Origin: Bacilli bacterium | Lineage (GTDB): Bacteria; Bacillota_I; Bacilli_A; RFN20; CAG-826 | NCBI GenBank assembly: GCA_024408235.1 | Contig: JAKSVF010000007.1 | Location: forward strand, 1-58,207 | Direction: 5' to 3' | DNA: 58,207 nucleotides | Shown: piece after piece, positions 1 to 58,207 of the stretch | Numbering within the stretch: the stretch's first letter is position 1 | Layout: each line of letters begins with the position of its first letter | Translations under genes and position numbers: made by a program | Notes under the pieces: model-generated | Databases searched by the model: none | What the model was told of the DNA's origin: nothing | What the model saw: only the letters and a program-made list of their open reading frames with translations

Positions 1-12
1 GGCCTATTCCCG

Positions 13-41
13 TTTACATAATGGGACAATAGTGATATTAT
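13..41 (+). promoter_or_regulatory. Promoter of the mntA-hepT pair
   Basis: A sigma-A type promoter is readable: TTTACA at 13-18, a 17-base spacer and TATTAT at 36-41, placing transcription start near 48. TCCC (8-11) and GGGA (23-26) form an imperfect inverted repeat over the -35 region. It could be an operator for the helix-turn-helix domain of the downstream antitoxin; that part is inference. Confidence 0.6.
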
Positions 42-57
42 ATTTTCGGGTGAAAAT

Positions 58-537
58 ATGACATTAAAAGAAATAAGAATTAAAAATAATTTATCTCAAT
101 TAGAAGCCTCGGCAATTGTCGGTATTCCAGTTCGTACCTTTAGAAGATATGAAACTGATGAAAATTATGGTGATGTATTAAAGCGAAAAATTTTAATTAA
201 CGCAATCAATGATCATTGTTTGATTAATGAAGAAAAAGGGTTGCTAACAATAGAAAAAATTAAAGAAACTGTTTGCGAGCTATTTAATAACGAATACAAA
301 GGACAAATTGATTTTTGCTATTTATTCGGAAGCTATTCAAGAGGAACGGCCAAGGAATCAAGTGATGTTGATTTATATGTTTCATCATCATTAACTGGAC
401 TGAAATTTGTTGGCTTGATTGAAAGATTAAGACAAACCCTACATAAAAAAGTTGATTTAATTAGAAGCAGTGAACTTGAAAATAATATCGATTTAATCAA
501 TGAGATTATGAAAGAAGGTATAAAAATTTATGGGTAG
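58..537 (+). CDS. mntA: MntA-type nucleotidyltransferase antitoxin with N-terminal helix-turn-helix
   Basis: 159 residues. Residues 1-30 resemble an XRE-type helix-turn-helix (KNNLSQLEASAIVGIPVRTF). A minimal nucleotidyltransferase domain follows, with GSYSRGT at 91-97 and the Asp pair D103/D105 (SDVDL); D133 in KVDL is the likely third metal ligand. In the HepT-MntA (type VII) family the MNT protein adds AMP to a Tyr of the HEPN toxin and silences it. The gene overlaps hepT by 8 bases, the usual antitoxin-first order. The DNA-binding domain fused to MNT suggests that it also represses its own promoter. The region is more AT-rich than the following operons, suggesting acquisition by transfer. 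Confidence 0.85.
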   Translation: MTLKEIRIKNNLSQLEASAIVGIPVRTFRRYETDENYGDVLKRKILINAINDHCLINEEKGLLTIEKIKETVCELFNNEYKGQIDFCYLFGSYSRGTAKESSDVDLYVSSSLTGLKFVGLIERLRQTLHKKVDLIRSSELENNIDLINEIMKEGIKIYG

Positions 538-859
538 TAAACCAGATAAATATTACATGGAGAAAGCTTTATTTGAAATAGAAGCAATTATTCAATACAC
601 AAACGGATTATCATTTGAAGAATTTATGTGTGATATAAAGACAATTGATGCAACAATGTTTAGACTTCAGCAAATGATTGAACATATTAAAGAAATTTCT
701 TCTAATTTTAAAGAAAAACATTCCGAAATTCCTTGGGTTGATATTGTTGGATTTAGAAATCGAATTGTTCATGAATATGGCAAAACAGACTACACAACTG
801 TCTATGAAATTATCATGGTAAATATTTATGAATTGAAAGAATTGTTCGAAAATATATAA
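530..859 (+). CDS. hepT: HepT-type HEPN ribonuclease toxin
   Basis: 109 residues, all-helical composition. The HEPN catalytic signature R-x4-H-x-Y is intact: R76, H81 and Y83 in RNRIVHEY. In characterised homologues Arg and His form the RNase active site of the dimer and the Tyr is AMP-modified by MntA. Start ATG at 530 lies inside the end of mntA, so the two are translationally coupled. The motif is complete, so the toxin looks functional. The RNA target cannot be read from sequence. Confidence 0.85.
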   Translation: MGSKPDKYYMEKALFEIEAIIQYTNGLSFEEFMCDIKTIDATMFRLQQMIEHIKEISSNFKEKHSEIPWVDIVGFRNRIVHEYGKTDYTTVYEIIMVNIYELKELFENI

Positions 860-875
860 ACATTTGGAGATTTGT

Positions 876-1355
876 ATGTCCTTTTTAGATTTGGCTTCTT
901 ACAATTCGTTCTATCGTGGTCTTGGGTATTGCCAGGCTGGATGTGTTATTTCTTATGAAAAAGTGTCAAACACTACTTATAGAGGAATAGTTAAAGGTTC
1001 TAAAAATTATGAAGTTGAAATAGATATTTCTCATCCGAGAAAATCAAAATGTAATTGTCCTTTCGCAGATGGAAAGCAAATTATTTGTAAGCATAAAGTT
1101 GCTCTATATTTAACAATTTTTCCCGAAGAATTAAGGCGTATTGAGGAAGAACAGCGACAATATGAATTGGAAATGGAAGAGCGAGAAAAGAAGTTTGAAC
1201 AAGATATGAATGAAAGAAAATTAAAGATTGAAAAATATGTTGAGTCATTATCCAAGAAAGAACTTCAAAAAGAATTAATTAATAGAATGATTAATGATGA
1301 ATATGATGATGTTCGTTCTCGATATTTTGATGATGAAGAGGATGAATGGTATTGA
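876..1355 (+). CDS. SWIM zinc-finger protein
   Basis: About 159 residues. I place the start at ATG 876, because GGAG at 866-869 is correctly spaced for it; an upstream TTG at 864 would overlap that site. An N-terminal domain carries the SWIM signature C-x-C...C-x-H (KCNCP followed by CKHK), a zinc finger for DNA or protein contacts. A long, highly charged Glu/Lys/Arg-rich coiled-coil-like segment follows, then an acidic tail. It follows hepT by 16 bases and may be cotranscribed. SWIM domains are often found alone in mobile or defence contexts. Specific function unknown. Confidence 0.7.
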   Translation: MSFLDLASYNSFYRGLGYCQAGCVISYEKVSNTTYRGIVKGSKNYEVEIDISHPRKSKCNCPFADGKQIICKHKVALYLTIFPEELRRIEEEQRQYELEMEEREKKFEQDMNERKLKIEKYVESLSKKELQKELINRMINDEYDDVRSRYFDDEEDEWY

Positions 1356-1430
1356 TAACCCTTTAATGTATTTGTATCGATAATATGCTTTGCATATTAT
1401 TCTCGAATGGCACACAATGGAATAGTAGGC

Positions 1431-1460
1431 GACCCGAATATATAACCGGGTCTTTTCTTT
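1431..1460 (+). terminator. Intrinsic terminator after the SWIM gene
   Basis: GACCCG (1431-1436) and CGGGTC (1447-1452) form a hairpin followed by a T-rich run. It ends the AT-rich mntA-hepT-SWIM block. Confidence 0.75.
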
Positions 1461-1543
1461 TTGCGTATCTATGATCGCTTGCGTTTGACATGACTTACAA
1501 CGATGTTAAAATACGAAATAGGATTTCAAATTGGGAGGGATGT

Positions 1544-1972
1544 ATGGATAGCAAAATGTTCTTTTACGAATTCGGGAAGATTCTATATAAGATCGACGGC
1601 CTATATGCGGAATACGCAAGAAGTTCGGGAGTGAAGGAGAATTTGCTCTGGATTTTATATGCCTTGAATGATGGGAAACTTCATAGTCAAAAAGAGATTT
1701 GCGAGACCTGGGACTTACCTAGAAGCACAGTTAACACAATAATGAAAGAACTCGAGAGTGATGGTTATGTTGAGTTGACTCAAATAAAAGGGGAGAAGAG
1801 AGAATTACACGTTATCCTCACCAAAAGAGGCTTAGATTACGCATCAAATCTACTGAGCGGTCTATATGAGATAGAAAGAAAAACATATGCCGAACTACCG
1901 TCAGATGATGTCTTAAACACCATGAGAGATATCCATGAAATTCTTAATAAAAACTTCGAGGTAGCAAAATGA
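1544..1972 (+). CDS. MarR-family transcriptional regulator
   Basis: 142 residues from ATG 1544, chosen because GGGAGGG at 1533-1539 is ideally placed; in-frame upstream starts lack one. The winged helix-turn-helix is clear (LHSQKEICETWDLPRSTVN for the recognition region, then GEKRELHVILTKRG for the wing). MarR proteins are dimeric repressors that respond to small ligands or oxidation. The gene heads an operon with a flavodoxin-like lipoprotein (4-base ATGA overlap), a cyclophilin-like lipoprotein and an FMN oxidoreductase, so the likely signal is redox or electrophile stress. That role is inferred from context. Confidence 0.8.
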   Translation: MDSKMFFYEFGKILYKIDGLYAEYARSSGVKENLLWILYALNDGKLHSQKEICETWDLPRSTVNTIMKELESDGYVELTQIKGEKRELHVILTKRGLDYASNLLSGLYEIERKTYAELPSDDVLNTMRDIHEILNKNFEVAK

Positions 1973-2577
1973 TTAAAAGGATATATAAACCATTCGTCGG
2001 TGCCTTAGCAATGTTCTCCCTATTCGCGTGTGGAACAAACAATGCTTTTGAATCAACTCCAAACAGTGATAATAAAGTTGATCAGACTTCCATTAATGAG
2101 GACAAGAAATCCATAGTCGTATATTTCTCTAGAACCAATAACACTAAAACAGTTGCGAATTATATCGCTGATATCACCGGCTCAGTCTCTTATGAGATTT
2201 TAGCAAAAATCCCTTATACAGACGACGATATCAAATACTATACGGACTGCAGAGCCGATAGAGAGCAGAATGACCCAACTGCAAGACCTGAAATAGGCAG
2301 CGAGACAATAGATTTATCAAGTTACAAAAACATATATCTTGGATATCCAATATGGCATGGCCAAGCACCAAAGATAATGTACACATTTGTTGAGTCCTAC
2401 GATTTTAGCGGAAAGACCATAATTCCGTTTTGCACATCTGCGAGCAGCCCAATGGGAAACAGTGCTACAAACTTATCCAAATCGACGAGTGGTGCCAATT
2501 GGATGGAAGGCAAAAGATTTTCGCAAAACGCTTCAAAAGACGAGGTCGATACGTGGATTAAGTCATTAAAGCTATAG
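1969..2577 (+). CDS. Flavodoxin-like lipoprotein
   Basis: 202 residues. The N-terminal signal ends in a lipobox (SLFAC, C21), predicting a lipid-anchored extracytoplasmic protein. A Ser/Asn-rich linker follows, then a flavodoxin fold: the FMN phosphate-binding loop VVYFSRTNNTKTVA and the characteristic YPIWHGQAPKIM segment. It would carry electrons on FMN outside the membrane. The start overlaps the MarR stop (ATGA). Its neighbours encode another lipoprotein and a cytosolic FMN oxidoreductase, suggesting one redox operon. Electron donor and acceptor are unknown. Confidence 0.8.
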   Translation: MIKRIYKPFVGALAMFSLFACGTNNAFESTPNSDNKVDQTSINEDKKSIVVYFSRTNNTKTVANYIADITGSVSYEILAKIPYTDDDIKYYTDCRADREQNDPTARPEIGSETIDLSSYKNIYLGYPIWHGQAPKIMYTFVESYDFSGKTIIPFCTSASSPMGNSATNLSKSTSGANWMEGKRFSQNASKDEVDTWIKSLKL

Positions 2578-2593
2578 AGATGAATTTGAAAAC

Positions 2594-3079
2594 ATGATGA
2601 AAAGAAAGAAAATATTAAGTGGCTTATTGATGGTTGTGGCCCTTACTGGAATAACAGCGTGCTCCAATAAAAACGAACTATCTTCAATGGACGATAATTC
2701 AATATCAGTAGAAAGGGATACACAAATGGGTGTTTCAATTCATTTAACAATAAAAGATGAGGAATTTGCACTGAATCTTGAAGAAAACGAGGCCACTAGG
2801 GCGCTAGTTGAAAAACTAAGCGAACGGCCATTAACAATATCGTTTGAAGATTACGGTGGATTTGAGAAAGTGGGAAGCTTAGGCTTTTCCTTGCCTCGAA
2901 ACGATTCAAATATGACCACGCATCCTGGTGATGTTGTTTTATATAACGGAAATAATATCGTCATATTTTACGGAAGCAATTCGTGGTCCTATACAAAATT
3001 AGGTCACATAGATGATGTTGATAGGCTTACAAGTGCTTTATCAGGAGACAATGTGAACATTTCATTCACGGCAAAATAG
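2594..3079 (+). CDS. Cyclophilin-like fold lipoprotein
   Basis: 161 residues with a lipoprotein signal (ALTGITACS). The mature part matches the cyclophilin-like family often seen beside flavodoxins: ISFEDYGGFEKVG, then PGDVVLYNGNNIVIFYGSNS and YTKLGHI. These small beta-barrels are not proven isomerases. Two tandem ATGs (2594, 2597) are possible starts; no strong ribosome site separates them. It lies 16 bases after the flavodoxin lipoprotein and 13 before the oxidoreductase, in the MarR-headed operon. Confidence 0.75.
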   Translation: MMKRKKILSGLLMVVALTGITACSNKNELSSMDDNSISVERDTQMGVSIHLTIKDEEFALNLEENEATRALVEKLSERPLTISFEDYGGFEKVGSLGFSLPRNDSNMTTHPGDVVLYNGNNIVIFYGSNSWSYTKLGHIDDVDRLTSALSGDNVNISFTAK

Positions 3080-3092
3080 AAAGGAAATTCAT

Positions 3093-3632
3093 ATGAAGAA
3101 AGTATTAATTATTTCAACAAGTTTAAGGAGTGGATCTAACAGTGAGATATTAGCAAAAGAAGCTGCTAGAGGGGCATTAGACGCTAAAAATGACGTGGAG
3201 TTCATATCCTTAAAGGATAAAGACATCAGATTCTGCAAAGGCTGTTTAGCGTGCCAGGTTAATCATAAATGCGTGATTAAAGACGATATGGAGACATTAA
3301 TTAACAAAGTTAAAGAAGCGGAAATCATCATATACGCCACCCCAATCTACTATTACGAAATGTCTGGATTGATGAAAACATTCTTAGACAGATGCAATCC
3401 GCTTTATGGACTGGACAACAGATTTAAAGATATATACCTAATTGCAACATGCGCAGATGAGAATAAGGAAGCGTTGGATAGAGCTATCAACGGACTTGGT
3501 GGCTGGATTGAATGCTTTGAAGGGGTCGCCTTTAAGGGAGCTGTGTACGGCGTTGGCATAAATGACGCTAAGGATGCTTCTAATCACGGAGGCACAATGC
3601 AAGAAGCTTATTCGCTTGGTAAAAACGTATAA
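3093..3632 (+). CDS. NAD(P)H-dependent FMN oxidoreductase (flavodoxin-like)
   Basis: 179 residues. Typical opening KKVLIISTSLRSGSNSEILA (FMN phosphate loop), a central CKGCLACQ with further Cys in HKCVIKDD, and the YATPIYYYEMSGLMKTFLDR block of iron-sulfur-flavoprotein-like oxidoreductases. It probably reduces quinones, azo or nitro compounds, or passes electrons to the lipoprotein flavodoxin upstream. A ribosome site (AAAGGAAA) precedes ATG 3093. It is the last gene of the MarR operon and is followed by a clear terminator. Substrate unknown. Confidence 0.8.
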   Translation: MKKVLIISTSLRSGSNSEILAKEAARGALDAKNDVEFISLKDKDIRFCKGCLACQVNHKCVIKDDMETLINKVKEAEIIIYATPIYYYEMSGLMKTFLDRCNPLYGLDNRFKDIYLIATCADENKEALDRAINGLGGWIECFEGVAFKGAVYGVGINDAKDASNHGGTMQEAYSLGKNV

Positions 3633-3653
3633 ACTTCATAACAGCCAGGAGAC

Positions 3654-3686
3654 AACGGAGTCGTTTCAGATGCTCCGTTTTTTCTT
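3654..3686 (+). terminator. Intrinsic terminator of the MarR operon
   Basis: AACGGAG (3654-3660) pairs with CTCCGTT (3673-3679), followed by TTTTTC. Confidence 0.8.
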
Positions 3687-3756
3687 TAGTGCTGAAGAAG
3701 GGGGAAAAATAAAGTGCGCAAAAAAGCCATATCTAATCGCACTAAGACGAAAAATG

Positions 3757-3785
3757 TTGCATTATAGAATTACTAATTCTAAGAA
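3757..3785 (+). promoter_or_regulatory. Promoter with palindromic operator upstream of the ABC exporters
   Basis: TTGCAT (3757-3762), 17-base spacer, TAAGAA (3780-3785). The spacer holds an inverted repeat AGAATT-ACT-AATTCT at 3766-3780, a plausible repressor site. About 125 bases of leader follow, with a possible GAGCAT/ATGCTC hairpin and a strong GGAGG ribosome site before ATG 3910. The controlling regulator is not identified. Confidence 0.4.
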
Positions 3786-3909
3786 TAGTGTACCTGCGAT
3801 GGCATATTTAGATGCTTAAATATCGTTAGGAAAACGCATGAAAGGCATTACGAGCATATAGCGTCGTAAGTACACTCATGCTCTTAGTCCAAAGAAAGGA
3901 GGGGCCGCC

Positions 3910-6066
3910 ATGATTGAAATTAAAAATCTGAGTAAGTTCTACGCCAACAGCGGTGTCACTACACTCGGTCTCCACAATATCAACCTCACATTCAAAAAAG
4001 GCGAGATAGTCGGTATCGTTGGCGAATCAGGATCAGGTAAATCAACCCTTTTAAACGTCATTTCCGGAATGGACTCATATGATGAAGGTGAAATTTTCTA
4101 CGAAGGAGAAGAGACAAGCTACTTCGATGAAAATGACCGCGATGAGTTCAGAAAGAAGAATGTCGCATTCATTAATCAAAACTACAACATCATCGATTCA
4201 TATTCCGTCCTCGAGAACGTCACTCTTCCGCTTCTCATAAACGGTATGGATGAGAAAGAAGCTATCAAGAGGGCTAAAGTTCTCATCGATAGAGTTCATT
4301 TAACACATAGAATCAAATCAAAGGGCAGCAAGCTTTCCGGTGGTGAAAAGCAGAGATGCGTAATCGCTAGAGCTTTAGCTAAAGATACCCCAATTCTCGC
4401 CTGCGATGAGCCTACAGGTAACCTTGACTCCAAGACCGGAGAAGAGATCATCGAACTCATCAAAGAGGTATCAGAAGGAAAACTTGTCCTTATCGTCACT
4501 CACAACGAAGAACAGGCAAACCCAATCCTCACAAGGAAAATCAGAATTCACGATGGACAGGTCGCAGAAGACATCAATATGTCTAAATCCCAGACTGTCA
4601 ACGACAAAGTCGTAGAATCGGCTGAAATCAAGAAAAACAGATGGTTTAGACCATCGATGGCATGGAAAAACATCAAGGGAACGCCGAAGAAGAATTTCTT
4701 CTCCACACTCGTGTATACGGTTTTCTCATTCGTGCTCATGTTCCTTTATCTATTAAGTTCTCAGTCTTCAACAGATGTGGCTTACTCAAATTCGTCACAT
4801 TTTAAAAACGTTGTCCGTGAGCGAATGATAGTCTTTAGAGAAGACCGTAAACCGGTTGACGTCTCTAAGTTCTCATCCATTTCAGGCGATAAATTCGTCA
4901 ATGCTTTCTACGAAGATGTTGAAGTGTTGGCCACTCGTCCAGAAGACCAGTGGGGCTCAGAAACAGTCATGTCTCAACACATGCCTGCAAACGCAAGATT
5001 TTATTCCAGTGAAGAGACTAGAAACGAAGCCTTGGAGAATGTTACAGTTGTCGTCCCTGATGAACACTATTATTTTGCCGAATTAGGGATGGATCTTGTC
5101 GTAAGGCAACGTATGGGTTTTGGAGGAGCCTTCATGACAATCGTTGATGGCGTCCATGTCTCCTCTATCTACATCTGTGAGGAAATCTCAACCCCAATTA
5201 TGGTGTTTGATAAGGGATTTGACGCGGATAAATTCAACAGAGTCTTCCAGAATTACTATCTCCTCACCGACGTTGTACCATCAACCGGTGAACCTTATTC
5301 ATCTGATAAACACACGATTAGATTAACCCCAGCTGGGAAGAGCGATCAGTCGGCGGGACTAAGCAAAAACAAGCTCATCCACACAGGAAGAACAAAGATT
5401 GCGGATGAGACAAATATAGCCGTCAAAGGCCTTATCGGAGGAATGTATGAAACAACATTCAAAGATTTCGATTACGAATTCGTTTCCGCTGATGTGGATG
5501 ATTTATTCGATTTCCGTTGCGCAAACCCAGAACTCCCTTCCGAATGTTATGAGTTAACGATTTATCCGGACAACATGAAAGCGGCAGAAAGAGCAGCTAA
5601 ACTAGCCGGTTACAATTACATCATTCCTTCAAAGGCCATCTCAGAGAACGCGATGCTAAAAAACATTAAACGAGTAATCGCGATAATGTTCTATATCCAG
5701 ATCTCAATGCTCGGATTCGCTTTGTCATTTGCAGTCTACGGAATTCTCACTAGGATCTATAAAACCAAAGTCAAAGACTTCACAATCTTTAGATCTCTTG
5801 GCGTTTTGAAATCTGATTTAAGAGGTGCAGTAAGATTGGAAATTGCATTCATTGCATTTGTAGCAAGTGCGATATCTGTAATCGCTGTGTTAGTGCTGTC
5901 GTTCACAACGGAGTACTTCCACAAACTGATAATGTCCGCGAACCCATTCGCCTTCGCGTTCTTCTTTGTGATTATGCAGCTCTTAGGACTCTTAATTTCA
6001 ACGAGATTCAGCAACAGATTATTCAACTTGTCTATCACAGACTCACTTAAGGAGGAAAGAAGATGA
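3910..6066 (+). CDS. ABC exporter, ATPase-permease fusion (first of pair)
   Basis: 718 residues. The N-terminal nucleotide-binding domain is of the LolD/MacB type: Walker A GESGSGKST (38-46), signature LSGGE (142-146), Walker B ILACDE with PTGNLD. A membrane helix at about 264-284 is followed by a roughly 300-residue extracytoplasmic domain and three C-terminal helices of the FtsX/MacB permease kind. Such proteins use ATP mechanically on envelope substrates, peptides or lipoproteins rather than forming a simple pore. Its stop overlaps the next start by 4 bases, so the two likely form a heterodimer. Substrate unknown. Confidence 0.85.
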   Translation: MIEIKNLSKFYANSGVTTLGLHNINLTFKKGEIVGIVGESGSGKSTLLNVISGMDSYDEGEIFYEGEETSYFDENDRDEFRKKNVAFINQNYNIIDSYSVLENVTLPLLINGMDEKEAIKRAKVLIDRVHLTHRIKSKGSKLSGGEKQRCVIARALAKDTPILACDEPTGNLDSKTGEEIIELIKEVSEGKLVLIVTHNEEQANPILTRKIRIHDGQVAEDINMSKSQTVNDKVVESAEIKKNRWFRPSMAWKNIKGTPKKNFFSTLVYTVFSFVLMFLYLLSSQSSTDVAYSNSSHFKNVVRERMIVFREDRKPVDVSKFSSISGDKFVNAFYEDVEVLATRPEDQWGSETVMSQHMPANARFYSSEETRNEALENVTVVVPDEHYYFAELGMDLVVRQRMGFGGAFMTIVDGVHVSSIYICEEISTPIMVFDKGFDADKFNRVFQNYYLLTDVVPSTGEPYSSDKHTIRLTPAGKSDQSAGLSKNKLIHTGRTKIADETNIAVKGLIGGMYETTFKDFDYEFVSADVDDLFDFRCANPELPSECYELTIYPDNMKAAERAAKLAGYNYIIPSKAISENAMLKNIKRVIAIMFYIQISMLGFALSFAVYGILTRIYKTKVKDFTIFRSLGVLKSDLRGAVRLEIAFIAFVASAISVIAVLVLSFTTEYFHKLIMSANPFAFAFFFVIMQLLGLLISTRFSNRLFNLSITDSLKEERR

Positions 6067-8726
6067 TTAAACTCACTAACCTCAATAAGTATTTCAACAA
6101 AGGCAAGAGCAATGAAATACACGTTATCAACAATGCCACTTTAGAACTTCCAGACCATGGAATAGTCACATTCTTCGGTCATTCAGGCTCAGGTAAAACA
6201 ACCCTCTTGAACGCGATCGGCGGACTCGATTCATTCAAAGGTGAAATCCAGTTCAACGATAAGGTGATCAAGAACTATAAGATGGGCCAAATCGATGCTT
6301 GGAGAAGCAAGCACGTCGGATACGTTTTCCAGAACTACGACCTTCTTCAGAGCGAGTCGGTATATGAAAACCTCGCAATTGCCCTCTCTATCATCGGAAT
6401 TAATGATAGAAACGAAGTAAAAACTCGTATCGAATACGCCTTAAATGCGGTTGGATTATACAAATACCGCAAAAAGAAGGCTTACGCTCTATCTGGTGGA
6501 CAGATGCAAAGAGTCGCCATAGCTAGAGCTCTTGTTAAGAAATGCGACCTCTTAATCGCCGATGAGCCTACAGGCAACCTTGACTCCGCCAACACAATCG
6601 AAGTCATGAACGTCTTGAAGGCCATCTCAAAAAACACTCTTGTTCTTTTGGTCACCCACGAGAAGAACATCGCGGATTTCTATTCTGATCAAATCATTGA
6701 GATGGCTGATGGAAAGATACTCTCCGTTAGAGATAATGACTCTAGAGAGATGACTATCCAAGAAGAGCATAGCAACGCCGTATACCTCGGCGACATGGAT
6801 AAACTTGAGCAGGATGGAGAGGCGCTTAACTTAACAATATATAGAGAACCAGGCGATGAGTCTAAGAACCACATCGACGTGTTCATCAAAAACGGCACGC
6901 TTTATATCCGCGGCGACACAACAATCAGACTCGCTAACGATAGTTCGCTCAAAGTCATCGACGGAAAGAGAAAAACGATCGCCTCAAATGACGAGGAACC
7001 TTTGACCTACGATAACTCATTCTATGATGACACCAAGAAAGGCCATCGCGGAATCGCTTCCTTTGGAAGAATGTTTAGGAACGCTTGGTCCTCGGTGTTC
7101 TCAAAGAAGAAGAGAACGATCTTCCTCTACATCTGTATGGCATTTATGGGAATCGTCTTTGCCATAGCTTCTGCGGCTTATGTGAACAACACACAGACCG
7201 ATAGCTCAAGTTTCGCGTATTCAGATGGTTATTATGGAATATTAAACGCTAGCTGGAGAGACACTGACCAAATCTTAGATGCCTATGATAAAGGTTACAT
7301 CACAGGCACCGCACTTGAATATGGCGCACAATTCAACTTGAGAGAAGATGTCACTTTCACCGAGTACATCGATTCAGCATTCGGCTGCATGAAAGTCCCG
7401 TTTGATAAAGATAAAGTCAAACTCAAATACGGTAGAGGAGTCACCGGCGATAACGATCTTGTAATCTCTGAAAACTTGGCAAAAACCATCCTAAAAGAGT
7501 TTACTTACAAGACAACCGTAGAAAAACTCGTCGGAAAGACGGTCACTAATTTGTGGCGTGATGATGAGCGTTATACGATTGTTGGCATTTCTCAAAACGA
7601 TCGCAACATCGGTTACGTAAGTCATAGAGCAATAGTGGCAAGTAACTTATATTATGACCCAATTAGAGCCGTTCACTTGACCGCTGCAGTAGAAGAAGGC
7701 CATTATAGCGTCATAAAAGGAAGGGACGTTAATAAAGACGCCACAGAGCCAGAGTGTCTCATCAGTAACTCGATGACCACCAATGGGGGATTTTATGTTG
7801 GCGACAACTACTTTGAACTGAACTACGATACCCTCAAGTTTGATGGAAGCGAAACGTTTGCGGGATTCACAATTGTTGGAACCTATGAACTCAAACATGA
7901 TGTGATATACGCTAACAACGGCTTCATCACAAATGAAAAACTTGGCGATTTCTATAACACTAGTTATGACGAATACGTTCGCGCTTCTCAATTCTACACA
8001 ACCGACTGCCATTATCTTGTCGAGGGAAGAGAGCCAAAGACATCAAAAGAGATCGTTGTAGACGCTTACTCAAAGTATTCCATCGGAGACGAAGTCGGAA
8101 GTTACAAAGTTGTTGGACGTATCTCTGGCGGTCCTAATGTCGCATTAGAAGAATTCTTCACCAGCGAAGTTGTTAGCAACGTCCTCCAGGGTCCGGAATA
8201 TTGCATGCTCGAGACAGATGATGTTGGAGCGGCGAAAAATTTCTTCAGTGAGACCTACGATATGACGTTCGACACCGTGTTCAACATTCAGTACAGAGAG
8301 AAACTCCAATCTGAAAGAACATTTAGAGCCGTTTTCTTCACGATATTCGCCGTTTCATTCATAGTTGCAGGCATATTCATCTTCTTCATCATGAGAAGCC
8401 GTATGCTCACCGACATCTACACAATCGGCGTTTATAGATCTCTCGGAGCTAAACGTTGGAGCATTGTATCCAAATACATGCTTGAGTCTGGAATATTGAC
8501 CTTTATGTTCACAATCCTTGGCTATACTTTGGGATGTCTCGTGTATAGTGGTATCTCCGCCTTGATCAATGGACTATTCGGTACCGCCGTTGCTATGACG
8601 AGCTTACCAACATTCATCGCTATAGGCTTCATCATCTTTGCGATATCAACGTTTGTCGGCACCTTACCAATTGTCACATTGTTCTTAAGAACACCTGCTC
8701 AGATTAAATCTAAGTACGATATCTAA
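6063..8726 (+). CDS. ABC exporter, ATPase-permease fusion (second of pair)
   Basis: 887 residues. Same architecture as its partner: Walker A GHSGSGKTT (39-47), LSGGQMQR signature, Walker B LLIADEPTGNLD, then a linker, a membrane helix near residue 350, a large outer domain and three C-terminal helices. It is longer than the first protein because of a bigger linker and ectodomain. The ATGA overlap with the upstream gene indicates coupled translation in a two-gene transporter. Peptide-antibiotic defence or lipoprotein handling are the usual jobs of this family; no adjacent two-component system is present to decide. Confidence 0.85.
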   Translation: MIKLTNLNKYFNKGKSNEIHVINNATLELPDHGIVTFFGHSGSGKTTLLNAIGGLDSFKGEIQFNDKVIKNYKMGQIDAWRSKHVGYVFQNYDLLQSESVYENLAIALSIIGINDRNEVKTRIEYALNAVGLYKYRKKKAYALSGGQMQRVAIARALVKKCDLLIADEPTGNLDSANTIEVMNVLKAISKNTLVLLVTHEKNIADFYSDQIIEMADGKILSVRDNDSREMTIQEEHSNAVYLGDMDKLEQDGEALNLTIYREPGDESKNHIDVFIKNGTLYIRGDTTIRLANDSSLKVIDGKRKTIASNDEEPLTYDNSFYDDTKKGHRGIASFGRMFRNAWSSVFSKKKRTIFLYICMAFMGIVFAIASAAYVNNTQTDSSSFAYSDGYYGILNASWRDTDQILDAYDKGYITGTALEYGAQFNLREDVTFTEYIDSAFGCMKVPFDKDKVKLKYGRGVTGDNDLVISENLAKTILKEFTYKTTVEKLVGKTVTNLWRDDERYTIVGISQNDRNIGYVSHRAIVASNLYYDPIRAVHLTAAVEEGHYSVIKGRDVNKDATEPECLISNSMTTNGGFYVGDNYFELNYDTLKFDGSETFAGFTIVGTYELKHDVIYANNGFITNEKLGDFYNTSYDEYVRASQFYTTDCHYLVEGREPKTSKEIVVDAYSKYSIGDEVGSYKVVGRISGGPNVALEEFFTSEVVSNVLQGPEYCMLETDDVGAAKNFFSETYDMTFDTVFNIQYREKLQSERTFRAVFFTIFAVSFIVAGIFIFFIMRSRMLTDIYTIGVYRSLGAKRWSIVSKYMLESGILTFMFTILGYTLGCLVYSGISALINGLFGTAVAMTSLPTFIAIGFIIFAISTFVGTLPIVTLFLRTPAQIKSKYDI

Positions 8727-8740
8727 CAAACTATCACATG

Positions 8741-8764
8741 AGGGGCTGTAAAAAGCCCCTTTTT
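8741..8764 (+). terminator. Intrinsic terminator of the ABC exporter operon
   Basis: AGGGGCT (8741-8747) and AGCCCCT (8754-8760) form a tight hairpin followed by TTTT. Confidence 0.85.
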
Positions 8765-8780
8765 GTTATATTCTTTAGAT

Positions 8781-9452
8781 ATGAAAGAAAAGCCGACCAA
8801 AAAAAGAAAAATGACTATTGGCCTATTCATTATGCAACTGACCGGCTTTTTCATCTGCGCGTTTTCGGTGGTAATTATCATTTTGCTCAATAAATTGACC
8901 CACCTTGGTTTCTGGAGTAAATGCGCTATCGTTGCCTCTGACGTCCTCATCGGAGCCGTCTTGGCGGTTGCTGCCTTGGTAATCTATAGAAAAAGGCTTA
9001 AGACAGAGAGAATGATAATTGATGATATCCAGGATGATTCTAAAAAACCCGTGAACAGGACTAAATACACCGAGTATGGAAATCTTCAGATATCAATAAA
9101 CGCATTCGCCCTAATAAGCTCCGTTTACTTAACTGCGGTATCTATCTGGGGAACGATCTCTTATTCCGATCAAAGCAATCTCTCCGCTTATTGCTGCACA
9201 ATAGTGTGCGGTTTTGGACTTGTTGTCATAAGCGTAATCAACACCATTTTCTTCAAGCGGAAAACGTGGTTCTTATATTTCAGAGATGTCGCTTCTTTTG
9301 TGTCCATCATCCCGGCTTTATTATCAATTTCAAATATCCCAATGGGATCTAGAATCGGAGGATTTACCCTGATTTACTGTATCATCCTTGCTGCCCAATG
9401 GGCAATGACCGCAGTTTCCACCCATAGAAAACCTATTGTTGAGAAAAAATAA
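8781..9452 (+). CDS. Polytopic membrane protein of unknown function
   Basis: 223 residues from ATG 8781. There is no ribosome site; TATATT at 8767-8772 lies only 8 bases before the ATG, so the mRNA is probably leaderless. After a basic start (KEKPTKKRK) I see about six hydrophobic segments in two groups separated by a charged loop (KRLKTERMIIDDIQDDSKK). Topology suggests a small integral membrane protein. I recognise no family motif. It stands alone between a terminator and the surface lipoprotein gene. Confidence 0.65.
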   Translation: MKEKPTKKRKMTIGLFIMQLTGFFICAFSVVIIILLNKLTHLGFWSKCAIVASDVLIGAVLAVAALVIYRKRLKTERMIIDDIQDDSKKPVNRTKYTEYGNLQISINAFALISSVYLTAVSIWGTISYSDQSNLSAYCCTIVCGFGLVVISVINTIFFKRKTWFLYFRDVASFVSIIPALLSISNIPMGSRIGGFTLIYCIILAAQWAMTAVSTHRKPIVEKK

Positions 9453-9512
9453 ATATTGCTTATGCGCATTTAACGTTTGTTATATCCTAATATCATTCCA
9501 GGGGGTTGAATC

Positions 9513-11675
9513 ATGAAAAGTAAGATTATTCCTTTGCTTGCTATTTCAGCTTTGTTTTTAGTTGGTTGCGTTTCTAAAACGACTCCAGTAGTCAGTTCAG
9601 AATCAACATCTTTGCTAGAATCAATAACTGAACAGTCTTCTTTTTCTAGCGAAACTGTAACGCCAGATTCTTCCTCAACTCAAAATTCAACATCCCTCAT
9701 CTCTCGTACCAGCGTTAGCAGCGAGGATTTTGGAATATTTCAAATTACAACCGATGTTGTTGGTGGATACACCTCCCGCAATGGAGTGTTCACCATCACG
9801 AAATCAGGAACTTATCTCTTATCTGGCGCGCTTGAAGAGGGACGCATATTAATTGATGTCCCATCTGCCGATACAGGAGATATCGTCCTTGAGTTAGCCG
9901 GCGTCTCAATTAGAAGCATGGAAAACTCTCCAATATATTGCGCTTCTGGAGAGGCTTTAAAGATAAAAACAAAGAAGGGTACGGAAAACTACATCATAGA
10001 CGCTAGAGAGGCTAAAAACGCTGAAGATGAGACTCAAGGCGGTGGTGCCATCTATTCAAAATGCGATACCAACTTCACTGGAGCGGGAACTCTTAATGTT
10101 TCAGGAGCATATAACAACGGTGTACATGTAACTAAAGATCTAAAAATCAAATCAACATCACTTAATGTCACCGCTATAAACACAGCCTTGAAAGGGAATG
10201 ATTCAGTCACCATTTCTTCCGGAACGATTCTTGCTAAATCTACAGGTGGAGATGGGATCAAAACTGAAGACAGCGATATCTCTTCAAAGGGAAAACAAAG
10301 AGGAACTGTGCAAATTCTCGGTGGAAAAGTGGACATTTATTCATGGTCAGACGGAATAGATTCGGCCTACGATACAGTTATCGACGACGGTATAGACGAA
10401 GAAACCGGTGCTAAGACCATCCCTGTTGTTAACATTTACACCAATAAATATGCAGGAATGACAGAAAGCGAAAAGCCTGTCGACCCAACCGACTCAAGCA
10501 AGATGTATATAAGAACAAAGACATCTGCTTATTCCTCAAACTATAGATACGCTCTTCAGGTTAAAGACCAAAACGATAACCTCACATGGGTTGATGCGAC
10601 CTATGAGAAGTCGTTTTTCAGTGGAAGATCGACATATTACTACTACTCGCTTGATTATCCATCGAACGCAAAATCATTTAGGTTATTCAAATTCAATGCG
10701 AACGCTTCTAATGACGCTTCAACATATGTTTCCGCTATGTCGGATTTTGCGTCCAAGAATATATCATTTGACACATTCACATTCTCCGAAAACGGCAAAT
10801 CCATAACGGAAGGTGGTTGGTGCGATTATAAGCAGTCAACCACTCAGCAAGGTGGCCCTGGAGGGGGCGGCTGGGGCGGTCCTGGTGGTGGCGGAACCGC
10901 TAATAACGACAAAGCCTCTGATTCTGCTAAAGGCATTAAAGCCAACAACAATATCTACATTAAAGGCGGCAAGACATATATCAAATCATATGATGATGGA
11001 TTGCATGCGAACTATTACCAAAACAATATCCTGTTGGATAATGGCGAAAAAGGCTTAGGCGATGTAAACATCTCTGGAGGTGAACTGACAGTTAACGCCT
11101 CAGATGATGGAATCCACGCTGATAGATACGTGAATATTGATGGCGGAATAACTGTTGTTGAAACTGCATATGAAGGCATTGAAGGAAGCGTTATTAACAT
11201 TTCAGCGGGATCGGTAAAAATCTATGCAACTGATGATGGCCTCAACGCTGCAAATAAAGCGGACACAACCGCTCTTATAAACATCACAGGAGGCTTCCTG
11301 GATGTCGCTGTTAGCCCTAATGGTGATACTGATGGAATTGATTCAAATGGTGACTATAAGCAATCCGGTGGAGTTGTAGTTTCTAAAGGACCATATAACA
11401 CGAACATGGCAGCCTTAGACTGGGGCGATAACAACAACACCGCAACCGTAACCGGAGGCACGCTTATTTTATTCGGAAAACCTGGAGGCACGGTGAAAAC
11501 CAGTGGTGCAGTCACCTCTTCAATAAGCGCGACTGAGAAACATAGCGGAATAGTCCCGTTTTATACCTCTAGGAAAGACGGTCTAGAAGGTTCGATCTAT
11601 TATGAAACTGATTGTTATGGCCACACTTATACCGGGCAGTACATCTATTCTGACCAATCAATCACAATTCTATAA
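9513..11675 (+). CDS. Carbohydrate-binding beta-helix lipoprotein (Cthe_2159-like)
   Basis: 720 residues; ribosome site GGGGG before ATG 9513. Lipobox LVGC, then a Ser/Thr-rich spacer. The rest is rich in repeating units such as ISSGTILAKSTGGDGIKTED and INISAGSVKIYATDDGLNAAN, the parallel beta-helix pattern of the carbohydrate-binding DUF4353/Cthe_2159 family, whose characterised member binds acidic polysaccharide and cellulose. A Gly-rich linker (QQGGPGGGGWGGPGGGG) splits the protein into two beta-helix parts. It is probably surface-exposed and binds glycan in the gut. No catalytic residues are evident. Confidence 0.75.
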   Translation: MKSKIIPLLAISALFLVGCVSKTTPVVSSESTSLLESITEQSSFSSETVTPDSSSTQNSTSLISRTSVSSEDFGIFQITTDVVGGYTSRNGVFTITKSGTYLLSGALEEGRILIDVPSADTGDIVLELAGVSIRSMENSPIYCASGEALKIKTKKGTENYIIDAREAKNAEDETQGGGAIYSKCDTNFTGAGTLNVSGAYNNGVHVTKDLKIKSTSLNVTAINTALKGNDSVTISSGTILAKSTGGDGIKTEDSDISSKGKQRGTVQILGGKVDIYSWSDGIDSAYDTVIDDGIDEETGAKTIPVVNIYTNKYAGMTESEKPVDPTDSSKMYIRTKTSAYSSNYRYALQVKDQNDNLTWVDATYEKSFFSGRSTYYYYSLDYPSNAKSFRLFKFNANASNDASTYVSAMSDFASKNISFDTFTFSENGKSITEGGWCDYKQSTTQQGGPGGGGWGGPGGGGTANNDKASDSAKGIKANNNIYIKGGKTYIKSYDDGLHANYYQNNILLDNGEKGLGDVNISGGELTVNASDDGIHADRYVNIDGGITVVETAYEGIEGSVINISAGSVKIYATDDGLNAANKADTTALINITGGFLDVAVSPNGDTDGIDSNGDYKQSGGVVVSKGPYNTNMAALDWGDNNNTATVTGGTLILFGKPGGTVKTSGAVTSSISATEKHSGIVPFYTSRKDGLEGSIYYETDCYGHTYTGQYIYSDQSITIL

Positions 11676-11790
11676 AAATAATCCAGCAGATCTGTTCTTT
11701 TTCTGTCAGAATTTGTTATCTGCCACTGTGGTTATAACTTATGGTGAACGTCTAGTTTTGGGATAGACGCAATTAAAAGACAACTAGAAA

Positions 11791-11820
11791 ATGACCTAAC
11801 GTTACGTTAGAGTGCAGGTT
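11791..11820 (+). promoter_or_regulatory. Orphan MerR-type operator
   Basis: CTAACG-TTA-CGTTAG at 11796-11810 is a perfect 15-base palindrome preceded by ATGACC. It resembles the AACGTTACGTTAG sites bound by MerR-family activators in long-spacer promoters. No gene starts downstream on this strand, and the rest of 11676-11877 shows no reading frame, only a weak CAGATCTG plus T-run after the lipoprotein gene. Possibly a remnant of a lost MerR-regulated gene. Confidence 0.35.
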
Positions 11821-11877
11821 GATTTGGATATATAGTTTTGAAACTGTTATTGCCTGATGGAATAAGCTAACAATTAA

Positions 11878-12873
11878 TTAGCAAGATATCTCATTGGTTA
11901 GTTTTGTGCCTGATTTGTATTGATTTATCGCTTCAAAAGCGCATTCGACCATGGCGGTTACCGCTTCCTCTGTGAAGAATCCATAGTGTTGAGTGATAAG
12001 GACGTTTGCGAACTGCTTAAGATACATGATGCTCTTTTTTCTTGCGAGACCGTCGACCTCTGTACCTATGTCGGTATGAGCGACACCATCTTCACCTTCA
12101 ATTGTATCTAATGCGAGCGACCCAATGTGCAAAGATTCAATTCCTTCAATCAATGCCTCAACATTCAATAACGGCCCTCTAGCAGTGTTAATGATAACGA
12201 CACCTTTTTTCATCATTGCGATCTCATCATATGAAACCATGTGGTAGTTATCTTTTGTTAATGGGCAGTGGAAAGATATGATGTCGCATGTCTTATATAT
12301 TTCTTCTAATGTGGTGTATCTTGCAAAAGGTTTGACGTTCTCGTTTTCGTATAAGTCATAACAAACTATTTCGCATCCAAAGCCAGACAATTGTTTTATA
12401 ACCTGTGAACCAATTTTGCCTGTGCCGATGATGCCGACTTTCATGTTGTGAATCTCTCTTCCCATAATGCCATCTAAAGAGAAATCATTAACTAATGCTT
12501 TGCAAATGGATATTTTTGCTTTTCTCATTGCGATGAGCATAAGCATTATCGTGAAGTCAGCAACGTTAGATGACTCATATCTCGCATTCGTGACCGCAAT
12601 GCCTCTTTCTTTTGCATGAGCAAGATCAATATATTGATACCCGACGGTTCTTAATGCTATGAGTTTGCATGATATTAATTTATCGATAGTGGAGTTTGTA
12701 ATGCCAAACATAGGTGAAAGAGAAATAATCTCATATTTGGACAAGTCCAAAGTTTCAGGTGCGTTTGCTAGTTCAAACTCGAATAAGTCTGCCTCTAATC
12801 CATACTTATCTAAGTTTCTTTCGATTATAGGTTTGGCATAATCAGCCACGTTGAAGAATGCTATTTTGTTCAT
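11878..12873 (-). CDS. D-2-hydroxyacid dehydrogenase (D-lactate dehydrogenase type)
   Basis: 331 residues from ATG 12873. TATAAT at 12885-12880 lies exactly 6 bases before that ATG; the upstream in-frame ATG at 12879 abuts the -10 box and would not be transcribed, so this is a leaderless start. The Rossmann motif GIIGTGKIGSQV is followed by the NAD-selecting Asp (CYDLY). Catalytic Arg lies in RTVGYQYID, substrate-side NTARGPLLN is present, and the acid/base His is in TQHYGFFTEEA. Closest to VanH/LdhA enzymes that interconvert pyruvate and D-lactate, fitting a fermenter that also carries Rex. The precise substrate is inferred. Confidence 0.8.
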   Translation of the reverse strand: MNKIAFFNVADYAKPIIERNLDKYGLEADLFEFELANAPETLDLSKYEIISLSPMFGITNSTIDKLISCKLIALRTVGYQYIDLAHAKERGIAVTNARYESSNVADFTIMLMLIAMRKAKISICKALVNDFSLDGIMGREIHNMKVGIIGTGKIGSQVIKQLSGFGCEIVCYDLYENENVKPFARYTTLEEIYKTCDIISFHCPLTKDNYHMVSYDEIAMMKKGVVIINTARGPLLNVEALIEGIESLHIGSLALDTIEGEDGVAHTDIGTEVDGLARKKSIMYLKQFANVLITQHYGFFTEEAVTAMVECAFEAINQYKSGTKLTNEISC

Positions 12874-12888
12874 GCCCATATTATATAT

Positions 12889-12924
12889 GAAAAAACGGAC
12901 GATTTAAGACAAATCAGTCCGTTT
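12889..12924 (-). terminator. Terminator after the PAP2 gene
   Basis: On the minus strand AAACGGAC and GTCCGTTT (plus positions 12893-12900 and 12917-12924) form a hairpin followed by a T-run. The next promoter, for the dehydrogenase, follows directly. Confidence 0.75.
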
Positions 12925-12944
12925 ATTGTTAATTTACACGAGAT

Positions 12945-13958
12945 TTACTGCGCTTCCTCGCAGTTGGCTTCTATAGACGCCTCACGATATTCTAGCGAAG
13001 GGTTCTTCGCAAAGAGTCCGGTTAAGTAATATGAAGCAGGTACGGTTAGAGTTGTCAAAAGGATAGCCCAACATACATCTGTTAAGAAATGCGCACCGAC
13101 TCTAATTCGTAACCACGCAACGAGTGCTGCATAGAACATGCACGCGCTGAATGTGATGCCGTGGACATATTTCTTGTCTTTTGCAAGGCTCACCGACATG
13201 AAGATAGGAAGAATGATTATGAGTGATGCGGTATTAGAGTGACCAGAAGGCCATGATTTGATGAGTTCGCTGTTTTCGGCGGTAATATGTCCCTGAGCGA
13301 TCTCTGTATCCCACCACGCTGGCTTATGGAAGAAATTCCAATCCCACCAATTCTGGTATTTGCCTAGTCCCAATGCGACCGTTCCATTCTCGGCATTGTC
13401 ATAAACCATCGCTCTGAATCTTGGTCTATATGCAATTTTCTTGAGAACAAAAGTAACAAGAACTAAGCACGCAAACACACCAAAGAAGGCAGCCAATGAT
13501 TTAAGTATCAATTCTTTAGAAGAAATAGACCGATCAACGAGGAATACATAGCCGACAAAAGCAAGGATCTGGAAGAGTGAAGCAATCAGATATCCGGCCC
13601 ATGTTGGCAATCTCCACGAGTATCCAGCGTCACCTGTAGCTTCGCCTGCAGTAATGTAGATCGCAACGATGATAAATAACGCAGGAATTGCGATTCCTAA
13701 CGCCTTTTTCCACCAAACATTTTCCTTCTTAACTAAAGCGACGAACAACATCGCTCCGATTGCAGGTAAACAACTGAATCCAAACAAATATCCAAACGAT
13801 TCGCAGGTTTTTCCGAGGAAATTGTCGGGATTTACTACGGCCTTAGAAATGGCTAAGTCCGCGAAGGAACCAACAACAATTAGGATAAGCAACGCGGTCC
13901 ACGCTGCTACGAACCACCATAGTTTAAATGGGCCAATCTTTTTATCGAAGAATTTCAT
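12945..13958 (-). CDS. PAP2-family membrane phosphatase
   Basis: 337 residues from ATG 13958, where GGAG is well spaced; the in-frame ATG at 13970 lies upstream of that site. Multiple hydrophobic segments carry the three PAP2 motifs: a KIAYRPR element (shorter than the classical K-x6-RP), WPSGHSNT with the catalytic His, and R-x5-H-x3-D in RVGAHFLTD. Family members dephosphorylate undecaprenyl pyrophosphate, phosphatidate or similar lipids at the outer membrane face. The N-terminal half is a long multi-helix extension. Exact substrate undetermined. Confidence 0.8.
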   Translation of the reverse strand: MKFFDKKIGPFKLWWFVAAWTALLILIVVGSFADLAISKAVVNPDNFLGKTCESFGYLFGFSCLPAIGAMLFVALVKKENVWWKKALGIAIPALFIIVAIYITAGEATGDAGYSWRLPTWAGYLIASLFQILAFVGYVFLVDRSISSKELILKSLAAFFGVFACLVLVTFVLKKIAYRPRFRAMVYDNAENGTVALGLGKYQNWWDWNFFHKPAWWDTEIAQGHITAENSELIKSWPSGHSNTASLIIILPIFMSVSLAKDKKYVHGITFSACMFYAALVAWLRIRVGAHFLTDVCWAILLTTLTVPASYYLTGLFAKNPSLEYREASIEANCEEAQ

Positions 13959-14000
13959 ATTAATCTCCATGCCTGTTTAGGCGTGCACAATAAGTATAGA

Positions 14001-14047
14001 AAATTAAAACGCCCCAGTACATCTATTTCAGTTATTCTGAGGCGTTT
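14001..14047 (-). terminator. Terminator of the COG0523 GTPase gene
   Basis: AAACGCC (14007-14013) and GGCGTTT (14041-14047) pair, extended by CAG/CTG; minus-strand reading continues into a T-rich tract. Confidence 0.75.
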
Positions 14048-14059
14048 AAATTGTTTGGA

Positions 14060-15199
14060 TTACTTATCTAATAAGCATGCATCGAGTCCGTCCTCGATTG
14101 CTTTTCTATCCATGTCTTTTCCGATAAAGACGATCTTGTTCATCTTATCGCCAACTTTCTCGTCCCATTCCGCTAGGACATCAGGATTGTTCTTGAGAAT
14201 CTGAGCCTGCTTGTTTGGTGACATGCATGAGACCCATAAGCCAGCATCGCCAAGTCTCTTTTGTTTGCCAGCCTGCTCAAACATGAACATGTGTTTGCGG
14301 TTTTCGCTCATCCAGATAACACCCTTGGAACGGATGATGGATTTTGAGTAGTTTTCCTCGACCCACTTGTAGAATAAAGCAGTGTCGAATGGTTTTCTTC
14401 TCTTATAGACGAATGTCATGATGTTGTATTCAAGTACTTCACCCTCTGGTTCGTCTTCCTCTTCTTCGATTTCCTCAAGTCCTTTGATCCAAGCTGGAGA
14501 TGAAGCGGCTTTTTCGAAATCGAATGAGCCTGTGTTGAAGACCTTGTCCAAAGCAACTTTACCGTCTACAGCCTCAAGGATTTCTGCCTCTGGCTGAAGT
14601 GCTCTAATGACGGTTTCAACTTCTTTCAATTCATCAGAAGAGACTAAGTCACACTTGTTAACAACAATCTTTGTGCAGAATTCAACCTGCTGGATGATGA
14701 GGTTTTCGATATCATCGTCATCGATTTCTTCTTTCATTAAGTCTCTGCCCGATCCGAATTCATCTACGAGTCTAGCGGCGTCGACGACTGACACTAAGTT
14801 ATCTAGAATGACCTGGAATCCAAAGTCTTTCTGTTCTGTAACACCAGCAATGTATTCGATTGTATTGACAATCGGTACTGGTTCACAGATGCCTGATGCC
14901 TCAATGAGGATGTAGTCATATCTGCCATCCTGAGCGAGGTTGATGATCTGCTTCATCAAATCCTCTTTAAGTGTGCAGCAGATACAGCCGTTCTGAAGTG
15001 GAACTAAGCTGTTGTCTGTAACGTTTACTAATCCGCCTGATGCGATCAAATCTGCATCGATATTGACTTCGCCGATATCATTGACAATAACAGCGACCCT
15101 TAGGCCCTCCTGGTTTGTTAAGACGTGGTTCAACAATGTTGTCTTGCCAGCGCCGAGATAACCTGTAAGCAATGTAATAGGGACAATTCTTTTTGCCAT
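14060..15199 (-). CDS. COG0523 (CobW/P47K) metal-chaperone GTPase
   Basis: 379 residues from ATG 15199, chosen because AAGGAGGA precedes it. Walker [10 protein letters not shown], the conserved GCICC metal-binding motif typical of COG0523, Walker B-like DYILIEASG and the G4 motif NKCD are all present, followed by a CobW C-terminal domain. These GTPases deliver metal (often zinc) to client proteins. An acidic [13 protein letters not shown] linker is notable; a His-rich tail is absent. The gene is divergent from the copper regulon and has its own promoter with a palindrome. Which metal it handles is not decided by sequence. Confidence 0.85.
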
Positions 15200-15229
15200 A
15201 TTGTGTTTCCTCCTTATTTGCGCCATTTG

Positions 15230-15281
15230 ATTATAGATATCAAATTTGAAATCGGCAATTTAATTGCACTTTAATGTGCAA
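15230..15281 (-). promoter_or_regulatory. Promoter and palindrome upstream of the COG0523 gene
   Basis: Minus-strand promoter TTGCCG (plus 15253-15258), 17-base spacer, TATAAT (plus 15230-15235). Just upstream is the inverted repeat TTGCAC-TTTAAT-GTGCAA at 15264-15281. Such a site could bind a metal-responsive regulator; it does not match the Zur or CsoR consensus I know, so the regulator is unknown. Confidence 0.5.
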
Positions 15282-15302
15282 CAAAAACAAATAGCAAATA
15301 AC

Positions 15303-15331
15303 TTGAAATATACGGGGAGGGGGTATATCTT
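15303..15331 (+). promoter_or_regulatory. CsoR operator over the csoR-copA promoter
   Basis: TTGAAA at 15303-15308 is followed by ATATAC-GGGGAGGGG-GTATAT (15308-15328), a G-rich-centred inverted repeat like known CsoR boxes. It overlaps the spacer and the -10 (TATCTT at 15326-15331). CsoR bound here would block RNA polymerase until Cu(I) releases it. Confidence 0.75.
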
Positions 15332-15348
15332 TGTGTCGAGGTAACCGT

Positions 15349-15648
15349 ATGTCAGATTGTTGTTGTGATTCTAATAAAAGCACAAAAAGAAGTGCTCAAG
15401 ATAAAAAGGATTTAACATCGAGAGTCAATAGAATTATTGGCCAGATGAATGGTATTTCAAAGATGATAGAAGAAGATAGATATTGTGGTGACATCATCAT
15501 CCAATTATCTGCTATAGATAAATCTATAAAATCTTTGGCTAATGTAATTTTAGATAAGCATTTGCATAGCTGTGTTGAAAGAGAAGTTAAAGAAGGCCAC
15601 GACGAAGTCCTTGATGAAATTGTTTTGATGTTTAAGAGGTTCCAGTGA
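15349..15648 (+). CDS. csoR: Copper-sensing repressor CsoR
   Basis: 99 residues; ATG 15349 has GAGG at 15338-15341. DUF156 helical fold: LTSRVNRIIGQMNGISKMIEEDRYCGDI. The Cu(I) ligand set of CsoR is intact: Cys in RYCGDI, then H-x3-C in HLHSC, matching the Cys-His-Cys triad. The extra CCC near the N-terminus is unusual but common in this family. The stop codon (TGA) overlaps the copA start. With the operator upstream and copA downstream this is an autoregulated copper-efflux operon. Confidence 0.92.
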   Translation: MSDCCCDSNKSTKRSAQDKKDLTSRVNRIIGQMNGISKMIEEDRYCGDIIIQLSAIDKSIKSLANVILDKHLHSCVEREVKEGHDEVLDEIVLMFKRFQ

Positions 15649-18140
15649 TGAAAGAGAAGTTTGATGTTCAAGGGATGTCATGCGCTGCCTGTCAGGCCCA
15701 TGTCAATAAGGCTGTCTCTAAACTAGAAGGCGTGAAATCGTGCAATGTGAACCTCTTATCAAATTCGATGGATGTTGAGTGGGACGAAACCGTTCTTAAC
15801 TCCAAAACGATTGAAAAAGCTGTTAAAGACGCTGGATACAGTGCGTCGATGCATAAGAAAGAGTCTAAAAAGAAAAAAGACTATAAATTGGTTAAGCTTA
15901 TAGTCGCCTTTGTTTTGATGTCTGCTCTCATGTACATATCGATGGGGCATATGTGGGGCGCGCCAATTCCTGCGTTCATGGACCCTTCTGTAACTGGCAT
16001 GAAAGCGGCGATTTGGTTCTGTGTTGCTCAGCTTGTTTTAACATTGCCTGTTATTGGCATCTATTTTAATGAATATTTCATTGATGGAATTAAGAAGCTT
16101 TTAAAGCTTCATCCAAATATGAATTCCCTTATTTCTGTCGGTGCTTTTGCGGCGCTTGTCTATGGAATAGTAATCACGATTCAAGTTGGAGTTGCAACAG
16201 TTAAACTTAATTCTGCAACTACCTCCGAAGTCATTACGCAACTAGAAGCGACGATTGAAACCATGCATATGAATCTCTTTTTTGAGTCTGCTTCAATGAT
16301 CATCACGCTGGTCAGCCTCGGCAAATATCTTGAATCTCTGTCAAAAAAGAGGACGACAAAAGCAATCGAGGGCTTGATGGAACTTGCGCCTGAAGACGCT
16401 GTTGTATTGAAAGATGGTAAGGAAATTGTTGTCCCGGTCGAAGAAGTGGCTCAGGGCGATGTAGTCGTCTGCAAGAAGGGTGACAGAGTTCCAGTCGATG
16501 GAATTATCATTGATGGTACAGCTTCTTTTGATGAGGCTTCAATAACCGGCGAATCTATGCCTGTCCAAAAGACAATTAATGATAATGTATTTTCGTCAAC
16601 CATAATCACAAATGGGTATATAAAACTCTCGGCAGAAAAGGTTGGAAAAGACACTTCGATTAATACAATTATCAGACTTGTAGAAGAAGCCTCAAATTCT
16701 AAGGCTCCTATTTCTAAACTTGTTGATAAGATCTCGCTTGTGTTTGTTCCTGTGATATTTGCTATTTCCTTAATTGTTTTAGTTGTCTGGATGCTTATAT
16801 CTAAATCTTTTTCAATCGCATTCAATAACGCGATTACCGTATTAGTAATAGCTTGCCCATGCGCATTAGGTTTGGCTACTCCTGTCGCCATCATGGTCGG
16901 TTCTGGCAAGGGCGCCCAAAATGGCTTATTGATCAAGAATGCCGAGATACTTGAGAAAGCTCATTTAATTAAGACTGTTGTATTTGATAAAACAGGAACA
17001 ATCACAGAAGGAACGCCGTCAGTTACTGATTACATTGTTCTTGCTGATGATTTACTGGCTGAAGCGTGTTTATTAGAAAAGAAGAGCGAACATCCTCTTG
17101 CAAACGCAATTGTCGGGTATTCACATTCCTCGACCAATTTTGAGGTGTGTGACTTCGTTTCAATTGATGGCCTAGGTATTAAAGGTACCATTAATCAAAA
17201 AACAATTGTAATTGGCAATCAAAATGCAGCAAATAATACTAAAAATAGTGCAAAAGCCTTAGAAATAGGAACTAATCTTTCAGCTCAAGGAAAGACTGTT
17301 TTGTATGTTGTTGAAGGGGAAGCTGTACATGGCATTATTGCTGTTAAAGATGTCATAAAAGAATCGTCCAAGTTCGCAATCGAACGTCTTACTTCACTAG
17401 GCATTAACACGGTTATGCTTACAGGCGACAACGAAAGAACGGCGAGAGTGATAGCTGATGAAGTCGGAATCACTGATGTAATTGCCCAGGTTTTACCTGC
17501 CGACAAAGCTAGTGTTATCAACAGCTTAAAGAGCAATAACGGGAACGTTGCAATGGTGGGTGATGGTGTAAACGATGCCATCGCTTTAACGAGTGCGGAT
17601 GTTGGAATTGCTATAGGCTCAGGTTCCGATATAGCTTTAGAATCTTCAGACATCGTTCTTATGCATAGTGACCTTGCCGATGTTGCTAACTCCATATCGT
17701 TATCAAAGGCCACGATGAGGACTATTAAGATCGGCTTGTTCTGGGCTTTCTTCTACAACTGTGTATGCGTATTAATTGCAACGGGCGCCTTCTCGTCACT
17801 TGGTCTAACCATCAACCCAATGATAGGTTCGGCTGCCATGTCTTTATCGAGCGTATTCGTTGTTTGCAATGCTCTACTACTTAATTTATGGAAACCAGCA
17901 AAATATATGTCAATGAAAAAAGAGGAGGATAAACCTATGGAAAAGACATTAACATTTAAAATCGGAGGCATGATGTGCAAGCATTGCGTTGCACACGTAA
18001 CAAAAGCAATCGAAGCTGTAGCAGGGGTAAAAGCCGTTGAAGTCTCTTTAGACAAAGAAACAGCTACAGTTGTTGGAACATTCGATCCAAATGATGTTGT
18101 CAAAGCGGTCAAAGACGCTGATTACGAGTGCAGTTTATAG
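15648..18140 (+). CDS. copA: Copper-exporting P1B-type ATPase with C-terminal CopZ domain
   Basis: 830 residues from ATG 15648 (overlaps the csoR TGA). N-terminal HMA domain with GMSCAAC (C12, C15). The P-type core has TGES actuator, C403-P404-C405 in the membrane, DKTG with phosphorylated D447, SEHPL in the nucleotide domain and GDGVNDA. FFYN and SAAMSLSSV in the last helices give the Cu(I) P1B-1 ligand pattern. Unusually a second HMA domain (GGMMCKHC, C777/C780) is attached at the C-terminus. The pump moves Cu(I) out of the cytoplasm using ATP; CsoR controls it. Confidence 0.93.
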   Translation: MKEKFDVQGMSCAACQAHVNKAVSKLEGVKSCNVNLLSNSMDVEWDETVLNSKTIEKAVKDAGYSASMHKKESKKKKDYKLVKLIVAFVLMSALMYISMGHMWGAPIPAFMDPSVTGMKAAIWFCVAQLVLTLPVIGIYFNEYFIDGIKKLLKLHPNMNSLISVGAFAALVYGIVITIQVGVATVKLNSATTSEVITQLEATIETMHMNLFFESASMIITLVSLGKYLESLSKKRTTKAIEGLMELAPEDAVVLKDGKEIVVPVEEVAQGDVVVCKKGDRVPVDGIIIDGTASFDEASITGESMPVQKTINDNVFSSTIITNGYIKLSAEKVGKDTSINTIIRLVEEASNSKAPISKLVDKISLVFVPVIFAISLIVLVVWMLISKSFSIAFNNAITVLVIACPCALGLATPVAIMVGSGKGAQNGLLIKNAEILEKAHLIKTVVFDKTGTITEGTPSVTDYIVLADDLLAEACLLEKKSEHPLANAIVGYSHSSTNFEVCDFVSIDGLGIKGTINQKTIVIGNQNAANNTKNSAKALEIGTNLSAQGKTVLYVVEGEAVHGIIAVKDVIKESSKFAIERLTSLGINTVMLTGDNERTARVIADEVGITDVIAQVLPADKASVINSLKSNNGNVAMVGDGVNDAIALTSADVGIAIGSGSDIALESSDIVLMHSDLADVANSISLSKATMRTIKIGLFWAFFYNCVCVLIATGAFSSLGLTINPMIGSAAMSLSSVFVVCNALLLNLWKPAKYMSMKKEEDKPMEKTLTFKIGGMMCKHCVAHVTKAIEAVAGVKAVEVSLDKETATVVGTFDPNDVVKAVKDADYECSL
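17937..18140 (+). CDS. copZ: Possible free CopZ copper chaperone from internal start in copA
   Basis: GAGGAGG at 17922-17928 lies 8 bases before an in-frame ATG at 17937 inside copA. Initiation there would give a complete 67-residue CopZ: beta-alpha-beta-beta-alpha-beta fold with MMCKHC and ending at the copA stop. An ideal ribosome site inside a coding region is hard to explain by chance. Either the locus makes both the fused pump and a free chaperone, or a former separate copZ was fused by loss of the copA stop codon. The sequence shows the site; dual translation is inference. Confidence 0.6.
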   Translation: MEKTLTFKIGGMMCKHCVAHVTKAIEAVAGVKAVEVSLDKETATVVGTFDPNDVVKAVKDADYECSL

Positions 18141-18188
18141 TCTTTTGTTAGGATTTGGTATTTTTTACCGATAAAAGTTACCGATTTA

Positions 18189-18217
18189 TTTACAAAGGAC
18201 AAATTAGGTAGTATTGT
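18189..18217 (+). promoter_or_regulatory. Promoter of rex
   Basis: TTTACA (18189-18194), 17-base spacer, TATTGT (18212-18217). Two direct TTACCGAT copies lie just upstream. No classical Rex operator (TTGTGAA-N4-TTCACAA) is seen here. Confidence 0.55.
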
Positions 18218-18239
18218 TTGTATTCGAGGCACAAATAAT

Positions 18240-18866
18240 ATGAAAGTTTTTTCTAAGAATCAGTTACAAAGATATCCAATTTACCTAAAGTTCTTCAAAG
18301 AACTATATGAAGATGGGGTCACAGAGATTTCATCACCAAAAATTGCCGCTGAGCTCGGATATAGCGAAGAGCAGATAAGAAAAGACTTACAAGCTATTTC
18401 AAGCGAGCCTGGCCGTCCTAAGAAGGGCAGAAGTGTTGCTAAGCTCATCGAGACAATAGAGTCATTCCTTGGCTATAGGGATTCCGCTTATGCAGTCTTA
18501 GTCGGATGCGGTCACCTTGGTTCAGCTTTACTAAACTACCCTAACTTTGATGATATGGGTTTAACTATAGTTGCTGGATTCGATGTTAGCCCAAATAAAG
18601 TTGGACGTGATATCGGAGGAAAACACATCTATCACATGGATGAATTCGCAACTGTGTTCCCAACCCTCGGCGCTAAAATTGTTGTCTTGTGTGTTCCGGC
18701 AGATCATGCTCAGGATGCTCTTAACATGGCCGTCGAAAAAGGTGCGGTTGCTATCTGGAACTTCGCTCCATGCCACCTGAACGCTCCAACTGGAATCGTT
18801 GTTGAAACTGTTAATCTAGCATCATCCTTAGCAGTCTTGTCTCATCGTCTTAACAGCAAGAGATAA
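18240..18866 (+). CDS. rex: Redox-sensing transcriptional repressor Rex
   Basis: 208 residues. An N-terminal winged helix (ELGYSEEQIRKDLQAIS) precedes a Rossmann domain (AVLVGCGHLGSALLNY) that binds NADH/NAD+. Rex senses the NADH:NAD+ ratio and derepresses fermentation genes when NADH rises. The length and the C-terminal swapped helix (LASSLAVLSHRLNSKR) are normal. The D-2-hydroxyacid dehydrogenase in this window is a plausible kind of target, though I see no Rex box in front of it. Followed by a bidirectional terminator. Confidence 0.92.
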   Translation: MKVFSKNQLQRYPIYLKFFKELYEDGVTEISSPKIAAELGYSEEQIRKDLQAISSEPGRPKKGRSVAKLIETIESFLGYRDSAYAVLVGCGHLGSALLNYPNFDDMGLTIVAGFDVSPNKVGRDIGGKHIYHMDEFATVFPTLGAKIVVLCVPADHAQDALNMAVEKGAVAIWNFAPCHLNAPTGIVVETVNLASSLAVLSHRLNSKR

Positions 18867-18873
18867 ATATATT

Positions 18874-18910
18874 AAAACCCCGGAAATCTTGTAAAATCCG
18901 GGGTTTTCTT
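18874..18910. terminator. Bidirectional terminator between rex and the methyltransferase
   Basis: AAAACCCCGGA (18874-18884) pairs with TCCGGGGTTTT ending at 18907; T-runs on both strands serve the two convergent genes. Confidence 0.85.
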
Positions 18911-18934
18911 ATTGAATATATCTGCAAAACTACC

Positions 18935-19645
18935 TTATTTATTAATTGTATAAGTGTATAAGGCTATCGAAACTGCGTTATCTAGATTCAATGAATCGAC
19001 TTTAGAAGATTGAGGTATGATGACAGGAGTTCCGATATTTAGGAAGTCATCGGGAAGACCTGTTGCCTCGTTTCCAAACACCAATGTGCACGGCTCTTGA
19101 AACTTTACTTCAGGAAGAGTGGTTTTCGCTTTTAACATAAATGGATATGCGTTATGCGTAGGGAACTCTTTTGCATAATCTTCATATGAATTGTAATACT
19201 TAAATGGAGTGGAGAAGATCGCTCCCATCGTGCTTCTTATAGTCTTTGGGTCAAATATATCCGCAGCCGGTCTAATGATGGCTATTCCACCGATATCGAA
19301 AGCGGCAGATGCCCTTACAATCGTTCCTAAGTTGCCCATGTTTGAAGGATTGTTTAATACTACGTGCGATTTTTCATTAGGCAGCTCGCAACTGAATTTG
19401 TTGAACTCCCCGATCACCATGACATTTTCTTTATCGGCTAAGCCAAAAATCTTTTCGTTGTTTTCGATGACCTTAACATTGTTTGAACGAGCTAATTTAA
19501 CTAGTTTTTCATAAGTCTCATCTCTTTTTTGTTTTGGAGAAATGTAGATCTTTGTGGCGCATTCTGGCTTTCTGAGTAATAGCTCAAATGTGAGTGTTGT
19601 TCCTAATGTATAGGAGATTTTTTCTCTTTTATCGTACTTTTGCAT
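18935..19645 (-). CDS. SpoU/TrmH-family RNA 2'-O-methyltransferase
   Basis: 236 residues. C-terminal SPOUT knot motifs are clear: VVLNNPSNMGNLGTIVRAS (motif 1, with N and R), LVFGNEATGLPDD (motif 2) and IIPQSSKVDSLNLDNAVSIALY (motif 3). The N-terminus resembles a short substrate-binding part. It methylates ribose in tRNA or rRNA using S-adenosylmethionine; the target nucleotide is not predictable. TATAAT at plus 19652-19657 is 6 bases before the ATG and there is no ribosome site, so the mRNA is leaderless. Confidence 0.85.
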   Translation of the reverse strand: MQKYDKREKISYTLGTTLTFELLLRKPECATKIYISPKQKRDETYEKLVKLARSNNVKVIENNEKIFGLADKENVMVIGEFNKFSCELPNEKSHVVLNNPSNMGNLGTIVRASAAFDIGGIAIIRPAADIFDPKTIRSTMGAIFSTPFKYYNSYEDYAKEFPTHNAYPFMLKAKTTLPEVKFQEPCTLVFGNEATGLPDDFLNIGTPVIIPQSSKVDSLNLDNAVSIALYTYTINK

Positions 19646-19659
19646 ACCAATATTATAAC

Positions 19660-19705
19660 TTTTTGGGAAAAAACTTGAATAACTCCTCTATTTATTAGTA
19701 AGGAG
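19660..19705 (+). promoter_or_regulatory. Leader segment shared with the 299-bp repeats
   Basis: From 19660 this region closely matches the toxin promoter side of the two 299-bp repeats (read on their minus strand); the 19 bases at 19681-19699 are identical. CTCCT at 19683-19687 can pair with AGGAG at 19701-19705, hiding the ribosome site of the next gene. It may be a promoter of an unusual class or a 5' regulatory hairpin. Confidence 0.45.
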
Positions 19706-19714
19706 ATATTTTTT

Positions 19715-20089
19715 ATGAGCACTACAGAAACCGTAAAATTAGGCAAGGTAACCAAGGACCTTCAACGCAAAATTGGAGTGGATTTTGGAGATAAAGACAA
19801 AATCTACATTTTGGAAAAAGAACTGGATGTTATAGCAGCGACAGATCCTAGTGGCTACCTCGCTAAAGTTCATGAGGCATCATTCATCATTCAAAAGCCG
19901 GACATTGTCTTCTTTGATGAAGAAAGAAATAAGCTTCATTTTGTTAAACTTTACTTCATCAACGACATGTTCAGAATTGTTGGAGTGTCATGTTTTAGAG
20001 ACGGACAGTTTTACTTTGAAAAGATGTACGTACTGAACGACAAAACGAAATATGATTCATTTGAAGGACTCGAAGGCGTGATTGTGTAA
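19715..20089 (+). CDS. Conserved-looking protein of unknown function
   Basis: 124 residues with ribosome site AGGAG at 19701-19705 before ATG 19715. Predicted as a mixed alpha/beta small cytosolic protein, with alternating hydrophobic strands (KPDIVFFDEERNKLHFVKLYF, split here for reading) and many charged residues; no signal peptide and no membrane segment. I recognise no family. It precedes the NUDIX gene by 12 bases, but that gene has its own promoter. Its leader is shared with the toxin-like repeats at 32.1 and 43.9 kb, which may mean common regulation. Confidence 0.5.
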   Translation: MSTTETVKLGKVTKDLQRKIGVDFGDKDKIYILEKELDVIAATDPSGYLAKVHEASFIIQKPDIVFFDEERNKLHFVKLYFINDMFRIVGVSCFRDGQFYFEKMYVLNDKTKYDSFEGLEGVIV

Positions 20090-20101
20090 TATAATTACCT
20101 C

Positions 20102-20617
20102 ATGCCACTTGACCTTTATTTCGAAGACGATCAATTTCCTTATATAGGACTAAAAGAGACTAGAGATGTTGCACGCGCCATTTTGATGGATGGTGACGGT
20201 CATTTTGCCATTCACCGATTACATGGTTTCGATAAGTTCGGAGATAGGAACTATTTTGAAACTCCCGGTGGTGGTGTCGATGAGGGAGAAACTCCAGAAA
20301 TCGCCGTAATTCGCGAATGTTATGAAGAGACGGGATATGAAGTTGAGGTTGTAGAATTCCTTGGAAAAGTAACCGATTTTTATAACTGCTTAGCTAGAAA
20401 AAACGTTAATTATTACTTCCTTTGCAAAGCTAAGTCATCATCAACAGGAACGCATTTCGCAAGCGAGGGTGACACTTTAATTGCTGAAACTCTCTTCTTG
20501 CCAATAGATGAAATAATCGAAAAATACGAATCAACACCAAACACTATGCTTTCAAAAATTGTGAAGACTAGAGAACTTCCGGTCTGGCAATATGTAAAAG
20601 AGTTACTAAATAAGTAA
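20102..20617 (+). CDS. NUDIX hydrolase
   Basis: 171 residues. The Nudix box is complete: G-x5-E-x7-RE-x2-EE-x-G, seen as GGGVDEGETPEIAVIRECYE followed by ETGY. The enzyme hydrolyses a nucleoside diphosphate linked to another group; substrate unknown. TATAAT at 20090-20095 sits 6 bases before ATG 20102 with no ribosome site, so the transcript should be leaderless. Followed by tRNA-His. Confidence 0.85.
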   Translation: MPLDLYFEDDQFPYIGLKETRDVARAILMDGDGHFAIHRLHGFDKFGDRNYFETPGGGVDEGETPEIAVIRECYEETGYEVEVVEFLGKVTDFYNCLARKNVNYYFLCKAKSSSTGTHFASEGDTLIAETLFLPIDEIIEKYESTPNTMLSKIVKTRELPVWQYVKELLNK

Positions 20618-20666
20618 ATTAGTCTTTGCCAAAAGTATATCCATTAACTATAATACTTTAGCGCCT

Positions 20667-20743
20667 GGCGGTTATGGTGAAGTGGTTAACACAACCGGCT
20701 GTGAACCGGTCACTCGCGAGTTCAAGTCTCGTTAACCGCCCCA
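20667..20743 (+). tRNA. tRNA-His (GTG anticodon)
   Basis: Full cloverleaf: encoded G-1 at 20667, acceptor GCGGTTA (20668-20674) pairing TAACCGC (20733-20739), discriminator C and encoded CCA (20741-20743). The anticodon loop CTGTGAA gives GTG. G-1 opposite C73 is the histidine identity pair. Promoter TTGCCA (20626-20631), 17-base spacer, TATAAT (20649-20654). Confidence 0.95.
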
Positions 20744-20755
20744 GACACGAAAACA

Positions 20756-20781
20756 ATCCTCGGGAAACCGGGGATTTTTTT
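20756..20781 (+). terminator. Terminator of tRNA-His
   Basis: ATCCTCGG and CCGGGGAT pair around GAAA, followed by a run of seven T. Confidence 0.8.
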
Positions 20782-20897
20782 ATATCTATCATCAAAGATT
20801 TGTATGGCAACCTCATCTTAAAATGGATTGGCTTTTTTATTTGCATTAGCGCACGCACATAACGATAATAATGTGTTACTTCAAAAGGGAGTTTCTT

Positions 20898-22361
20898 ATG
20901 AAGAATAGATTATTAACATTGATGCTCATGAACTGCGCACTTCTCGTGGCTGCATGCGCACCTGGAGTTGAAACCACCGAATCATCTGGCGGCAAAGGCC
21001 CACACGGCCCTGGAGACAGAACCGATGTTCAGCCGGTTACGTCTGTTGTTACAACATCAGAAGATAGTGCAACATCAGAGACCAAGACATCTGAAACTAA
21101 AACCTCCGAAAACAAGACATCGGAAACAAAAACTAGCACAGTTGTCACCTCAAATGGTGGTGGAACCTCAATTGATATCCCTGTAGATTCTAAATGGAAT
21201 GTTAATTTCAATGAGTATGGAAACAACTTTAGAAGCACACTAGAGAGATTAATCACTTCTAAGAGAACAAAAACTACTACATATAGCAATTGCTTAAGCT
21301 TAGGCGCTAAGGCAGCTGCCTACCCAGCCGGTTCATCAACATTTGTCCCTTTCTATCACGATCAGTCATTAACGGCGACACAAAGCCAGTGCAATAGAGA
21401 ACATACATGGCCTAACTCCCGTGGCACAGGTGAATCAGGGCCTGGAGCAGATCCATTCATCATTAGACCAACACTTTCAAGTGAAAACAGCTCACGCGGA
21501 AACAAGTTCTATGGAAACGAAAAATCAAGTGAGTGGGATCCAGCCTCTTGCGGATTTGAGGCAGCCCGTGGTGAATCCGCCCGTGTAATCCTTTACTGTG
21601 CAACCGCATATCACACCGCAAAAGGATTTGAATTATCAAATAACCCTGGCGACGCTACATCTCTTAAGACGATGGGTACATTAAAGACACTCCTCAAATG
21701 GAATGCAGCTTATGCGCCAACCGCAATTGAAAAGCAGATCAATGAATATCTTTCAGAAAATGGATATGGAAGAAACCCATTCGTTGATCATCCTGAATAT
21801 GCAGATTATATCTGGGATGCAAACGGAGTTAGGAATTCATCTCCAACTGGAACAGTAGGTGGAGGAGAAGATACACCAACTGAACCGGCCAAAGAATATA
21901 ACTTAGTCAAAGCTCTTGCGGATATCGAAAACGCTAAAGTCGCCATTGTCTCATCGGCTGCAACTACCGGCCCATGGATGGCACTAACCTCACTTCCTAA
22001 GAGCGATTCGCTCCCTTGGTATATCACAGGTGTCCAAACAACCCTCTCCAGCGATAAATCTAAAATGACATGCGATTCAACAAGCTTAGGCATGTTCGAT
22101 TTGCAGAAACAGGCAGATGGCAAATACAAAATCCATCATGAAACAGCTGGATATCTCAATAACTACGTTGACGGAACCCATTACAGCATCTGTTGGGGCA
22201 AGCCTTCATCATATACAACAACATCCGAGTTGTGGGAGATTACTATTGATCAAACTGGCGCATGCGTCTTTAAAGGAGAACAAGCATGGCTTGAATACTA
22301 TAAAGAATCATGGTGCGGATATAACAAAGCCCCATCTGTTGGTATTTATCTATACAAATAA
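20898..22361 (+). CDS. Endonuclease I family secreted lipoprotein nuclease
   Basis: 487 residues from ATG 20898 (GGGAG just upstream). Signal peptide with lipobox (LVAAC). A repetitive SETKTSE-type linker is followed by an EndA/endonuclease I domain with the metal-site motif NREHTWPNSRG and a later N-containing SSRGNKFYG, plus ARVILYCATAYH. These enzymes degrade DNA or RNA outside the cell. A C-terminal extension of about 170 residues, after a Pro/Thr linker, is Trp-rich and of unknown fold. It is probably a nutrient or biofilm nuclease anchored at the surface. Confidence 0.82.
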   Translation: MKNRLLTLMLMNCALLVAACAPGVETTESSGGKGPHGPGDRTDVQPVTSVVTTSEDSATSETKTSETKTSENKTSETKTSTVVTSNGGGTSIDIPVDSKWNVNFNEYGNNFRSTLERLITSKRTKTTTYSNCLSLGAKAAAYPAGSSTFVPFYHDQSLTATQSQCNREHTWPNSRGTGESGPGADPFIIRPTLSSENSSRGNKFYGNEKSSEWDPASCGFEAARGESARVILYCATAYHTAKGFELSNNPGDATSLKTMGTLKTLLKWNAAYAPTAIEKQINEYLSENGYGRNPFVDHPEYADYIWDANGVRNSSPTGTVGGGEDTPTEPAKEYNLVKALADIENAKVAIVSSAATTGPWMALTSLPKSDSLPWYITGVQTTLSSDKSKMTCDSTSLGMFDLQKQADGKYKIHHETAGYLNNYVDGTHYSICWGKPSSYTTTSELWEITIDQTGACVFKGEQAWLEYYKESWCGYNKAPSVGIYLYK

Positions 22362-22366
22362 GCATT

Positions 22367-22393
22367 AGAGGAGAATCAACGCTCCTCTTTTTA
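22367..22393 (+). terminator. Terminator of the nuclease gene
   Basis: AGAGGAG (22367-22373) pairs with CTCCTCT (22382-22388), then TTTTAT. Confidence 0.8.
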
Positions 22394-22506
22394 TATGAAA
22401 CAGGCATTTGTGGCTCAATTAATGACAAATAAATGTGTTTGCTTGTTTCTTTACCGCAAGGTGCTCAAATGAACTAATATATTATTAATAATAAAAGGAG
22501 AATATT

Positions 22507-23058
22507 ATGCGTAAAAACTTTGGACCAAAGACATGGTTATACCCAATGCCTGTATTAATTCTTGCAACATATAATGAGGATGGAACCGCCAATGCGATGA
22601 ATGCTGCATGGGGTGGAATCTATGATTACAACAAAATCACAGTCTCACTCGGAGAACACAAGACAACAGAGAATTTTGAAAGAACAAAAGCGTTCACAGT
22701 CAGCTTTGCTGATGCCGCAAATGTCAAGGAATGCGATTATGTCGGAATCGTATCTGGCTCTAAAGTTCAGGACAAAGTAGCAAGATGTGGTTGGACTACA
22801 AGTAAATCAGAATTTGTTAATGCTCCAATCATCAATGAATTACCTATGACTCTTGAATGCGTCGTTGATTCTTTTGAGAACGGAACGTTAATCGGCTCAA
22901 TCGTTAATGTCTCAATCGATGAAAAGTTCCTGGGTGAAGATGGATTGCCAGATGTTAGGAAGGTCAACCCAATAATTTATGATTCTGTTCACCATTTCTA
23001 TATCGCATTAGGCGAGCCTGTTGGAAAAGCGTTTGAGGACGGGAAGGCAATTAAATAA
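22507..23058 (+). CDS. Flavin reductase-like FMN-binding protein (flavoredoxin type)
   Basis: 183 residues, ribosome site AAGGAG before ATG 22507. It matches the DIM6/NTAB flavoredoxin family: PMPVLILATYNEDGTANAMNAAW, HKTTENFERTKAFTVSF and YVGIVSGSKVQDK. Members bind FMN and act as small oxidoreductases or flavin reductases in anaerobes. The stop overlaps the start of the next lipoprotein gene (TAATG), so both are cotranscribed. Physiological partner unknown. Confidence 0.82.
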   Translation: MRKNFGPKTWLYPMPVLILATYNEDGTANAMNAAWGGIYDYNKITVSLGEHKTTENFERTKAFTVSFADAANVKECDYVGIVSGSKVQDKVARCGWTTSKSEFVNAPIINELPMTLECVVDSFENGTLIGSIVNVSIDEKFLGEDGLPDVRKVNPIIYDSVHHFYIALGEPVGKAFEDGKAIK

Positions 23059-23738
23059 TGAATATCAAAACCATATTCATAATAGCGTCAGTTTTGGCGC
23101 TTGCATCATGTGGTAAAGTGGTGGTCACCCCAGACACATCCTCAGGCACTCATCCTATAGGAACTAGAACTTCACGCGATGTAGAGAGCGCCTTGAGTAG
23201 CGAGGATTCTAAACAAGAATCAGAGATAAAGACATCGGATGCTAAAACATCTGAAAATCACAACGTTCCAGATGGCTCAAAGACGATAAATGTCGCGTTT
23301 CCTTTAGATAAAGAAGCTATTGATTTATCCACCAACTCCCAGGTTTTCGATCAAATTAAGGCCTGTTTTGGCGAGCATTTAAGAACGATGACCGTCAATA
23401 AGATATACGCTGACCTAGGCGGAGTTAGGTTCTCTTCAGCTTCGGTTGAAGGGGAAATGAATCTCACGTTTGACGTTAAAATCAAGTCTATCTCTGTAAT
23501 GGCCAAACCATACGCAAAGAAACATTATGAAGATCAGAAGTGGTATATAGACGCAATGGGTCTTACTGTGAATGGAAAAACACTTATCAATACCGAGTCA
23601 TCAACATCTACGACTGAACCAGACATCAGGTATGTAGAATATAGCGTTGACCTCAATGAACCATCTGAGCAACTGAACCTGGTGGGATTAGCCAATGCAA
23701 GGCCTTTAATCTCATCGATTGTATTAATTGCTGAGTAA
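23058..23738 (+). CDS. Lipoprotein of unknown function
   Basis: 226 residues. Signal with lipobox (LALASC), then a SEIKTSDAKTSEN low-complexity linker much like that of the nuclease lipoprotein 2 kb upstream, and a beta-rich C-terminal domain without a motif I recognise. Coupled to the flavoredoxin gene by TAATG overlap. The shared linker style suggests surface tethering through the cell wall. No function assigned. Confidence 0.6.
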   Translation: MNIKTIFIIASVLALASCGKVVVTPDTSSGTHPIGTRTSRDVESALSSEDSKQESEIKTSDAKTSENHNVPDGSKTINVAFPLDKEAIDLSTNSQVFDQIKACFGEHLRTMTVNKIYADLGGVRFSSASVEGEMNLTFDVKIKSISVMAKPYAKKHYEDQKWYIDAMGLTVNGKTLINTESSTSTTEPDIRYVEYSVDLNEPSEQLNLVGLANARPLISSIVLIAE

Positions 23739-23741
23739 AGA

Positions 23742-23774
23742 AAATCGACTAGCGATAAAGTGACTAGTCGATTT
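23742..23774. terminator. Bidirectional terminator
   Basis: AAATCGACTAG (23742-23752) pairs with CTAGTCGATTT (23764-23774), with T-rich flanks on both strands. Its right arm contains the stop codon of the minus-strand gene. Confidence 0.85.
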
Positions 23775-26520
23775 TTTTCTTTTTCTTTCTCCGCCAACTG
23801 AGGAGCGTAATCAATATTATTAACACGCCCGTGACGAATATGCCAAGAACACAACCTGATGTATCGATTATTACATCCGAGAACAATCCTGCACGCCCTG
23901 GAACGTGTAACTGGATGAATTCGGTTAATCCTGCAAGGCCGAATCCTTGGATGACTGTCAATGGTGTTGACCAGAACCAGTGTTTACCTCTGAACCACAT
24001 CATATAGGTCAATGCAGAGAATACGCCGAATACGAGGAATGCGCCGAAGTGGCCAAGTGCTTTTCTTACAAACAAGAAGAACTGCTGCAAGTCCTTAATG
24101 ACAGGCTGTTTGTTGATTTTCAGTTTTACAGTAACAACGACTTTCTCTGTTGAATATCCGTCATCAACTGTAGCTGTTAACGTGATTTTACCCGCTTTTA
24201 GTGGGGAAATTGTGCCGTCTCCACCCATTGTTGCGATTTCTTCATCGCTTGTTGTCCATCTGACCGTCTTATAAGTGGTGCCTTCTGCGAAGTTAAGCGT
24301 AACTTTTCCGACATGTCCGTTTTCAATTGAATATAAGCCTGTTTTCTCATCGTATGAAGCTTCAACGCCGGAAACGGAGAACGGATTGTCTTCAACAAGA
24401 GATATTCTGTTCTGGATATTAAGGCGGAACTCCTGAGTTCTATTTGTTATGGCTTCTGTTGCGGTGATTGTTACTTTTCCAATGCCATTGATCCACATCT
24501 GTCCGTTGTTGTTTATCGCAATGACATCTTTATCGCTAGATGAATACACTATATTCGATAGAGTTACACCATCATCAATTGATGTGGTCAACGTTAACTT
24601 ATCGTTGATGTAGCAGTTGTTCTCTAGGTCAGGGTTTATATCAACAACGTCTCCGTTGAATCTGGTTCTCGTCATGGATGCTTCAAACTTTGTTGTTCTG
24701 ACATGCGCGACGTTGACATGTATGGTCTTGCTCATTTCTTCATAGACGTTAGTTCCATAACGTGGGACGACGGTGATTGTGGAACTTCCTTCGCCAACGC
24801 CAGTGACTGAATACTTGCCGCCGTTATCCTTAACGGTGATGATGCTGCTATCGCTGTTTTTTACTTCCCATGACTCAGCAGCTGAGTCGCTATCGATTCT
24901 AATGAAATCGTCATCTGTTTTTCCAACTTCAAACTCAAAGACTTCAGAGAACTTGATGTTCTTAGATGAGTTTTCTTTAGAACCATCAACCATGAAGTCA
25001 TCTAAAGCGAGCATTGTGACTTCTTTTGTGATGCCGGATGCAGTGTGGGTGATGTAGATGGTGAATTCTCCAACGCATTTAGGAGTAAGGCTGGAACCGG
25101 ATATTGTTCCTAATGATGGATCAGCAAGCGAATAGGTTATTGATTTGTTAGGAGGATTATATGAAGCATCACCAGATAAGAATCCTGATACCTTATAGAA
25201 AGATGCAATATTAATGCTCTTTCCTGCGAAAACAACAGGATTTGCCGCGTTTTCAATTAAGAAATCGGTTGTTTTATCGACTTCTGGAGCAGGCTTTGCA
25301 ACTACAGTTACCGTAACGACCTTGCTTATAGAACCGACCTTTACTGTGATGTGGGCGGTGCCTGGGGCAACTGCTGTAATCTTTCCGGCAGTAGATACTT
25401 TAGCAACTGAGTTATTGTCGCTTGAGTATGTTTTTGATGATGCGTTTGCGTAAGCTGGCTTGATATTTGAAACGCTGATTGTTCTAGTTGTTCCTTCGGT
25501 CATTGTGAGCGAAGTGGTGGTTGTGAAATCGGTTACCGCAGGCTGAGCGTTGACCGTGACGTTGATGATTGCTTTAACGTCTGGGTATTTAGTTGAAGTT
25601 GCCGTGATTGTTGCGGTGCCGGCTTTAACGCCCTTCACCGATTTTCCGGAGATTGAGGCCACGCTAGAATCGCTTGTTGATAATGTATAACTTCTATCAG
25701 TTGCGTTTGCTGGGGTGAACGTAAATGAAGGCGTCCAAGATTGGGTTACATATATACTCGTTGAACTTGTCGATGTGTTTATTGCGGTTAAAGGAATTTC
25801 TTCCACCTTATATACTTCAGTCATTACCTTAAGTGAAGATGAGATGGAACCACAATTAACTTTAATTTCGATAATTGAACCATCGCTGGATTCTTTTGGT
25901 GTCAACCTGCCATTGGAACTTAATACAAGATAAGGATTCTCGTCCATTTCATAAGTAACCGTCTTGATCGTTGCATTGTCTGGCGTAATTACATTGGTGA
26001 CGCTATAACTTGATCCGACAGTTAAAGTGTAAACCCCGTCATTTAGTGGGGCGTTAATTGTGGAGGTGATAGACTCAACCTCAATATTCGAAACGTTCAC
26101 CGTCATCGTATCTTTGATTTCAGGGTAATTGATGTTGTTGGCGGTGATAGTCACGCTACCAGCTTTGATGAAGGAGACATATCCGCCAGAGGTAACTGTA
26201 GCAACGCTTGTGTCACTGCTTGTGAAGTCAACTGATTGATATGTTGCGTCTTCCGGAAGAGTGGTGGTTGTCAGAGTCAAAAACTCTCCAACTTTTGCTT
26301 CAGAGATCTTGGAATCAATTTTTAAAGAAGTAGGCAAGACCTCAACCGTCTGGTCTCCACCCATTCCGTTGATGATATCGGCAATCGTGCCACCAACCGC
26401 GTTTGATTTATTTGCAGAGGAAGGCCCGTTTAGACATGATTCGAAAAGTAAAACGCCGCCAGAGACGAGATAAGATACTGTTAAAATCACCTTTGCGACG
26501 AGAAATTTCGTAATTTTCAT
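23764..26520 (-). CDS. Surface protein: Ig-like (BIG2) repeats inside a VanZ-type membrane domain
   Basis: 918 residues. It opens with a hydrophobic helix and the motif CLNGPSSANKSNAVGGTIAD, resembling the first helix and loop of VanZ proteins. Residues about 50-800 hold multiple Ig-like BIG2 domains (VATVTSGGYVSFIKAGSVTI-type units recur). The end returns to VanZ: HFGAFLVFGVFSALTYM, then TEFIQLHVPGRAGLFSDVI, and a final helix with a Lys-rich tail. Thus the Ig array seems to be an insertion in the outer loop between VanZ helices 1 and 2. Likely membrane-anchored and exposed; adhesion or wall sensing is a guess. Confidence 0.75.
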   Translation of the reverse strand: MKITKFLVAKVILTVSYLVSGGVLLFESCLNGPSSANKSNAVGGTIADIINGMGGDQTVEVLPTSLKIDSKISEAKVGEFLTLTTTTLPEDATYQSVDFTSSDTSVATVTSGGYVSFIKAGSVTITANNINYPEIKDTMTVNVSNIEVESITSTINAPLNDGVYTLTVGSSYSVTNVITPDNATIKTVTYEMDENPYLVLSSNGRLTPKESSDGSIIEIKVNCGSISSSLKVMTEVYKVEEIPLTAINTSTSSTSIYVTQSWTPSFTFTPANATDRSYTLSTSDSSVASISGKSVKGVKAGTATITATSTKYPDVKAIINVTVNAQPAVTDFTTTTSLTMTEGTTRTISVSNIKPAYANASSKTYSSDNNSVAKVSTAGKITAVAPGTAHITVKVGSISKVVTVTVVAKPAPEVDKTTDFLIENAANPVVFAGKSINIASFYKVSGFLSGDASYNPPNKSITYSLADPSLGTISGSSLTPKCVGEFTIYITHTASGITKEVTMLALDDFMVDGSKENSSKNIKFSEVFEFEVGKTDDDFIRIDSDSAAESWEVKNSDSSIITVKDNGGKYSVTGVGEGSSTITVVPRYGTNVYEEMSKTIHVNVAHVRTTKFEASMTRTRFNGDVVDINPDLENNCYINDKLTLTTSIDDGVTLSNIVYSSSDKDVIAINNNGQMWINGIGKVTITATEAITNRTQEFRLNIQNRISLVEDNPFSVSGVEASYDEKTGLYSIENGHVGKVTLNFAEGTTYKTVRWTTSDEEIATMGGDGTISPLKAGKITLTATVDDGYSTEKVVVTVKLKINKQPVIKDLQQFFLFVRKALGHFGAFLVFGVFSALTYMMWFRGKHWFWSTPLTVIQGFGLAGLTEFIQLHVPGRAGLFSDVIIDTSGCVLGIFVTGVLIILITLLSWRRKKKKKID

Positions 26521-26558
26521 ACTGACATATTTTGAAACATTGAAACCCTAATAGGAAG

Positions 26559-26583
26559 AATTAATGTATAAAATTCATTAATT
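26559..26583. promoter_or_regulatory. Inverted repeat upstream of the Ig/VanZ gene
   Basis: AATTAATG-N9-CATTAATT with perfect 8-base arms lies 39 bases upstream of the minus-strand start and spans a TATACA that could be a -10 element. Possible operator. The rest of 26521-26690 shows a CGCACAT/ATGTGCG pair but no reading frame. Confidence 0.35.
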
Positions 26584-26691
26584 CGCACATTTAGACCGAA
26601 AATGTAACTATACTGCATGTGCGTTTAGTGGCATCCAATCCACAACAAGTGAGTCTCTATATTTCGACAAAAAAATCACTTTATCCGATTT

Positions 26692-26720
26692 TTGAAACAC
26701 TACTTGTAGTGAAGAATAAT
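26692..26720 (+). promoter_or_regulatory. Upstream promoter of the arginine operon with operator-like palindrome
   Basis: TTGAAA (26692-26697), 17-base spacer, AATAAT (26715-26720). The spacer contains CACTAC-TT-GTAGTG (26698-26711), a perfect 14-base palindrome. It could add protein-based repression ahead of the T-box; it does not fit the ARG-box consensus. Confidence 0.4.
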
Positions 26721-26779
26721 GGGTTTTTGCCGTGAAAACGCATACAGAAAAAATAATTAGGAAAAAATGAAAATAATTG

Positions 26780-27082
26780 TTGGCATTTTGATAAACGTGT
26801 GTAATATGGCCACATAGCATTGAAGGGAAATAGTACCTTTCGAGTAAGACTTGAGCGAGCCGCTGATGGTGAGAGGGCGGTGTCTGAGGCGATTGGGAAC
26901 GCGTCCTGGAGCTGATTCCTGAAATTAGTAGGGAACTCCGTGTTCGCACGTTATAGCGACTTTGGGTTACTAACTGACCCGGAAAGGCAATTGCCGTGAG
27001 GCTGTTGCAAACTAAGGTGGCACCACGTTATTAAAGTAACGTCCTTAGGCTAAGTAGCTTAGGGACGTTTTGTTTTATAGAA
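26780..27082 (+). promoter_or_regulatory. T-box riboswitch leader, probably arginine-specific
   Basis: Promoter TTGGCA (26780-26785), 16 bases, TAATAT (26802-26807). The leader has AGTA elements at 26832 and 26843, a GAGCGAGCCGCTGATGGTGA stem I apex, and GAA-CGC-G at 26897-26903 where the specifier is expected: CGC, Arg. The T-box AGGTGGCACCACG is at 27015-27027; its TGGC would pair with a tRNA end bearing discriminator G. A terminator (AACGTCC/GGACGTT plus T-run) lies at 27038-27080. Uncharged tRNA-Arg would favour readthrough into the transporter and argGH. The specifier call is inference. Confidence 0.85.
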
Positions 27083-27136
27083 CCTCCCGAACTACAAAGT
27101 TTCAGTAGTCATAGAAATAATTAAGGAGGTACTAAA

Positions 27137-27994
27137 ATGAAACTTACAAAGACAGTCACCCTCTCACTTTGCATGATGGGCACATTAGCACTTGGTGCTT
27201 GCGGAAAGCAGACCAAACTCAGCGTTAAATCGATCGCATTAACAGAAGAGGAATACGCTTTCGCTATTCAGAAAGGCTCTTCACTCGTCGCCGAAGTTAA
27301 CAAAGTTATGGCAGAGTTGAAAGCGGACAAATCTGCCGAAGGATTAGATGGCATCATCAACTCATTCTTCGACGGCACAGCAACGTTCGAGTATTCAAAC
27401 CCAAACGTTGCAACTCCTAAAGCAAATGATCCAACCTATTTCGTCGTTGGAACAAATGCTTACTTCCCGCCTTTCGAATATAAAAACGGCGATAAGTTCA
27501 CTGGCATAGATATGAAGATCGCCAGTGTGCTCGCAACTAAATTTAATAAGACTTTATATATCGTTGATACAGAGTTCAGCTCATTAATCCCAGGCGTTAA
27601 GGCTGGAGACTACGATATTGCAATGGCGGGTATGACCGTTACAGAAACTAGAAAAGAACAGGTCGACTTTGCAGACCCATATTACAACTCAGCACAGGTC
27701 ATCACAGTTAAAGAAGGTGACACGACATTTGATGAGTGCAAAACTCCAGAAGATGTTGAAAATATCCTCAAATCCAAAGGAAAAGACTATGTTGTTGGCA
27801 CTCAGAACGGCACAACAGGCTACATGTATACAGCTGGAGATGAAGATTTTGGCTATGATGGTTTCAAGAACCTCACAACAAAAGGATACAAGACAGGCGC
27901 TCTAGCAATGACAGATCTCAAGAACGGCGCAATCAATGCAGTTATCCTTGATGAGCAGCCATCCAAGATGATCGTTGAAGCATTTAATAAATAA
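27137..27994 (+). CDS. Amino-acid ABC transporter binding lipoprotein, apparently circularly permuted
   Basis: 285 residues; AGGAGG ribosome site. Lipobox LGAC (C22). Residues 33-78 (ALTEEEYAFAIQKGSSLVAE, then VNKVMAELKADK) correspond to the segment that ends normal family members. The usual start (FVVGTNAYFPPFEYKN) begins near residue 101, and the protein stops just after LDEQPSKMIVEAFNK, where that tail would normally follow. The order is thus rotated. Both lobes and the ligand signature (MAGMTVTETRKEQVDFADPY) remain. Placed after an Arg T-box and before argGH, so arginine, citrulline or ornithine is the likely cargo. Confidence 0.85.
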   Translation: MKLTKTVTLSLCMMGTLALGACGKQTKLSVKSIALTEEEYAFAIQKGSSLVAEVNKVMAELKADKSAEGLDGIINSFFDGTATFEYSNPNVATPKANDPTYFVVGTNAYFPPFEYKNGDKFTGIDMKIASVLATKFNKTLYIVDTEFSSLIPGVKAGDYDIAMAGMTVTETRKEQVDFADPYYNSAQVITVKEGDTTFDECKTPEDVENILKSKGKDYVVGTQNGTTGYMYTAGDEDFGYDGFKNLTTKGYKTGALAMTDLKNGAINAVILDEQPSKMIVEAFNK

Positions 27995-27996
27995 GT

Positions 27997-28698
27997 ATGT
28001 CCAACTTTGAGATATTCTGGAGTAAGTTTTCTCAAGGTGGCGGCTATGTAGATTACCTTATCGGCCTTCAAAATACCGCAATCATCGCGGTATTGGGCCT
28101 GGTAATCGGATTCATCATTGGTTCTCTTGTCGCCTTAGTAAAATTCATCCCGTCCAACAAGTGGCCGGTAAAAATCCTAAAAGGAATCGGCGACGTCTAT
28201 GTCACAGTGCTCCGCGGAACGCCAATGATAGTTCAGCTTCTTTTGGTGCACTTTGCTTTATTCCCAATGATGGGCTTAGGGTGGGTTAATTCAGTTGCTC
28301 AGGCGGTTATAGTGTTCGGCTTAAATTCCGGCGCTTACATGGCTGAAATCATTAGATCAGGTGTAAATGCAGTGGATCCAGGACAAATGGAAGCCGGAAG
28401 ATGCGTAGGCTTATCCTATTCTGAATCAATGATAAAAATTGTTCTCCCTCAGGCGTTCAAGAACATCGTTCCAACAATCGGCAATGAGTTTATCACCCTT
28501 TTGAAAGAGACATCCGTTGTCTCATTCATTGCGGTTATCGACCTCACAAAGTCAATGGACTCAATCGCCAATTCAACATATGAATATTTCGTTCCATATA
28601 TCTTCCTTGCAATTACGTACCTCATCTTGGTATTAGGAATATCGTATGGAATCAAGTTGCTTGAAAGGAGGTTAAAGAAAAATGAACGACACCAATAA
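27997..28698 (+). CDS. Polar amino-acid ABC transporter permease
   Basis: 233 residues, about five membrane helices. The HisM/GlnP-type coupling loop is present: [20 protein letters not shown] followed by [17 protein letters not shown], which contacts the ATPase. Typical N-terminal [16 protein letters not shown]. Starts 2 bases after the binding protein and overlaps the ATPase by 17 bases. It forms a homodimeric channel for the amino acid delivered by the lipoprotein. Confidence 0.9.
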
Positions 28699-29458
28699 CG
28701 AAGTCATCTTAAGCGTTCAGCACTTAAAGAAGACGTTCAATAAACTTGAAGTTCTTAAGGACGTCAGCATCGATATCTCCAAAGGAGATGTTGTTGCGGT
28801 TATCGGTCCTTCTGGCTGTGGCAAATCAACATTCCTCCGCTGTCTAAACTGTTTAGAAGATCCAGATGATGGAAGCGTCATCATCTTCGACAACGTCAAC
28901 ATCGCTGATGTGAGAATCGACATCAATGAACATAGACGAAACATGGGAATGGTGTTCCAGCACTTTAATCTCTTTGAGAACAAGACGGTTCTTGAAAACA
29001 TTACACTAGGTCCAATCAACGCAGCTTTAAAAAAGAACAAGAAGGCGTCCAAGAAGGCAATTGTTGAAGAAGCTAAAACTAAAGCGATGACCCTCCTTGA
29101 AAGAATCGGTTTAGTAGATAAGGCTAACGCTTACCCATCTACTCTGTCTGGCGGACAGAAACAGAGAATCGCAATCGTTAGAGCCCTTGCAATGGACCCT
29201 AAAGTCATATTATTCGATGAACCAACTTCCGCACTTGATCCAGAGATGGTTGGAGAAGTCCTCCAGCTCATCAAAGAACTCGCCCAATCCGGAATGACAA
29301 TGGTCATCGTCACACACGAAATGGGCTTCGCTAAAGAAGTCGCAAACAAAGTCGTTTTCTTCAATGAGGGCATCATCGAAGAAGAGGGCAACCCAAAAGA
29401 AGTTTTCGCTAACCCTCAAAGCGTTAGATTGAAAGACTTCTTGTCAAAAGTTTTATAA
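28682..29458 (+). CDS. Polar amino-acid ABC transporter ATPase
   Basis: 258 residues. Walker [11 protein letters not shown]-loop [12 protein letters not shown], signature LSGGQKQR, Walker [16 protein letters not shown] and switch His in VTHEMGF. This is the GlnQ/ArtP/HisP class. An AAGGAGG ribosome site lies inside the end of the permease gene, giving coupled translation. It powers the transporter, then argG follows after 19 bases, so import and arginine synthesis share the T-box leader. Confidence 0.92.
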
Positions 29459-29477
29459 ACAATACGAGGATCAATCC

Positions 29478-30704
29478 ATGATAAAAGATAAGAATTCCAT
29501 TAAGAAGGTCGTTTTAGCTTACTCTGGCGGCCTTGATACATCCATCATCATCCCCTGGCTAAAAGAGAACTACAACAACTGTGAAGTCGTTTGCGTCTCC
29601 GGAAATGTAGGTCAAGGAACGGAGTTAGATGGCCTAGAAGAAAAAGCCATAAAGACAGGAGCGTCAAAACTATACATCGAAGATTTAACCGATGAATTCG
29701 TCGATGATTATGTTATTCCAACCATGAAAGCAGGGGCAAAATACGAGGAATATCTCCTTGGAACATCATTTGCTAGACCTGTAATCGGCAAGAGAATTGC
29801 GGAGATTGCCCTAAAAGAAGGAGCGGATGCAATATGCCATGGCTGCACTGGCAAAGGCAATGACCAGGTAAGATTTGAACTCGCCATTAAGTCAGTTGCC
29901 CCAGACATGAAAATCATCGCTCCATGGAGAGAATGGTCAATCAAGTCTAGAGAAGAGGAGATTGAATATGCAGAAGCTCATAACATCCCATTAAAAATCA
30001 ACCGTGAGACAAACTATTCCAAAGACAAGAATCTTTGGCACTTGTCACACGAGGGACTTGACCTTGAAGATCCAGGATCTGAACCACAGTACGAGAAAGA
30101 AGGGTTCCTTGAATTGGGCGTCTCTCCAATCCAGGCCCCAGACACCCCAACATATATCACAATCGAGTTCGATAAAGGCACACCAATCGCATTCAACGGG
30201 ATGAAGATGTCCTCAAAAGAAATCATCTATGCCCTAAATAAAGTTGGCGGAGAAAACGGCATCGGATTACTCGACATCGTTGAGAATAGACTTGTCGGCA
30301 TGAAGTCCCGTGGCGTTTATGAAACCCCGGGTGGAGAGATCCTTTATTACGCTCACGATTATTTAGAAACAATCACCCTTGATAAGATGACGATGCATGA
30401 GAAGGCAAAACTATCAATCACCTTTGGTGAACTCGTATATAACGGCCAGTGGTTCACGCCTCTTAGAGAGGCCTTAAGCGCATTTGTAGATAAGACTCAA
30501 GAAGCGGTTACAGGTCTCGTTAAACTTAAACTCTACAAAGGCAATATCATCAAAGCTGGAGTCTGGTCGCCAAATTCTTTATACAGCGAAGAAATCGCGA
30601 CATTCTCAGAAGACCATGTCTACAATCAAGCCGACTCAGAAGGATTCATCAACCTTTTTGGCTTGCCAATTCAAGTGGCCGCAATGTTGAAGAAGAATAA
30701 ATAG
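29478..30704 (+). CDS. argG: Argininosuccinate synthase
   Basis: 408 residues, full length. The P-loop [18 protein letters not shown] of the N-type PP-ATPases is present, with [25 protein letters not shown] (citrulline and aspartate site) and the [19 protein letters not shown] block. It joins citrulline and aspartate with ATP to give argininosuccinate. Directly followed by argH and preceded by the transporter, with no other arg genes in view. Making arginine from imported citrulline is an attractive reading, but it is inference. Confidence 0.95.
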
Positions 30705-30706
30705 TT

Positions 30707-32080
30707 ATGGAAAAGCTTTGGAGCGGAAGAACTAAAGGAGCAACATCCGAAATAGCGGACTCTTTCAACTCGTCCATCACATTTGATTCCCGGCTTTATA
30801 GTGAGGATATAGAAGGCTCAATCGCCCACGCGATGATGCTCGCTCACCAGGGAATCATCTCCGAGGAAGAGAAAGAAGAAATTGTTAACGGACTCATTTC
30901 AATAAAAGATGACATCTTTACCAACAGCATCAAGATTGATATGAGCGCGGAAGACATCCACATGTTCATCGAAAGCGAGCTCACTAAGAGAATCGGGGAG
31001 GCGGGAAAGAAACTTCACACCGCCAGATCGAGAAACGACCAGGTGGCTTTAGATACAAGGCTTCATCTGCTTAAGAAGATAAAACTAATAAAGCATAGCC
31101 TTAAGAAACTCATCAAATCTCTTGTAAAAAAGGCGGAAAATCACGTTTCAACGATCATGCCTGGCTACACCCACCTACAAAGAGCCCAACCAATATCATT
31201 TGCTCACTTGCTTCTTGCATATGTTGCAATGCTAGATAGGGACATTGATAGACTGGATGATTTAAAGAAGAGAGTAGGGGTATCTCCTATTGGAGCGTGT
31301 GCTCTGGCAGGAACAACTTATGACACCGATAGATTCTATGAGGCCGAACTTTTAGGACTCGACAAAGTGAGTGTTAACTCGCTTGATGCCGTATCTGACC
31401 GTGACTTTGTCGTCGAGTTCCTTGCTGACGCCTCTCTCATCATGATGCATCTTTCAAGAATGTCAGAGGAGTTCATCATCTACTCATCTTGGGAATTCAA
31501 GTTCATTGAGTTCTCGGATGAATTCACAACCGGTTCATCAATAATGCCTCAAAAGAAGAATTCAGATATGGCTGAACTCATAAGAGGAAAGACCGGAAGA
31601 GTGTATGGAGATTTAATCTCTCTCCTCGTGACCTTAAAAGGTCTCCCACTTGCTTATAACAAAGATATGCAAGAGGACAAGGAAGCTATGTTTGACGCGA
31701 TTGACACTCTAGAAGCCTGTTTAAAGGTTATGACACCTATGATTGATACGATGAAGGTATTCGAAGATAACATGCTTCTAGCGGCCCAAAAAGGGTTCAT
31801 CAACGCAACGGATTTAGCGGACTATCTCGTCTCAAAAGGCCTACCATTTAGAGAAGCTTATAAAGTCTCAGGGTCTCTTGTCGGTGACTGCATTAAGAAC
31901 AACACGATTCTTGAGAAGATGAATCTAACAGAATTCAAAGCGTTCTCACCACTAATAGAGGATGATGTTTATGAAGCGATTTCATTAACAACATGTCTAA
32001 ACAAGAGAAATTCTTATGGTGGCACATCGCCAAAGAACGTCATGATGCAGATTGAGTTATATAAAAAGAGATATAAGTAG
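30707..32080 (+). CDS. argH: Argininosuccinate lyase
   Basis: 457 residues, full length. The fumarase/aspartase signature GSSIMPQKKN is intact, as are TARSRNDQVALDTRL, the HLQRAQP catalytic His region and the N-terminal LWSGRTKG. It splits argininosuccinate into arginine and fumarate. Starts 2 bases after the argG stop, with no separate ribosome site, so translation is coupled. Last gene of the T-box operon; an intrinsic terminator follows. Confidence 0.95.
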   Translation: MEKLWSGRTKGATSEIADSFNSSITFDSRLYSEDIEGSIAHAMMLAHQGIISEEEKEEIVNGLISIKDDIFTNSIKIDMSAEDIHMFIESELTKRIGEAGKKLHTARSRNDQVALDTRLHLLKKIKLIKHSLKKLIKSLVKKAENHVSTIMPGYTHLQRAQPISFAHLLLAYVAMLDRDIDRLDDLKKRVGVSPIGACALAGTTYDTDRFYEAELLGLDKVSVNSLDAVSDRDFVVEFLADASLIMMHLSRMSEEFIIYSSWEFKFIEFSDEFTTGSSIMPQKKNSDMAELIRGKTGRVYGDLISLLVTLKGLPLAYNKDMQEDKEAMFDAIDTLEACLKVMTPMIDTMKVFEDNMLLAAQKGFINATDLADYLVSKGLPFREAYKVSGSLVGDCIKNNTILEKMNLTEFKAFSPLIEDDVYEAISLTTCLNKRNSYGGTSPKNVMMQIELYKKRYK

Positions 32081-32090
32081 ACAATTGCCT

Positions 32091-32117
32091 AGCCCCCAGT
32101 TATCTGAGGGCTTTTTA
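32091..32117 (+). terminator. Terminator of the arginine operon
   Basis: AGCCCCCAG and CTGAGGGCT pair around TTAT, then TTTTAAT. Confidence 0.8.
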
Positions 32118-32203
32118 ATCAAAAAACCGGCCCTGCAGCGCTGCAAGGCCGGCCCTTCCCGCTCCCACTTGCCATGAGGGAAGGATAGGTCTATACTACG
32201 ACT

Positions 32204-32246
32204 GAGCGTGGGAACTCAGAGGTAGGATTCGTCCTACTTCTTTTTG
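32204..32246 (+). ncRNA. Candidate antisense antitoxin RNA, copy 1
   Basis: Promoter TTGCCA (32169-32174), exact 17-base spacer, TATACT (32192-32197). The RNA would start near 32204, form a CTGAG/CTCAG hairpin and end at GTAGGA-TTCG-TCCTAC plus T-run (32222-32246). It is complementary to the last codons and 3' end of the peptide mRNA, the overlap used by txpA/RatA-like type I systems. Confidence 0.6.
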
Positions 32247-32305
32247 TTCCCTAGCTCAGCTAGTATCAGGAGCACGATGATCAGGATGATTACCGCATCC
32301 GACAT
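32234..32305 (-). CDS. Small hydrophobic peptide, type I toxin-like, copy 1
   Basis: 23 residues: start MSDAVIILIIV, end LAELGNKKK. One membrane helix with an acidic start and a Lys tail, the shape of holin-like type I toxins. AAGGAGG is 7 bases before ATG 32305. The stop codon sits inside the stem of the antisense RNA terminator. Identical in the second copy. Too short for a confident family match; assignment rests on architecture. Confidence 0.65.
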   Translation of the reverse strand: MSDAVIILIIVLLILAELGNKKK

Positions 32306-32434
32306 CACGCCTCCTCCTTTCCTTGCCCATGAGGCCTGGAGCGGCTGTTTGGGAGCATTTCATGAACATGCCCTCCACTAATAAATAGAGGAGTTTTCCT
32401 GATTTTTTACCAAAAACTTTTCAATCTTATAAGA

Positions 32435-32454
32435 AAAACCCCATATGGGGTTTT
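32435..32454 (-). terminator. Terminator of asnB
   Basis: AAAACCCC-ATAT-GGGGTTTT, symmetric hairpin just after the asnB stop. Half of it recurs beside repeat copy 2. Confidence 0.75.
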
Positions 32455-32463
32455 ATTATTCTT

Positions 32464-34044
32464 TTATTTTCCGGAGTTTCCGTAGTTTGATAGAACCCTA
32501 GCAGAGGGATCGTTTACATTACAGCCATCCCATCTCTTGTTTGGCATCCAGAAATCGACAATCATTTCTGCTTGACCTGGATAGTATTTCTCAAATATTT
32601 CTCTATATAAAAGCGACTCTTTCGTGAATGGCGTTGCGTGTTTATATGCAACTCTTTTCGCTTCGTATTCTTCATCCGAATAACATGTTCCAGCGAACCC
32701 CTTTAAGTGGTCGACCATAGAATGGCCTACTGCATCAGAGAACGCCGCCTTATCTCTCATAAGTATTTCTTTTGGAAGAATGTCATCAGCCTCAAACGCA
32801 TGCCTTAACAAATATTTGCCGATGCCATATGAGTTCATCTTTAACTTAGGGTCTATTGCCATTACATATTTAACGAACTCTAAATCGCCAAACGGGACTC
32901 TAGCTTCTAAAGAGTTGACTGAGATGCAGCGATCTGCGCGCAAAACATCATACATGTGTATCTCACGAATACGTTTAATTGCCTCCATCTGGAATTCTTT
33001 AGGATTTGGAGCGAAGTCTGTGTACTTGTATCCGAATAACTCATCCGATATTTCTCCTGTTAAAATCACTCTGACATCGCTTTGCTCATGGATGGCTTTG
33101 CATATTAGATACATGCCCATTGAAGCTCGGATAGTCGTGATGTCATACGTAGCCAATGTCTTGATCACAAAATCCAGTGACTCTAAAACGTCTTCTTTGG
33201 TCATGATTATTTCATGATGATCAGAACCTATAAAGTCTGCGACCTTCTTAGCATACTTTAAGTCAATGGCATCAGTAGACATGCCAATCGCATAAGTCTT
33301 GATTGGCTTATTTAACAACTTTTGTGAAATAGCGCATACCAAAGAAGAATCTAATCCTCCGGACAATAAGAAACCTAATGGAGCGTCAGCATCTAATCTC
33401 TTTTCAACGCCTTTTATTAGCAAATCGTGGATATTTTTGCATGTTTTTTCAAGATTATCCGTATTGTATTCGCTCACTTCCGTCACATCTTTATAACAAT
33501 GGAACTCACCATCTTTGTAATAGCGTCCAGGAGGGAATGGAAGTATCTTTTCAACAAGCGGTATCAGGTTCTTTGGCTCAGAGGCAAATGCGATATTGCC
33601 CCATTTGTCATATCCATAATATAGGGGCCTAATTCCGATCGGATCTCTAGCGGCTATAAATGATTTTAATGAAGCGTCATAGATGATTAAGGCATATTCA
33701 GCATCAAGCATCTTGAACATCTCTACCCCGTATTCCTCATATAAAGGGAGAAGGATTTCGCAATCGGACTCACTTACAAAACTGTATCCCTTTGAGATTA
33801 GTCCTTCTTTCAGTTTTCTAAAACCGTATATTTCTCCATTACAGATAAGGTAATTATTGTTCATATTAAAAGGCTGCATACCCGAAGGCGATAAACCCAT
33901 GATTGATAAGCGGTGGAAACCTAAATAACCATTCTCGATTTCAACGATTCTAGACATATCAGGTCCACGAGAAATTGTCTCATCGAACCCTTTCTGGAAC
34001 TCATCCAATGAAAGAGGCCCAATGTAACCCATAATTGAACACAT
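32464..34044 (-). CDS. asnB: Asparagine synthase (glutamine-hydrolysing)
   Basis: 526 residues. Begins MCSIMGYIG, so Cys2 becomes the N-terminal nucleophile of the glutaminase domain; FHRLSIMG and NGEIYGFR follow. The C-terminal synthetase domain has the PP-loop LLSGGLDSSLV. It converts aspartate to asparagine using glutamine nitrogen and ATP, acting as E. coli AsnB. AAAGGAG precedes the start. It follows the Amt-PII gene on the same strand after 57 bases that include a strong hairpin, so partial cotranscription is possible. It fits the nitrogen island. Confidence 0.93.
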   Translation of the reverse strand: MCSIMGYIGPLSLDEFQKGFDETISRGPDMSRIVEIENGYLGFHRLSIMGLSPSGMQPFNMNNNYLICNGEIYGFRKLKEGLISKGYSFVSESDCEILLPLYEEYGVEMFKMLDAEYALIIYDASLKSFIAARDPIGIRPLYYGYDKWGNIAFASEPKNLIPLVEKILPFPPGRYYKDGEFHCYKDVTEVSEYNTDNLEKTCKNIHDLLIKGVEKRLDADAPLGFLLSGGLDSSLVCAISQKLLNKPIKTYAIGMSTDAIDLKYAKKVADFIGSDHHEIIMTKEDVLESLDFVIKTLATYDITTIRASMGMYLICKAIHEQSDVRVILTGEISDELFGYKYTDFAPNPKEFQMEAIKRIREIHMYDVLRADRCISVNSLEARVPFGDLEFVKYVMAIDPKLKMNSYGIGKYLLRHAFEADDILPKEILMRDKAAFSDAVGHSMVDHLKGFAGTCYSDEEYEAKRVAYKHATPFTKESLLYREIFEKYYPGQAEMIVDFWMPNKRWDGCNVNDPSARVLSNYGNSGK

Positions 34045-34071
34045 AATTACTCCTTTCTATAAATATGGAAA

Positions 34072-34095
34072 GTGCCTAAGTTTCGACCTAGGCAC
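34072..34095 (-). terminator. Hairpin between amt and asnB
   Basis: A 10-bp perfect stem (GTGCCTAAGT / ACCTAGGCAC, one G-U pair) closed by a tetraloop, followed on the minus strand by TTTCC and an AT-rich stretch. It may stop, or partly stop, amt transcription before asnB. Confidence 0.55.
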
Positions 34096-34101
34096 AATCA
34101 C

Positions 34102-35889
34102 TTAAACCGTTTCGTCCGTCAAGGCTAGCACGCCAGTCTCTCCGGTCCTTACTTTTATGACATCGAGACAGCGGTAAATGAATATCTTTCCATCACCTAC
34201 GTGCCCTGTGTATAAAGCTTTTCTAGCCGTATCAACAAGTAGCGATACTGGAACTGTAGATACGACGACATCAACCTGAACTTTTGGCAATAATGTTGGC
34301 TCAACCTTAACGCCACGATAGTACTCTGGAGCACCCTTCTGGATTCCGCATCCCATAACATGGGATACAGTCATACCTGTAATGCCGATTTCCATTAATG
34401 AAGACTTGAGAGTCTCTAGCATTCTTTCCTTACAGATAATCTCAACTTTCGTGATGACGACATCACCTTCCTTGATCGTGTCGGTTGGTTCAACGTTCTT
34501 GACTTCAATCGCCTCTGCAATAGGTGTTTCTCCAGTAACTGCAACAGCATCTCCATAATCAAGATGTTCAACCGCCGGAAGGAAGTCAGCATATGCTGAT
34601 GGAAGACCATGCTCTGTGATGTCGAGACCCTTGATCTCTTCTTCTCTGGATGCTCTTAATCCGATTGTTTTCTTTAAGACCCAGAAAACGCCGAACATTG
34701 TTACGCCTGCCCAAACTAAGATTGCGATTTCGCCAAGGAACTGGACTCCTAAAACCTTTAAGCCGTCAACAAATGAAGTTCCGTGAATTAATGCATATAT
34801 TGGACCGTCAACAGCAAATACGGCTGATCCATCTTCTGCGACGCCGACAATAGCGGTGGATGTTGAGAATAAGCCTGCTGCGATAGTGCCCCAGATGCCG
34901 TTTGCCAAATGAACGCCACACGCACCAACAGGGTCATCAATATGTAATTTAAGATCTAAGAACTCAACAACTACAACGACCAATATGCCAGCGACAGCAC
35001 CGATGATTATTGCGCCAAAGCAATCGACATTTGAGCAGCCAGCTGTAATTGCAACTAAGCCAGCTAGACCTGCGTTTAAGCACATAGATACATCAGGTTT
35101 GCCATTCTTGAACCAGGTGTAAATGAGTGTTGCGACTGTTGCAACGGCTGGAGCGATTGTCGTAGTTGCAAATATCATTCCGAGCTGGGTTAAATTCTTA
35201 GCTGTAGCTCCATTGAAGCCATACCATCCAAACCAAAGGATGAAACAACCGAGTGCGCCTAATGTGATTGAGTGGCCCTGGATTGCGTTTACTTTAGTGA
35301 CCTTGCCGGATGAATCCCTTGTGTATTTGCCAAGACGTGCACCTTCCATGATGGCGCCGATTAAAGCGACAATGCCTCCGACTGAGTGAATTGCTGCAGA
35401 TCCTGCGAAATCGATAAAGCCCATCTGTGCGAGCCAACCTCCGCCCCAGACCCAATGAGCTTCAATTGGATAAACAACAAAGCTGATAACGAAGGAATAA
35501 ATGCAATAAGAAAGGAATTTTGTTCTTTCGGCCATAGCTCCTGAAACGATCGTTGCTGCTGTTGCGCAGAAGACGAGGTTGAATACGAAGTTTGACCAGT
35601 CAAAATTCTTGAAATTCGTAAAGATGTCAAGAGTTGGTATACCGACGAATCCCCCTAATGCGTCTTCGCCTAACATAAGGCCTGCACCAAGGAAAATGAA
35701 TGCAACAGTGCCAATGCAGAAGTCCATGAGGTTCTTCATGATGATGTTGCCTGCGTTTTTCGCTCTAGTGAATCCTGTTTCGACCATCGCGAATCCCGCT
35801 TGCATGAAGAAGACTAATGCGGCACCTATCAGGAACCAGATCGCGAACGCTGTTTCGGAAACTAGAGACGTAATTTCTAGATTTGTCAT
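34102..35889 (-). CDS. amt: Ammonium transporter fused to a P-II regulator domain
   Basis: 595 residues from ATG 35889 (AAAGGAG upstream). Residues about 1-430 form the eleven-helix Amt channel (FFMQAGFAMVETGFTRAKN; AHWVWGGGWL; GGIVALIGA). After a linker the last ~115 residues are a GlnB/GlnK domain: KVEIICKERMLETLKSSL, T-loop EYYRGVKVE and the C-terminal signature TGHVGDGKIFIY. Free GlnK normally plugs Amt under nitrogen excess; fusion ties gate and pore together. The T-loop Tyr is present. Its leader has an attenuator that fits ANTAR control. Confidence 0.92.
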   Translation of the reverse strand: MTNLEITSLVSETAFAIWFLIGAALVFFMQAGFAMVETGFTRAKNAGNIIMKNLMDFCIGTVAFIFLGAGLMLGEDALGGFVGIPTLDIFTNFKNFDWSNFVFNLVFCATAATIVSGAMAERTKFLSYCIYSFVISFVVYPIEAHWVWGGGWLAQMGFIDFAGSAAIHSVGGIVALIGAIMEGARLGKYTRDSSGKVTKVNAIQGHSITLGALGCFILWFGWYGFNGATAKNLTQLGMIFATTTIAPAVATVATLIYTWFKNGKPDVSMCLNAGLAGLVAITAGCSNVDCFGAIIIGAVAGILVVVVVEFLDLKLHIDDPVGACGVHLANGIWGTIAAGLFSTSTAIVGVAEDGSAVFAVDGPIYALIHGTSFVDGLKVLGVQFLGEIAILVWAGVTMFGVFWVLKKTIGLRASREEEIKGLDITEHGLPSAYADFLPAVEHLDYGDAVAVTGETPIAEAIEVKNVEPTDTIKEGDVVITKVEIICKERMLETLKSSLMEIGITGMTVSHVMGCGIQKGAPEYYRGVKVEPTLLPKVQVDVVVSTVPVSLLVDTARKALYTGHVGDGKIFIYRCLDVIKVRTGETGVLALTDETV

Positions 35890-35999
35890 AATGCTCTCCT
35901 TTAAATAAAAAAGAGGCAACGAGACCGGCTGCTTATTTACAACCAGGCCTCATTGCCTTTCCGATGCCAAAAGTCTAGGGCTCAAACCGTTAATGTCAA
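35890..35999 (-). promoter_or_regulatory. amt promoter and ANTAR-type antitermination leader
   Basis: Minus-strand promoter TTGACA (plus 35994-35999), 16 bases, TAGACT (35972-35977). The RNA can form AGGC-[AAUGAG]-GCCU (plus 35945-35958), a hexaloop with A at position 1 and G at 4. The same bases, GGCAAUGAGGCC, also pair over 12 bp with GGUCUCGUUGCC to make a terminator followed by a T-run (35903-35957). The two folds exclude each other. An upstream partner hairpin is not clear. Confidence 0.7.
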
Positions 36000-36099
36000 T
36001 TGCAATATCAATAAAAACGCTTTCAAAAACAACGCAAATAGAAGCATTATTTAATCTATAAATAATAAAAAACGCAAAGATGTAAGATTTTCATTTACA

Positions 36100-36196
36100 T
36101 ATTATGTAGTAATGATATTATGCCGTGGAACAAAGGCGTTCACCTATTTGATCTATGTAATCATCAGATACTAGTGGGATGCCTTTTTATTTTTTG
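36100..36196 (+). promoter_or_regulatory. glnA-operon leader with ANTAR-type hexaloop and terminator
   Basis: TATTAT at 36100-36105 is a likely -10. GAAC-[AAAGGC]-GUUC at 36128-36141 is a hairpin with an A-N-N-G-N-N hexaloop. The loop plus its 3' arm, AAAGGCGUUC (36132-36141), pairs over 10 bp with GGAUGCCUUU (36177-36186), forming a terminator before a T-run. This mirrors the amt leader. No glutamine riboswitch core was found. The rest of 36000-36100 is AT-rich without a gene. Confidence 0.7.
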
Positions 36197-36210
36197 TAGG
36201 AGGTTGGCAT

Positions 36211-37278
36211 ATGAGTTACAGCAAAGAGGATGTAATCCAGTATATCGAGGAAGAGGACGTTAAGTTTATTCGCCTCGCTTTTTGCGATTTATTTGGAAAA
36301 GAGAAAAACATCTCAATAATGCCAAACATGCTTGAGGAAGTTTTTGAAAAAGGTCTTGAGATTGATGCTTCTTGCCTATGCGGTTATGAGGATTATTCAA
36401 AAATAGTATTGCACCCGGATCCATCAACAATATCCGTTCTTGCTTGGAGACCATCTCAGGGAAGAGTCGTGAGAATGTTCTCAAACATCACCGATGTAGA
36501 AGGAAAAACAATTGCAACGTCCCCTAGAGATATCCTCCAGAAAGTCATATCCAAATATCCAGATACTGCATCAAGCATAAAAATTAAAACAGAGTTTGAG
36601 TTTTACCTCTTTAAGCTAGACGAAGAGGGGTATGAAACAACAATCCCATATGACGATGCCGGATTTATGGATGTAGCGCCTTTAGATAAAGGCGAAAACA
36701 TCAGACGAGAGGTTTGCCTATATTTAAGCGCGATGGATATCGAGACCTCCGGCTCTCATCATTCATGTGGGCCTGGCCAGAATAGAATCACCCTATCAAG
36801 CGCCTCCCCACTAGTCGCTGCCGAGCGCTCAATCACATTCGAAGGGGTTGTCAAAAACGTCTCAAGCAAGAATGGATTATCCGCAAACTTTGAGCATTAT
36901 CCAATAGAAGGGGGACCAGTATCTAAAAACACGATCACAATCACCGCTGACCCATCTTTGATAGATGAGTATTACGCCGCTTTAAAGAAAAACCTAGATG
37001 AAGTTTATCTCTTCTTGAATAACACGCCATATCTTTATCCGGATTATGACGAGGACAAGAATGTGGCCAAATCAGCATCTGAAATTAAAGTAACAAGAAT
37101 CTCATCAAATGCTAATTTCTATTTTGTAATTGCCGCAATTATCGGGGCAATTGCTGCAAAAACCACATCAAATAAAGCTAAAGCAACGTCTTTAGAGAAA
37201 GCGAAAAAGATCACGAGCAAATCCTCGATTGTCAAAGAATTGTTTCCAAATGAGGTAATCGCCGAATACACAAAATAA
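36211..37278 (+). CDS. Short degenerate glutamine synthetase homologue
   Basis: 355 residues, against about 440 for GlnA. GS fold elements remain: IRLAFCDLFG, the E-x-E pair at 128-130 (TEFEF) and SSNANFYFVIAA near 298-309, equivalent to the SSANPYLAFAA region. Catalytic motifs are damaged: the HHEVAPGQNEI-type block reads SHHSCGPGQNRIT (182-194), replacing two metal-ligand Glu by Ser and Arg, and the NGSGMH nucleotide motif is not recognisable. It is probably not a working synthetase. Cotranscribed with the ANTAR regulator and gltBD, so a sensing role is plausible but unproven. Confidence 0.75.
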   Translation: MSYSKEDVIQYIEEEDVKFIRLAFCDLFGKEKNISIMPNMLEEVFEKGLEIDASCLCGYEDYSKIVLHPDPSTISVLAWRPSQGRVVRMFSNITDVEGKTIATSPRDILQKVISKYPDTASSIKIKTEFEFYLFKLDEEGYETTIPYDDAGFMDVAPLDKGENIRREVCLYLSAMDIETSGSHHSCGPGQNRITLSSASPLVAAERSITFEGVVKNVSSKNGLSANFEHYPIEGGPVSKNTITITADPSLIDEYYAALKKNLDEVYLFLNNTPYLYPDYDEDKNVAKSASEIKVTRISSNANFYFVIAAIIGAIAAKTTSNKAKATSLEKAKKITSKSSIVKELFPNEVIAEYTK

Positions 37279-37313
37279 AACTTGAATAACGTCAGAAGAG
37301 AAAGGAGGAAAAC

Positions 37314-37934
37314 ATGCAGCTAAAAGAACACGCCTACAAGATATTGGTCGTATCTAGTAGCGATCGCATGGCGGCCGCGCTAGCAAAGATCATCGTTAGC
37401 ACGAATCTTTCTAACCCCGTTGTTGCATCCTCCATTCCTCAGGCGAAACGTTTGGTGGTGGAAAGGACATTCGATTTCATGATCATATCATCGCCTGTTG
37501 GCCATGATAATCCAATCGAGTTTGCTATAGACACTCACGAGGAATGCGGAACGGGAATCATCATCCTGACTAGAGATAGCGAGTATGAGGAAACATATGA
37601 CAAGACGCATGAATACGGAATTCTAACTCTATCAAAACCAACTCCGACCGAGTTATTCATTCAAGCGTTGCGGATGCTCACATCATCTAAAACCAAAATG
37701 GAATTATCCAAGCTTAAATCTCCATCAAGCATGACATTGAAGGATAAGATGGAAGAGATACGAATTACGAATGAAGCAAAGCTTCTTTTGATGAAATACG
37801 AAAAACTGAGCGAAGGGGACGCTCATAAACAAATACTCAAAACAGCGATGGATTACCGCCTTTCAAAAAGTGAGGTCGCCCATCAAATAATAGAAAAATA
37901 TTCCACGAGAAGAGGGGGTAACGCAAATGAATAG
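37314..37934 (+). CDS. ANTAR-domain RNA-binding antitermination regulator
   Basis: 206 residues; AGGAGG before ATG 37314. The N-terminal part looks like a receiver domain without a clear phospho-acceptor pattern (KILVVSSSDRMAAALAKII ... IIILTRDS). The C-terminus is an ANTAR helical bundle: NEAKLLLMKYEKLSEGDAHK followed by ILKTAMDYRLSKSEVAHQI. ANTAR proteins bind paired hexaloop hairpins and prevent termination; NitR-like ones control glutamine and glutamate synthesis in clostridia. Overlaps gltB by 8 bases. Candidate targets lie in the glnA and amt leaders of this island. Confidence 0.85.
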   Translation: MQLKEHAYKILVVSSSDRMAAALAKIIVSTNLSNPVVASSIPQAKRLVVERTFDFMIISSPVGHDNPIEFAIDTHEECGTGIIILTRDSEYEETYDKTHEYGILTLSKPTPTELFIQALRMLTSSKTKMELSKLKSPSSMTLKDKMEEIRITNEAKLLLMKYEKLSEGDAHKQILKTAMDYRLSKSEVAHQIIEKYSTRRGGNANE

Positions 37935-40900
37935 AGAAGAAAGAGTAGGCTTATATGATCCTAGCTATGAACATGATGCATGTGGTATCGGAGCTATTGC
38001 CCAAATCAAAGGCATAAGAACTCATCAGACCATTAAAGACGCGCTTAACATATTAATCCATCTCGAGCATCGTGGTGGAACTGGCGCAGAAGATAATTCA
38101 GGCGATGGCGCGGGAATCTTAGTTCAGATACCGGATAAATTCTTTAGAAGTCAGATTCTTGGTTTTGAACTTCCGAAAGAAGGAGACTATGCGGTCGGCC
38201 AGTTATTCTTGTCGCCAAACGAGGCGATGAGAGAAAAAGAAATCGCGCTCATTAACTCTTCATTTGTGGAAGAAGGAATAACGATCCTTGGCTATAGAAA
38301 TGTCCCAGTTGACACATATGGTATCGGAACAACCGCTCTTAAGGCGATGCCTTACATGGTTCAGGTGTTCTTGAAGAGACCGGATGATGTAGAAGCGGGG
38401 CTTGATTTTGAAAGAAAGCTCTATGTTGCTAGAAAAGTCATTGAGACAAAGACACTTAAGACGAGTTCCAAATTGTATTTCTGCTCTTTATCATCAAGGA
38501 CGATCATCTATAAGGGTATGCTCGTTTCAACTCAAGTCCGTGATTTCTATCTCGATTTGAAAAACACAAAATTCGAGACGGCAATCGCTTTGGTTCACTC
38601 GAGATTCTCCACAAACACCTTTCCATCTTGGGAGAAGGCACACCCGTATCGTTTCCTATGCCACAATGGTGAAATCAACACCATCAGAGGCAACACCAAC
38701 TCGGTCAGAGCTAGAGAAGGCTTATTTAAATCGGATTTATTTGGCAAGGATTTAGACAAGGTTATTCCTATTATCCCTAAGGAATCCTCGGACTCTGCTA
38801 TGTTCGATAATTTCTTTGAATTCAACTACCTTAACGGCAGAAGCCTTGAGGAAACAGTCATGATGACGATCCCGGAACCATGGGAAAAAGACTCTGGAAT
38901 GGATTCAAGACTAAAGGCATTTTATGAGTTTAACTCAACCTTCCAGGAACCATGGGATGGACCTGCATCCATCATTTTCTCAGATGGTATCAAAGTCGGC
39001 GCGTCTTTAGATAGAAACGGCTTAAGACCATCTCGTTATTACATCACAAAGGATGATTATCTTATTCTCTTCTCAGAAACCGGATCACTTCCAATTGACG
39101 AGAGCAACGTCTTAGAAAAGAGAAGACTTGAACCTGGCAAAATCCTTTTGGTCGACACCAAAGAAGGAAGAATCATCTCCAACGATGAGATAAAATCTCA
39201 TTACTCATCTCTTAAACCATATGAGAAGTGGACAAAGAACATTATCCATCTCGAGGATTTAGAAGATGAGAAAGTTGTTAAGCCTGAGTATGATGTTCAT
39301 CGTCTCCAGCACCAGAATAACTACACATATGACGAATTGATGGAAGGAATTCTTCCTCTTGCCGAAAACCATGCTGAGAAAGCGGTGGCCATGGGCAATG
39401 ACACCCCACTTGCCGTGTTAACGAAGAAAGAGTTCAACCTTTTCCAATTCTTTAAACAAAGATTTGCCCAAGTCACAAACCCTCCGATCGACTCAATCCG
39501 CGAAGAGATTGTCATGTCCAGTTTTGTCTATCTAGGAAAAGAAGGCAACCTTTTGAATCCAACACAGGAAAACACAAAGAGAGTTAGAATCGACAATCCT
39601 CTTCTCAGCAAAGCTGAATTCGCGAAGATCAAGAACTTATACGCCAGCAAAAAGATTAAGACTGAGATTATCTCTATCTGCTATGACTATAAGAAAGAGT
39701 CAATGACAGAGGCATTGGATAGAATATTCAAGGAATGCGATATAAAGATTAATGCAGGCGCATCAATTTTAGTTTTATCTGATAGAAATCAGAATGGAAT
39801 GGCTATCCCATCATTATTGGTGTCAAGCGCTCTTCATCAGCATTTAACTAGAAGACACATGAGAACCCATGTCTCAATCGTCTTAGAAGCGGCAGAGCCT
39901 CGTGAGATTCATCATTACGCCGCCCTCATCGGCTTCGGCGTTAACGCAATCTGCCCATATCTCGTTTATGAGACAATCGAGGAATATCAGAAGAGAGGCT
40001 ATATAAAGACTCCATTGAAGACAGCTCTTAAGAACTATGCAGAAGGTGCACTTAAGGCGATTTGCAAAATCATCTCCAAGATGGGCATCTCTACTATCCA
40101 GTCCTATTTAGGCGCGCAGATCTTTGAATGTATCGGTCTTTCAGATGAAGTAATCGCTAAATATTTCACCAACACCCCAAACTCAATCGGCGGTATTGGA
40201 ATCGAAGAAATCGAAGCAAATTACGTAAAAATCTATGAAAAAGCCCAGCAAAGAGGTGATGACACACTAGATTCAATCGGTCTACACGGATATAGAAACA
40301 AAGAAAATGAGCATATATACGATCCGCTCGCGATAATGTACCTTCAGTCCGCTTGTCAGACAGGCAATTACAAAGAGTACAAGGAATTTACATCGAGAAT
40401 TGACTCTAAAGTAATCAACATCAGAGACACTTTGAAATTCGACTTCCAAAATCCAATCGCGATTGAAGAAGTGGAACCGGTCGAATTGATTGTTGAGAGA
40501 TTTAAAACGGGTGCCATGTCATATGGTTCAATCTCAAAAGAAGCTCACGAATGTATGGCGATTGCCATGAACAGGCTCCACGCTAAATCAAATACAGGCG
40601 AAGGTGGTGAAGAACGTGAGAGATTCACGCTCGATGCAAACGGTGATAATCGCTCATCCGCCATTAAGCAAGTCGCTTCAGGCCGATTTGGCGTCACAAT
40701 CGAGTATTTAACGAACGCAAAGGAAATTCAGATTAAGATGGCCCAAGGAGCTAAGCCTGGCGAAGGCGGTCAGTTGCCTGGTCAGAAAGTTTTCCCTTGG
40801 ATTGCTAAGGCTAGACATTCAACTCCTGGTGTCTCGCTAATTTCGCCACCTCCTCATCACGACATTTATTCAATCGAAGACTTGGCACAACTAATATTTG

Positions 40901-42402
40901 ATTTGAAGAACGCTAATAGAGAAGCACGCATCTCCGTTAAACTAGTCGCAGAAGCTGGAGTTGGCACAATCGCAGCGGGTGTAGTTAAGACAGGCGCAAA
41001 CACAATCCTCATCTCGGGATATGATGGCGGAACTGGCGCTTCTCCTAGAACGAGCATCTATAACGCCGGCATCCCTTGGGAAATCGGTTTAGCAGAGACC
41101 CATCAGACATTGGTCATGAATGGTTTAAGAGATAGAGTCCGTTTGGAGACAGATGGAAAACTTTTAACCGGAAAAGACTTAGCGGTAGCTATCCTTTTGG
41201 GCGCGGAAGAGTTTGGATTTGCAACCGGACCGCTTATTGCAATGGGCTGCATCATGATGAGAGTGTGTAACCTCAACACTTGCCCAGTCGGCGTTGCAAC
41301 CCAAGACGAAAGACTTAGAGCGAGATTCAAAGGTAAGCCTGAATATGTCATGAACTTCATGCGCTTCATCGCAGAAGAATTAAGAGAATATATGGCTCTT
41401 CTCGGATTCAGAACCGTCGATGAAATGGTAGGCCACACTGAACTCTTATCACTCAAGAAAGAATTCCGCGGCAGAATCAATCCAAAGAGAATTCTCTTCA
41501 ACGCCAAGGTTGTTAATAAGGACTCAACATTCAAAGCGTATAAGATAAATCCACTCGATAACACCATTGATTACCGTGTTCTCCTGCCTTTATCTAAAGC
41601 CGCAATCAACGGAACAATGGGTGAAATCATCGATATTGAGATATCTAACGTCAATAGATCATTTGGAACCCTTTTATCTAATGAAATAACGAAGATTTAT
41701 GGAGAAAATGGCCTAAAAGATGACTCAATAACCATTAATGCAGTCGGAAATGCCGGCAACTCATTTGGCGCATTCTTGGCAAAAGGCGTTTCAATATCAG
41801 TTACTGGAGACGCTAACGATTATCTTGGCAAAGGGTTGTCAGGAGGAAAGATTGCAGTCAAGAAATCTCCAGCCGCAACTTTTGATTCAAGCGAGAATAT
41901 CATCTGCGGAAACGTTGCTTTATATGGAGCCACATCCGGCGAATGCTATTTAGACGGAATCGCTGGCGAAAGATTTGGTGTCCGTAACTCTGGCGCTAAG
42001 ATTGTATCCCTTGGCTGTGGTCAACATGGCCTTGAATATATGACTGGTGGCGTTGCCCTTATCTTAGGAAAGGTTGGAAGAAACTTTGCTGCCGGTATGT
42101 CTGGCGGTGTCGCCTATGTATATGGCCTTGAGAATAAGGCTATGGTCAACACTGAACTCGCCAAGCTCCTGCCATTAACCAACGAGGACGTTGAGATAAT
42201 CAAAGAACTCATGAGTGAGCATATAACAAGAACATCATCTAAGAGGGTTGAAGAACTTCTTGAATCGTTTGATAAGAACGAGTACTTCAAAGTCTTGCCA
42301 AATGACTACGCAAGGATGGTTTCGCTTATTTCAAAGCACAGAGCAAATGGGGATTCCAATCCGGAACTAGCTGCTTTTGAAGAATTTATGGGAGGACATT
42401 AA
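37927..42402 (+). CDS. gltB: Glutamate synthase, large (alpha) subunit
   Basis: 1491 residues, full length. C19 (HDACGIGA) is the N-terminal nucleophile after an 18-residue propeptide. The glutaminase domain is followed by a central domain, the FMN domain with KPGEGGQLPGQKV, the 3Fe-4S Cys cluster (CNLNTCPVG) and the C-terminal beta-helix GXGXG repeats. It converts 2-oxoglutarate and glutamine to two glutamate, with electrons from GltD. GOGAT makes sense only with a real glutamine synthetase, which is not the degenerate homologue here, so one should exist elsewhere in the genome. Confidence 0.95.
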   Translation: MNREERVGLYDPSYEHDACGIGAIAQIKGIRTHQTIKDALNILIHLEHRGGTGAEDNSGDGAGILVQIPDKFFRSQILGFELPKEGDYAVGQLFLSPNEAMREKEIALINSSFVEEGITILGYRNVPVDTYGIGTTALKAMPYMVQVFLKRPDDVEAGLDFERKLYVARKVIETKTLKTSSKLYFCSLSSRTIIYKGMLVSTQVRDFYLDLKNTKFETAIALVHSRFSTNTFPSWEKAHPYRFLCHNGEINTIRGNTNSVRAREGLFKSDLFGKDLDKVIPIIPKESSDSAMFDNFFEFNYLNGRSLEETVMMTIPEPWEKDSGMDSRLKAFYEFNSTFQEPWDGPASIIFSDGIKVGASLDRNGLRPSRYYITKDDYLILFSETGSLPIDESNVLEKRRLEPGKILLVDTKEGRIISNDEIKSHYSSLKPYEKWTKNIIHLEDLEDEKVVKPEYDVHRLQHQNNYTYDELMEGILPLAENHAEKAVAMGNDTPLAVLTKKEFNLFQFFKQRFAQVTNPPIDSIREEIVMSSFVYLGKEGNLLNPTQENTKRVRIDNPLLSKAEFAKIKNLYASKKIKTEIISICYDYKKESMTEALDRIFKECDIKINAGASILVLSDRNQNGMAIPSLLVSSALHQHLTRRHMRTHVSIVLEAAEPREIHHYAALIGFGVNAICPYLVYETIEEYQKRGYIKTPLKTALKNYAEGALKAICKIISKMGISTIQSYLGAQIFECIGLSDEVIAKYFTNTPNSIGGIGIEEIEANYVKIYEKAQQRGDDTLDSIGLHGYRNKENEHIYDPLAIMYLQSACQTGNYKEYKEFTSRIDSKVINIRDTLKFDFQNPIAIEEVEPVELIVERFKTGAMSYGSISKEAHECMAIAMNRLHAKSNTGEGGEERERFTLDANGDNRSSAIKQVASGRFGVTIEYLTNAKEIQIKMAQGAKPGEGGQLPGQKVFPWIAKARHSTPGVSLISPPPHHDIYSIEDLAQLIFDLKNANREARISVKLVAEAGVGTIAAGVVKTGANTILISGYDGGTGASPRTSIYNAGIPWEIGLAETHQTLVMNGLRDRVRLETDGKLLTGKDLAVAILLGAEEFGFATGPLIAMGCIMMRVCNLNTCPVGVATQDERLRARFKGKPEYVMNFMRFIAEELREYMALLGFRTVDEMVGHTELLSLKKEFRGRINPKRILFNAKVVNKDSTFKAYKINPLDNTIDYRVLLPLSKAAINGTMGEIIDIEISNVNRSFGTLLSNEITKIYGENGLKDDSITINAVGNAGNSFGAFLAKGVSISVTGDANDYLGKGLSGGKIAVKKSPAATFDSSENIICGNVALYGATSGECYLDGIAGERFGVRNSGAKIVSLGCGQHGLEYMTGGVALILGKVGRNFAAGMSGGVAYVYGLENKAMVNTELAKLLPLTNEDVEIIKELMSEHITRTSSKRVEELLESFDKNEYFKVLPNDYARMVSLISKHRANGDSNPELAAFEEFMGGH

Positions 42403-42403
42403 T

Positions 42404-43822
42404 ATGGGAAAGAATACAGGATTCTTAGATTATCCTCGTCTCAATAAGAACGAGTTATCAGTCGAAGAGAGAATTAAGAACTTCAACGATTTCCACACTC
42501 CATATGACGAGAAGACTCAGAAAGAACAGGCTGCTAGATGCATGAACTGCGGTGTTCCTTTTTGCCAGAGTGCGATGAAGGTCAACAACAGAAACGTTGG
42601 CTGTCCTTTATCAAACCTCATCCCAGAATGGAATCACCTCATTTATATGGGTTTATATGAGGAGGCTTATAAAAGACTTGCGAAAACCGCGCCATTCCCT
42701 GAATTTACAGGCAATGTATGCCCAGCTTTATGCGAAGCGTGTTGCTCTTGCTCAATAAACGGCGATTCAGTTGGAGTTAAGGCTAATGAGCTTTTCGTAA
42801 TTGAAGAAGCCTTCAAGAATGGATGGATCAAGCCTAATAGAAACATCGTTAGGAACAAGATTAGGGTCGCAGTAGTGGGTTCTGGTCCTGCAGGGCTTTC
42901 TGCCGCTAAGCATTTAAACGACAGGGGTTACTATGTAACGGTATTTGAGAAGAATGACCGTTTCGGTGGACTCTTAACGTACGGCATCCCTAACATGAAA
43001 CTCGAGAAAAGCGTTGTAGAACGTCGAATCAAAATGTTGTCGGACGAAGGCATAGTGTTTGTAAACAACACAAAGATCGGCACCGACTATTCGATGGAAA
43101 ACCTGAGAAAGGATTATGATGAGATCATCTTTGCCTGCGGAACTTCAGAAGCTAGACGCTTGAAGGCAAAAGGAGTGGAGAAAGAAGGCGTGTATTACGC
43201 ACTCGACTTCTTAACAAAGACAACAAAGAATCTCCTTGACGAGAAGAAATTTGAAATCGATTGCAAAGATAAAGACGTCGTCATCCTCGGTGGTGGAGAT
43301 ACCGGAAATGACTGTGTTGGCACCGCAGTGAGAGAAGGGGCCAAGTCAATCACCCTTTTAGAAATCATGAAAGAACCTCCGGAAACAAACACTCTTCCAT
43401 GGCCAAACTATCCAAACGGAAAGAAGACTGATTATGGTGTATTTGAGGCTAATACTGTTTATGGGCATGACATCAGAAGATATGAGACAACAATCGATGA
43501 GGTTTTAGGAGACGATAAAGTCGACGGAGTTGTCATTAAAAAGGTGAATTTCCAAAATGGAAAATTCATTGATATCGAAGGCAGTAAGGAGACGATTCCA
43601 TGCGATATCTTGATTGTATCTATGGGATTTGTTGGAACTTCAATCGAAGACGCTCTGTCATATGGAATGGAATCGTTTATGAACCGCATCAAACTCGATG
43701 GTTTCAGATATGATGACAAAATCTCAGTGTGCGGTGACATGAAGTCCGGCCAAAGCCTGGTTGTTCTCGCGGAGAAAGATGGAATTGACTGCGCTGAATA
43801 CGTAATCTCTAAGCATAATTAA
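42404..43822 (+). CDS. gltD: Glutamate synthase, small (beta) subunit
   Basis: 472 residues from ATG 42404, preceded by GGAGG at 42391-42395. N-terminal Cys motifs for two 4Fe-4S clusters (CMNCGVPFCQ and CPALCEACC), then FAD binding (GSGPAGLSAA) and NAD(P)H binding (LGGGDTGNDCVGTA). It passes electrons from NADPH to GltB. One base separates it from the gltB stop. The 63 bases after it show no clear terminator, and repeat copy 2 follows. Confidence 0.95.
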   Translation: MGKNTGFLDYPRLNKNELSVEERIKNFNDFHTPYDEKTQKEQAARCMNCGVPFCQSAMKVNNRNVGCPLSNLIPEWNHLIYMGLYEEAYKRLAKTAPFPEFTGNVCPALCEACCSCSINGDSVGVKANELFVIEEAFKNGWIKPNRNIVRNKIRVAVVGSGPAGLSAAKHLNDRGYYVTVFEKNDRFGGLLTYGIPNMKLEKSVVERRIKMLSDEGIVFVNNTKIGTDYSMENLRKDYDEIIFACGTSEARRLKAKGVEKEGVYYALDFLTKTTKNLLDEKKFEIDCKDKDVVILGGGDTGNDCVGTAVREGAKSITLLEIMKEPPETNTLPWPNYPNGKKTDYGVFEANTVYGHDIRRYETTIDEVLGDDKVDGVVIKKVNFQNGKFIDIEGSKETIPCDILIVSMGFVGTSIEDALSYGMESFMNRIKLDGFRYDDKISVCGDMKSGQSLVVLAEKDGIDCAEYVISKHN

Positions 43823-43966
43823 CGCAATCGGTGCGAAGCGTTACAGACGCCGTTGTGCAAGATTATTGTGTCTAATGCGGATAATAAAACCGGCCCTGCA
43901 GCGCTGCAAGGCCGGCCCTTCCCGCTCCCACTTGCCATGAGGGAAGGATAGGTCTATACTACGACT

Positions 43967-44009
43967 GAGCGTGGGAACTCAGAGGTAGGATTCGTCCTAC
44001 TTCTTTTTG
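43967..44009 (+). ncRNA. Candidate antisense antitoxin RNA, copy 2
   Basis: Same sequence and promoter as copy 1: TTGCCA (43932-43937), 17 bases, TATACT (43955-43960), ending at the GTAGGA/TCCTAC hairpin. Because sequences match, either RNA could act on both peptide mRNAs. Confidence 0.6.
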
Positions 44010-44068
44010 TTCCCTAGCTCAGCTAGTATCAGGAGCACGATGATCAGGATGATTACCGCATCCGACAT
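43997..44068 (-). CDS. Small hydrophobic peptide, type I toxin-like, copy 2
   Basis: 23 residues identical to the product at 32234-32305, with the same AAGGAGG ribosome site. Single membrane helix and Lys tail. See copy 1 for the reasoning. Confidence 0.65.
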   Translation of the reverse strand: MSDAVIILIIVLLILAELGNKKK

Positions 44069-44241
44069 CACGCCTCCTCCTTTCCTTGCCCATGAGGCCT
44101 GGAGCGGCTGTTTGGGAGCATTTCATGAACATGCCCTCCACTAATAAATAGAGGAGTTTTCCTGATTTTTTACCAAAAACTTTTTATTTGCATAAGAAAA
44201 ACCCCAATTAGTGCACTAATGATAGCGAGGGTAATTTCACT

Positions 44242-44288
44242 CGAAAAATAGGGCATAACTTCCAGTTGATTAGTCTAGAGGTTATGCC
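44242..44288 (-). terminator. Terminator of the DUF4143 ATPase gene
   Basis: GGCATAAC (44252-44259) pairs with GTTATGCC (44281-44288); minus-strand reading ends in a T-run. Confidence 0.75.
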
Positions 44289-44297
44289 TTTTCTTAA

Positions 44298-45539
44298 TTA
44301 CAAGCATTTTATTGGGAAAGCATATATACCGTGACTAATTCTGTATGGTTCTTCAGTTGTACAAATAATGCATTCACCGTTAATTTCATATTTAGTCTTC
44401 GCAAGTTGTTTGAAGCCTTTTATATCATCAGCTGAAAACTTCTTTCCAGATTTACACTCTATTAAATCTAACTTGCCATCATTAAGAATTATTAGATCAA
44501 TTTCGTTTTGATTATTATCTCTATAGAAAAACATTTTAGGTTCTATTCCCATATTAATATAAGATTTTCTTATTTCATTATGAATATATGTTTCAACCAT
44601 CCTACCTTTAAATGTTGATTTCTTTAATGAGGATGGAGAATCCACTCCTAATAGATAACAAGCCAATCCTGTATCATTGAAATACAGTTTATTTCGCTTT
44701 ATTATTCTTTTATTTATTGAATCCTCATAATAAGGTGGTAATAATCTAATAATATCTCCTGTAACAGCAATTGATACCCAAGAAGTTATTGTATTTTTAT
44801 CAACACCTAATGTTTTTGCAATATTATCGGGTATATATTCTTCTCCAGTTAATGACGCTAATATTTTAAGCATATTCTCAAATTTTTGTTTATCCTTAAG
44901 ATTGATTAATTGAGAAACATCTCTTTCAATATATGTTTTTGTATAGTTTGAATAATAGTTTTTAATAGGTTTACCTTCTATCTCCCATCTTGCAGGATAA
45001 AAACCTCGTACTATAGACTCATATAATCTATCATCGTCTAAATCTCTTTTTTCAGCGATATTAAATAATCTATCATTATCAATAGTAAAGTTTTGTTCAT
45101 TCCATTTATTTATTTCGCATTGAGATAGTGGAGCCATTTCAATGACGCCAACCCTTCCTGACATTGATTCACTAACTTCCTTCATTAAATTAAATTTTTG
45201 CGAACCGGTCAATATATACATGCCATTTGCAGATTGACTACCTTTCAATTTTTTCTCTTTATTTACAACTGCTTCTATCTCTATAAATATCTCTTGTACC
45301 CTTTGAACTTCATCAAGTATTAACGGTGCTTTATATTTCTCTATAAATTTCTTTGGATTTTCCTTTGCTTCGGCTAGTAAATCTGTATCGTCAAAGGTTA
45401 AATATGTATAACCTTTTTCTTTTTCAAAATAAGAAACTAATGTTGTCTTTCCAACTTGTCTTGCACCGGTAATTAAAGTTACAGCATACTCATCAACACA
45501 TTGAATAACTGACTTTAAAATATTTCTATTATATAGCAT
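44298..45539 (-). CDS. AAA-family ATPase with DUF4143 domain
   Basis: 413 residues from ATG 45539 (GGAAGGTG upstream); the -10 TATAAT is nearby. Walker A ARQVGKTT, Walker B PLILDEVQRV, and sensor GSQKFNLM make the AAA_14 core. The DUF4143 tail ends with a nuclease-like NEIDLIILNDGKLDLIECKS. Such proteins are common and often found on mobile segments; their role is unclear. It is clearly more AT-rich than its neighbours and sits between repeat copy 2 and a broken XRE gene, suggesting recent acquisition. Confidence 0.82.
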   Translation of the reverse strand: MLYNRNILKSVIQCVDEYAVTLITGARQVGKTTLVSYFEKEKGYTYLTFDDTDLLAEAKENPKKFIEKYKAPLILDEVQRVQEIFIEIEAVVNKEKKLKGSQSANGMYILTGSQKFNLMKEVSESMSGRVGVIEMAPLSQCEINKWNEQNFTIDNDRLFNIAEKRDLDDDRLYESIVRGFYPARWEIEGKPIKNYYSNYTKTYIERDVSQLINLKDKQKFENMLKILASLTGEEYIPDNIAKTLGVDKNTITSWVSIAVTGDIIRLLPPYYEDSINKRIIKRNKLYFNDTGLACYLLGVDSPSSLKKSTFKGRMVETYIHNEIRKSYINMGIEPKMFFYRDNNQNEIDLIILNDGKLDLIECKSGKKFSADDIKGFKQLAKTKYEINGECIICTTEEPYRISHGIYAFPIKCL

Positions 45540-45660
45540 ATCATCACCTTCCTTCGAAAATATTATACAGGATTGCAACTCACGTTTCTACTACTTTCAG
45601 TATTTTTGTGAGTTGATGTTTTGCTGTTTTTGTAGTGTCGTATTTTTCTCTAGCAATTGA

Positions 45661-45834
45661 ATAGTTGAAAGGAGAAAAAGTTTAGGACCAAGTCAGCAAC
45701 AAGTAGCGAATCTTGCAAAAGTTCCTCAATCACAAATCGCGCGAATGGAACGTGAAGTCCTTTCTCCTAAGCTGGATACAGTGATTAAAATTGGAGATGT
45801 TTTAGGGATTGAATTCGGATATATAGAAAAATAA
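45661..45834 (+). pseudogene. Truncated XRE-type DNA-binding gene
   Basis: An open frame reads ERRKSLGPSQQQVANLAK and then VPQSQIARMEREVLSPKLD, ending at TAA 45832-45834. This is the core of an XRE helix-turn-helix (antitoxin-like). No start codon is available; an in-frame TGA lies just upstream. Probably the 3' remnant of a regulator. The stretch 45585-45660 carries a CAACTCAC/GTGAGTTG pair and no other gene. Confidence 0.6.
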
Positions 45835-45859
45835 ATTGCGCATTAGGTGGTTTTATTTA

Positions 45860-46666
45860 TTAATCTTTTTTGAAGAAGTCTCTCTTGTTGAAACCTGCGC
45901 ACATGAATCTTCTGAATGCCTTGACATTTGTGAGCCAAGAGAACACAACCCCGTTCTTTTTATTTGCGACCACCTTCTTAACAAGGAACTTTGCAATGAT
46001 ATCAGGGTAATCTCCCAGGATGTTATAAACCTTCTTTGTCTTCTCTGACAATTCCACTTTGGTGGAGTCGTTATTCGCGTTAACGAGGAAGTCTGTGATC
46101 ATGATACCTGGAGATAATCTTCCAACCTGTATGTTATCACCCATCGTCTCTGATTCCTTTGCCAAGGCGTTCATGAAGTATGTTAAGCCTCTTTTTGAAG
46201 TTCCATATAATGATAGTCCTAACATCATCGCATCGTTTGAACCATATCCATCGATTGCATATACCTGTCCAAACCCTTGCTTCTTCATCTGGGCATAGGC
46301 TACTTTAGCCCCATAAATAGCGCCTTTGAGGTCAACATCAATCATCAAATCAATCTCCTTGGCTGATAGTTCGTAAACCGCCTTATTTGGCTGATTTACG
46401 CCTGCATTGTTGATCCAGACATCAATCGCTCCGTATTTATCTACAGCGAATGCGCATAATGATTCAACATCCTCGATTTTAGAGACGTTGCAAGTGGTGG
46501 CTTCAACCGTGCCCTCTCCCTGAACCTCCAATAATGTGGATTTGCTCGCTTCAAGCTTTTCGGCATTTAAATCTGATAAAACAACGTTATATCCGCTCGC
46601 TCTAAAGCATTTAGCCATCTCATAGCCAAGTCCTCGTGCGGATCCTGTGATAACTACGGTCTTCAT
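45860..46666 (-). CDS. Short-chain dehydrogenase/reductase
   Basis: 268 residues; TAGGAG before the start. Cofactor motif TGSARGLGYE, the D-x-N-A segment in CNVSKIEDV, NNAGV, and the active-site Y-x3-K (YGTSK); the catalytic Ser is likely the one in DGYGSND, slightly displaced from the usual ISS. It oxidises or reduces an alcohol or carbonyl with NAD(P)(H). No neighbouring pathway genes reveal the substrate. Confidence 0.82.
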   Translation of the reverse strand: MKTVVITGSARGLGYEMAKCFRASGYNVVLSDLNAEKLEASKSTLLEVQGEGTVEATTCNVSKIEDVESLCAFAVDKYGAIDVWINNAGVNQPNKAVYELSAKEIDLMIDVDLKGAIYGAKVAYAQMKKQGFGQVYAIDGYGSNDAMMLGLSLYGTSKRGLTYFMNALAKESETMGDNIQVGRLSPGIMITDFLVNANNDSTKVELSEKTKKVYNILGDYPDIIAKFLVKKVVANKKNGVVFSWLTNVKAFRRFMCAGFNKRDFFKKD

Positions 46667-46727
46667 GTAAATAACTCCTATTGATAGATGTATTATTGAC
46701 TACTTTAGTTAATAAATAAAGATATAA

Positions 46728-46756
46728 AGAAAAAGCGTGACCGAAGCCACGCTTAT
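46728..46756. terminator. Terminator between the YdjG-like gene and SDR
   Basis: AAGCGTG (46733-46739) and CACGCTT (46748-46754) pair; the T-run serves the minus-strand YdjG-like gene. Confidence 0.8.
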
Positions 46757-46764
46757 ATCTTTGT

Positions 46765-48084
46765 TTATCTTCTCCTTCTTGATGAAGATGATGAAGAGGA
46801 ATGGTGAATGACTCTTGTCTTTGTGTAGAGATAGATGTCTTTCTTGATTCGCAAGTTGAGTGAGTTGTTGCGGTAATACGCTCCAGCGCCACGCTGCTTG
46901 ACGAAACCTTTGAGTTTCTTCTTGTTCTTGATTGTGAAGACGATAGCAACGATGAGACCGATTACGAATCCTAAGAACATCGCTGCAAAGAATGCTGTCC
47001 AATCCTGATCGCCGCCCAACATGAGAGCGCCGACACCTGTTCCGATTCCGGTTAATCCGAGCAACCAGATGAAGAACCACATAGCAACCTTGCCTGCTGA
47101 GCATGGAAGATCTGCTTTAACTAAACCTGTCTCACCATTGACTGCAAAGAGGTATGGCTTGTTGTTCCAGGTTGTGTTGACTAACCATGTTGGGAAGAAT
47201 GCGTATTCGTTTGAAGATCTCTTGATCGCCAACTGGACGTTTGAAGCGCTGCAGTGGTCATATCCGCTGATTGTTTCAGCGAACTTGTTGACTGTGCCTT
47301 CTCTAACACGCTGTGTAGCGCGTGGCTGAGCTTCTTCGACTGTGACGTCGTATTTATCAGCTGCAAAGCCAGTTAAATAAACCGACTGGAATTCTTTTCT
47401 GTCATTGACATAGTCATATGGCTCTAAGGATTCCATCATCGCATCATCCATCTTAGATGAAGCGTCGACTGGGACGTGGTCAAAACCAACTCCACCCTCA
47501 CGGATGATTTTGTAGTAGTGGGTCTTGATGATTGTGTCATCGCCACGTCTATATTTCTCTTCCTTGTCAGCTTTGAACTCAACACGGCCATCGACATCAG
47601 CGTCGAATAACCAGTATGGAACATAGACGCCCTGTGCCTCTTTGACCTGAATTGATTTCTTGAATGATGATGGGAGGAAGATCTTTCCTTTGAAGTATCC
47701 AGCTAAAGCATCTTTTGCTTCCTGCTCTGACTTCTTGAAAGGAATGACGTATTTTGGCTTAACGCCGCCTGAAAGATTACCCATTGAAACAACAGGTGAT
47801 CCGCAATATGGGCAGAATGTTGAAGCCGTATTTGGATCTGTGACGAGTTCGCCACCGCATGATTCACAGTGGAACACGCCTAAGCCGGCAGCTTCTTCTT
47901 CGGACCAGATTTCGTGGTCTATTTCGGCCCATGAAGTGTCTTCTTTGAAGTCTGACTTTAACTCTTCAAAGATTGAAGGGTCGAATTCAGAACCACAGTA
48001 TTCACAAGTGATCTTGCCTGCGCCCGGCGTGAAAGAGAGATTGCCGTCGCAGCAAGGACACTTAAATTTTTCAATTTTTGCCAT
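46765..48084 (-). CDS. YdjG-like zinc-ribbon membrane protein
   Basis: 439 residues. Two zinc ribbons near the N-terminus (KCPCCDGNL ... CEYCGSEF; FHCESCGGEL ... FCPYCGSP), a long soluble beta-rich part (YVPYWLFDADVDGRVEF), two membrane helices (MWFFIWLLGLTGIGTGVGAL; FFAAMFLGFVIGLIVAIVF) and a Ser/Arg tail. In B. subtilis the similar YdjG works with YdjH and the SPFH protein YdjI to recruit PspA to stressed membrane. Here it follows the YdjI-like gene by 5 bases, with no pspA in view. Confidence 0.7.
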   Translation of the reverse strand: MAKIEKFKCPCCDGNLSFTPGAGKITCEYCGSEFDPSIFEELKSDFKEDTSWAEIDHEIWSEEEAAGLGVFHCESCGGELVTDPNTASTFCPYCGSPVVSMGNLSGGVKPKYVIPFKKSEQEAKDALAGYFKGKIFLPSSFKKSIQVKEAQGVYVPYWLFDADVDGRVEFKADKEEKYRRGDDTIIKTHYYKIIREGGVGFDHVPVDASSKMDDAMMESLEPYDYVNDRKEFQSVYLTGFAADKYDVTVEEAQPRATQRVREGTVNKFAETISGYDHCSASNVQLAIKRSSNEYAFFPTWLVNTTWNNKPYLFAVNGETGLVKADLPCSAGKVAMWFFIWLLGLTGIGTGVGALMLGGDQDWTAFFAAMFLGFVIGLIVAIVFTIKNKKKLKGFVKQRGAGAYYRNNSLNLRIKKDIYLYTKTRVIHHSSSSSSSRRRR

Positions 48085-48089
48085 AACGC

Positions 48090-49430
48090 TTATTTCTTGA
48101 TGTCGTTAGCGTCGAAGATATCACCGCATTCTGGGCAGAATTTTGGTGGGTTCTTTGGGTCCGCTGGCTCCCAACCGCACTTGTCGCATCTATAAAGTGG
48201 AGCGCCCTCTGGCTTTCTTGCACCGCATTCAGCACAGAATTTGCCTTTGTTGACTGCGCCGCATGAGCATGTCCAACCAGCTGCTTCTTCTGGCTTCTTT
48301 GCTCCGCATTCTGGACAGAACTTACCTGTTGCTGTTGCGCCGCATGATGGGCACTTCCAGCTATTAGCTGCTGGAGCTGCAGCCTGAGCAGCTGCCTGCT
48401 GCTGCATCTGTGCCTGCTGGTTCTGCTGATCCATTGCGAACATTGCGTTTGCGTTCATTCCGCCGACATTTGAAGCGATGCCCATGCCGACGAAGCCGTG
48501 CATTGCACCTGCTGAGTTGTTAGCAGCTGCTTCCATAGCTTTGCCCTGCTGTTCTGCGAGCATAGCGCCTGCCATGCCAGGGTTTCTGTAGATTGCCTGA
48601 CGCTGGACGTTCTTGATCATATCCTGGTCTTCCTGTGGGAGAGTTAAGGATGAGATTGCGATAGAGACGATTTCGAGACCTCTCTTTTCGCCCCAGAGAT
48701 CCTTGAGAGCGTCGTTCATTCCGTTCTCGAGTTCCTTGGTGTGTCTAACGACCTGGTTTGGTCTGATTTCCAAATCTGATAACGCACCGAAGCCTGGCTG
48801 TAATGCTGAGATGAACTCTGCCTTAAGCTGAGCGTCGATCTGTGAACGTCTGAAGTCTTCTGTGACGTTGCCGCAGACATTCTGATAGAAAAGGATTGGA
48901 TTGCTGATTCTATAAGAATATGTGCCGCAGCACTTGATGCTGACGTCGATATCCATGCCGATCTTTGAATCAACGACTCTGAATGGAACTGGGTTCATTG
49001 TGCCGAACTTGTTGTCCATTAATTCTTTTGTGTTGAAGTAGTAGACTCTCTGGTCCTTGCCAGCGATGCCTCCATATCCGATACGCTTCCAAGCTGTCTT
49101 GATGATGTCTCCGATTCCCTTGAAGAGATTCTCTGAGAAACATGATGGCTCGGTTGATGCGTCCCATGTGAACTGTCCTGGTTCTGAGCAGATTTCAACG
49201 ATTCTTCCCTGCTCAACGATGATCATGCACTGGCCATCTGCAACTGCGATGCCTGAGCCTGAAGAGATGATGTTGTCCTCGCCCTTGAAATTGACTGAAC
49301 GCTTTGATGTCTGCTTCTTGCCTTTGACGCACAAAACGTCTGCTGGAATTGCTTCACAGTAGAAGAACTCTTTCCACTGGTCTGCTAATGTGCCGCCGAT
49401 TGAGTTAGCGACTGCTTTGATTAAACCCAT
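48090..49430 (-). CDS. YdjI-like SPFH protein with zinc ribbons
   Basis: 446 residues; GGAGG before the start. An SPFH/virion-core-like domain (EFFYCEAIPADVLCVKG ... GRIVEICSEPGQFTWD) is followed by a Gln/Ala-rich flexible part and three Cys-rich zinc ribbons (WKCPSCGATATGKFCPECG; WTCSCGAVNKGKFCAECG; CDKCGWEP ... FCPECG). SPFH proteins assemble large membrane scaffolds. Paired with the YdjG-like gene it likely acts in membrane-stress response. Known partners are inferred from B. subtilis. Confidence 0.78.
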   Translation of the reverse strand: MGLIKAVANSIGGTLADQWKEFFYCEAIPADVLCVKGKKQTSKRSVNFKGEDNIISSGSGIAVADGQCMIIVEQGRIVEICSEPGQFTWDASTEPSCFSENLFKGIGDIIKTAWKRIGYGGIAGKDQRVYYFNTKELMDNKFGTMNPVPFRVVDSKIGMDIDVSIKCCGTYSYRISNPILFYQNVCGNVTEDFRRSQIDAQLKAEFISALQPGFGALSDLEIRPNQVVRHTKELENGMNDALKDLWGEKRGLEIVSIAISSLTLPQEDQDMIKNVQRQAIYRNPGMAGAMLAEQQGKAMEAAANNSAGAMHGFVGMGIASNVGGMNANAMFAMDQQNQQAQMQQQAAAQAAAPAANSWKCPSCGATATGKFCPECGAKKPEEAAGWTCSCGAVNKGKFCAECGARKPEGAPLYRCDKCGWEPADPKNPPKFCPECGDIFDANDIKK

Positions 49431-49456
49431 GTGTTTAACCTCCTTATACGTTTACA

Positions 49457-49485
49457 AATATATGTATATTAATTTCTCGTTTCAA
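49457..49485 (-). promoter_or_regulatory. Promoter of the YdjI-like operon
   Basis: Minus strand TTGAAA (plus 49480-49485), 17 bases, TATATT (plus 49457-49462). Confidence 0.7.
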
Positions 49486-49493
49486 TAAATATC

Positions 49494-49515
49494 GGACCTG
49501 AAGGTCCTTTTTATT
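49494..49515 (+). terminator. Isolated hairpin with T-run
   Basis: GGACC-TGAA-GGTCC (49494-49507) then TTTTTATT. It looks like a plus-strand terminator but no plus-strand gene ends here; it may insulate the antiporter promoter. Confidence 0.5.
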
Positions 49516-49610
49516 GCAAAAAGTTGAATATGACACCATAAAAATGATACTTTTGGGTGATAAATCAACAATCATTTGACTTGTAATATTTGCCTAGAAA
49601 ACTATACTTT

Positions 49611-49715
49611 ACTCATCGGGAATGATGTCTCCCGGAGCAATGCTCGAACCGCCTTATTAAGCTGATGACGTCTATGCCTCTTTTTTGGCGTAGATTTCAT
49701 GGCTTTATTTTTTTG
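49611..49715 (+). promoter_or_regulatory. Fluoride riboswitch (crcB motif)
   Basis: Stem GGGA/TCCC (49618-49621, 49630-49633) closes loop ATGATGTC; its GATGTC pairs with GACGTC (49667-49672) to form the pseudoknot. AACCGCC and GCTGATGAC match the conserved crcB core. A small GAGC-AAT-GCTC hairpin is inserted. TCTATGCC (49671-49678) can instead pair with GGCGTAGA (49687-49694), a terminator-like switch. Promoter: TTGTAA (49581-49586), TATACT (49603-49608). Confidence 0.85.
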
Positions 49716-49727
49716 GAGGAACTCATA

Positions 49728-50930
49728 ATGATTTACTCACTCGGACTTATACTAATCCTAGGATTTATCCTTGGATGGTTATTAGATAAAATCCACATTC
49801 CAGGACTTGTAGGAATGATACTCATCGGCTTGTTTTTCGGACCGTATTTCCTAAATGTGATAAGCCCTGATTTACTCAATATTTCTAGTGAATTAAGACA
49901 GATAGCGTTAGTCATCATCCTTACAAGAAGCGGACTCAATTTAAATTTCAGCGACCTTAAGAAAGTCGGAAGGAGTGCAATACTTATGTGCTTCCTGCCT
50001 GCGTGCTTCGAAATAGCAGGAGTTACTCTCGGCGCACATTATCTTTTGCATTTATCCATATTTGAATCGATGCTCTTGGGTTCTGTCCTTGCAGCAGTAT
50101 CTCCTGCAGTCGTATCTCCACGCATGATCAAACTCATCGATAACGGATATGGAAAAGAACATCACGTTCCTGAACTCATCCTCGCTGGAGCGTCTGTAGA
50201 CGATGTCTTTGTCATCGTTCTCTTCTATGCGTTCCTGGGCTTAGTCCAAACAGGCGAGTTCAACGTCTTATCAGTTTCTCTCATTCCGGTGTCTATCCTG
50301 CTTGGCGTCGCTTTAGGAGTGGGGGTTGGATTCGGCGTTGCTGAAGTGTTTAAAAGAATCAACTTACCAGTATGGGCGGAGATAATAATCACTTTATCAT
50401 TGTCGTTCTTGATGATCGGCTTAGAGAACTGGGTTAAACCATGGATATCCATCTCATCACTTTTGGGCATCATGGTGATGGGTATGATTCTTCTTTTGAG
50501 AATCAAGGCAAAAGCCAAAGAGATATCGAATGGATATAACAAACTCTGGAAAGTGTTTGAAATCCTCTTGTTTGTCTTAGTCGGTGCGTCAGTAGATTTA
50601 TCTTATTTGAAGAACGATGGCTGGATGGCATTGCTTGTATTGATAATCGGTCTAATCTGCCGTTCCATCGGTGTTATCATTTGCATTATCGGCACAAAAC
50701 TCACCTGGAAAGAGAGGGTATTTGCAATTATTTCATATTTGCCAAAGGCCACAGTTCAGGCCTCAATTGGCGGCATTGCAGCGTCCTTGATGCTTCCATG
50801 CGGAGGAATTATCTTAACTGTATCTGTCTTGGCGATAATGATAACCGCGCCTATTGGAGCGTTATTAATAGATACTCTTCATCCGATTCTTTTAAAGAAA
50901 GAAGCGCAACTTGTCGTTGAGTCGAATTAA
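49728..50930 (+). CDS. Cation/proton antiporter (CPA family), fluoride-regulated
   Basis: 400 residues from ATG 49728, just after GGAGG. About twelve membrane segments with CPA features: LGFILGWLLDKIHIPGLVG at the start, LTRSGLNL, SAVSPAVVSPRM-like loop (AAVSPAVVSPRMIKLI) and GASVDDVFVIVLFYA with the conserved Asp pair. It exchanges protons for a cation in known members. Because a fluoride riboswitch precedes it, it probably helps under fluoride stress, either by pH or ion balance or by moving fluoride; the latter is speculative. Confidence 0.85.
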   Translation: MIYSLGLILILGFILGWLLDKIHIPGLVGMILIGLFFGPYFLNVISPDLLNISSELRQIALVIILTRSGLNLNFSDLKKVGRSAILMCFLPACFEIAGVTLGAHYLLHLSIFESMLLGSVLAAVSPAVVSPRMIKLIDNGYGKEHHVPELILAGASVDDVFVIVLFYAFLGLVQTGEFNVLSVSLIPVSILLGVALGVGVGFGVAEVFKRINLPVWAEIIITLSLSFLMIGLENWVKPWISISSLLGIMVMGMILLLRIKAKAKEISNGYNKLWKVFEILLFVLVGASVDLSYLKNDGWMALLVLIIGLICRSIGVIICIIGTKLTWKERVFAIISYLPKATVQASIGGIAASLMLPCGGIILTVSVLAIMITAPIGALLIDTLHPILLKKEAQLVVESN

Positions 50931-50967
50931 CCGGTGTAATACACAGCTTACTGAAAGGAGCTTATTT

Positions 50968-51101
50968 ATGGTTGTTTCAATTGGAATGACCGATGAAGAA
51001 CGCTCATTAGCTGATGCATACCTAAAAGCGGTGATAAGGATTTCTCTTCTAGCCTCAACTCCCTCAATTTAAGAGCCGCACTAAAAGAGGCGAGCAAATA
51101 A
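50968..51101 (+). pseudogene. Small frameshifted antitoxin-like gene
   Basis: AAGGAG precedes ATG 50968. The frame reads MVVSIGMTDEERSLADAYLK like a ribbon-helix-helix antitoxin, then diverges and stops at 51070-51072. In the -1 frame from the AAAA run the protein continues GDKDFSSSLNSLNLRAALKE to a TAA at 51099-51101. A single-base loss is the simplest reading. It lies 30 bases from the convergent fic gene. Confidence 0.4.
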
Positions 51102-51131
51102 TTTTGCCGCCTACTTTTGTTTTATAAAGTT

Positions 51132-52373
51132 TTAGTTAATGTCAAATTTATAAGTGATCATTTCTTCGTTCACTTCAAATAGTTTTTTATTGGAATTATT
51201 CGTCTCGCTCCTTAGGAAGCCATATGATTCGAACGCATTAAGAATTTTGAAAGCGGCCTGTTTAGACATCTCAGTATTCGACCATTTAACAAAATCAAAG
51301 TACAAAAATTTTCCCTTTGCTGAGATAAGGATTTTCTTCATGTAGTTTTTATCGGTATCGGTGATTGTTTTGGATTTGTTTTTCAGCTTATTTTCAATTT
51401 CCTCTATGTTTTTGTATGTCAAAAAATACTTTATCGACACTTTGTATAAATACAGAAGGAAATATGTCAGATCGTTATGCGAGTTTCTGGTTTCTCTCAG
51501 CGCGGAATAGTATTCCTGCTTTGTCTGATTGATGGCTTCAGAGATTGTTGGAGGTAATGACTGCTCATTCGTTAAAAGGGTAATCCAATATGAGACCATT
51601 CTTGCGGTTCTTCCGTTGTAATCAAAATAAGGGTGAATATAGACGATGTAGTAGTGGGCTATGTGATTCAAATAACGCCTCATTGCTGCATTGTTCAGAT
51701 TTGAGTTCACCATTTCGAAGAGAGAATCCATACATGATTTGATTCTTGTTGCAGGGCAGCATTCGTAATCATCGATTGAAATGCTATCATCATGCCTATA
51801 TTTGTTTCCTGGCAAGAGTCTAGAATCTTCAGGAAGTGAATCTTCACTTAAAAGTGAATACAGCTTATACAAGTTATCCTCATTGAATTCTGGGCAGGTA
51901 TGCACAAATTGCATAGCCTTTGCCATATTGTGGATAATCTTCTCGTTACTTGTTTCTGGCTTTCTCTCTTTGACGATAATATCATCCAGAAGTTTCCTTG
52001 TTGTGGGCACCGACTCGATATTTAAAGTACCTTCAATCTCAGAAAAAATCCTGGAAATCGCGATGGAATTTGCATTTCTTATTGAGAGTGGGCCTTTGTT
52101 TGCGGTTGCATCATCAGCGATTAACTCATAATAATCATTGATCATCGACAACAATTCAGCACATTCACTGAGACGAGGTTTAAATTCGTTGAACGTTTGT
52201 AGATGTAGAGAAATCAGTTGTGGATTAGAACCCGCATTGTCATCGAAGTACTTAAGCAATTGGTTATAGTCATATGGGGTCATTAAGATGTTTGCTTTTG
52301 TGTCGTATTTTAGCTGCTTAGCAGTCATATAGCTTTTAGACATCATTAGATCAAATACTTCGTTTATCACCAT
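51132..52373 (-). CDS. Fic-domain protein
   Basis: 413 residues from the ATG at 52373, preceded by AGAGGG. The Fic motif reads HPYFDYNGRTAR, close to HPFxxGNGRxxR but with Tyr for the first Gly. FSEIEGT near residue 95 resembles the inhibitory helix with its Glu finger. A winged-helix-like C-terminus (AAFKILNAFESYGFLRSE) suggests DNA binding. Fic enzymes transfer AMP or related groups to target proteins. Repeat operators in its promoter fit autoregulation. Target unknown. Confidence 0.82.
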   Translation of the reverse strand: MVINEVFDLMMSKSYMTAKQLKYDTKANILMTPYDYNQLLKYFDDNAGSNPQLISLHLQTFNEFKPRLSECAELLSMINDYYELIADDATANKGPLSIRNANSIAISRIFSEIEGTLNIESVPTTRKLLDDIIVKERKPETSNEKIIHNMAKAMQFVHTCPEFNEDNLYKLYSLLSEDSLPEDSRLLPGNKYRHDDSISIDDYECCPATRIKSCMDSLFEMVNSNLNNAAMRRYLNHIAHYYIVYIHPYFDYNGRTARMVSYWITLLTNEQSLPPTISEAINQTKQEYYSALRETRNSHNDLTYFLLYLYKVSIKYFLTYKNIEEIENKLKNKSKTITDTDKNYMKKILISAKGKFLYFDFVKWSNTEMSKQAAFKILNAFESYGFLRSETNNSNKKLFEVNEEMITYKFDIN

Positions 52374-52385
52374 AATTACCCTCTT

Positions 52386-52447
52386 GTAAACCAAATCGTA
52401 AACTGATTTTACAATTATTCGATTATTCTGTAAACCAATTTGTAAAC
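52386..52447 (-). promoter_or_regulatory. fic promoter with four GTTTAC operator repeats
   Basis: GTAAAC (plus strand) occurs at 52386, 52398, 52430 and 52442, two pairs each spaced 12 bases. The minus-strand promoter TTTACA-17-TAAAAT is built into the array, so a bound regulator would cover the -35 and the start region. The Fic C-terminal winged helix is a candidate binder. Confidence 0.6.
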
Positions 52448-52451
52448 TAAA

Positions 52452-52476
52452 AACACGGCTCTTCCGGAACCGTGTT
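52452..52476 (-). terminator. Terminator of the mrp gene
   Basis: AACACGG (52452-52458) pairs with CCGTGTT (52470-52476), followed on the minus strand by a T-run. Confidence 0.8.
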
Positions 52477-52487
52477 ATTTAGATTGA

Positions 52488-53312
52488 TTATAAGTTTTCG
52501 ATTGCCTCGATTGCCTTGTCCATGAGGTCACCGCAGTAACCGTACATCTTTCCAGCGTCCGCCATCGCGGCAAGCTGTGGGTCGATTGGGCATTCCGCTA
52601 AGAATGGGATGCCGTTTCTATCTGCGACCTCTTCGATGTTCGCGTTGCCGAACACTCTATATTTCTCTCCGCAGCATGGGCAAACGGTGTAGGCCATGTT
52701 CTCAACGAGTCCTAAGATATTGATGTTCATCATGTTTGCCATGTTGATTGATTTCTCAACAATCATTGATACCAAGTCCTGAGGTGAAGCAACGACGATT
52801 GCTCCATCAACCGGAATTGACTGGAAGACTGTAAGAGGGACATCTCCAGTTCCTGGAGGCATATCGATCATTAGGTATTCAATCTCACCATAGATAACAT
52901 CGGTGAAGAACTGAGAGACCATTGATGAGATAAGCGATCCTCTCCAAACGATTGGAGCAGTGGATGATTCTGTTAATAAGTTAGCGGAAATGATCTTGAT
53001 TCCGTTAGGTGTTTCAGCTGGGAATATCTTGCCATCATCATCTCCATATAATTCCGTGCCTTCGACTCCGAAAGCCTTTGGGATAGATGGACCGGTGACG
53101 TCTGCATCTAAGATAGCGACTGAATGTCCCTTGTTTGCTAAAGCAGCGGCGAGCAATGATGTGACCATTGATTTACCGACACCGCCTTTACCGGACATGA
53201 CAGCGATTACTTTCTTGATGCTTGATTTAGCATTAGGCTCTAATTTTTTGATTCCGCGTGATCCGCAGCCGCTGACGCCGCAGGTCTCGCAATTGTGTGT
53301 GCATCCTGACAT
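52488..53312 (-). CDS. Mrp/NBP35-type Fe-S carrier ATPase
   Basis: 274 residues; GAGGAAA before the start. A Cys-rich N-terminus (CTHNCETCGVSGCGSR) precedes the deviant Walker A SGKGGVGKS with MIDMPPGTGD (Walker B region). CPCCGEKY near residue 222 carries the C-x2-C that bridges an Fe-S cluster between two subunits. These proteins transfer iron-sulfur clusters to targets. The gene stands alone between fic and hipA. Confidence 0.88.
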   Translation of the reverse strand: MSGCTHNCETCGVSGCGSRGIKKLEPNAKSSIKKVIAVMSGKGGVGKSMVTSLLAAALANKGHSVAILDADVTGPSIPKAFGVEGTELYGDDDGKIFPAETPNGIKIISANLLTESSTAPIVWRGSLISSMVSQFFTDVIYGEIEYLMIDMPPGTGDVPLTVFQSIPVDGAIVVASPQDLVSMIVEKSINMANMMNINILGLVENMAYTVCPCCGEKYRVFGNANIEEVADRNGIPFLAECPIDPQLAAMADAGKMYGYCGDLMDKAIEAIENL

Positions 53313-53343
53313 ATTGTTTTCCTCGTGTGAAATTATATACGTT

Positions 53344-54462
53344 TCATTCGTATTTTCCCCAGTATTTCGCTAAAGGGGCGACCTTTTTGTTGATGGTTGA
53401 TATTAATTGCTTTAAATATTCTTCTTTAAAACCCATTTTCTTTCCGACAATGATGATATCATCGTCGCTAGGTTCTCCAACCCAGTTACAACCTAGAGCG
53501 TGTTCTTTTATATATGGGGTATACGTCAAATCATAAGCGGGCGAAAGCCTATATTTTCTATCCTTTTCGCTCCAGTAAAATGAGACATTTCTTGAATGGT
53601 CATCTCTGTTTTTCGCCCTTATGTTGAATATCATCATTCGCAGAGCCTGGTCCATGTCTTCGGAGCATAGATATCTCACAGCTTGCAAGAATGATAGATA
53701 ATCCAACTGTGGGTAGTTGATGTCTGTCTCGGTCAATCCTGCTAGCGATATGACGTGGATTCTTTTCTCGCCATCTCTATCAAAACGTTTTGTTGCGAAG
53801 AGTTTTACGCCTTTCTTGGTCTCAATTAACCTGAATGGTGGGACGTTTATGCCACAAGAGGAAGCGATGATGTTGTAATCGTATTCCATCTCGCTTTGCC
53901 ATTTTGGATCCCTATTTGAAGGGAATTTTAATATCCAGTCCTCACCGTCTATTTGTACAAAGGCTTTTGGCCTCGAGCCTCCAACCGAGCCGGAACTTCT
54001 GAATACTTGTGAGAAAGACAATTGATTTAAAGGCTCGTTTTTCTCTATTGCCCTAGAAGCATCAAGGAGTGCGTCAAAATCATTGCTGCATTCGCTTTCA
54101 ACTTTAAACTCTGGTTCAAAATCCAAACCGCCCAAAGACGTATTATTCAGAAGTAGCAATCTGTGGAATAGGCTTGTGTATCTAGGGTCGTATCCGTTAT
54201 CTGTCAGCCATCTATCAACCAATCTGTTGCCCCATGAATCTGGAAGGCAATCGTAGAATGCGCCATCTAGATATCCAAAGAATCTTTTATCTGAGCGAAA
54301 GACGCCCTCCTTTAGAGGTAGTTTTATTGGCGATATGGAAAACCCATTTGCAATCCATTCCTTTTTATATTGAAATGCAGTGCAATCATCATTCAAGACC
54401 AATGAACCGACCGTTTGACCTCTATATTTGACCACCACTCGATTGAAGTCTGTGATTTTCAT
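53344..54462 (-). CDS. hipA: HipA-type serine/threonine kinase toxin
   Basis: 372 residues; GAGGAG upstream, inside the end of hipB. HipA features: LPDSWGNRLVDRWL, glycine-rich GSVGGSRPKAFVQIDGEDWI (ATP region), catalytic loop NRDDHSRN and the metal-binding AYDLTYTPY. The catalytic Asp and Asn are in place. HipA kinases phosphorylate tRNA synthetases or similar targets and slow growth. Four-base overlap with hipB means coupled translation. Confidence 0.87.
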   Translation of the reverse strand: MKITDFNRVVVKYRGQTVGSLVLNDDCTAFQYKKEWIANGFSISPIKLPLKEGVFRSDKRFFGYLDGAFYDCLPDSWGNRLVDRWLTDNGYDPRYTSLFHRLLLLNNTSLGGLDFEPEFKVESECSNDFDALLDASRAIEKNEPLNQLSFSQVFRSSGSVGGSRPKAFVQIDGEDWILKFPSNRDPKWQSEMEYDYNIIASSCGINVPPFRLIETKKGVKLFATKRFDRDGEKRIHVISLAGLTETDINYPQLDYLSFLQAVRYLCSEDMDQALRMMIFNIRAKNRDDHSRNVSFYWSEKDRKYRLSPAYDLTYTPYIKEHALGCNWVGEPSDDDIIIVGKKMGFKEEYLKQLISTINKKVAPLAKYWGKYE

Positions 54463-54752
54463 CTGAAGAACTCCTCGTAAGTCATATGGTTTTCAGGTTT
54501 AAAAAGCTTTGCAAAATCGGACTCAATACCAAGTGCAAATGCAATGTTGACTAGAGAAGAAAACGCTATTTTCCCGGTTTTCTCAAATATTCTATATGAG
54601 GCATAGCTCATCATGCTTTTCACTGCAAGATCCTTTTGAGTGATACGCCTGTTCTTGCGTATAGTCCTAATCTTGTTTGCAATGCTTAATTGGACTTTCT
54701 CCGGCGAGTCCTTGCCAATGATGTCATAAAAATCTAAATGCTGTCTTTCCAT
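54459..54752 (-). CDS. hipB: HipB-like XRE antitoxin
   Basis: 97 residues from ATG 54752. TATTAT (plus 54760-54765) is 7 bases before it and no ribosome site exists, so it is probably leaderless. XRE helix-turn-helix: RKNRRITQKDLAVKSMMSYASYRIFEK, read in two parts. It would repress the operon and bind HipA. The order antitoxin-toxin and the matching direct repeats upstream support this. Confidence 0.82.
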   Translation of the reverse strand: MERQHLDFYDIIGKDSPEKVQLSIANKIRTIRKNRRITQKDLAVKSMMSYASYRIFEKTGKIAFSSLVNIAFALGIESDFAKLFKPENHMTYEEFFR

Positions 54753-54753
54753 T

Positions 54754-54810
54754 GCCAATATAATAGCAACTTATAATCAAATCTCAATTAAAATGCTAAC
54801 ATAGTAGCAA
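54754..54810 (-). promoter_or_regulatory. hipBA operator repeats
   Basis: TTGCTATTATATTGGC (plus 54754-54769) and TTGCTACTATGTTAGC (54795-54810) are direct repeats on the minus strand, 41 bases apart (about four helical turns). One overlaps the -10 box. They fit HipB operators. Confidence 0.6.
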
Positions 54811-54887
54811 TTCGTTTCATTAAAATTTGTTATGTGAATAACATTTCATTATTAAAATCTTATTTATAAATATATGATTATGCGGCA

Positions 54888-55796
54888 ATGGAATACGTAG
54901 ATCTCTTATTAGAAACATTGATAGACAGCTCAATCATCCTCGCAATCGCGTTCGTGATTAATTTTTCTTTGTCTTTCTTTGAGAGCAAAATCGCAAGGCT
55001 ATTAGAGAAGAAAAAAGGAGTGGCTCCGGTATTCGGTTCAATCGCAGGAATCATTCCACAGTGCGGCATATCAGTTGTTGGAGCGGATCTTTATAACAAA
55101 GGCCACCTCACAATCGGCACGATAATCGCCATCTTTATAGCATGTTCAGATGAAGCTATCCCTGTCTTGCTTGGAAACGTTCATGACAAGTGGTGGATGA
55201 CATTCCCATTACTTGCGATAAAGATTGTCGTTGGTATGGTCGTTGGCTTACTCGTCGACTTGATATTTAGAAAACGCAATGAACATGTTAAAGAGCATTT
55301 AGACCACTGCGAAGGCGAAGAGGAAATCCATGTCGGGTGCTGTGGCCATCATATTGAAGAAGATGAGCATGACCATGATCACCATAAAGAATCAAAACTA
55401 CATGAGCATCTCATTCACCCATTAGTCCATTCATTAAAGATATTCGCATACGTGTATGTCGTGTCATACGCATTCGGTGCTTTGATGCTCTTGATCGGAG
55501 AAGAGAACATCGCTAACTTCTTGGCTCAGGATGGCGTTGCGTATTGGTTCACCCCATTATTCTCCGCATTAGTGGGATTAATCCCTAACTGCGCCTCAAG
55601 TGTTCTTATCTCCAACCTTTATGTTGATCATATCATTCCATTTGGCGCCCTTTTAGCGGGTTTAATGGCCAATGCAGGTCTTGGAACACTAATGTTGTTC
55701 AAGCACAAAGAGAACATCAAGAATGCCTTCTTAGTCCTCGGAATCGTAATGCTAGTTGCCATTGCCTCTGGCTACGCATTTGTCTGGATTGCTTAA
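54888..55796 (+). CDS. Putative heavy-metal/manganese exporter (ArsP_2 type)
   Basis: 302 residues, two repeated five-helix halves. The paired signatures GIIPQCGISVVGADLY and GLIPNCASSVLISNLY mark the putative 10-TM exporter family. The central loop is rich in His, Cys and acidic residues (HVGCCGHHIEEDEHDHDHH), a metal-binding segment. TATGAT (54873-54878) is only 9 bases from the ATG and no ribosome site is seen, so the transcript is leaderless or nearly so. Divergent from hipB. Metal specificity unknown. Confidence 0.78.
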   Translation: MEYVDLLLETLIDSSIILAIAFVINFSLSFFESKIARLLEKKKGVAPVFGSIAGIIPQCGISVVGADLYNKGHLTIGTIIAIFIACSDEAIPVLLGNVHDKWWMTFPLLAIKIVVGMVVGLLVDLIFRKRNEHVKEHLDHCEGEEEIHVGCCGHHIEEDEHDHDHHKESKLHEHLIHPLVHSLKIFAYVYVVSYAFGALMLLIGEENIANFLAQDGVAYWFTPLFSALVGLIPNCASSVLISNLYVDHIIPFGALLAGLMANAGLGTLMLFKHKENIKNAFLVLGIVMLVAIASGYAFVWIA

Positions 55797-55802
55797 TCAT
55801 TT

Positions 55803-55828
55803 ACCGGATGTTGAAGTCCGGTTTTATT
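55803..55828 (+). terminator. Terminator of the exporter gene
   Basis: ACCGGA (55803-55808) pairs with TCCGGT (55817-55822), then TTTATTT. Confidence 0.8.
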
Positions 55829-55839
55829 TAATGTAATAA

Positions 55840-55954
55840 AAACAAGGGCATCGGAAAGCAAATTGGGATTATTTCCGACTAAGACGCTATAGAAAAAAAG
55901 ACAAGAAAGAGTAATTGTCTACAAAGAGGAGAGCCTTGCGCTCTTTTCTTTTTA
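55840..55954 (+). ncRNA. Possible small RNA
   Basis: TCGGAAA (55851-55857) pairs with TTTCCGA (55872-55878), and a terminator-like AGAGC-CTTGC-GCTCT plus T-run closes at 55954. It has no reading frame, no start codon with a ribosome site, and no convincing promoter. Weak candidate. Confidence 0.25.
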
Positions 55955-55978
55955 TGTGTGCCTTAATACAATAGACCC

Positions 55979-56137
55979 ATGCCATACAAGAAAGACAAAC
56001 CAACATGGAGAGATGAACGCCCGGTTAGAACAGGCGAAGATATCGACATGTTAAGAGAACAAAAACAAAGAAATGAGAAGAAGGGTGACCTTAAGTCTGA
56101 ATCTCCAGATTATAAAGATCACATCGATGGAGCTTAA
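55979..56137 (+). CDS. Small charged protein, 52 residues
   Basis: Frame MPYKKDKPTWRDERPVRTGE to a TAA at 56135-56137. TACAAT (55967-55972) is 6 bases upstream of the ATG, the leaderless pattern seen for other genes here. Highly hydrophilic, Lys/Arg/Asp/Glu-rich, no membrane segment. It ends 2 bases before the next ATG, which has no other ribosome site, so it probably leads that gene. No known family. Confidence 0.6.
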   Translation: MPYKKDKPTWRDERPVRTGEDIDMLREQKQRNEKKGDLKSESPDYKDHIDGA

Positions 56138-56139
56138 TA

Positions 56140-56763
56140 ATGTACGAGACTTACGAATATACAGAAAAGAAAAGGGAAAAAGAGATAAAGAGACAGCAGT
56201 TCTCCGCTAACTATTTTGGCGTTCTTTTAACCCTTGGCCTTAATATTCTTTTCTATGTGATATCAATGGTTGGCGCATACTCATTGTCATCAGGCAATTT
56301 AATGATTGCCACCTGGCCAATTGCAGGCGTGCTCCTCATAGAAATCGTTTCAGTTGGAGTGGCCGCAATACTTGAGATTTACAAGGCGAAAAGTGTGCAA
56401 AACCTCTTTAAAGCCTCGATATTTAAGTCAATTGCAAGACTAACTGGTTTTATAGTCGGTGTTGGATTCGTCGTATACGGTTCCATCGCGGCTATAGAAT
56501 TCGGAAGGACAAACGCAATTGCGGTGCTTACATCATCATATGGAGTTTTATCGATTATAGTGGGACTCCCAATGTTCATTTGGAGCATCTTCCACCTATC
56601 TGTTGTCTCATCTTCTCGAGTTGAAGACAAAACACGTTACACAAAGAAAAATGATGATGTAGTGGTAGATGCAGATGAAACTTCATCACATCAATCCAAT
56701 CGAACATCTAACTCGACTGCAGAGGCGATTGAAGTGGAAGTTCATGACATCAACGAAGCCTAA
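56140..56763 (+). CDS. Membrane protein of unknown function
   Basis: 207 residues. A basic N-terminal segment (EKKREKEIKRQQ) precedes four hydrophobic helices (FGVLLTLGLNILFYVI; MIATWPIAGVLLIEIVSV; LTGFIVGVGFVVYGSI; VLSIIVGLPMFIWSI), followed by a Ser/Asp/Thr-rich acidic tail. Starts 2 bases after the small protein, so translation is probably coupled. I do not recognise the family. Confidence 0.6.
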   Translation: MYETYEYTEKKREKEIKRQQFSANYFGVLLTLGLNILFYVISMVGAYSLSSGNLMIATWPIAGVLLIEIVSVGVAAILEIYKAKSVQNLFKASIFKSIARLTGFIVGVGFVVYGSIAAIEFGRTNAIAVLTSSYGVLSIIVGLPMFIWSIFHLSVVSSSRVEDKTRYTKKNDDVVVDADETSSHQSNRTSNSTAEAIEVEVHDINEA

Positions 56764-56782
56764 TCGTTGGTGTTTTTCTTTA

Positions 56783-56811
56783 TTGAAAATAAGTCGGTAA
56801 ACCGATATACT
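56783..56811 (+). promoter_or_regulatory. Promoter with palindromic operator for the helix-turn-helix gene
   Basis: TTGAAA (56783-56788), 17 bases, TATACT (56806-56811). The palindrome TCGGTA-AACCGA sits at 56794-56805, directly against the -10, ideal for autorepression. Confidence 0.65.
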
Positions 56812-56829
56812 TTTATTGGGGTATTAGGA

Positions 56830-57240
56830 ATGGTTTTTTCGGAATTGGCAAAATTGCATGGCCACACGTCGTATTCGATTGCGAAGGCAACGGGTTTGCC
56901 TAAAACGACAGTGGTCGATATATATTCCGGAAAACGCGCTCTGATGAATTGTTCCGGCAGGACGCTGTTGGCTTTATCAAGACTTTTCAAGATCACTATA
57001 GAGGATCTTTTGAAGATTGAACAAAAAGATGCGATGTCGTCTGTTGAGGAGCTTTTGCCTTCTTTTCTTCAAGAAAGCATCCGCAAGTACAATGAAGCTA
57101 AAACTAATAAAAAGTCGTATGCTTCCGATTATTTGATGGAAATATCAAGCAGCATAAACGTTGCTGAAGTTGAGGGTTTGATTACTCATGAGTGCGCTAC
57201 AGCGTTAAGAAGGGGGTATCTAGGTTATTCGGAGGAATAA
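56830..57240 (+). CDS. XRE-type regulator, antitoxin-like
   Basis: 136 residues from ATG 56830, chosen because the transcript from the promoter above starts near 56818. The helix-turn-helix is FSELAKLHGHTSYSIAKATG then LPKTTVVDIYSGKR. The C-terminal half is helical and unassigned. The following gene resembles the N-terminus of a HipA-like kinase, so this was probably the antitoxin of such a pair. Ribosome site GGGG is weak. Confidence 0.65.
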   Translation: MVFSELAKLHGHTSYSIAKATGLPKTTVVDIYSGKRALMNCSGRTLLALSRLFKITIEDLLKIEQKDAMSSVEELLPSFLQESIRKYNEAKTNKKSYASDYLMEISSSINVAEVEGLITHECATALRRGYLGYSEE

Positions 57241-57242
57241 AT

Positions 57243-57434
57243 ATGATCGACCTAACAAACATGCCGCAAAAGAAAAAATCTTATGGCGGCGCCAATGGAA
57301 GCAAGATTTCCGTCGTATACAATGGCGAGGTGTACATGGTCAAGCTTCCTGTTCACTCAACAGCAATAATACAAATAAAAGTATATCTTATAGCATATAA
57401 TTTAATCGCATTGATTAGAGATTATATGGTTTAG
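57243..57434 (+). pseudogene. Truncated, frameshifted HipA-like kinase remnant
   Basis: GGAGG ribosome site and start MIDLTNMPQKKKSYGGANGS match the opening of HipA-like kinases of Firmicutes. After VKLPVHSTA the frame becomes meaningless; in the -1 frame it continues as NNTNKSISYSI, consistent with loss of one A near 57365. The kinase body is missing. The upstream regulator remains with its promoter, so the toxin has been inactivated. Confidence 0.6.
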
Positions 57435-57442
57435 GATATAGT

Positions 57443-58066
57443 TTAGATACCTAGCTTATCCTCAATATCTTTCATGAGGTGTTTCAACTGTACCTTATCG
57501 ATGCCATCCTCATCGTTGTTGACGAAGACAAAGTCTGTTTTATATTTACCAGGTTCAACATATGTTAAATGCATAGGTCTAACCGTCTTTAGATATTGGT
57601 TAACGACGCTTTCAGGAGTGCGGCCACGTTCTTTGCAGTCTCTCATCAAGCGTCTAGTGAATCTGATGTCGCTATCCGCGTCAACGAATATCGAATAATC
57701 GAAATATTGCTTAAAGTGTGGAATGGTGAACACCAATATGCCATCCACCAACACAATCTCTTTAGGCTCAAATCTCAATGTCTCTTCGGCTCTATTATGC
57801 TGAGAATAATCGTATTGAGGCAAATCAACGGTCTCACCTGCCTTAATCTTAATGAGATGTTCAATGAACAAATCCTCATCTAAAGATTCTGGTGAGTCGT
57901 AGTTGATCTTGCATCTCTCTTCAAACGGAATGGATGTGTTGTCCTTATAGTAGTAGTCGTAGCTTATTTTTCCGATTCTATCCTCACCGAAAATGCTTAT
58001 TAACTTATCTGTTATATAAGTCTTGCCGGAGCCAGAACCTCCGCCAACTGCTATAAGAATGGCCAT
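57443..58066 (-). CDS. udk: Uridine kinase
   Basis: 207 residues; GAGGAA before ATG 58066. Walker A GGGSGSGKT, KISYDYYYKD, YDSPESLDEDLFIEHL and the VLVDGILVF block are standard for Udk, as is DIRFTRRLMRDCKERGR. It phosphorylates uridine and cytidine with ATP or GTP in pyrimidine salvage. Convergent with the HipA-like remnant, with only 8 bases between. Confidence 0.92.
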   Translation of the reverse strand: MAILIAVGGGSGSGKTYITDKLISIFGEDRIGKISYDYYYKDNTSIPFEERCKINYDSPESLDEDLFIEHLIKIKAGETVDLPQYDYSQHNRAEETLRFEPKEIVLVDGILVFTIPHFKQYFDYSIFVDADSDIRFTRRLMRDCKERGRTPESVVNQYLKTVRPMHLTYVEPGKYKTDFVFVNNDEDGIDKVQLKHLMKDIEDKLGI

Positions 58067-58153
58067 ATATATGTTCCTCGGTGAGAAATAATATCATATT
58101 TGATAAGTTTTAACTTGCATAAAAAGGAACCTTGAGTAAAATATCAGTTGCCT

Positions 58154-58207
58154 TGGGGTATAGCCAAGCGGTAAGGCAACGGACTCTGAATCCGTCATTT
58201 CACTGGT
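58154..58207 (+). tRNA. tRNA-Gln (CTG anticodon), cut by the window end
   Basis: TGGGGTATAGCCAAGCGGTA begins a tRNA-Gln; the anticodon stem ACGGA/TCCGT encloses loop CTCTGAA, giving CTG. The T arm is only partly present. Promoter TTGCAT (58115-58120), 16 bases, TAAAAT (58137-58142). Confidence 0.9.

Follow-up and report, generated by a model that had tools for sequence, protein, structure and literature searches.

A circularly permuted SBP_bac_3 lipoprotein, probably the receptor of an arginine ABC importer, and its rotated relatives

We describe a gene that very probably encodes a naturally circularly permuted SBP_bac_3 (type II, amino-acid) lipoprotein, the receptor of an ABC importer most likely for arginine. 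The gene lies in the window, by which we mean the whole stretch of 58,207 nucleotides that was analyzed, and its features are collected in Table 1. Canonical members of the family run in the order A-C-B, from lobe 1 (piece A) through lobe 2 (piece C) to a terminal tail (piece B). In the window protein the order is B-A-C, with the old ends joined by a linker of ~15 residues and the new ends located where the final helix of lobe 2 gives way to the following strand. The open reading frame starts 7 bases downstream of TAAGGAGG, a ribosome-binding site. The lipobox cysteine did not vary in an alignment of 36 tail-first proteins, and a lipobox was present in all 16 proteins of the window clade.

Table 1. 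Features of the permuted gene and its operon, in window coordinates
Feature	Positions	Strand	Length or basis
SBP_bac_3 lipoprotein gene, circularly permuted: tail (B), then lobe 1 (A), then lobe 2 (C)	27137..27994	+	285 aa
Signal peptide, ending in lipobox LGAC; Cys22 presumed lipid anchor	27137..27202	+	sequence
Piece B, residues 26-84: canonical terminal segment, here leading	27212..27388	+	profile B, E 1e-20
Linker, residues 85-99, joining former C- and N-terminal ends	27389..27433	+	stretch separating piece B from piece A
Piece A, residues 100-200: lobe 1, contains invariant R172	27434..27736	+	profile A, E 3e-45
Piece C, residues 212-285: lobe 2, contains invariant D272	27770..27991	+	profile C, E 3e-36
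T-box leader upstream of operon; probable specifier CGC (arginine)	26811..27049	+	Rfam RF00230, 112.2 bits, E 4.9e-24
Amino-acid ABC transporter permease	27997..28698	+	PF00528, E 6.5e-22
ABC transporter ATPase	28682..29458	+	PF00005, E 2.1e-35
Argininosuccinate synthase (argG)	29478..30704	+	PF20979, PF00764
Argininosuccinate lyase (argH)	30707..32080	+	PF00206, PF14698

The translated gene carries LTEEEYAFAIQKG at residues 35-47 and VNKVMAELKAD at residues 54-64, both ahead of the usual first strand of the family, YFVVGTNAYFPPFEY (residues 101-115); lobe 1 begins near residue 100. The protein terminates in LDEQPSKMIVEAFNK, and the end of piece C is the end of the protein, at the point where canonical proteins, by comparison with the relative L052, continue into the tail. 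Pfam profile PF00497 scored 98.1 bits (cut-off, 26.4), with a match limited to residues 103-265. NCBIfam profile TIGR01096 was covered only at positions 15-181 of 250 by the window protein, compared with 3-250 of 250 by canonical L052. In phmmer searches of PDB sequences, the tail matched separately and out of order, at the C-terminal end of the amino-acid binding proteins 4zv1, 6svf and 4prs. A single stretch of the tandem-SBD protein 6h30 covered residues 26-278 of the window protein, as expected where one domain's tail comes directly ahead of another domain's head.

Every rotation of the mature window protein was scored against a profile of 19 canonical relatives from which L052 was excluded. 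As written, the protein scored 168.2 bits over profile positions 3-167 of 219. The best in silico rotations, cut just ahead of residue ~100, matched positions 3-217 of 219, end to end, with 201.8 bits, a gain of 33.6 bits. Canonical L052 and L211 scored highest unrotated in the same scan, and the five rotated relatives tried gained 55 to 143 bits upon rotation. Separate profiles of pieces A (100-200), C (212-285) and B (26-84), built to read the order of the pieces, gave B-A-C for the window protein. Judged by sequence comparison, the protein is a circular permutant, in that its homology runs from end to end after one rotation. Because its order is B-A-C instead of A-C-B, it is filed as a permuted variant of SBP_bac_3 and not as a standard member. 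The tail-first order claimed for this gene in the preliminary description is thus confirmed by the open reading frame, phmmer, the rotation scan and 84 other tail-first proteins. Its claim of a circular permutation is supported by the gain on rotation, by the canonical order of L052 and by the shared couplings described below; the profile alignment to the family, a check set beforehand, proved non-collinear by phmmer, TIGR01096 and the rotation scan.

The canonical-order protein L052 was 56% identical to the window protein over the two lobes and 46% identical in the tail, and both tails contain FFDGTATF. In the L052 chain, residues matching the window protein's C terminus run straight into those matching its N terminus. 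L052 fell inside the window clade with a support of 99 (starred) in one tree and 100/99 (starred) in the 56-row tree described below, and it was nearest to window-clade members in both a lobe-1-only tree and a lobe-2-plus-tail tree.

An AlphaFold2 model of the window protein, run with 36 tail-first proteins, had a mean pLDDT of 93.2 and a pTM of 0.82, with tail blocks at 94-98. The model displayed the two-lobed type II fold and was aligned by VIA-align with 5t0w_A (Z 17.5, rmsd 1.9, 175 aligned). Most VIA-align rows covered model residues 97-285 and halted ~50 residues short of the end of the matched chain, as expected if those residues sit elsewhere in the chain. Piece B was modeled as strands 28-31 and 38-44 followed by helices 50-63 and 70-78, a strand-strand-helix-helix arrangement over residues 28-78 that may correspond to the usual C-terminal tail. 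Twenty-six columns were invariant across the 36 divergent tail-first proteins, and R172 and D272 were invariant in all 36. We presume that R172 corresponds to the carboxylate-binding arginine and D272 to the amino-binding aspartate of GlnH; their invariance would be compatible with an amino-acid ligand. The rotated protein would be expected to fold and bind like its relatives.

Couplings were computed separately in the 85 B-A-C proteins and in 79 others, with effective sequence numbers of only 63 and 68. Of the top 10 tail-lobe 1 couplings, 6 fell within 3 columns of a top-10 pair of the other set, against a null mean of 0.67 (p 5e-4), in a proximity test that was chosen after the weak global rank correlation (rho 0.055, null maximum 0.043) had been seen. 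The pair E60-K135 ranked second in both sets, and residues 51-61 coupled with residues 127-135 in both. Tail-lobe 2 couplings showed no sharing between the rotated and unrotated sets, and therefore only the tail-lobe 1 contact is supported. These covariation data support the view that the moved tail probably keeps its place on lobe 1.

Rotated homologues, for which the preliminary description had proposed a search in related genomes, were present. All three cyclic orders, B-A-C, C-B-A and canonical A-C-B, occurred among relatives. Distinct single-unit proteins numbered 85 B-A-C (the window protein and 84 others), 59 C-B-A and 20 A-C-B; the loci were picked because they resembled the window, chiefly its B+A stretch, so that the counts favor rotated forms and give no estimate of frequency, and they leave out 5 multi-unit and 36 partial proteins. 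The window order was shared by 37 of 46 loci from named genome contigs, ranging from gut assemblies of Bacilli and Clostridia to Coprococcus catus; the same-genus L002 is also among the B-A-C carriers. By record titles, rotated forms are carried by the cultured Coprococcus catus and Lachnospira multipara. C-B-A forms included a stand-alone protein (L076) and proteins fused to a permease (L077-L080, three of them titled Lachnospira), and 28 of the 59 C-B-A proteins exceeded 400 aa and were permease fusions. Canonical C-to-B joins had almost no linker; rotated B-to-A joins had 9-33 residues. One locus (L148, - strand, ORFs 260-1130 and 1176-2043 of the reverse complement) held neighboring SBP genes of B-A-C and C-B-A order, and one B-A-C protein of 532 aa (L156, 237-1833) was fused to a permease, the sole such fusion among the 85.

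A less biased census took PF00497 matches in 40 genomes of Lachnospiraceae, the family of C. catus, and then classified the loci by order. Rotated genes were verified in at least 17 of the 40 genomes, or at least 16 without the weak L284, the only one in its genome (G271), on the basis of 40 further places and 30 loci classified among the matches listed, with most full-profile matches assumed canonical unseen and with one genome (G230) picked as the center because it carries a rotated gene. Among 37 genomes of the genus to which the window belongs, 6 gave a match; the close rotated form was found only in the window's genome itself (G000) and in G011, and G002 and G010 carried canonical-order proteins (L004 and L003). 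The same-genus rotated homologue (L002/L036) had extra, poorly matching residues within its tail piece, perhaps from a frameshift or an assembly fault.

The number of order changes was examined in trees of homologous columns. For approximately unbiased (AU) tests, a set of 56 rows was used, from which the long-branch rows L066, L129 and L219_822 had been dropped and others thinned. Order changed at least 5 times in this tree, and a single clade was rejected both for B-A-C (p 1e-4) and for C-B-A (p 2e-62). With C-B-A left free, a single B-A-C clade against A-C-B was still rejected (p 0.008). A 108-row tree, with canonical and divergent rotated proteins added, needed at least 10 order changes, and its starred branches forced no fewer than 4 for each of the two rotated orders. 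In that tree, L255, which shares its cut site with the window protein, was an isolated B-A-C protein beside canonical L160 (97, starred), and the C-B-A proteins L270, L274, L278, L281 and L071 grouped with canonical L259 and L272 (98, starred). The window clade and the other, larger clade of B-A-C proteins may reflect one rotation or two: the AU p of 0.008 speaks against one origin, yet the 108-row tree joined them, together with six C-B-A proteins and L052, at 94 (not starred). A tree of the ATPases also rejected single clades (p 0.0013 and 1.5e-6); it was poorly resolved and scattered the window clade, and therefore parts of the operon may have been exchanged. Collectively, the trees and AU tests indicate repeated rotation in the wider SBP_bac_3 family.

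Rotation could have begun with a tandem duplication from which the outer pieces were later lost. Proteins with two or three A-C-B units in register (L187, L188 and L174) and out-of-register tandem forms (L012 and L018) were both found, which is what permutation by duplication would leave. L174, a 973-aa ORF on the - strand, has three tandem canonical binding domains, and L012, an 823-aa ORF on the - strand, reads C-B-A-C-B-A and then a permease. B-A-C proteins have their new ends behind the final helix of lobe 2, and C-B-A proteins have theirs near the crossing from lobe 1 to lobe 2. With close canonical kin, tandem forms and cultured carriers at hand, permutation by duplication is directly testable.

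Other explanations of the window gene were weighed. One might suspect an unrelated N-terminal extension with a chance resemblance to the family tail, on a protein with a truncated C terminus, since Pfam found no SBP family in residues 1-90 alone (only DUF3502, at E 0.16). However, rotation both raises the score and completes the profile, the tail profile matches at E 1e-20, FFDGTATF recurs in the L052 tail, and 84 other proteins have the same order, with shared couplings; on the rotation scan and L052, this very improbable explanation was rejected. The genome is a draft of 72 contigs, and an assembly or frameshift artefact was therefore considered, but the order recurs in 85 distinct proteins across many assemblies. 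With the open frame, the lipobox in 16 of 16 window-clade proteins and conserved positions throughout, an artefact is extremely improbable, and the independent genomes led us to reject it.

A chimera, in which the leading tail came from another binding-protein gene and not from the protein's own tail, would have donors at hand in the neighboring SBP gene pairs (L148 and L219) and the tandem fusions (L174, L187 and L188). It is nonetheless improbable, as the lobe-2-plus-tail tree and the lobe-1-only tree both place the window protein with the same relatives and L052, in a comparison that does not separate out the 57 tail columns. The disturbed tail of the G011/L036 copy would suit a protein that is rotated yet no longer a transporter receptor, being a decaying or neofunctionalised copy. 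Against this quite improbable reading stand the invariant R172 and D272, the 26 invariant columns over 36 divergent proteins, the adjacent permease and ATPase in 80 of 85 B-A-C loci, and the amino-acid gene context. A rotated and functional receptor remains the preferred reading.

Consistent with a receptor role, a permease adjoined the SBP gene in 81 of the 85 B-A-C loci, and permease and ATPase followed in 80. In the window, the operon of T-box, SBP, permease, ATPase, argG and argH makes arginine uptake likely. The CGC specifier is our own reading of the printed alignment, for which a literature search gave no confirmation. No T-box above the gathering score was found in any of 20 homologous loci searched, and therefore the arginine assignment is local to the window.

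Which half of the binding protein is tethered to the membrane may change on rotation. For canonical lipoproteins, the anchor would lead into lobe 1. In the window protein the lipid anchor has probably moved from lobe 1 to lobe 2, since the strand that begins six residues after Cys22 is one that we assign to lobe 2 by the lobe limits of GlnH; rotation has probably left both hinge crossings in place. When a C-B-A protein is fused to the permease, its N-terminal anchor would lead into lobe 2 and its lobe 1 into the permease. A model of one such fusion, L077, was of moderate quality (pLDDT 79.2, pTM 0.61); its permease part matched 4yms_C (Z 16.2, rmsd 3.0, 166 aligned), and its SBD aligned in sequence order to OpuAC 2b4l (Z 12.9, rmsd 4.9, 212 residues). 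It is possible, if doubtful, that SBP_bac_3 of gut Firmicutes is a hot spot of recurrent, adaptive re-cutting at two favored seams, after the last lobe 2 helix and at the lobe 1 to lobe 2 crossing, which changes the lobe tied to membrane or permease. If so, fused C-B-A proteins would keep one covalent hinge crossing, and the permease could be acted on directly when the lobes close. Any benefit that rotation may bring is one that we infer; how the position of the anchor affects a Venus-flytrap receptor can be tested directly.

The natural circular permutations known tend to be single, ancient pairs that share little sequence identity. Relative to known permuted binding proteins, the recurrence, close canonical kin and permease-fused rotated forms described here are notable. 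GlnH, ArtJ and ArgT (PF00497; TIGR01096) share family and operon neighbors with the window protein, which matches them end to end once rotated, but their order is A-C-B and not B-A-C. According to the CPSARST report (PMC2395249), Bacillus subtilis OpuAC (2b4l) and ProX-like glycine-betaine binding proteins form a natural circular permutation found by that program, with less than 24% identity. This is likewise a natural permutation between type II binding proteins; however, it concerns another ligand family, and it is the C-B-A order that aligns to OpuAC, whereas the window order is B-A-C. Tp0684 (TpMglB-2) of Treponema pallidum is reported (PMC4990184) to be a natural permuted binding lipoprotein of 'Cluster Bc' with gut Gram-positive relatives, for which the authors propose membrane tethering as a reason for permutation. 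Unlike the window protein, Tp0684 is described there as a sugar-binding type I fold that has a fourth crossing and whose permutation falls within the N lobe. In the open-access literature searched, no report of natural permutation in SBP_bac_3 was found; permutation words were sought in Wolters 2010 (PMC2861598) and were absent, and one passage of CIRPIN (PMC12667903) contains no transporter binding protein. GlnPQ-type importers, like L077-like proteins, have SBDs fused to the permease, but in 28 of the 59 C-B-A proteins the fused SBD is rotated, with lobe 1 leading into the permease.

Profile-based annotation covers just part of rotated receptors. PF00497.25 has 132 positions and its canonical matches span ~219 residues, so that it seems to describe lobe 1 interrupted by an inserted lobe 2. 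A PF00497.25 match ending near position 95-98 often signals C-B-A order, with canonical L265 and L268 as exceptions. Elsewhere in the window, positions 23764-26520 (- strand) encode a protein of 918 aa whose Big_2 Ig-like repeats are flanked on the N-terminal side by a hydrophobic helix and on the C-terminal side by a VanZ stretch; this VanZ stretch matches profile positions 55-123 of 126, and the VanZ domain is perhaps interrupted by the Ig-like repeats. A fluoride riboswitch is found at window positions 49609-49681.

Follow-up and report, generated by a model that had tools for sequence, protein, structure and literature searches.

The window analysed here (58,207 nucleotides, contig JAKSVF010000007.1 of assembly GCA_024408235.1, from a Bacilli bacterium) carries two identical copies of a compact unit that most likely belongs to a multicopy type I toxin–antitoxin (TA) family whose members sit within the natural-competence regulon of this Bacilli lineage, with the roles of its parts predicted. 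The sequence comparisons below indicate that the family is real, apparently undescribed, and apparently a variant of the type I TA design that lies outside TxpA/RatA.

Anatomy of the unit and its exact duplicate

The unit covers 299 bp of the minus strand (32123–32421) between two genes that we take, from reading them, to be argH (30707–32080, plus strand) and an asparagine-synthase-like gene (32464–34044, minus strand). In the direction of the toxin mRNA it opens with a promoter-like element, GGTAAAAAATC...CTCCTCTATTTATTAGTGGAGGG (32371–32411, minus strand), of a type common to competence genes. This is followed by an overlapping upstream ORF (uORF) of 37 codons, MFMKCSQ...APDTS* (32256–32369, minus strand), which starts at the Shine-Dalgarno (SD) sequence GTGGAGGG and runs 50 nt into the toxin ORF before it stops. 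The latter, a hydrophobic ORF of 23 codons behind AAGGAGGAGG (32305–32234, minus strand, stop codon included), encodes the toxin-like membrane peptide MSDAVIILIIVLLILAELGNKKK and has a strong SD region, AAGGAGGAGGCGTG, just upstream. The mRNA would end at a GC-rich terminator hairpin with a T-run (32154–32121, minus strand). On the opposite strand, a convergent sigma70-type promoter, TTGCCA-17-TATACT (32169–32197, plus strand), is the sole 10-of-12 site within 1.5 kb and is predicted to give an antisense RNA of about 43 nt, the putative antitoxin (32204–32246, plus strand; start placed from the promoter). The terminator of this RNA, AGAGGTAGGATTCGTCCTACTTCT followed by TTTTTG (32218–32246, plus strand; hairpin 32218–32241), overlaps the peptide stop codon. 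The mRNA of the window unit folded better than all of its dinucleotide shuffles (z −7.35, 0/200 as good).

The second copy lies about 12 kb away on the same strand (43886–44184; promoter 44174–44134, uORF 44132–44019, toxin 44068–43997). Its flanks are unrelated to those of the first copy, the identical stretch coincides with the bounds of the feature described in the initial annotation, and no target-site duplications were seen when the ends of both window copies were inspected by eye. Since identical copies 12 kb apart are seen here on a draft contig, an assembly error has a small residual probability. The initial annotation had described the 23-residue membrane peptide with its strong SD, the convergent consensus promoter, the RNA of about 43 bases with its own terminator over the peptide stop, and the strong GC hairpin ending the peptide mRNA, all of which were recovered at the positions given above; the competence-shared toxin promoter, the overlapping uORF and the exact duplicate were absent from it. 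Elsewhere in the window, Rfam models scored above gathering score for a T-box leader (26811–27049) that lies upstream of an amino-acid ABC transporter and for a fluoride riboswitch (49609–49681).

Family members, frame selection and predicted antisense genes

A peptide search gave 12 units in the genome of the window (G000), and among the 145 genomes examined only G000 and G027 (Bacillales, now Caryophanales, bacterium UBA1744, to which it was assigned because motif positions and spacings are equal) matched at an E value of 0.001. A wider profile applied to 37 genomes of the genus brought out further units of G027, as well as a single one of G017; four other genomes gave weak matches only (E 0.1–0.5, uncounted), and units were absent from most of the 37. 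The 25 units analysed comprised 12 from G000, 12 from G027 and one intact unit from G017, a third species, with a decayed second G017 unit (L160) and a fragment on G000 contig C65 excluded; the searched genomes are draft assemblies, probably of uncultured bacteria. The peptides fell into a smaller subfamily of 23–25 aa (the two window units, four from G027 and one from G017) and a larger one of 19–24 aa, of the type MILVAIAAxLVIxILVRLLK, holding the other 18 units. The nearest relative of the window peptide was MSDMIILLVIILLILVELGNKKK from G027 (L157). The initial annotation had called the peptide sequence unfamiliar. Searches of Pfam, NCBIfam and PADLOC returned no meaningful match among 17/18 peptides, and neither the window unit nor six related loci reached the gathering score of any Rfam family. 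Low-threshold Rfam matches on the unit were sub-threshold and chance-like, and were discarded. Some genomic sites hold different units in two species (by eye, e.g. contig C7 in G000 and C70 in G027), which suggests exchange among sites.

The small hydrophobic ORF was found to be under selection. Specifically, 11 of the 18 larger-subfamily units, chosen for ungapped alignment, gave 272/131/502 differences at toxin codon positions 1/2/3 over 55 pairwise comparisons, and codons with a single change were synonymous in 335 cases vs 152 that were not. In the smaller subfamily, four comparisons gave a total of 33/8/27, a small number of events in which the second position was the most conserved. With these values and an ORF kept in two other genomes, the objection that the peptide frame might not be conserved in homologues, raised beforehand against a type I TA-like unit, fails. 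The overlapping uORF was present in 22/25 units, where its stop lies 50 or 53 nt into the toxin frame, and the other three lacked it in that form. Its free part showed no coding signal (257/229/219 differences by codon position, eight units); as its residues are unconserved, any role it has is putative.

An opposite-strand sigma70-like site downstream of the toxin stop (9–11 of 12 positions, spacing 16–17) was found in 22/22 of the first units and, after three were added, in 25/25, with the −10 box 28–63 nt past the toxin stop. Shuffles of the region equalled the promoter score at a frequency of 0–0.23, so that single cases can be weak; the constant position of the promoter is not expected by chance. 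Antisense terminators were found in 18/25 units under a strict stem-plus-T rule, several of the misses being, by eye, stems with mismatches. An antisense RNA gene encoded in cis and facing the toxin mRNA is thereby predicted, and the earlier proposal of a type I TA-like unit is well supported. The identical copy and 23 further homologous units keep both the frame and the convergent promoter, which is more than chance would give.

The mRNA structure was compared across units. RNAalifold on 16 larger-subfamily units gave 23 pairs, 15 of them with changes on both sides. The pairs form a helix between the two ends of the mRNA, a hairpin within the coding region and a stem framing the antisense target. 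Owing to the high GC content of the arms, whole-arm duplex energies gave no information, and contiguous helices were used instead. Cognate end-arms of 22 units scored a mean of 26.4 vs 18.9 for re-dealt arms, a difference unreached in 20,000 permutations that the relatedness of the units makes somewhat generous, and the cognate arm was the best in its row for 12/22 units. Helices of at least 9 bp at homologous offsets occurred in 12/21 non-redundant units (four near-duplicate or shortened units dropped) vs 47/420 non-cognate combinations; the 12 include a weak smaller-subfamily case, G27_C80a (score 18). In the window's subfamily the end-pairing is without covariation, 7 bp long (shuffle P 0.18) and weak at homologous offsets, where it was not found in most smaller-subfamily units, so that none is claimed for this subfamily. 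The type I TA design is thus supported by frame selection together with the 25/25 convergent promoters, and RNA covariation adds support in the larger subfamily.

The toxin-side promoter and competence genes

The unit opens with ~80 bases of a dispersed element, GGKAAAAAA-N14-CTAYTWRTWAGTGGAGG, whose core at ≤2 mismatches has 16 sites in the genome of the window vs 0 for the reversed pattern. A total of 25 element sites were counted, 12 in toxin units and 13 elsewhere, the latter before recA, recX, dprA, a ComFA-like helicase gene, comEA, a TadA-type pilus operon, genes for four related proteins of ~250 aa, a PBECR3-like gene and an ABC transporter, with one orphan. RecA, RecX (one domain), DprA and ComEA (helix-hairpin-helix model) scored above curated cut-offs, as did the pilus ATPase domain above its own; the ComFA-like call is based only on helicase domains and a cysteine-rich N-terminus. 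ComEC was not recovered by Pfam profile, and the start of a ComEC-like candidate after comEA, cut by the contig end, had no NCBIfam model match. The complete element also lies upstream of recA in G027, G016 and G036, and many of the recA loci inspected from the genus have a CTATWTATWAG-like core ahead of the SD. The element is therefore common to DNA-uptake and DNA-processing genes across species. A search of genome contigs with the core returned just two records, both of UBA1744.

The recA element of G017 has a different form (CACGTCTATTTATAAGTGAGG), which also precedes dprA, comEA, a ComFA-like gene, a homologue of the PBECR3-like gene and both the intact and the decayed toxin units. In this one further species, by consensus matching, the dialect had 11 sites at ≤3 mismatches vs 3 for the reversed pattern, the other four preceding short or unidentified ORFs. 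Since the dialect is shared with the toxin units, these appear to follow each species' own competence element, and no other evidence speaks as strongly for the link being functional. Because the toxin promoter element is common to competence genes, this dialect included, competent cells are the probable site of toxin mRNA synthesis, and the antitoxin is probably produced in ordinary growth.

Several other loci were recorded. In the window, a competence-type element (19665–19706, plus strand) stands before a gene (19715–20089, plus strand) that is a regulon member and not a toxin unit; its 124-aa PBECR3-like product has a weak match below the Pfam cut-off and shares 27% identity with the G017 homologue (L163), which lies behind the G017 dialect. 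The four ~250-aa proteins (L032, L037, L042 and L050) have similar starts, each behind a competence-type element; two that were compared were 28% identical, and one that was scanned had no Pfam match. The Tad-like pilus operon with its TadA-type ATPase (L140, 2255–6196) is possibly the DNA-uptake pilus of the lineage, replacing a classic comG operon. Directly after a toxin unit stands an orphan element, in matching positions of the two species (L045 ~1500, G000 C7:2939; and L075). Two small sigma factors are present besides RpoD (L134, 1426–1929; L135, 1402–1944) and are candidates for a competence sigma factor.

The sharing of a promoter element with uptake genes would also suit a peptide that is no toxin at all, namely a beneficial competence-induced small membrane protein (e.g. 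one altering membrane potential or the uptake machinery) that the antisense RNA keeps off outside competence, and the label of toxin is itself a prediction. This explanation is nevertheless considered unlikely. The 12 copies in one genome are dispersed, diverging and partly duplicated, with different antisense loops, another genome holds a decayed copy, and presence across the genus is patchy; such copy number, divergence, decay and patchiness have the look of TA biology rather than of a part of a machine. A lower probability still is given to the element being a dispersed repeat or a phage-type promoter whose position before recA, dprA and comEA is coincidental, without a link to competence. 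Its sites before the four related uncharacterised proteins, the PBECR3-like gene and the ABC transporter would fit this; the recA loci of the other genomes, the different G017 dialect marking the same gene set, and the 0 exact matches of the core in viral contigs argue against it. That the unit is a structured regulatory RNA or a mobile repeat with an incidental short ORF would suit the very strong RNA structure and the exact duplication, but is the least probable explanation of all, given the concentration of differences at toxin third positions and the ORF kept in three species.

Predicted wiring and comparison with known systems

The preferred reading, a type I TA family under competence control, may work as follows. 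The competence promoter would make a highly structured, closed mRNA, with the uORF starting at a strong SD at the 5′ end and running over the start of the membrane peptide of 19–25 residues. Translation of the peptide would have to wait for the mRNA to open, perhaps aided by ribosomes on the uORF. The convergent housekeeping promoter would make a hairpin RNA of ~40 nt, complementary to the mRNA at and just after the toxin stop, which would pair through its loop and tail and mark the toxin mRNA for decay. Growing cells would thus hold antitoxin RNA in excess and toxin mRNA would be rare; in competent cells the toxin mRNA would be induced and convergent transcription would lower the antitoxin, so that the peptide may act on competent cells by slowing or depolarising them, or may kill the ones that lose the antitoxin source. 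A tentative extension, itself rather doubtful, is that the units are transformation-addiction modules: with toxin mRNA made in competent cells only, replacement or loss of a unit by recombination with incoming DNA would remove the antitoxin source with toxin mRNA still present, leading to poisoning. If so, the units would guard against curing by natural transformation and spread along competence-regulon promoter sites.

The interest of the family lies in this wiring rather than in the peptide. If a competence-type toxin promoter is indeed set against a housekeeping-type antitoxin promoter, RNA-controlled self-poisoning would be linked to natural transformation. The family would then offer a concrete system for the growth pause of competent cells and for the resistance of TA loci to curing by transformation, as well as for asking how RNAs of ~40 nt silence short mRNAs whose ends pair and which carry overlapping uORFs.

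Ibs/Sib and similar type I systems with many copies and short peptides resemble the family in copy number and in their hydrophobic peptides of about 20 residues, and differ from it in antisense position, regulation and sequence. The B. subtilis systems TxpA/RatA, BsrG/SR4, BsrE/SR5 and YonT/SR6 share with it, as predicted here, a small membrane toxin, a convergent antisense gene overlapping on the 3′ side and a likely loop contact followed by decay; their RNAs measure 100–222 nt and their toxins 30–59 aa (PMC6562991), in contrast to ~40 nt and 19–25 aa in the family. TxpA/RatA, located in the skin element, is given there with a TxpA of 59 aa, a RatA of 222 nt and a complementarity of 100–140 bp (PMC6562991), none of which is found in the units. 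The txpA/RatA logic proposed in the initial annotation therefore stands for the 3′-side overlap and not for the sizes of antisense RNA and peptide, the uORF, the end-pairing in most larger-subfamily units or the competence-type promoter; these last three set the family apart from the B. subtilis systems, to which no sequence match was found.

With Hok/Mok/Sok of plasmid R1, whose hok mRNA is controlled by the overlapping mok frame and 3′-end processing (PMC4147584), the family shares an overlapping upstream ORF and, in the larger subfamily, mRNA end-pairing. Unlike in Hok/Sok, the antisense gene lies at the toxin stop and not at the uORF or leader, and the peptide is much shorter and unrelated (PMC4147584). 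Among the papers listed by searches of open-licence PMC, none placed a type I system within a competence regulon; the nearest TA locus under competence control in those listings was toxTA of Haemophilus influenzae, one operon with a competence promoter under CRP/Sxy regulation (PMC6957337). It is like the present family in being a TA locus under a competence promoter, and differs in that toxTA is type II, with a protein antitoxin (PMC6957337), whereas the antitoxin predicted here is an RNA.

Follow-up and report, generated by a model that had tools for sequence, protein, structure and literature searches.

Introduction

Glutamine synthetase (GS) is the signal partner of the regulators GlnR and TnrA in Bacillus and its relatives. 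Among ANTAR proteins, EutV acts by antitermination on dual-hexaloop leaders (PMC3369931, PMC8934654). One EutV dimer was found on one hexaloop in the RNA structure, and the need for two hexaloops was left open; the upstream hexaloop (P1) was required in vivo, and the minimal site was redefined as one hexaloop (PMC8934654). M172 of EutV is essential and Y164 stacks on G4 of the loop (PMC8934654). The same report asked how far single-hexaloop sites are used and called for bioinformatic work. Other ANTAR proteins depend on partners: AmiR has a pseudo-receiver and is controlled by a partner protein (PMC8934654), as is NasT (PMC3795266). Regulons in which ANTAR proteins act through dual hexaloops on amt, PII and glutamine and glutamate synthase genes have already been published (PMC3369931), and NitR of Clostridium acetobutylicum is reported to be an antiterminator of ammonia assimilation (PMC4676874). 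Since such nitrogen regulons and NitR have been described, this kind of switch is already known.

In this study, we analysed a 58,207-nt stretch of DNA from a Bacilli bacterium (the window), in which an initial annotation had proposed that amt and a glnA operon form an ANTAR regulon. We compared its leaders, regulator and neighbouring genes with those of related genomes.

Results

Two divergent nitrogen-assimilation operons

Two divergent nitrogen-assimilation operons flank the intergenic region 35890-36210 and contain the following genes:

32464..34044, minus strand: asnB, asparagine synthase
34102..35889, minus strand: amt fused to a PII domain
36211..37278, plus strand: 355-aa GS-like pseudoenzyme with a predicted GS fold, lacking active-site residues
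37314..37934, plus strand: ANTAR regulator, degenerate receiver without the phospho-acceptor Asp
37927..42402, plus strand: gltB, glutamate synthase large subunit
42404..43822, plus strand: gltD-like glutamate synthase small subunit

Judging from the 57-nt gap between them, asnB and amt are probably carried on one transcript. The initial annotation described a glnA operon with an ANTAR gene two genes downstream. By our analysis, the first gene of this operon encodes a degenerate, incomplete GS-like protein and the ANTAR gene lies directly behind it.

A 300-nt direct repeat (32118-32417 and 43881-44180, 99% identical) flanks the entire nitrogen cluster from asnB to gltD. Only two copies of the full repeat were found in the genome, and its final ~48 nt recurs about 18 times. 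The bracketing repeat and the patchy occurrence of the cluster suggest an island that was gained or can be lost. Each repeat copy encodes, on the minus strand (32234-32305 and 43997-44068), a 23-aa hydrophobic peptide, MSDAVIILIIVLLILAELGNKKK, behind GGAGGAGG; from its sequence it looks like the small peptide of a type I toxin-antitoxin system. Elsewhere in the window, two elements exceeded their Rfam cut-offs: a T-box leader at 26811-27049 (112 bits), which precedes an operon for an ABC amino-acid transporter, and a fluoride riboswitch at 49609-49681.

Hexaloop hairpins overlap the leader terminators

Both leaders contain a 4-bp hairpin with an ANNGNN loop in the 5' arm of an intrinsic terminator, in agreement with the initial annotation:

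36128..36141, plus strand: hexaloop hairpin GAAC-AAAGGC-GUUC of the GS-like leader, candidate ANTAR site
36132..36196, plus strand: intrinsic terminator of the GS-like leader, 10-bp base and U-run; the 5' arm consists of the hexaloop and the hairpin 3' arm
35945..35958, minus strand: hexaloop hairpin AGGC-AAUGAG-GCCU of the amt leader, candidate ANTAR site
35906..35958, minus strand: intrinsic terminator of amt, 13 bp including G-U, with U-run; the 5' arm is the hexaloop hairpin

Because hairpin and terminator have bases in common in both leaders, the two folds are mutually exclusive, as had been claimed. The terminator folds were placed at 36132-36186 in the GS-like leader and at 35958-35914 (minus strand) in the amt leader. 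RNA folding, which had been proposed as a check, was run on both leaders. The terminator was the minimum free energy fold in each, at -17.9 kcal/mol (z -2.6) in the GS-like leader and -31.3 kcal/mol (z -7.7) in the amt leader, and the hairpins alone were far weaker (-3.2 and -5.4 kcal/mol, respectively). A scan of the region with Rfam gave no leader family that reached its cut-off.

The hairpin is conserved and its stem covaries

Hairpins of this type are not rare over terminators. An ANNGNN hairpin was found in the 5' arm of 7 of the 51 terminators in the window, or 5/49 (about 10%) when the two leaders are excluded, and an ANNGNN-type hairpin was found in 3-6% of shuffled leaders. Hence the motif has little evidential value in one genome alone.

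A lack of hexaloop conservation in relatives had been set beforehand as a result that would refute the proposal; the test was run and did not refute it. As a contig search gave only four relatives, family searches across the class were used next. Five genomes supplied ten syntenic leaders, and in every one the hairpin lies over a terminator at the same place, with a stem of at least 3 bp and a hexaloop with A1 and G4, as in ANTAR target RNAs. The loops on one side read AAAGGC (four genomes) and AAGGGC (Anaeroplasma), and those on the other side AAUGAG, AACGAG, AAUGGG (two genomes) and AAUGAC. Across the ten leaders, positions 1 (A), 2 (A) and 4 (G) were invariant and positions 3, 5 and 6 varied.

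Leaders beyond the five syntenic genomes were picked by motif scan, so only the ten syntenic ones enter this unbiased count. An alignment of 17 hairpins, the ten together with seven from other families picked by the scan, had 95% of stem cells paired. Stem covariation was 0.717 compared to 0.323 after shuffling, none of 500 shuffles was as high, and the signal was separate from that of the terminator. The glnN leader of genome G188 was incomplete in the shuffle and upstream-hexaloop scan and present in two other leader sets. Although the evidence from one genome is weak, conservation in ten leaders and covariation of the stem confirm at the sequence level that the hairpin motif is real.

One hexaloop close to the predicted transcript start

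Consensus matching alone gave one predicted promoter for each operon, in a scan whose number of matches was not above chance:

36094..36121, plus strand: predicted promoter of the GS-like/ANTAR/gltBD operon, TTTACA-16-TATTAT, +1 near 36128
35972..35999, minus strand: predicted amt promoter, TTGACA-16-TAGACT, +1 near 35965

In the leaders of the genus and of Anaeroplasma, 6-13 nt separate the predicted -10 boxes from the stem that follows, so the predicted +1 is no more than about 10 nt away from the hairpin. For glnN of Anaeroplasma, the promoter matches the consensus perfectly and ends 11 nt before the stem. An alignment that included the -10 box lost the register of the box, and the plain hairpin was therefore modelled. 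Between the divergent promoters there is a cre-like site, TGAAAGCGTTTTTA (36012-36025), and similar sequences are present in the intergenic regions of relatives; these sites hint at catabolite control of the amt and GS-like operon genes.

No second hexaloop, either upstream (P1) or elsewhere in the leader, was conserved across the five genomes. This agrees with the initial annotation, in which the usual second hairpin was not found: none of the upstream hexaloops is conserved in the syntenic leaders. A classical pair of hexaloops, 36-54 nt apart, was found in the ANTAR-first leaders of ten genomes. A single hexaloop was found at the GS-first loci of the genus itself (8 leaders) and of Anaeroplasma (2), before GS, pyrG or glnN in G542, G533, G376, G332 and G552, and before ANTAR-pyrG in G482, where there is no GS gene nearby. 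Two loci were exceptions: G582 has one hexaloop before an ANTAR-first locus, and the upstream loop of a second G530 locus is off-consensus. Several ANTAR loci of the class had no leader match at all in the motif scan. One-hexaloop leaders in Bacilli thus mostly accompany GS-first loci, and ANTAR-first loci mostly have the classical two. The ANTAR proteins of the two kinds of locus separate on a quick tree (support 0.989). In the amt leader of G552 (L059, 3403 and 3338, minus strand), two complete hexaloop-terminators stand in tandem, 65 nt apart, in place of a single terminator with two hexaloops.

One ANTAR regulator, with a degenerate receiver, was found in the genome

The C-terminal ANTAR domain of the regulator matched PF03861 with 47.3 bits (cut-off 27.3), and the gene, located within the operon that it is proposed to regulate, was the only ANTAR gene found in the genome. 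Of the RNA-contact residues of EutV, the domain keeps K149, E160 and M172, has His at Y164 as AmiR does, and does not keep R142 and K147. The phospho-acceptor Asp of the receiver is replaced by Ser or Asn in all five proteins, those of the four genus members and Anaeroplasma. Since the receiver lacks this residue, we propose that the regulator is switched by a ligand-sensing partner, as in AmiC/AmiR and NasS/NasT.

In the order, the ANTAR gene was found in 4 of 279 genomes, all of one genus, and one Anaeroplasma contig was found separately. In all five, the GS-like gene lies directly before the ANTAR gene, and the divergent neighbour is amt or glnN-amt wherever the contig extends far enough; that of G189 is short.

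When the genome was searched with the hairpin model, the two leaders were matches 1 and 3, and the other readable matches lay inside open frames. With the hairpin model and a 14-mer pattern, no other intergenic site was found among the readable matches, a set that leaves aside a few matches near contig ends. As the remaining readable matches lie in open frames, the regulon appears to be small, as far as a 90.5% complete draft and a weak 16-position model with which 150 of 842 candidates were scored allow this to be judged.

A shortened GS copy precedes the ANTAR gene

The Pfam match of the GS-like protein ends after the first 40% of the catalytic domain. In place of the motif HHEVxPGQHEI the protein has HHSCGPGQNRI, and it lacks the His, Arg and C-tail motifs that lie further downstream in GS. 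By its sequence, with active-site residues lost and the fold shortened, the product is not a complete, working glutamine synthetase. The predicted model (pLDDT 82.6) had a TM score of 0.86 to P. polymyxa GS, and its closest folds include the GS-GlnR and GS-TnrA complexes; the protein is thus predicted to adopt a GS-like fold. The frame is open in five genomes with 43-68% identity and strictly conserved blocks, and the C-terminal part is shortened to differing lengths (305-357 aa). Only one other GS was found in the genome, an open frame of 697 aa whose length and match point to type III.

Of 37 genomes of the genus, 4 have both the ANTAR gene and the GS-like copy and 33 have neither; 10 of these 33 have a GlnA of ordinary length without ANTAR. 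The ANTAR gene is often beside a GS gene in other Bacilli families as well, in the orders GS-ANTAR-pyrG or ANTAR-GS. The GS-first copies in those families are shortened (395-422 aa) with the active site mostly kept, but it is lost in a 328-aa copy beside the ANTAR gene of G552 and lost in part in a 390-aa copy of G513. Gene order, co-occurrence, fold and analogy make the GS-like pseudoenzyme the best candidate sensor of a nitrogen or glutamine signal for the ANTAR protein, a role that we put forward as a hypothesis.

Proposed regulation and alternative explanations

The motif, its overlap with the terminators, the single ANTAR gene per genome, the restriction to nitrogen genes and the conservation all support the regulon proposed in the initial annotation. 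We consider it very probable from these sequence features that amt(-asnB) and GS-like-ANTAR-gltBD form one small ANTAR antitermination regulon, a single-hexaloop variant that is AmiR/NitR-like. The mechanism had been called the known one. The mutually exclusive folds fit this description, but EutV needs a recruitment hairpin upstream, which is missing here, so the agreement with the known mechanism is not complete.

We infer ANTAR binding and the direction of control as follows. By default, each nascent leader would fold into its strong terminator. Active ANTAR protein would capture the hexaloop hairpin at the extreme 5' end of the transcript, so that the trapped bases could not join the terminator and RNA polymerase would read through. 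The amt and GS-like operons would then rise together, and with the ANTAR gene inside the operon that it releases, positive feedback would result. The regulator is probably switched by a ligand-sensing partner, in the way that AmiC controls AmiR and NasS controls NasT, and the best candidate partner is the GS-like pseudoenzyme encoded just upstream. A recruitment hairpin may be dispensable here because a hairpin at the 5' end would leave the polymerase first and could be bound throughout transcription of the leader.

Plain attenuators, or control by another antiterminator or riboswitch with an incidental ANNGNN loop, could account for the leaders, given that about 10% of the other terminators in the window carry such a loop. 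We regard this as very unlikely, since variation in the loop is confined to positions 3, 5 and 6, with 1, 2 and 4 constant, the stem covaries separately from the terminator, and the Rfam scan of the region gave no family at or above its cut-off. It is also improbable, though somewhat less so, that the leaders are classical dual-hexaloop leaders whose first hexaloop was missed through a start further upstream or a loop deviating from ANNGNN. The GS-like leader does have a weak AAUGAU hexaloop 21 nt upstream, an off-consensus loop lies upstream at the related locus L063, and the promoters are predictions only. However, these upstream loops lie partly within the predicted promoters and lack conservation in the relatives, an in-register loop is absent from most of the ten syntenic leaders, the perfect-consensus glnN promoter of Anaeroplasma ends 11 nt before the stem, and true dual leaders of the class were readily recognised by the same scan. 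These results argue for leaders with a single hexaloop.

The sensor is the part of the proposal with the strongest competitor. The GS-like gene might be a decaying remnant without a role, with the ANTAR protein responding to something else, such as the PII domain that amt of the same cluster encodes; the lost catalytic residues and the varied C-terminal lengths point in this direction, and we see this as a serious possibility, if short of an even one. On the other hand, an open frame with conserved blocks and 43-68% identity in five genomes, a confidently predicted GS-like fold and an invariable position directly before the ANTAR gene in the group speak against a remnant, and a shortened, active-site-deficient copy likewise adjoins the ANTAR gene of G552.

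Discussion

In the literature searched, we found no description of a group of Bacilli with leaders of this form, in which a single hexaloop overlaps the terminator, nor of the pseudoenzyme neighbour. The leaders reported here are natural one-hexaloop cases, overlapping the terminator at the predicted 5' end, that occur beside two-hexaloop relatives of the same class, and they open the question of why two hexaloops are needed to direct tests. A degenerate glutamine synthetase paired with an ANTAR protein also suggests a way in which ammonium or glutamine status could be read without phosphorylation. Tentatively, and with rather less than even confidence, we suggest a Bacilli lineage in which ANTAR antitermination uses a single 5'-end hexaloop, the recruitment hairpin is dispensable and a dedicated GS pseudoenzyme binds the regulator as its sensor. 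If this is true, a target that emerges first from the polymerase needs no recruitment hairpin, and the GS pseudoenzyme is a new type of sensor for ANTAR proteins.

As in EutV and the eut leaders of Enterococcus faecalis (PMC3369931, PMC8934654), an A1/G4 hexaloop overlaps the 5' arm of the terminator, and K149, E160 and M172 of the ANTAR domain are common to both regulators. Unlike the eut system, these leaders have one hexaloop at the predicted 5' end of the transcript instead of two, and the receiver has no phospho-acceptor Asp, with no sensor kinase seen adjoining. At the level of regulator and genes, NitR of C. acetobutylicum (PMC4676874) is similar, an ANTAR-type regulator with links to glutamine synthetase and the assimilation of ammonium; at the present locus the partner gene is a degenerate GS. 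With AmiC-AmiR and NasS-NasT (PMC8934654, PMC3795266) the locus has in common a possible sensor gene adjacent to the regulator gene, and AmiR has both a pseudo-receiver and a His at the position of EutV Y164, as found here. AmiC and NasS are ligand-binding proteins of other families, whereas the GS-like sensor is only a candidate.

The candidate role of the GS-like protein resembles that of GS in the GS-GlnR and GS-TnrA pairs, in which it is the signal partner of the regulator. Those pairs join DNA-binding regulators to active enzymes, whereas the present locus would join an RNA-binding regulator to a pseudoenzyme.

Follow-up and report, generated by a model that had tools for sequence, protein, structure and literature searches.

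The locus considered here lies in a window of 58,207 nucleotides (the whole stretch of DNA that was analysed, contig JAKSVF010000007.1 of the Bacilli bacterium assembly GCA_024408235.1). It consists of a fluoride riboswitch, an overlapping terminator hairpin and a gene for a cation/proton antiporter, all on the forward strand (Table 1). When the whole window was searched against all Rfam families, four matches exceeded the cut-offs: a T-box, two tRNAs (one of them truncated where the window ends) and a fluoride riboswitch (crcB motif, RF01734). The riboswitch match on the plus strand (40.3 bits against a gathering score of 34, E 9.7e-08) spans positions 1-64 of the 64 in the model and is the single RF01734 element of the genome.

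Table 1. Features of the riboswitch-antiporter locus, with positions in the window.
Feature	Position	Strand	Basis
Promoter-like pair TTGTAA-16-TATACT, just upstream of the aptamer	49581..49608	+	9/12 matches
Fluoride riboswitch aptamer (RF01734)	49609..49681	+	40.3 bits, Rfam
P1 stem-loop GGGA...UCCC, loop carrying the 5' pseudoknot strand	49618..49633	+	Rfam, folding, sequence
Extra hairpin GAGC-AAU-GCUC, between P1 and the AACC core	49635..49645	+	folding
P3, GC-C-UU / AA-GC	49651..49662	+	Rfam; bulged pairing read from sequence
Terminator hairpin	49659..49705	+	folding: -22.7 kcal/mol, z -5.84
3' pseudoknot strand GACGUC, shared with the terminator	49667..49672	+	Rfam, folding
U-tract (TTTATTTTTTT)	49704..49714	+	sequence
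Ribosome-binding site GGAGG, 8 nt before the ATG	49715..49719	+	read from sequence
NHA (SLC9B)-core type cation/proton antiporter, 400 aa	49728..50930	+	PF00999, NHA2 alignment, predicted fold

The individual elements of the aptamer can be read directly from the sequence. P1 pairs 49618-49621 with 49630-49633, and the pseudoknot, originally predicted as GATGTC/GACGTC with one G-U pair, joins GAUGUC (49624-49629) to GACGUC (49667-49672) through six pairs, one of them U-G. The AACCGCC motif named in the same prediction was located at 49647-49653 and GCUGAUGAC at 49661-49669, giving both the six-pair pseudoknot and the conserved AACCG...GCUGAUGAC core (49647-49669) by which RF01734 members are recognized. 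P3 contains one bulged C on reading the sequence, at a place where Rfam marks a non-standard pair. All six pseudoknot pairs are also present in 59 of 78 aptamer contexts from relatives, a set of distinct contexts that nevertheless includes close relatives. The covariance score and every core element thus support the identification of the element as a fluoride riboswitch, as had been proposed, and in itself it is an ordinary example of its kind.

The original prediction did not include a terminator, and the hairpin that overlaps the aptamer emerged only in the present analysis. None of 200 shuffled sequences folded as stably; a consensus scan of the stretch raised no flag for this hairpin. Five bases out of six in the 3' pseudoknot strand are taken into its 5' arm, together with the 3' strand of P3, and aptamer and terminator are therefore predicted to be mutually exclusive, an expression platform that agrees, by its predicted fold, with RF01734 membership. 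Comparable terminators occur in 61 of the 78 aptamer contexts. Given this overlap of aptamer and intrinsic terminator, transcription should be turned on by fluoride; fluoride binding and read-through are presumed from the behavior of the family, and on this basis we infer a transcriptional ON switch. In the absence of fluoride, both 3' strands, that of P3 and that of the pseudoknot, would shift into the terminator and transcription would end before the ATG, and with fluoride and Mg2+ the pseudoknotted aptamer would keep the strand and allow the polymerase to read through to the antiporter. Strand exchange of this kind between aptamer and terminator has been described for fluoride riboswitches (PMC13273304; PMC11077080, both in the portions available), and the accessible part of the former, a 2026 study, reports functional variants extending through P3, as at this locus. 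The promoter-like pair upstream of the aptamer is weak, as the stretch contains two such sites against 1.5 expected by chance, which is not above chance.

The leader therefore shares with terminator-type fluoride riboswitches P1, P3, the six-pair pseudoknot, the conserved core and a terminator that takes up a pseudoknot strand, and differs from them in having the antiporter alone as its target and in carrying an optional hairpin between P1 and the core. This inserted GAGC-AAT-GCTC hairpin, which had been singled out in the original prediction, is real (arms 49635-49638 and 49642-49645) and folds together with P1; for so short a stretch its z-score is only -1.7. The junction between P1 and the core measures at least 9 nt in 64 of the 78 contexts, and 55 of these 64 contain a stem of at least four pairs, compared with 18.4 expected from shuffles. 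The hairpin was accordingly discarded as a special feature of this locus, being common in its relatives.

The gene downstream likely begins at ATG 49728, behind a GGAGG motif; a longer reading frame of 421 aa starts at 49665, inside the aptamer. The product matches PF00999 (Na_H_Exchanger) at 149.7 bits, against a cut-off of 26.2, and is predicted to have the NhaA-type fold, and the NCBIfam potassium/proton and CPA2 models match it weakly, below their own cut-offs. Neither a CLC-F protein (PF00654, with its GREGT/V and GEVTP motifs) nor a Fluc/CrcB protein (PF02537) is encoded by this gene, whose only match among these families is PF00999, in agreement with the earlier view that the riboswitch precedes a cation/proton antiporter rather than crcB or CLC-F. 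With a profile built from 53 relatives, the nearest solved sequence was mammalian NHA2/SLC9B2 (E 2.9e-67), followed by the next family, the Na+/H+ antiporter 1 of entry 4czb (E 7.3e-18).

Structural comparison is consistent with this placement and is less specific. The predicted model (pLDDT 87.4, pTM 0.84) returned NHA2 in the top Foldseek rows and also matched MjNhaP1 and NapA; in VIA-align, MjNhaP1 ranked first (Z 46.0, rmsd 2.3, 382 aligned residues) and NHA2 scored Z 39.8 (rmsd 3.2, 381 aligned). Structural similarity by itself is therefore not enough to pick out NHA2. The assignment to the NHA/SLC9B type depends instead on the ion site, where the two Asp, the Glu214-Arg431 pair, Lys459 and Thr461 of NHA2 (bison numbers) are all represented: E95, D158, D159, R312, K340 and T342 align with the ion-site residues, whose roles are taken from the accessible part of PMC8850199, and are invariant in 53 of 53 relatives. 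The cation/H+ chemistry consequently looks intact. The protein departs from NHA2 in its identity of about 33%, in its bacterial origin under a fluoride riboswitch, and in a tyrosine (Y337, likewise invariant in 53/53) in place of the site tryptophan. The extra N-terminal helix of NHA2, which has 14 TM, is absent, the protein starting near NHA2 residue 114-116, and it is for this reason classed as NHA-core type and not as an NHA2 orthologue.

The pairing of riboswitch and antiporter was surveyed at three scales. Among 61 genomes (the source genome and 60 relatives), RF01734 gave 14 matches, of which 10 lie before an intact antiporter, two before a decayed one and one before none; the remaining match (25.7 bits), beside or inside what by eye is a GTPase-like gene, was taken as false. 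All 10 close relatives of the antiporter in these genomes (above 250 bits, that of the window included) have the riboswitch. Where the antiporter is decayed (two genomes), the riboswitch still scores about 50 bits; in the genome with no antiporter, the riboswitch scores 38.1 bits and the product of the next same-strand ORF, judged by eye, resembles a multi-pass membrane protein. A broader scan of named genomes covered 70 loci encoding antiporter relatives, with record titles that include Bacilli, Mollicutes, Clostridia, Bacteroidota and a Treponema MAG. A riboswitch at or above the Rfam cut-off lies upstream in 59 of the 70 (made up of 14/15, 12/16, 13/16, 13/16 and 7/7), and one of the 11 loci without it is truncated ahead of the start of the gene. 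In a 70-row tree, absence is scattered over 10 rows and requires nine changes, at least seven of them forced by supported branches, which, with the root placed at the midpoint, reads as repeated loss from a linked ancestor. Co-directional ORFs of at least 80 aa occur within 250 nt of the antiporter in 42 of the 70 loci; an operon partner was rejected, the largest group of alike ORFs having three members.

The third survey comprised 395 genomes of the same class and yielded 92 above-cut-off fluoride riboswitches in 90 genomes, along with 119 genomes containing the antiporter at E up to 1e-30. The antiporter directly follows 83 of the 92 riboswitches; when weaker matches are included, 88 of 102 adjoin it, 83 of these 88 at a distance of 30-89 nt, and 87 of the 119 antiporter genomes have an adjacent riboswitch. 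Co-presence is correspondingly strong (83/7/36/269, Fisher 1.6e-47, a value that ignores kinship). The nine above-cut-off riboswitches that do not adjoin an antiporter match were read by hand: three precede an antiporter truncated where the contig stops (G265, G232, G166), two a decayed antiporter (G050, and G038 by DNA similarity to G050), one a CrcB pair (G118), two CLC-F-like genes (G279, G430) and one other genes (G274). The appearance of a CrcB pair and CLC-F-like genes in this small set indicates that exporters would have been recognized. In the last case a 41.1-bit riboswitch precedes ORFs of 239 and at least 343 aa that are not exporters by eye, and the same genome has another riboswitch before an antiporter. 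One further genome (G216:C6:22553-22849) carries tandem riboswitch matches of equal score, 157 nt apart, before a single antiporter, a possible double switch.

The gene also exists without fluoride control: the roughly 350 nt preceding 28 antiporters of the class sample contained no riboswitch match, even when E values as high as 0.5 were admitted. These 28 are the 32 antiporter genomes without an adjacent match less G314, G374, G477 and G232, in the last of which the riboswitch, at the end of a contig, precedes a truncated antiporter. Degenerate riboswitches before the unlinked genes were thus rejected (0 of 28 upstream stretches). Taken together, these surveys show the riboswitch-antiporter pairing to be old and systematic, and the originally proposed control of the antiporter by the riboswitch gains support from their adjacency, from the terminator that competes with the aptamer and from conservation of the pair in many species. 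As a separate observation, 350 plasmid records, mostly enterobacterial, contain a relative of the antiporter; beyond the first two, those viewed align with query residues 209-392 only, at 43% identity, and are mostly annotated as cation:proton antiporter, and the one plasmid locus examined lies among resistance genes with no fluoride core motif nearby.

The known fluoride exporters are largely missing from this group. The original prediction had pointed to crcB elsewhere in the genome as informative, and no CrcB (PF02537) or CLC match was found there, which leads us to reject a hidden copy of either, with the caveat that at about 90.5% completeness an exporter could be missing from the assembly. 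CrcB is absent from all 61 genomes of the relatives search, the source genome included, and is present in three of the 50 antiporter genomes tested (out of 70). Since only 11 of the 395 class genomes have CrcB above cut-off, its absence alone proves little, and mutual exclusion of CrcB and antiporter was rejected as proof of replacement (p = 0.18, CrcB being too rare). CLC proteins were detected in 16 of the 61 relatives-search genomes and 31 of the 50 antiporter genomes, the two sets covered by the CLC-F survey. The C-terminal CLC-F motif, as given in the available text of PMC11139923, was found in none of 40 CLC loci (30 from antiporter genomes and 10 from relatives; rows that yielded no locus fall outside this set, namely G089, the second copies of G086 and G109, the fragment of G073 and seven rows of the relatives search). 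Bacteria of this group mostly do without the known exporters, whether or not they have the antiporter, and their absence is background.

An association between fluoride riboswitches and antiporters is as such already known, and the novelty implied by the original prediction is smaller on this account, as it is for the inserted hairpin. The accessible part of a 2024 review (PMC11139923) ranks Na+/H+ antiporters second to fluoride exporters in frequency among the genes associated with the riboswitch and proposes a role in pH homeostasis. The association it describes, citing Baker 2012, is of the same kind as that found here; the antiporter subfamily is not named in that part, whereas the gene in the window is of NHA/SLC9B-core type, stands alone and represents the main target in a whole class. 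In Clostridium difficile, the portion of PMC11477304 available describes a fluoride riboswitch with an antiporter gene (CD0656-7), where the antiporter is of NhaP type and follows a CLC gene in a two-gene unit, unlike the window locus, which has no CLC. Enterobacter cloacae has a six-gene fluoride operon under a fluoride riboswitch that contains crcB and metabolic genes (PMC5533749, available portion). No stand-alone, class-wide main target of NHA/SLC9B type was identified in the partial texts compared, and Baker 2012 may do so. At the level of titles and abstract openings, in a search with most subscription papers, including Baker 2012, outside its scope, no test of an NHA-type antiporter under a fluoride riboswitch was found. 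The point raised by this locus is an antiporter of NHA type that stands alone and is, across an entire class, the main target of the fluoride riboswitch.

The reading that we consider reasonably likely is a fluoride-induced transcriptional ON switch placed before a stand-alone NHA-core cation/proton antiporter, the main target in the class, here in a genome without recognizable CrcB or CLC. The antiporter is probably the main fluoride-response gene of many gut bacteria that mostly lack the usual exporters. It would most likely exchange Na+ (or K+ or Li+) for H+ and thereby change the cytoplasmic pH; the ion-site residues are shown here, and the ions, direction and benefit are presumed. HF entry, F- trapping and acid stress all depend on that pH. 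Two kinds of benefit are conceivable for a cation/H+ exchanger: it could take H+ out of the cell, or it could dissipate the pH gradient and so let HF leave. Because the cation site appears intact, such exchange is favored and ranked well ahead of direct fluoride export. The stand-alone placement of the gene counts against this preferred explanation, since a lone gene is more in keeping with direct export than with an auxiliary role in pH control.

The second of these routes deserves separate mention. If the antiporter admits H+ against cation export, it would lower the pH gradient, and trapped F- could leave as HF; this is possible, if doubtful, and, as one direction of the favored exchange, its likelihood overlaps with that of the preferred explanation. 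Accumulation of F- follows the pH difference across the membrane, as established weak-acid chemistry dictates. The intact cation/H+ site is equally compatible with this direction. The available text of PMC11139923 describes HF as a weak acid that enters, acidifies the cell and is trapped as F-, and reports that tolerance to a lower homeostatic pH is frequent in fluoride-acclimated yeast; the same text, however, stresses acidification as a harm that antiporters counter.

Transport of F- by the antiporter itself, with or against H+, would create a third exporter family beside Fluc/CrcB and CLC-F and appears unlikely. The gene is the stand-alone and near-exclusive riboswitch target in the class, its genomes seldom have CrcB (3/50) and show no CLC-F motif in 30 CLC loci taken from them, nor is it present in the 10 from relatives, the invariant Y337 sits beside the ion site where NHA2 has Trp, and a Drosophila NHA1 orthologue has been proposed as an H+-Cl- cotransporter (cited in the accessible part of PMC9174904). 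Every NHA2 cation-site residue is kept, however, both Asp included, and CrcB is rare with or without the antiporter (11/395), which makes the missing exporter unspecific. In its widest form, this possibility would make the riboswitch-linked NHA-core antiporters a third, unrecognized family that removes F- or HF by coupling to H+, and the sole expulsion system of a large set of gut bacteria, among the Bacilli, Mollicutes and Clostridia, that are mostly without CrcB and CLC-F, a proposal that we hold to be rather improbable.

That the adjacency is incidental, or the aptamer degenerate and insensitive to fluoride, could be argued from a score only moderately above the cut-off and from the mismatch or bulge in P3, and is highly improbable, given that the roughly 105 nt of aptamer and terminator are identical but for a single base in the window and in a 91%-identical relative and that the pairing is repeated in several phyla; a chance RF01734 match was likewise rejected by score, terminator and conservation.

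The usual account of bacterial fluoride resistance features two exporters, with antiporters as helpers. The pattern in this class would imply either that control of pH and cations alone is enough against fluoride or that an NHA2-related family handles fluoride, and either outcome would tell what riboswitch-linked antiporters are for.

Elsewhere in the window, the T-box leader lies at 26811-27049 (112.2 bits, Rfam), and two adjacent ORFs of 372 and 99 aa on the minus strand (53344-54758) look by eye like a HipA kinase and a small DNA-binding partner.
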